From Caldifarciminota bacterium (GTDB lineage Bacteria; WOR-3; Hydrothermia; UBA1063; CAJXJZ01): 5,555 bases of DNA. Where the stretch lies: NCBI GenBank assembly GCA_027073945.1, contig JALTEL010000618.1, forward strand, positions 1 to 5,555. The letters run 5' to 3'. This document shows, piece after piece, positions 1 to 5,555 of this stretch. Position numbers and translations under genes: made by a program. The notes under the pieces are model-generated. The model did no database searches. It saw only the letters and a program-made list of their open reading frames with translations, and had not been told where the DNA came from. The stretch's first letter is position 1, and each line of letters begins with the position of its first letter.

Positions 1-66
1 CAGAATGACTGTGGTGTTATCACCCTCTATCGTAAAGCAGGAGTGGCCGTTCCAGCGAATCTTCAT
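1..66 (-). CDS. MBL-fold metal-dependent hydrolase, N-terminal fragment (runs off the left edge)
   Basis: Reading leftward from the ATG at 66-64, the 22 codons give MKIRWNGHSCFTIEGDNTTV followed by IL. This is the characteristic opening of the metallo-beta-lactamase-fold hydrolases of the UPF0173/YtkL and UlaG-like group: a short beta strand, the GHSCF stretch, a 'hold' strand, and then a strand that in homologues continues into an (I/L)DP segment, here cut off. Members are metal-dependent hydrolases, often of unassigned substrate. The metal ligands (HxHxDH) would lie outside the window and cannot be checked. The start is supported by a GGGGGTG-type Shine-Dalgarno stretch about ten bases upstream and by a TATA box at 96-103, which implies a leader of only a few bases. 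It lies downstream of the V4R gene on the same strand, but the 217-base gap with its own promoter suggests a separate transcript. Assignment rests on 22 residues only. Confidence 0.72.
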   Translation of the reverse strand, partial: MKIRWNGHSCFTIEGDNTTVIL

Positions 67-95
67 ATTCTCACACCCCCTAATCCCATGACTCA

Positions 96-103
96 TATTT
101 AAA
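96..103 (-). promoter_or_regulatory. Archaeal TATA box for the MBL-fold hydrolase gene
   Basis: On the minus strand this reads TTTAAATA, the same octamer found before the operon at 1524. Its centre lies about 33 bases before the ATG at 66. With the usual archaeal spacing of about 26-27 bases from TATA centre to start site, transcription would begin near 73, giving a leader of about 7 bases. The TATA identity is seen; the start site is inferred. Confidence 0.6.
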
Positions 104-112
104 ATTTCAGGG

Positions 113-154
113 TGCTCTGTTGCAGTGGAGAGTAGGGTTATTTTTTGCTCTGTT
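113..154. repeat. Pair of 9-bp direct repeats upstream of the MBL-gene promoter
   Basis: TGCTCTGTT occurs at 113-121 and again at 146-154 (plus-strand reading), a spacing of 33 bases, or about three helical turns. The nearer copy is about 10 bp upstream of the minus-strand TATA box at 96-103. The position and helical phasing would suit a pair of regulator sites, but a 9-bp repeat in an intergenic region can also occur by chance. Confidence 0.35.
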
Positions 155-217
155 CCGGTACGGGTGTGACAAAGAGAAAACGGCGGGAATCCGATGGATT
201 ACGAGCGAGCGCAGCGA

Positions 218-268
218 GCGAGTAAGAGGCGCTACACAAATCGAAAAGGTGCGAGTAAAAGGCGCCAC
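218..268. repeat. Imperfect 18-bp direct repeat downstream of the V4R gene
   Basis: The stretches 218-235 and 251-268 match at 16 of 18 positions (core GCGAGTAA-R-AGGCGC), again 33 bases apart. Just before the first copy lies a low-complexity GAGC/GCGA-rich stretch (203-222). Read on the minus strand, each copy carries GGCGCC or AGCGCC followed by a pyrimidine run (CTTTTAC, CTCTTAC), so the region could act as the 3' end or termination zone of the V4R operon. No strong hairpin is present. No gene is seen between 67 and 283. Confidence 0.45.
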
Positions 269-283
269 CATTCCTTCCTCGTC

Positions 284-736
284 CTAATTCACGGAACTGA
301 GCCGGAACAGGCATACATCATTCCCCATGGAAATACACTTCTCCTCGGTGGCATAGTACTTCTTTCCGAGAGTCCTCGAGATTATTCCGGCCAGATAGCC
401 CCGTGTAAAATCGCATGAAGGTGCTGTTTTCTTCCCGTTCGCCTTTGCTTCCAGAGATTCCTCGAACACCACGCTTATCTTTCCATCGTCTTCCAGAAGG
501 CGCGCCCTTCCCAGCCCTATCTCGTGCCATATCTCCTCGAATATCTCGGAGAGGTTGTCCATACTAACCTCCAGATTGAGTTTTCTCATAATCTCATAAC
601 CGCTTCTGTAGCCGTAGCGAAACAGAACGCCGCCTGCCACATCCTCGTCCACGAGGCCAGTCATTTCCTTTCTGAGGGTTGCAAGCCCTTCTACGGGCAT
701 AATGTAGAATTCGGTAAGATATATCTCGTCAGACAC
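284..736 (-). CDS. V4R-domain (Bet3/4-vinyl-reductase-like) protein
   Basis: A small soluble protein (150 residues from GTG-736) made almost entirely of a V4R domain. Family features seen are the helical 'GGVLFRYGYRSGYEI' stretch at about 34-49, and a C-terminal signature with Cys108, GYLAG at 113-117, Glu131, Cys134, Gly138 and Cys142 followed by a beta strand (LFRL). V4R domains bind small hydrophobic ligands or metals in bacteriochlorophyll BchJ and in regulators, and are structurally related to Bet3 of the eukaryotic TRAPP complex; the three cysteines suggest a metal or ligand site. It is the last gene of the operon. I prefer GTG at 736-734 because a G-rich stretch (748-742) sits 5 bases ahead and the 8-base overlap with the GTPase stop copies the overlap at the previous junction. 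ATG at 760 would add eight residues and is possible. No membrane segment is visible. The exact ligand is unknown; its link to the GTPase is inferred from the operon. Confidence 0.85.
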   Translation of the reverse strand: MSDEIYLTEFYIMPVEGLATLRKEMTGLVDEDVAGGVLFRYGYRSGYEIMRKLNLEVSMDNLSEIFEEIWHEIGLGRARLLEDDGKISVVFEESLEAKANGKKTAPSCDFTRGYLAGIISRTLGKKYYATEEKCISMGNDVCLFRLSSVN

Positions 737-1262
737 CCGCGCCCCCCCTTCTGTTCTCATGCTGTTCCATGATGGAAGCGGCTAAGGTAAAAAAGAGGCG
801 CTGCACACCGTCTCCCTGCTTTGCGCTGGTAAGAAAGAACGGGGCATTAATCTCTGCCGCCAGTTCCTCGATTTCGTCTATGGTAACTTCGATCCTATCC
901 ACAAGGTCCGCCTTATTTGCGGCGATTACGAGAGGTACGCCCGGAGCGATTCTGTAAAAGTGCTCTACCCAGTTCTTTATCTCCATGAATGTTTCCCTGC
1001 GCGTCAGGTCGAATACGAGAATGCCGCCCGATGAACCCTTATAATATGCAAGATGCAGGCTCCCCTTCTTTTCTCCCAGCATGTCCCATATGAAAAGGGA
1101 AAGGGAGGTCCCGGCCATGTTCAGTTCCTTCTTGGTAATCTTCGTACCTATGGTGTTGATGTACTCGTCGCTGAAGATATCGTACACATACCTGCGAATC
1201 AGAGAGGTCTTTCCCACCGAATGCTCGCCCAGCATGACCACTTTTTTTACAATGTCACTCAT
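729..1262 (-). CDS. Rab/Ras-like small GTPase
   Basis: A complete single-domain GTPase of 177 residues, the size of eukaryotic Ras/Rab proteins. Motifs in order: G1 P-loop GEHSVGKT at 12-19; G2 Thr37 in YINTIGT, very like the Rab YxxTIG switch I; G3 WDMLGE at 59-64; G4 NKAD at 116-119; G5 TSAK at 145-148. The G3 is unusual: the common WDTAGQ has become WDMLGE, so the residue matching Ras Gln61 is Glu64. The C-terminus (HENRRGGAGV) has no cysteine for prenylation and no membrane segment, so any membrane contact would need a partner. The start at ATG 1262-1260 is fixed by a perfect AGGAGG six bases upstream; the longer open frame to 1373 is arginine-rich out-of-frame sequence from the upstream gene. 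It overlaps the ribbon-helix-helix gene by 8 bases and the V4R gene by 8 (or 32). Expected role: a GTP/GDP switch. Its effector and exchange factor are not shown; the V4R neighbour is the obvious candidate partner. Confidence 0.93.
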   Translation of the reverse strand: MSDIVKKVVMLGEHSVGKTSLIRRYVYDIFSDEYINTIGTKITKKELNMAGTSLSLFIWDMLGEKKGSLHLAYYKGSSGGILVFDLTRRETFMEIKNWVEHFYRIAPGVPLVIAANKADLVDRIEVTIDEIEELAAEINAPFFLTSAKQGDGVQRLFFTLAASIMEQHENRRGGAGV

Positions 1263-1524
1263 TCTCGTCCTCCTCGAAAAGCACGGAGCGCTCGTAGTCG
1301 GAAACCATCTTTGCCATGAGGCCCTTCCCCTTCTGCTCGCCGTACATCCTCTGAATCTCCTTCTGCTTCTCAAGCCACTCCCTGATGGAATCCCTTATGA
1401 CCTCCGACGGATTGAAATTGTGTTCCCGACAGAATGCGAAGAACTCTGTGGCCGTCTCCGAAAAGTCTCTGGTAACGGAGATGTGAATCTGGTCTCCGGG
1501 TCGGTATTCCTTCGTCTTTTTCAT
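1255..1524 (-). CDS. Ribbon-helix-helix-like small protein, likely DNA-binding
   Basis: An 89-residue protein and first gene of the leftward operon. Its layout suits a ribbon-helix-helix fold: a basic N-terminus, a short beta strand (DQIHISVTRD, 11-20), a first helix (SETATEFFAFCREHN, 22-36), a turn (FNPS) and a second helix with the typical SEVIRDSIREWL pattern (40-51). The helix continues as a charged stretch to about residue 67 and the protein ends in an acidic tail (FEEDENE). Such proteins bind operator DNA as dimers and often repress their own operon. A perfect inverted repeat lies upstream of the promoter (1582-1601). The start at 1524 leaves a leader of about 13 bases containing GTGGGC after a clear TATA box. 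The 3' end overlaps the GTPase start and carries its Shine-Dalgarno. Alternative: a small GTPase-associated adaptor rather than a repressor; the fold call is by pattern only. Confidence 0.8.
   Translation of the reverse strand: MKKTKEYRPGDQIHISVTRDFSETATEFFAFCREHNFNPSEVIRDSIREWLEKQKEIQRMYGEQKGKGLMAKMVSDYERSVLFEEDENE
1269..1274 (-). promoter_or_regulatory. Strong Shine-Dalgarno fixing the GTPase start
   Basis: The minus strand reads AGGAGG here, with six bases to the ATG at 1262. It lies inside the codons for the acidic tail of the upstream gene. It decides between the ATG at 1262 and the longer open frame that begins at 1373. Confidence 0.85.
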
Positions 1525-1559
1525 CTGCCCACGCTCTATCGTGCGGTATTATGGCATGG

Positions 1560-1567
1560 TATTTAAA
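1560..1567 (-). promoter_or_regulatory. TATA box of the RHH-GTPase-V4R operon
   Basis: The minus strand reads TTTAAATA, identical to the box at 96-103. Its centre lies about 40 bases before the ATG at 1524, so the expected transcription start is near 1537 with a leader of about 13 bases. The motif is seen; the start site is inferred. Confidence 0.7.
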
Positions 1568-1581
1568 CCTAATGTAAGAGT

Positions 1582-1601
1582 ATGTATAAACTTGTATACA
1601 T
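1582..1601. promoter_or_regulatory. Perfect inverted repeat, candidate operator
   Basis: ATGTATA (1582-1588) and TATACAT (1595-1601) are perfect inverse complements separated by six bases. The element lies about 15 bp upstream of the TATA box of the leftward operon and about 130 bp upstream of the probable rightward promoter. This is where a repressor or activator dimer could control the leftward operon, whose first gene is itself a likely DNA-binding protein. A 7-bp A+T-rich arm is short enough that chance is not excluded. Confidence 0.45.
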
Positions 1602-1733
1602 CGATTGATAGTCAGAACAAATAATAACTGAGTGGGTTGAACCTGTCGAAAATAACAAAATAGACAGAGAACCAAAACAGCAGGGCCTCCATTCAAAACT
1701 ATGAGAAGGGGCAGAACCATATCATGCCAAATC

Positions 1734-1741
1734 TTTATTAA
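1734..1741 (+). promoter_or_regulatory. Probable TATA box of the rightward peptide/ATP-grasp/ABC operon
   Basis: TTTATTAA resembles an archaeal TATA box and sits about 33 bases before the GTG at 1771, the same geometry as the box at 96-103. Expected transcription start is about 1762-1765, giving a very short leader or near-leaderless message. It is a weaker match than the two TTTAAATA boxes on the other strand. Confidence 0.45.
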
Positions 1742-1761
1742 GCACGGAAAAATGGACCTCT

Positions 1762-1767
1762 GGTGAT
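1762..1767 (+). promoter_or_regulatory. Shine-Dalgarno GGTGAT for the orphan small protein
   Basis: GGTGAT is fully complementary to the conserved 3' end of 16S rRNA (its GGTGAT half rather than the GGAGG half). Three bases separate it from the GTG at 1771; in aligned terms this equals about seven bases from a GGAGG core, which is near optimal. It supports translation of the small ORF and its non-ATG start. No in-frame ATG occurs between the upstream stop (1702-1704) and 1771. Confidence 0.6.
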
Positions 1768-1770
1768 AAT

Positions 1771-2052
1771 GTGATTACCCAGATACACAGTTTAGTTCCC
1801 CCGTACGGCAACCGAAAAAGCAAGAGTTGTGAGTATATCGAGAACTGGGAGGGAATTGAACACGTCTCGGCAAAAGATTTCATACCAAAAAGAGTGATGA
1901 ATGCTTCAACAGACCTTAGAGGAGGGCGTGCAAAGAGTCCACGATTTTGTGAGGACAACAGCCGCAAAGAGAATCTCCCCACTGAAAACCATTTTGTAAA
2001 GATTATGTCATTCCAAGATACTCGCATACCGATTTTCGAAGGTGGTAGCTAA
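1771..2052 (+). CDS. Orphan 93-residue hydrophilic protein; candidate precursor peptide for the ATP-grasp ligases
   Basis: I recognise no family. The product is hydrophilic and rich in Lys, Arg, Glu, Asn and Ser, with Cys20 and Cys60, no signal peptide and no membrane segment. It opens MITQIHSLVPPYGNRK and ends in SFQDTRIPIFEGGS. Reality of the gene is supported by the GGTGAT site before its GTG start, a TATA-like box at normal distance, and a TAATG junction sharing one base with the first ATP-grasp gene, the sign of coupled translation. Being first in a unit of two ATP-grasp ligases plus an ABC-2 exporter is where graspetide precursors stand. Possible ligation residues (Thr71, Glu72, Ser80, Asp83, Thr84, Glu90) occur near the C-terminus, but I see neither the microviridin-type PFFARFLE leader nor a repeated Thr/Ser-Glu/Asp core. 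The terminal GGS is partly dictated by the next gene's Shine-Dalgarno. Precursor role: inference only. Alternative: a small accessory or regulatory protein. Confidence 0.6.
   Translation: MITQIHSLVPPYGNRKSKSCEYIENWEGIEHVSAKDFIPKRVMNASTDLRGGRAKSPRFCEDNSRKENLPTENHFVKIMSFQDTRIPIFEGGS
2039..2045 (+). promoter_or_regulatory. Shine-Dalgarno of ATP-grasp gene 1, embedded in the small ORF
   Basis: AAGGTGG ends six bases before the ATG at 2052 and lies within the last codons of the preceding small protein (the Glu-Gly-Gly part of its tail). With the TAATG stop/start junction it indicates coupled translation. Confidence 0.65.
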
Positions 2053-2999
2053 TGGATATAGGCGTTTTTGGGAACCCAATGGATCCGTGTGTTTCAGCTA
2101 TAAAAAAGAGCGCTGAAAGAATGGGGGCAGGCTCAAAAATACTTGACCTGAGAGAACTCAGAAAAAAAAGATTTGCCATAATGGCCAACAAGAAAGAGGA
2201 GGGCATAAAACTGAGAATTGGAGATAAAGACATTGAGTGGCTGGGAGACATAAAAGCATGGTATGTCCGCCAGATTCCCCTGAAAGTGACCTTCCAGAAA
2301 CCCCCTGAGAATCTGGATGCTCATAACAGATTGGTTAAAGAGGAACCAGAATGGGCCAGCATAGAGGAATCCCTTATAAGAGCCATATCCGATCATGCGC
2401 TGGTGGTGAACCCTCTACGCACACAGATTCTTCAGTATCAGAAGACCTATCAACACCATATTTTGTCAAAGCACAGGCTCCCCATACCGGAGTGGCGCGT
2501 CGAAATGCCGACAGAAGAATATGTTGCAGAGGGAGAAGATACCAATAAATGGGTCCTGAAAGCCCACTCCATCGGAACGGTCGTCAGAGAACTGAATCAT
2601 ACCGATATCGAGGAAGCGAAAAAAGCTGATTTGTGGCCAAGGGCTCCTCCGATACTACAGAGAAAAATTGCTGGAGAGCCGATAAGAGTGGCAGCGGTGG
2701 AGGAAGAAGTTATAGGCGCCTATGCAATTAAGACAGAAAAACTTGATGTGCGTGAGGGATTCTTACAGGGGGCTGCAAGGGCCGAACAAATAGCACCGGA
2801 TGAAGAGCTGATCGAACTGACGATAAGGACACTGGAAGCTCTTGGCCTGTTTTTCTCCGAGGTAGATATGATTAAAACCCATGATGGCCTTTTTGTCCTT
2901 GAGGGGAACCCATCGCCGGGATTTGCATTCTCCGAAACGATTGGAATACCCGTAAGCGAAAGACTTATAGCACACATGATTGAAAGAGCAAAAAGATGA
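2052..2999 (+). CDS. ATP-grasp ligase 1 (RimK/MvdD-like)
   Basis: A 315-residue ATP-grasp enzyme, a typical length for RimK and graspetide-ligase families. The N-terminal pre-ATP-grasp domain (about 1-115) opens MDIGVFGNP and contains YVRQIP at 71-76, like the WYRR-type strand of MvdC/MvdD ligases. VVNP at 118-121 precedes the helix that in RimK ends at the 'GIPVP' strand (here HRLPIPEW, 141-148). ATP-binding residues: Lys170; loop SIGT 173-176; QRKIAGEPIRV at 203-213. Mg-binding acids: Asp272, Glu284, Asn286 in VLEGNPSPG. Family chemistry: ATP-driven carboxylate activation as acyl phosphate and attack by an amine or hydroxyl, forming an amide or ester. The glycine-rich loop is poorer than usual (KAHSIGT instead of GSxG), so activity or specificity may differ from its partner. 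Substrate unknown; the adjacent small protein is the best candidate. Alternatives: a small-molecule ligase (coenzyme or amino-acid ligation). Confidence 0.88.
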   Translation: MDIGVFGNPMDPCVSAIKKSAERMGAGSKILDLRELRKKRFAIMANKKEEGIKLRIGDKDIEWLGDIKAWYVRQIPLKVTFQKPPENLDAHNRLVKEEPEWASIEESLIRAISDHALVVNPLRTQILQYQKTYQHHILSKHRLPIPEWRVEMPTEEYVAEGEDTNKWVLKAHSIGTVVRELNHTDIEEAKKADLWPRAPPILQRKIAGEPIRVAAVEEEVIGAYAIKTEKLDVREGFLQGAARAEQIAPDEELIELTIRTLEALGLFFSEVDMIKTHDGLFVLEGNPSPGFAFSETIGIPVSERLIAHMIERAKR

Positions 3000-3020
3000 G
3001 AGCCAGCACGGAAGTGGTGC

Positions 3021-3992
3021 ATGAAAGTCGAAACACAAACTTTTTATAATGACTCTCCATCTCAGGCATCCATGATTGGCCTCATAGGACAAAAAAAAGA
3101 CCCCCAGGTAATGCTTGTAAAAGAACGACTTGAAGAGATGAGCAGAAAGGCTCGCATTATAGATTTTCGGCCCTTTCCAAAAAATGCACCGATAACCGTG
3201 AAGGACAGCTCTGTCATATACGAAGAAAACGACCTTATGGATTTTTCCGTATTCTATCTTCGTCAACTGGGATATCTCTGGCCCATTCCCCAGAAAGAGA
3301 TGAGTGAGGACGAGTGGAAACACTACTATGACCGCTACATGGAATACCTGACTGCAGAGAGAGAAACTCTTTCCCTTAAACACTCAGTTATACGCATTCT
3401 GGATATGGAACGGACGGTTGTGAATCCATACGACAGTTTTATATATCACAGACTCAAGTTCTATGAAGATTTTTTATTTCGCAAAAAAGGATTCAATGTT
3501 CCATATTCTTTTGCTACCAATGACCTGAATACGGTTGAAAAGGAGAAGTATGTCTACAAAGGGCTTGCAGGAGGCCTGGGCACCCACATGGTGGATGATG
3601 AATTCTTCAAACAACACAGCGACATATTTGAACAGAGACCAGGGCTTTTCCAGAGATACATAGATGGGAAAAACCTCCGCATCTATGTTGTGGGAAATGA
3701 GGTTGTAGGCGCGGGCTTTCTCCTTCAGGAAAAAAAGCATGTGGACTCCAGAATCGGACAGACAGGCGTGGAGGTATTCGAACCACCAGAGGATATTAAA
3801 GAAATCGCGGTTAAAGCCACTGAAACACTTGGGATGAAATTCTCGGGCGTTGATTTCATGGTTACGGAAGGGGGGGAATTCTATCTCCTTGAGGCAAATC
3901 CTTCTCCCATGTTTGCTGGCTACGAATATATGACCCATCATCCGGTGTCGCAGAAACTGGCAGAATTTCTTGTTTCATACGCCAAAAAATAG
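3021..3992 (+). CDS. ATP-grasp ligase 2 (RimK/MvdD-like)
   Basis: A 323-residue paralogue of the preceding enzyme. It has a pre-ATP-grasp domain with FYLRQLGY (78-85), a helical segment with ERETLSL (113-119), VVNP (133-136), then NVPYSFATND (159-168), whose VP...TND pattern recalls MvdC/MvdD graspetide ligases. The ATP-binding part shows Lys180, a full glycine loop GGLGT (184-188), QRYIDGKNLRIYVV (211-224), Asp278, Glu291 and Asn293 in LLEANPSPM. It therefore keeps all the elements expected of an active ATP-grasp ligase. It begins 21 bases after ligase 1 with GGTG just ahead of the ATG. An internal ATG (Met18, at 3072) aligns with the start of ligase 1 and is an alternative start, but has no clear Shine-Dalgarno. 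The two enzymes clearly differ in sequence, so they may act one after the other on different residues or with different bond types, as MdnB and MdnC do on microviridin; this is inference. Confidence 0.9.
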   Translation: MKVETQTFYNDSPSQASMIGLIGQKKDPQVMLVKERLEEMSRKARIIDFRPFPKNAPITVKDSSVIYEENDLMDFSVFYLRQLGYLWPIPQKEMSEDEWKHYYDRYMEYLTAERETLSLKHSVIRILDMERTVVNPYDSFIYHRLKFYEDFLFRKKGFNVPYSFATNDLNTVEKEKYVYKGLAGGLGTHMVDDEFFKQHSDIFEQRPGLFQRYIDGKNLRIYVVGNEVVGAGFLLQEKKHVDSRIGQTGVEVFEPPEDIKEIAVKATETLGMKFSGVDFMVTEGGEFYLLEANPSPMFAGYEYMTHHPVSQKLAEFLVSYAKK

Positions 3993-3996
3993 ACAC

Positions 3997-4000
3997 GGAG
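3997..4000 (+). promoter_or_regulatory. Shine-Dalgarno fixing the ABC ATPase start
   Basis: GGAG (extended GGAGAT) lies eight bases before the ATG at 4009. The open frame continues back to a TTG at 3970 inside ligase 2, but that start lacks such a site and would overlap the upstream gene, so 4009 is preferred. Confidence 0.7.
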
Positions 4001-4008
4001 ATAATAAA

Positions 4009-5031
4009 ATGGAAGCAGAAATAGACTCAGGGAGCCAGGACGCCATAGTAATGAGAAATCTTGTGAAAAAGTACAGGGTGAAAAAAAGGGATAATCAGAG
4101 TAAAAAGAGGGAAATAACTGCGCTGGATCAACTCTCACTTTCAATACGGAGGGGTGAAATATATGGGCTCATAGGCCAAAACGGAGCCGGTAAAACAACC
4201 ACCCTGAAGATACTTTCAGGCCTTATACTGCCCGACAAGGGGGAGTGCACAGTGCTTGGCCACGATGTTGTTAAAGAGGTGGGCACCGTCCGTAAAGAGA
4301 TCGGTGTTTCGGTTGGAGAATTTACACGAGCACTCTACTGGAGACTTAGCGGATTGGAAAATCTCCTGTTCTTTGCCAAACTTCGCGGGATAAAAAAACC
4401 GAAGAGAAGGGCAATGGAGCTCGTAAGACTCATGGACCTTGAAAAGTGGAAAGACGAAAAGGTGATGAGGTACTCCACCGGTATGAAGCATAAGCTATCC
4501 ATAGCAATCGCTCTTCTCCACAATCCTCCTGTTCTGTTCCTTGACGAGCCGCTCACCGGCATAGATCCAGTTAGTGCGCACCAGATAAAAAAGTTTATAA
4601 GAGAAGAACTGTCTGATAAGACAATTATATGGACAAGCCATAACCTATTCGAGATTGAAGAAATGTGCAATCGCATAGGGCTGCTGAAAAGAGGAAAACT
4701 GATTCTAGAAGGGAAAGCGGAAGACCTTAAAAAGGCCTACTGGAACTACGAAAAGTTGATCATAAAAACATCGACACCAGAATCTTTCCTTGAGCTGGAT
4801 GGGAGTAGCCGGACTTCAACGGGTGTTTTAATAGAAACCAACAATCTAAATAAAACCATGAAACATCTGGGGGGGATCCTCGCACATGGTGCAGAGGTAG
4901 AGGAGATATCCACCATTCGACCCACGCTGGAAGACATATTCATGCATGAGATTGAAGAAGGAGAGACGGATAATAGAGGAAATAAGAATATCGAGAGGGG
5001 AAAACATGAAGAAAGCGCAAATAATGGGTGA
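4009..5031 (+). CDS. ABC-2-type transporter ATP-binding protein
   Basis: A 340-residue ATPase subunit of a drug/peptide-export type (DrrA/CcmA/NatA-like) ABC transporter. Motifs: Walker A GQNGAGKT at 56-63; a Q-loop region with the RALYWRLSGLENLLFF pattern (107-122) typical of this branch, in which the usual Gln is not evident; signature YSTGMKHKL (155-163) in place of LSGGQ, as is normal for the branch; Walker B VLFLDE (175-180) with catalytic Glu180; D-loop GIDP (184-187); switch His211. A C-terminal extension of about 100 residues follows, ending PTLEDIFMHEIEEGE and a charged tail, a family feature. It would dimerise in the cytoplasm and power the permease next to it. The start is 16 bases after ligase 2 and the end overlaps the permease by 26 bases, so all belong to one transcript. 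There is no fused peptidase domain. Substrate inferred to be the product of the upstream enzymes. Confidence 0.95.
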   Translation: MEAEIDSGSQDAIVMRNLVKKYRVKKRDNQSKKREITALDQLSLSIRRGEIYGLIGQNGAGKTTTLKILSGLILPDKGECTVLGHDVVKEVGTVRKEIGVSVGEFTRALYWRLSGLENLLFFAKLRGIKKPKRRAMELVRLMDLEKWKDEKVMRYSTGMKHKLSIAIALLHNPPVLFLDEPLTGIDPVSAHQIKKFIREELSDKTIIWTSHNLFEIEEMCNRIGLLKRGKLILEGKAEDLKKAYWNYEKLIIKTSTPESFLELDGSSRTSTGVLIETNNLNKTMKHLGGILAHGAEVEEISTIRPTLEDIFMHEIEEGETDNRGNKNIERGKHEESANNG

Positions 5032-5555
5032 GTTGAAAAAATCCATATACTTCGTCGAGAGAGACCTGAAACTCCTGCTGAGTTACCGCTTTGCATTTGT
5101 CATGATGTTTTCAAGCGTATTTTTCAATCTCATATATATGGTGCTCTTCGGTTCAATGTTTGGAACAAACACGCCAGCAGCTATAAAACCGTACGGAACA
5201 AACTACATCTCATACATTCTCGTAGGGTCTGTCGGTTGGAGTTTCATGTGGAGCATAGCCGGAGCAACATCCTCGGCTTTGAGAAACGAAATGCTGCTTG
5301 GTACCTTTGAGTCCATACTACTTACCGGTACAGAATTGCCAACGATGATGGTGGCATATATGATATTTGGCTCACTTTTTGGCCTGATCTCAATGGGAGT
5401 AATCGTATTGGTCGGAATAGCCATTCTCGGGGTATCCGCCCTATCCGGGGCAGGGTTAGCTACCTGGGCACTCTTCGGCATATCCATAGCGATGATGGGA
5501 GGGCTGGGCATGGTGTTCGGAGGATTGACTATCTGGGTAAAAAACATTGGACAGG
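5006..5555 (+). CDS. ABC-2-type transporter permease, N-terminal part (runs off the right edge)
   Basis: The first 183 residues of a membrane permease; the frame stays open to the window end. The start ATG at 5006 has GAGAGGGG (4993-5000) five bases ahead; an internal ATG at 5024 is less likely. After a short cytoplasmic N-terminus (MKKAQIMGELKKSIYFVERD), hydrophobic segments lie at about 27-53, 68-91, 112-141 and 149-177. Between segments 2 and 3 is the cytoplasmic loop SSALRNEMLLGTFESILLTG with the E-x3-GT(F/L)E pattern typical of ABC-2 permeases, the part that contacts the ATPase. A full member would have about six helices and 240-280 residues, so roughly one third is missing. It pairs with the ATPase encoded immediately before it as an exporter. 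Whether later genes (a second permease, protease) follow cannot be seen. Confidence 0.92.
   Translation, partial: MKKAQIMGELKKSIYFVERDLKLLLSYRFAFVMMFSSVFFNLIYMVLFGSMFGTNTPAAIKPYGTNYISYILVGSVGWSFMWSIAGATSSALRNEMLLGTFESILLTGTELPTMMVAYMIFGSLFGLISMGVIVLVGIAILGVSALSGAGLATWALFGISIAMMGGLGMVFGGLTIWVKNIGQ

What the first reader, a model, noticed from the sequence alone, without database searches (positions are those of the whole stretch)
1771..5555. Candidate archaeal ATP-grasp-modified peptide (graspetide-like) cluster
Seen: one tightly packed unit with an orphan 93-residue ORF, two distinct RimK/MvdD-like ATP-grasp ligases and an ABC-2 ATPase/permease pair, with junctions of TAATG, 21, 16 and -26 bases. 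Known: microviridin-type graspetide clusters have precursor, two ATP-grasp ligases and an ABC transporter. Inferred: the orphan ORF is modified by the ligases and exported. No known graspetide leader or core motif is visible, so if real it would be a class not matching the described ones.
Basis: partly seen in the sequence, partly recalled or inferred. Interest (0 to 1): 0.85.

Follow-up and report, generated by a model that had tools for sequence, protein, structure and literature searches.

The report
Archaeal two-ligase graspetide cluster, precursor unseen
An uncultured archaeon carries a gene cluster that very probably makes and exports a small side-chain-cyclised peptide of the known graspetide (plesiocin) kind, using two sister enzymes; the small open reading frame proposed as its starting peptide is probably not a gene, and the real one is not in this stretch.

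Summary
The gene layout is as described: lig1 2052-2999, lig2 3021-3992, ABC ATPase 4009-5031, ABC-2 permease from 5006 to the window end. Both ligases match the PsnB (plesiocin synthetase) family best by sequence profile; lig1 also by predicted fold.

Among 80 loci with ligase relatives, 62 carry a plesiocin-like TTxAIGEE-type core within 1.5 kb. Across 389 Thermoplasmatota genomes a DNA pattern for that core occurs in three, all holding a close ligase relative.

The closest complete relative (L003) has the same order: lig1, lig2, ABC ATPase, permease. A 26-residue peptide, MSNWNPKWYTTLAIGEEDDPWWPIVA, lies between lig2 and the ATPase.

It has no homologue found, weak coding signal, no core motif and no counterpart in L002 or L003. 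No TTxxxxEE core lies anywhere in the window, which ends inside the permease, so the precursor is unseen.

New here: a two-ligase, exporter-linked archaeal branch whose precursors are 26-38 residues and lack the LFIxEL-type leader.

The parts
1771..2052 (+). 93-aa GTG ORF proposed as precursor; judged more likely spurious or a transcribed leader than a graspetide precursor
2052..2999 (+). lig1: diverged PsnB-family ATP-grasp ligase, paralogue of lig2
3021..3992 (+). lig2: PsnB-family ATP-grasp ligase (graspetide-synthetase type)
4009..5031 (+). ABC transporter ATPase (DrrA-like), 49% identical to the one beside the L003 ligases
5006..5555 (+). ABC-2 type permease, incomplete at the window end, 50% identical to that of L003

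Best explanation
This is an archaeal (Thermoplasmatota) graspetide cluster of the plesiocin/PsnB kind. Lig2, with its paralogue lig1, uses ATP to activate Glu/Asp side chains of a very small ribosomal peptide and closes them onto neighbouring Thr (ester) or possibly Lys (amide) side chains; the product is exported by the ABC-2 transporter encoded downstream. The substrate is most likely a short peptide (about 26-40 aa) with a TTxAIGEED-type core, as in the orthologous clusters, encoded just past the permease (outside the window) or unlinked, and not the 93-aa ORF. Shown: ligase family, gene order, transporter genes, and the core motif beside relatives' ligases. Inferred: the substrate in this organism, bond type, division of labour between the ligases, and export of the product.
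For: Lig2 and lig1 profiles find PsnB (7drm) first, at E 1e-38 and 9.3e-22; the lig1 model (pLDDT 83) has PsnB chains as its 14 best fold matches, best E 1.5e-19; 14 columns invariant over 27 ligases including lig1 and lig2. Core motif in 63 of 80 ligase loci, in 62 within 1.5 kb; 193 hits in 306 kb near the ligases, 3 in 1045 kb farther away, these 3 being the precursor of L008 itself. DNA pattern for the core in 389 Thermoplasmatota genomes: only G001, G002, G003, which with G004 are the only ones of the same 389 with a ligase match better than E 1e-30. L003 keeps lig1-lig2-peptide-ABC-ABC. Tree: window lig1 with the L002/L003 lig1 (100/96), window lig2 with theirs in a clade of 25 (96/93).
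Against: No TTxxxxEE core in any frame of the window and no small ORF with a ribosome-site-like sequence carrying one; the slot used in L003, between lig2 and the ATPase, is only 16 nt here. 13 of 80 ligase loci show neither the motif (17 lack it) nor the close variants seen in four of those 17, so a different core cannot be excluded. Window lig1 sits on a long branch. The plesiocin core pattern is recalled; PDB searches with four relatives' precursors found no precursor chain. Bond chemistry is untested.
Confidence: 0.77

Rival explanations
1. The 93-aa ORF is the precursor, of a non-canonical core class; its C-terminus (DTRIPIFEGGS) would be a degenerate relative of TTLAIGEEGG, and the diverged lig1 has co-evolved with it.
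For: Position just upstream of lig1 with TAATG overlap; GGTGAT before the GTG; by eye T, E and GG of DTRIPIFEGG fall in register with TTLAIGEEGG; window lig1 is on a long branch; 17 of 80 ligase loci lack the standard motif.
Against: No homologue found, codon score below all 100 gene windows, a plus-strand ORF this long in 32 of 2000 shuffles, no counterpart in L002 or L003, no TT....[ED][ED].
Confidence: 0.11
2. The ligases are RimK/LysX/MptN-like and add amino acids to a carrier protein, cofactor or small molecule that the transporter exports.
For: Pfam RimK matches and sub-threshold hits to RimK-family, LysX and MptN models; RimK and ArgX structures also match the lig1 fold, after PsnB.
Against: All these NCBIfam models are far below their cut-offs; PsnB is the best sequence and fold match; relatives sit beside TTxAIGEE peptides, not, in the loci looked at, beside LysW or cofactor genes (this last was not searched for).
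Confidence: 0.07
3. The cluster is a remnant: the ligases and exporter persist but the precursor gene has been lost.
For: No precursor in the window; the relative G323, with 94% GTPase identity, was found to lack the ligases.
Against: Reading frames are intact, catalytic columns conserved, relatives at 83% (lig1) and 94% (lig2) also hold full-length ligases; the window ends early.
Confidence: 0.05

Closest known systems
Plesiocin cluster (precursor PsnA2, ligase PsnB; PDB 7drm-7drp); graspetide 'group 2' by recall
   Same: Ligase family by profile and fold; relatives' cores TTxAIGEE fit the recalled TTxxxxEE pattern.
   Different: Two ligases instead of one (PMC8939145, section 3, states plesiocin needs a single ATP-grasp); ABC-2 exporter in the operon; in the Thermoplasmatota relatives one core per precursor and no LFIxEL-type leader; no core seen in this window.
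Microviridin cluster (MdnA, MdnB, MdnC, transporter)
   Same: Two paralogous ATP-grasp ligases plus ABC transporter.
   Different: MvdC/MvdD models far below cut-off; MdnC and AMdnB structures rank below PsnB; no PFFARFL leader in the 93-aa ORF or in the relatives' peptides (by reading).
RimK / LysX-ArgX / MptN amino-acid ligases
   Same: ATP-grasp fold and RimK Pfam domain.
   Different: Curated cut-offs not reached; the relatives' neighbours include core-motif peptides.

Membership tests
Plesiocin/PsnB-type graspetide cluster | ATP-grasp ligase of the PsnB family | tested here: met
   tree
Plesiocin/PsnB-type graspetide cluster | Conserved ATP-grasp catalytic and substrate-site columns (lig1 K131, K170, D232-x-R234, D272, N286; E284 nearly) in both ligases; their roles are recalled, not tested | tested here: met
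   27 sequences
Plesiocin/PsnB-type graspetide cluster | Precursor with TTxxxxEE core beside the ligase (pattern recalled) | tested here: inconclusive
   Absent from all six frames of the window, which ends in the permease; present in relatives L001, L002, L003 and L016
Plesiocin/PsnB-type graspetide cluster | One ligase makes all links | tested here: not met
   Two ligases in the window, L002 and L003; hence filed as a variant
Plesiocin/PsnB-type graspetide cluster | Leader segment of LFIxEL type before the core (recalled; seen by a rough pattern in 27 of 63 relatives' precursor ORFs) | tested here: inconclusive
   Not in L001, L002, L003 or L016; the window's precursor is unknown
Plesiocin/PsnB-type graspetide cluster | Side-chain ester links in the product | not testable with these tools
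   needs mass spectrometry
Microviridin cluster | MdnB and MdnC type ligases at curated score | tested here: not met
   MvdC 24.8 and 43 of 425 bits, MvdD 34.9 of 475
Microviridin cluster | PFFARFL leader in the precursor | tested here: not met
   not in the 93-aa ORF (read); no other precursor in the window
RimK/LysX/MptN amino-acid ligases | Curated family score | tested here: not met
   lig1 and lig2: rimK_fam 53.8 and 62.4 of 143.4; LysX_arch 48.9 and 38.4 of 275.6; MptN 46.5 and 63.1 of 350

The most novel reading that the evidence does not exclude
A leaderless two-ligase graspetide system of archaea: precursors of about 26-38 aa are recognised through the core and its tail (EEDDPWWP or EEDGSGDVVVL), lig2 makes the plesiocin-type double ester, and lig1 adds a second kind of link (for example a Lys amide). 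In the window's lineage lig1 has diverged together with a core that no longer reads TTxxxxEE.
Probability: 0.2. Interest if true: 0.72.

Novelty: new variant of a known kind. Interest (0 to 1): 0.52.

Why it matters
The passages seen of two surveys of archaeal RiPPs and metabolites name no graspetides. Here a PsnB-type ligase family with plesiocin-like cores is seen in Thermoplasmatota and haloarchaea, and a Thermoplasmatota branch pairs two ligases with precursors small enough (26 aa) to synthesise. That makes leader-free recognition and the division of labour between paired ligases directly testable. It also shows that such precursors are short enough to be missed by gene callers, and that the nearest small ORF is not always the precursor.

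Tried and rejected
Own genome of the window: none held. A lig1 scan of genome contigs and two scans of viral contigs gave no relatives. Searches of Thermoplasmatota genomes by phylum sample, order and class (27-31, 40, 42, 60) gave no close ligase relative beyond G001-G004; for the tool warns that an empty answer shows nothing by itself. Rfam and tRNA scans were empty. Promoter and terminator scans were at chance level; repeats gave nothing useful. Weak matches of the 93-aa ORF to Pfam NOPS (E 0.012, 16.2 bits, cut-off 27) and to a PHROG (E 0.28) were discarded. Precursors of L038, L003, L024 and L013 found no precursor chain in the PDB (61, 62, 107, 108), so the plesiocin core pattern rests on recall. 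A 15-aa ATG ORF (2005-2052) and a 32-aa ORF (1901-1999) were considered as precursors and dropped: neither carries a core motif, and one search lists no ribosome-site-like sequence for them. L042's two ligase hits overlap in different frames and were taken as one split gene, not a pair. RimK/LysX/MptN chemistry was put low on scores.

The contigs of P0002 (4,665 nt), P0010 (1,660 nt) and P0003/P0011 (87,381 nt) were not fetched: no tool at hand does it, and metagenome scans are capped at 0. That P0003 and P0011 share a contig is inferred from the equal contig length.
Full report
1. What is there. The two ligases are both RimK-type ATP-grasps; NCBIfam amino-acid-ligase and microviridin-ligase models hit them only far below cut-off. 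An ABC ATPase and an ABC-2 permease follow; the permease is cut by the window end. On the minus strand, 284-1524, lie a V4R-domain protein, a Ras-like GTPase and a small protein with a sub-threshold RHH match. In genome G323, whose GTPase is 94% identical, DNA similarity (86%) to the window ends at window position 1601, and the window DNA from 1370 on finds nothing further in that genome, nor does the lig2 profile. So the cluster probably begins in the gap after 1601; G323 may be incomplete.

2. The ligase family. Apart from itself lig1 finds eight proteins: two close (83% and 53% identical) and six at 25-32%. Lig2 finds 22, four of them with source names placing them in Thermoplasmatota, Thermoplasmata or Thermoplasmatales. 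A lig2 profile finds PsnB (7drm), the plesiocin ligase, at E 1e-38 over nearly its whole length; the next hit is at 7.3e-14. The lig1 profile finds it at 9.3e-22, next 5.2e-13. As a single sequence lig1 matches PsnB only at 4.5e-7 and over 164 residues, with RimK close behind (8.5e-6); lig2 matches at 1e-20. The predicted lig1 model (mean pLDDT 83) has PsnB chains as its 14 best fold matches, best E 1.5e-19; MdnC, LysX, ArgX and RimK follow closely (1.5e-16 to 4e-16), as expected for one fold. Over 27 aligned ligases 14 columns are invariant, among them K131, K170, D232-x-R234, D272 and N286 in lig1 numbering; E284 is nearly invariant.

3. The core motif. A scan of genome contigs with the lig2 alignment kept the best 80 loci of 183; some of the 80 are near duplicates (for example L012/L013, L019/L021, L034/L044). 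In 63 of 80 a T[TSV]xxxG[ED][ED]-type motif occurs, in 62 within 1.5 kb of the ligase; 193 hits fall in 306 kb near ligases and 3 in 1045 kb elsewhere, the three being L008's own precursor at 1.8 kb. Of the 17 loci without it, four (L047, L053, L055, L069) show a close variant such as STMAIGEEGG or YTQALGEDGG; 13 show none, a few of them with the ligase near a contig end. As a further control, a DNA pattern for TT-(NTN)-A-(NTN)-GEE was run over 389 Thermoplasmatota genomes: only G001 (two copies), G002 and G003 match; the pattern read backwards matches four other genomes. In the same 389 genomes the lig1/lig2-type profile matches 165 at E 0.001, but only G001-G004 better than 1e-30, the rest at 4.8e-17 or worse and so ordinary ATP-grasps. 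G004 carries TTQALGEE just before its ligase match (L016), which the DNA pattern does not cover. That plesiocin's core is TTxxxxEE is recalled; a held paper states that plesiocin has two ester links per repeat and speaks of adjacent crosslinks (PMC12291112, passages).

4. The orthologous clusters. L003 reads histidine kinase - lig1 - lig2 - 26-aa peptide - ABC ATPase - permease; L002 reads histidine kinase - lig1 - lig2 - 27-aa peptide - contig end. The ATPase and permease of L003 are 49% and 50% identical to the window's. In a tree of 105 ligases window lig1 groups with P0002, P0003 and the L002/L003 lig1 (100/96), next to a clade of 25 that holds window lig2 and the L002/L003 lig2 (96/93), the 30 together at 98/89. 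The root is arbitrary, window lig1 with P0002 and P0003 sits on a long branch (1.83), and many rows fail the composition test. Read at face value, the window has the same ligase pair as L002 and L003. Besides these, only L004 (Planctomycetota) of the 80 loci has two ligases. The peptides are MSNWNPKWYTTLAIGEEDDPWWPIVA and MSDFWKDKKYTTMAIGEEDEPWWPPIY; G001 adds two of 34 and 38 aa ending TTLAIGEEDGSGDVVVL. All four have a GGAGG ribosome site. A rough pattern for an LFIxEL-type leader fits 27 of 63 precursor ORFs but not those of L001, L002, L003 or L016; the 38-aa peptide of G001 lacks it by eye. The pattern also misses other leader types (HFVEDL of haloarchaea, HPF of cyanobacteria and gammaproteobacteria), so it is not a census of leaders. 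G001's two copies lie on different contigs, both near a contig end, so a precursor may sit away from its ligase.

5. The 93-aa ORF. No candidate in the protein database shares three five-residue words with it. With a codon model from 10,482 codons of the close relative G323 its score is 0.059; all 100 overlapping 93-codon windows from the window's other genes score higher (lowest 0.099), 9% of 500 out-of-frame windows reach it, and another plus frame of the same region, broken by nine stops, scores 0.069. Shuffles give such an ORF on the plus strand in 32 of 2000 cases and on either strand in 243. A single-sequence fold is without confidence (pLDDT 34), which says little for a peptide precursor. 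It holds no TT....[ED][ED]. For it speak a GGTGAT 3 nt before the GTG, the overlap with lig1, and a C-terminus DTRIPIFEGG that resembles TTLAIGEEGG by eye. I judge it more likely spurious, or a transcribed leader, than a precursor.

6. Where is the precursor? No six-frame TT....[ED][ED] exists in the window, and none of 15 small ORFs with a ribosome-site-like sequence carries a core. In the 63 loci with a motif the nearest copy is at most 1.8 kb from the ligase (median 71 nt). The window reaches 3.0 kb before and 1.6 kb past lig2 and ends in the permease; in L003 the permease goes on for about 90 residues more. A site after the permease is the simplest guess. Makarova et al. report ligase branches in which no precursor could be found, and suggest missed small ORFs or distant sites (PMC8939145, section 6 part 1).

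7. How it probably works. By analogy with PsnB, lig2 would activate the Glu side chains with ATP and let the Thr hydroxyls close two esters; lig1 may make a further link, as two paralogous ligases share the work in microviridin (PMC8939145, section 3). The ABC-2 pair would export the product. Bond types, division of labour and export are inferred; no call tests them.

8. Known or new. The kind is known. What differs is the pairing of ligases in a PsnB-type cluster (the same paper says plesiocin needs one), the tiny precursors without the LFIxEL-type leader, and the archaeal host. My searches listed no paper that by title or abstract start describes graspetides of Thermoplasmatota. For most papers I saw only the listing; of PMC8939145 the abstract, passages, sections 3 and 5 and part 1 of section 6; of PMC12291112, PMC13097080, PMC13003496, PMC9484694, PMC12144867 and PMC10105419 passages only. 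PMC12144867, a survey of archaeal RiPPs, holds none of the words ATP-grasp, microviridin, graspetide; PMC10105419 holds neither microviridin nor ATP-grasp (graspetide not searched there). Supplements were not seen, and Lee et al. 2020 and Ramesh et al. 2021 (recalled) were not read, so earlier mention of archaeal members cannot be excluded.

Noticed in passing
L022, L031, L037, L043 (haloarchaea): Single-ligase haloarchaeal loci with short precursors: an HFVEDLEER or HFVADLDER leader-like segment, a TTxAxGEE core and a TMACFETGC- or ITQACYETGC-like segment. Archaeal graspetide-like peptides with a leader, unlike the Thermoplasmatota ones.
   Followed up: partly
L004 9543-11952 (Planctomycetota): Two tandem PsnB-type ligases with a 70-aa ORF on the other strand holding three [TS]TLAIGEE cores: a possible second case of paired ligases.
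   Followed up: partly
L010 7426-8628 and L013 9241-9900 (Planctomycetota): Precursor ORFs with 17 and 13 copies of the core motif just upstream of one ligase.
   Followed up: no
L123 116-232 (genome G001, contig C8): A second TTLAIGEEDGSGDVVVL peptide gene (38 aa, GGAGG site) on a contig other than the ligase's, near a contig end.
   Followed up: partly
L002 6912-9089 and L003 28-2199: dCache-HAMP-PAS histidine kinase gene directly upstream of the two ligases in both relatives; not present upstream of lig1 in the window.
   Followed up: partly
window 269-1601: Minus-strand V4R / Ras-like GTPase / small RHH-like genes, 86% identical in DNA to genome G323, with similarity ending at 1601: the edge of a variable region.
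   Followed up: partly
L028, L033, L036, L062, L077 (gammaproteobacteria): PsnB-type ligase shortly downstream of a long ABC-transporter-like ORF and upstream of a TTxAxGEE precursor: another exporter arrangement.
   Followed up: no
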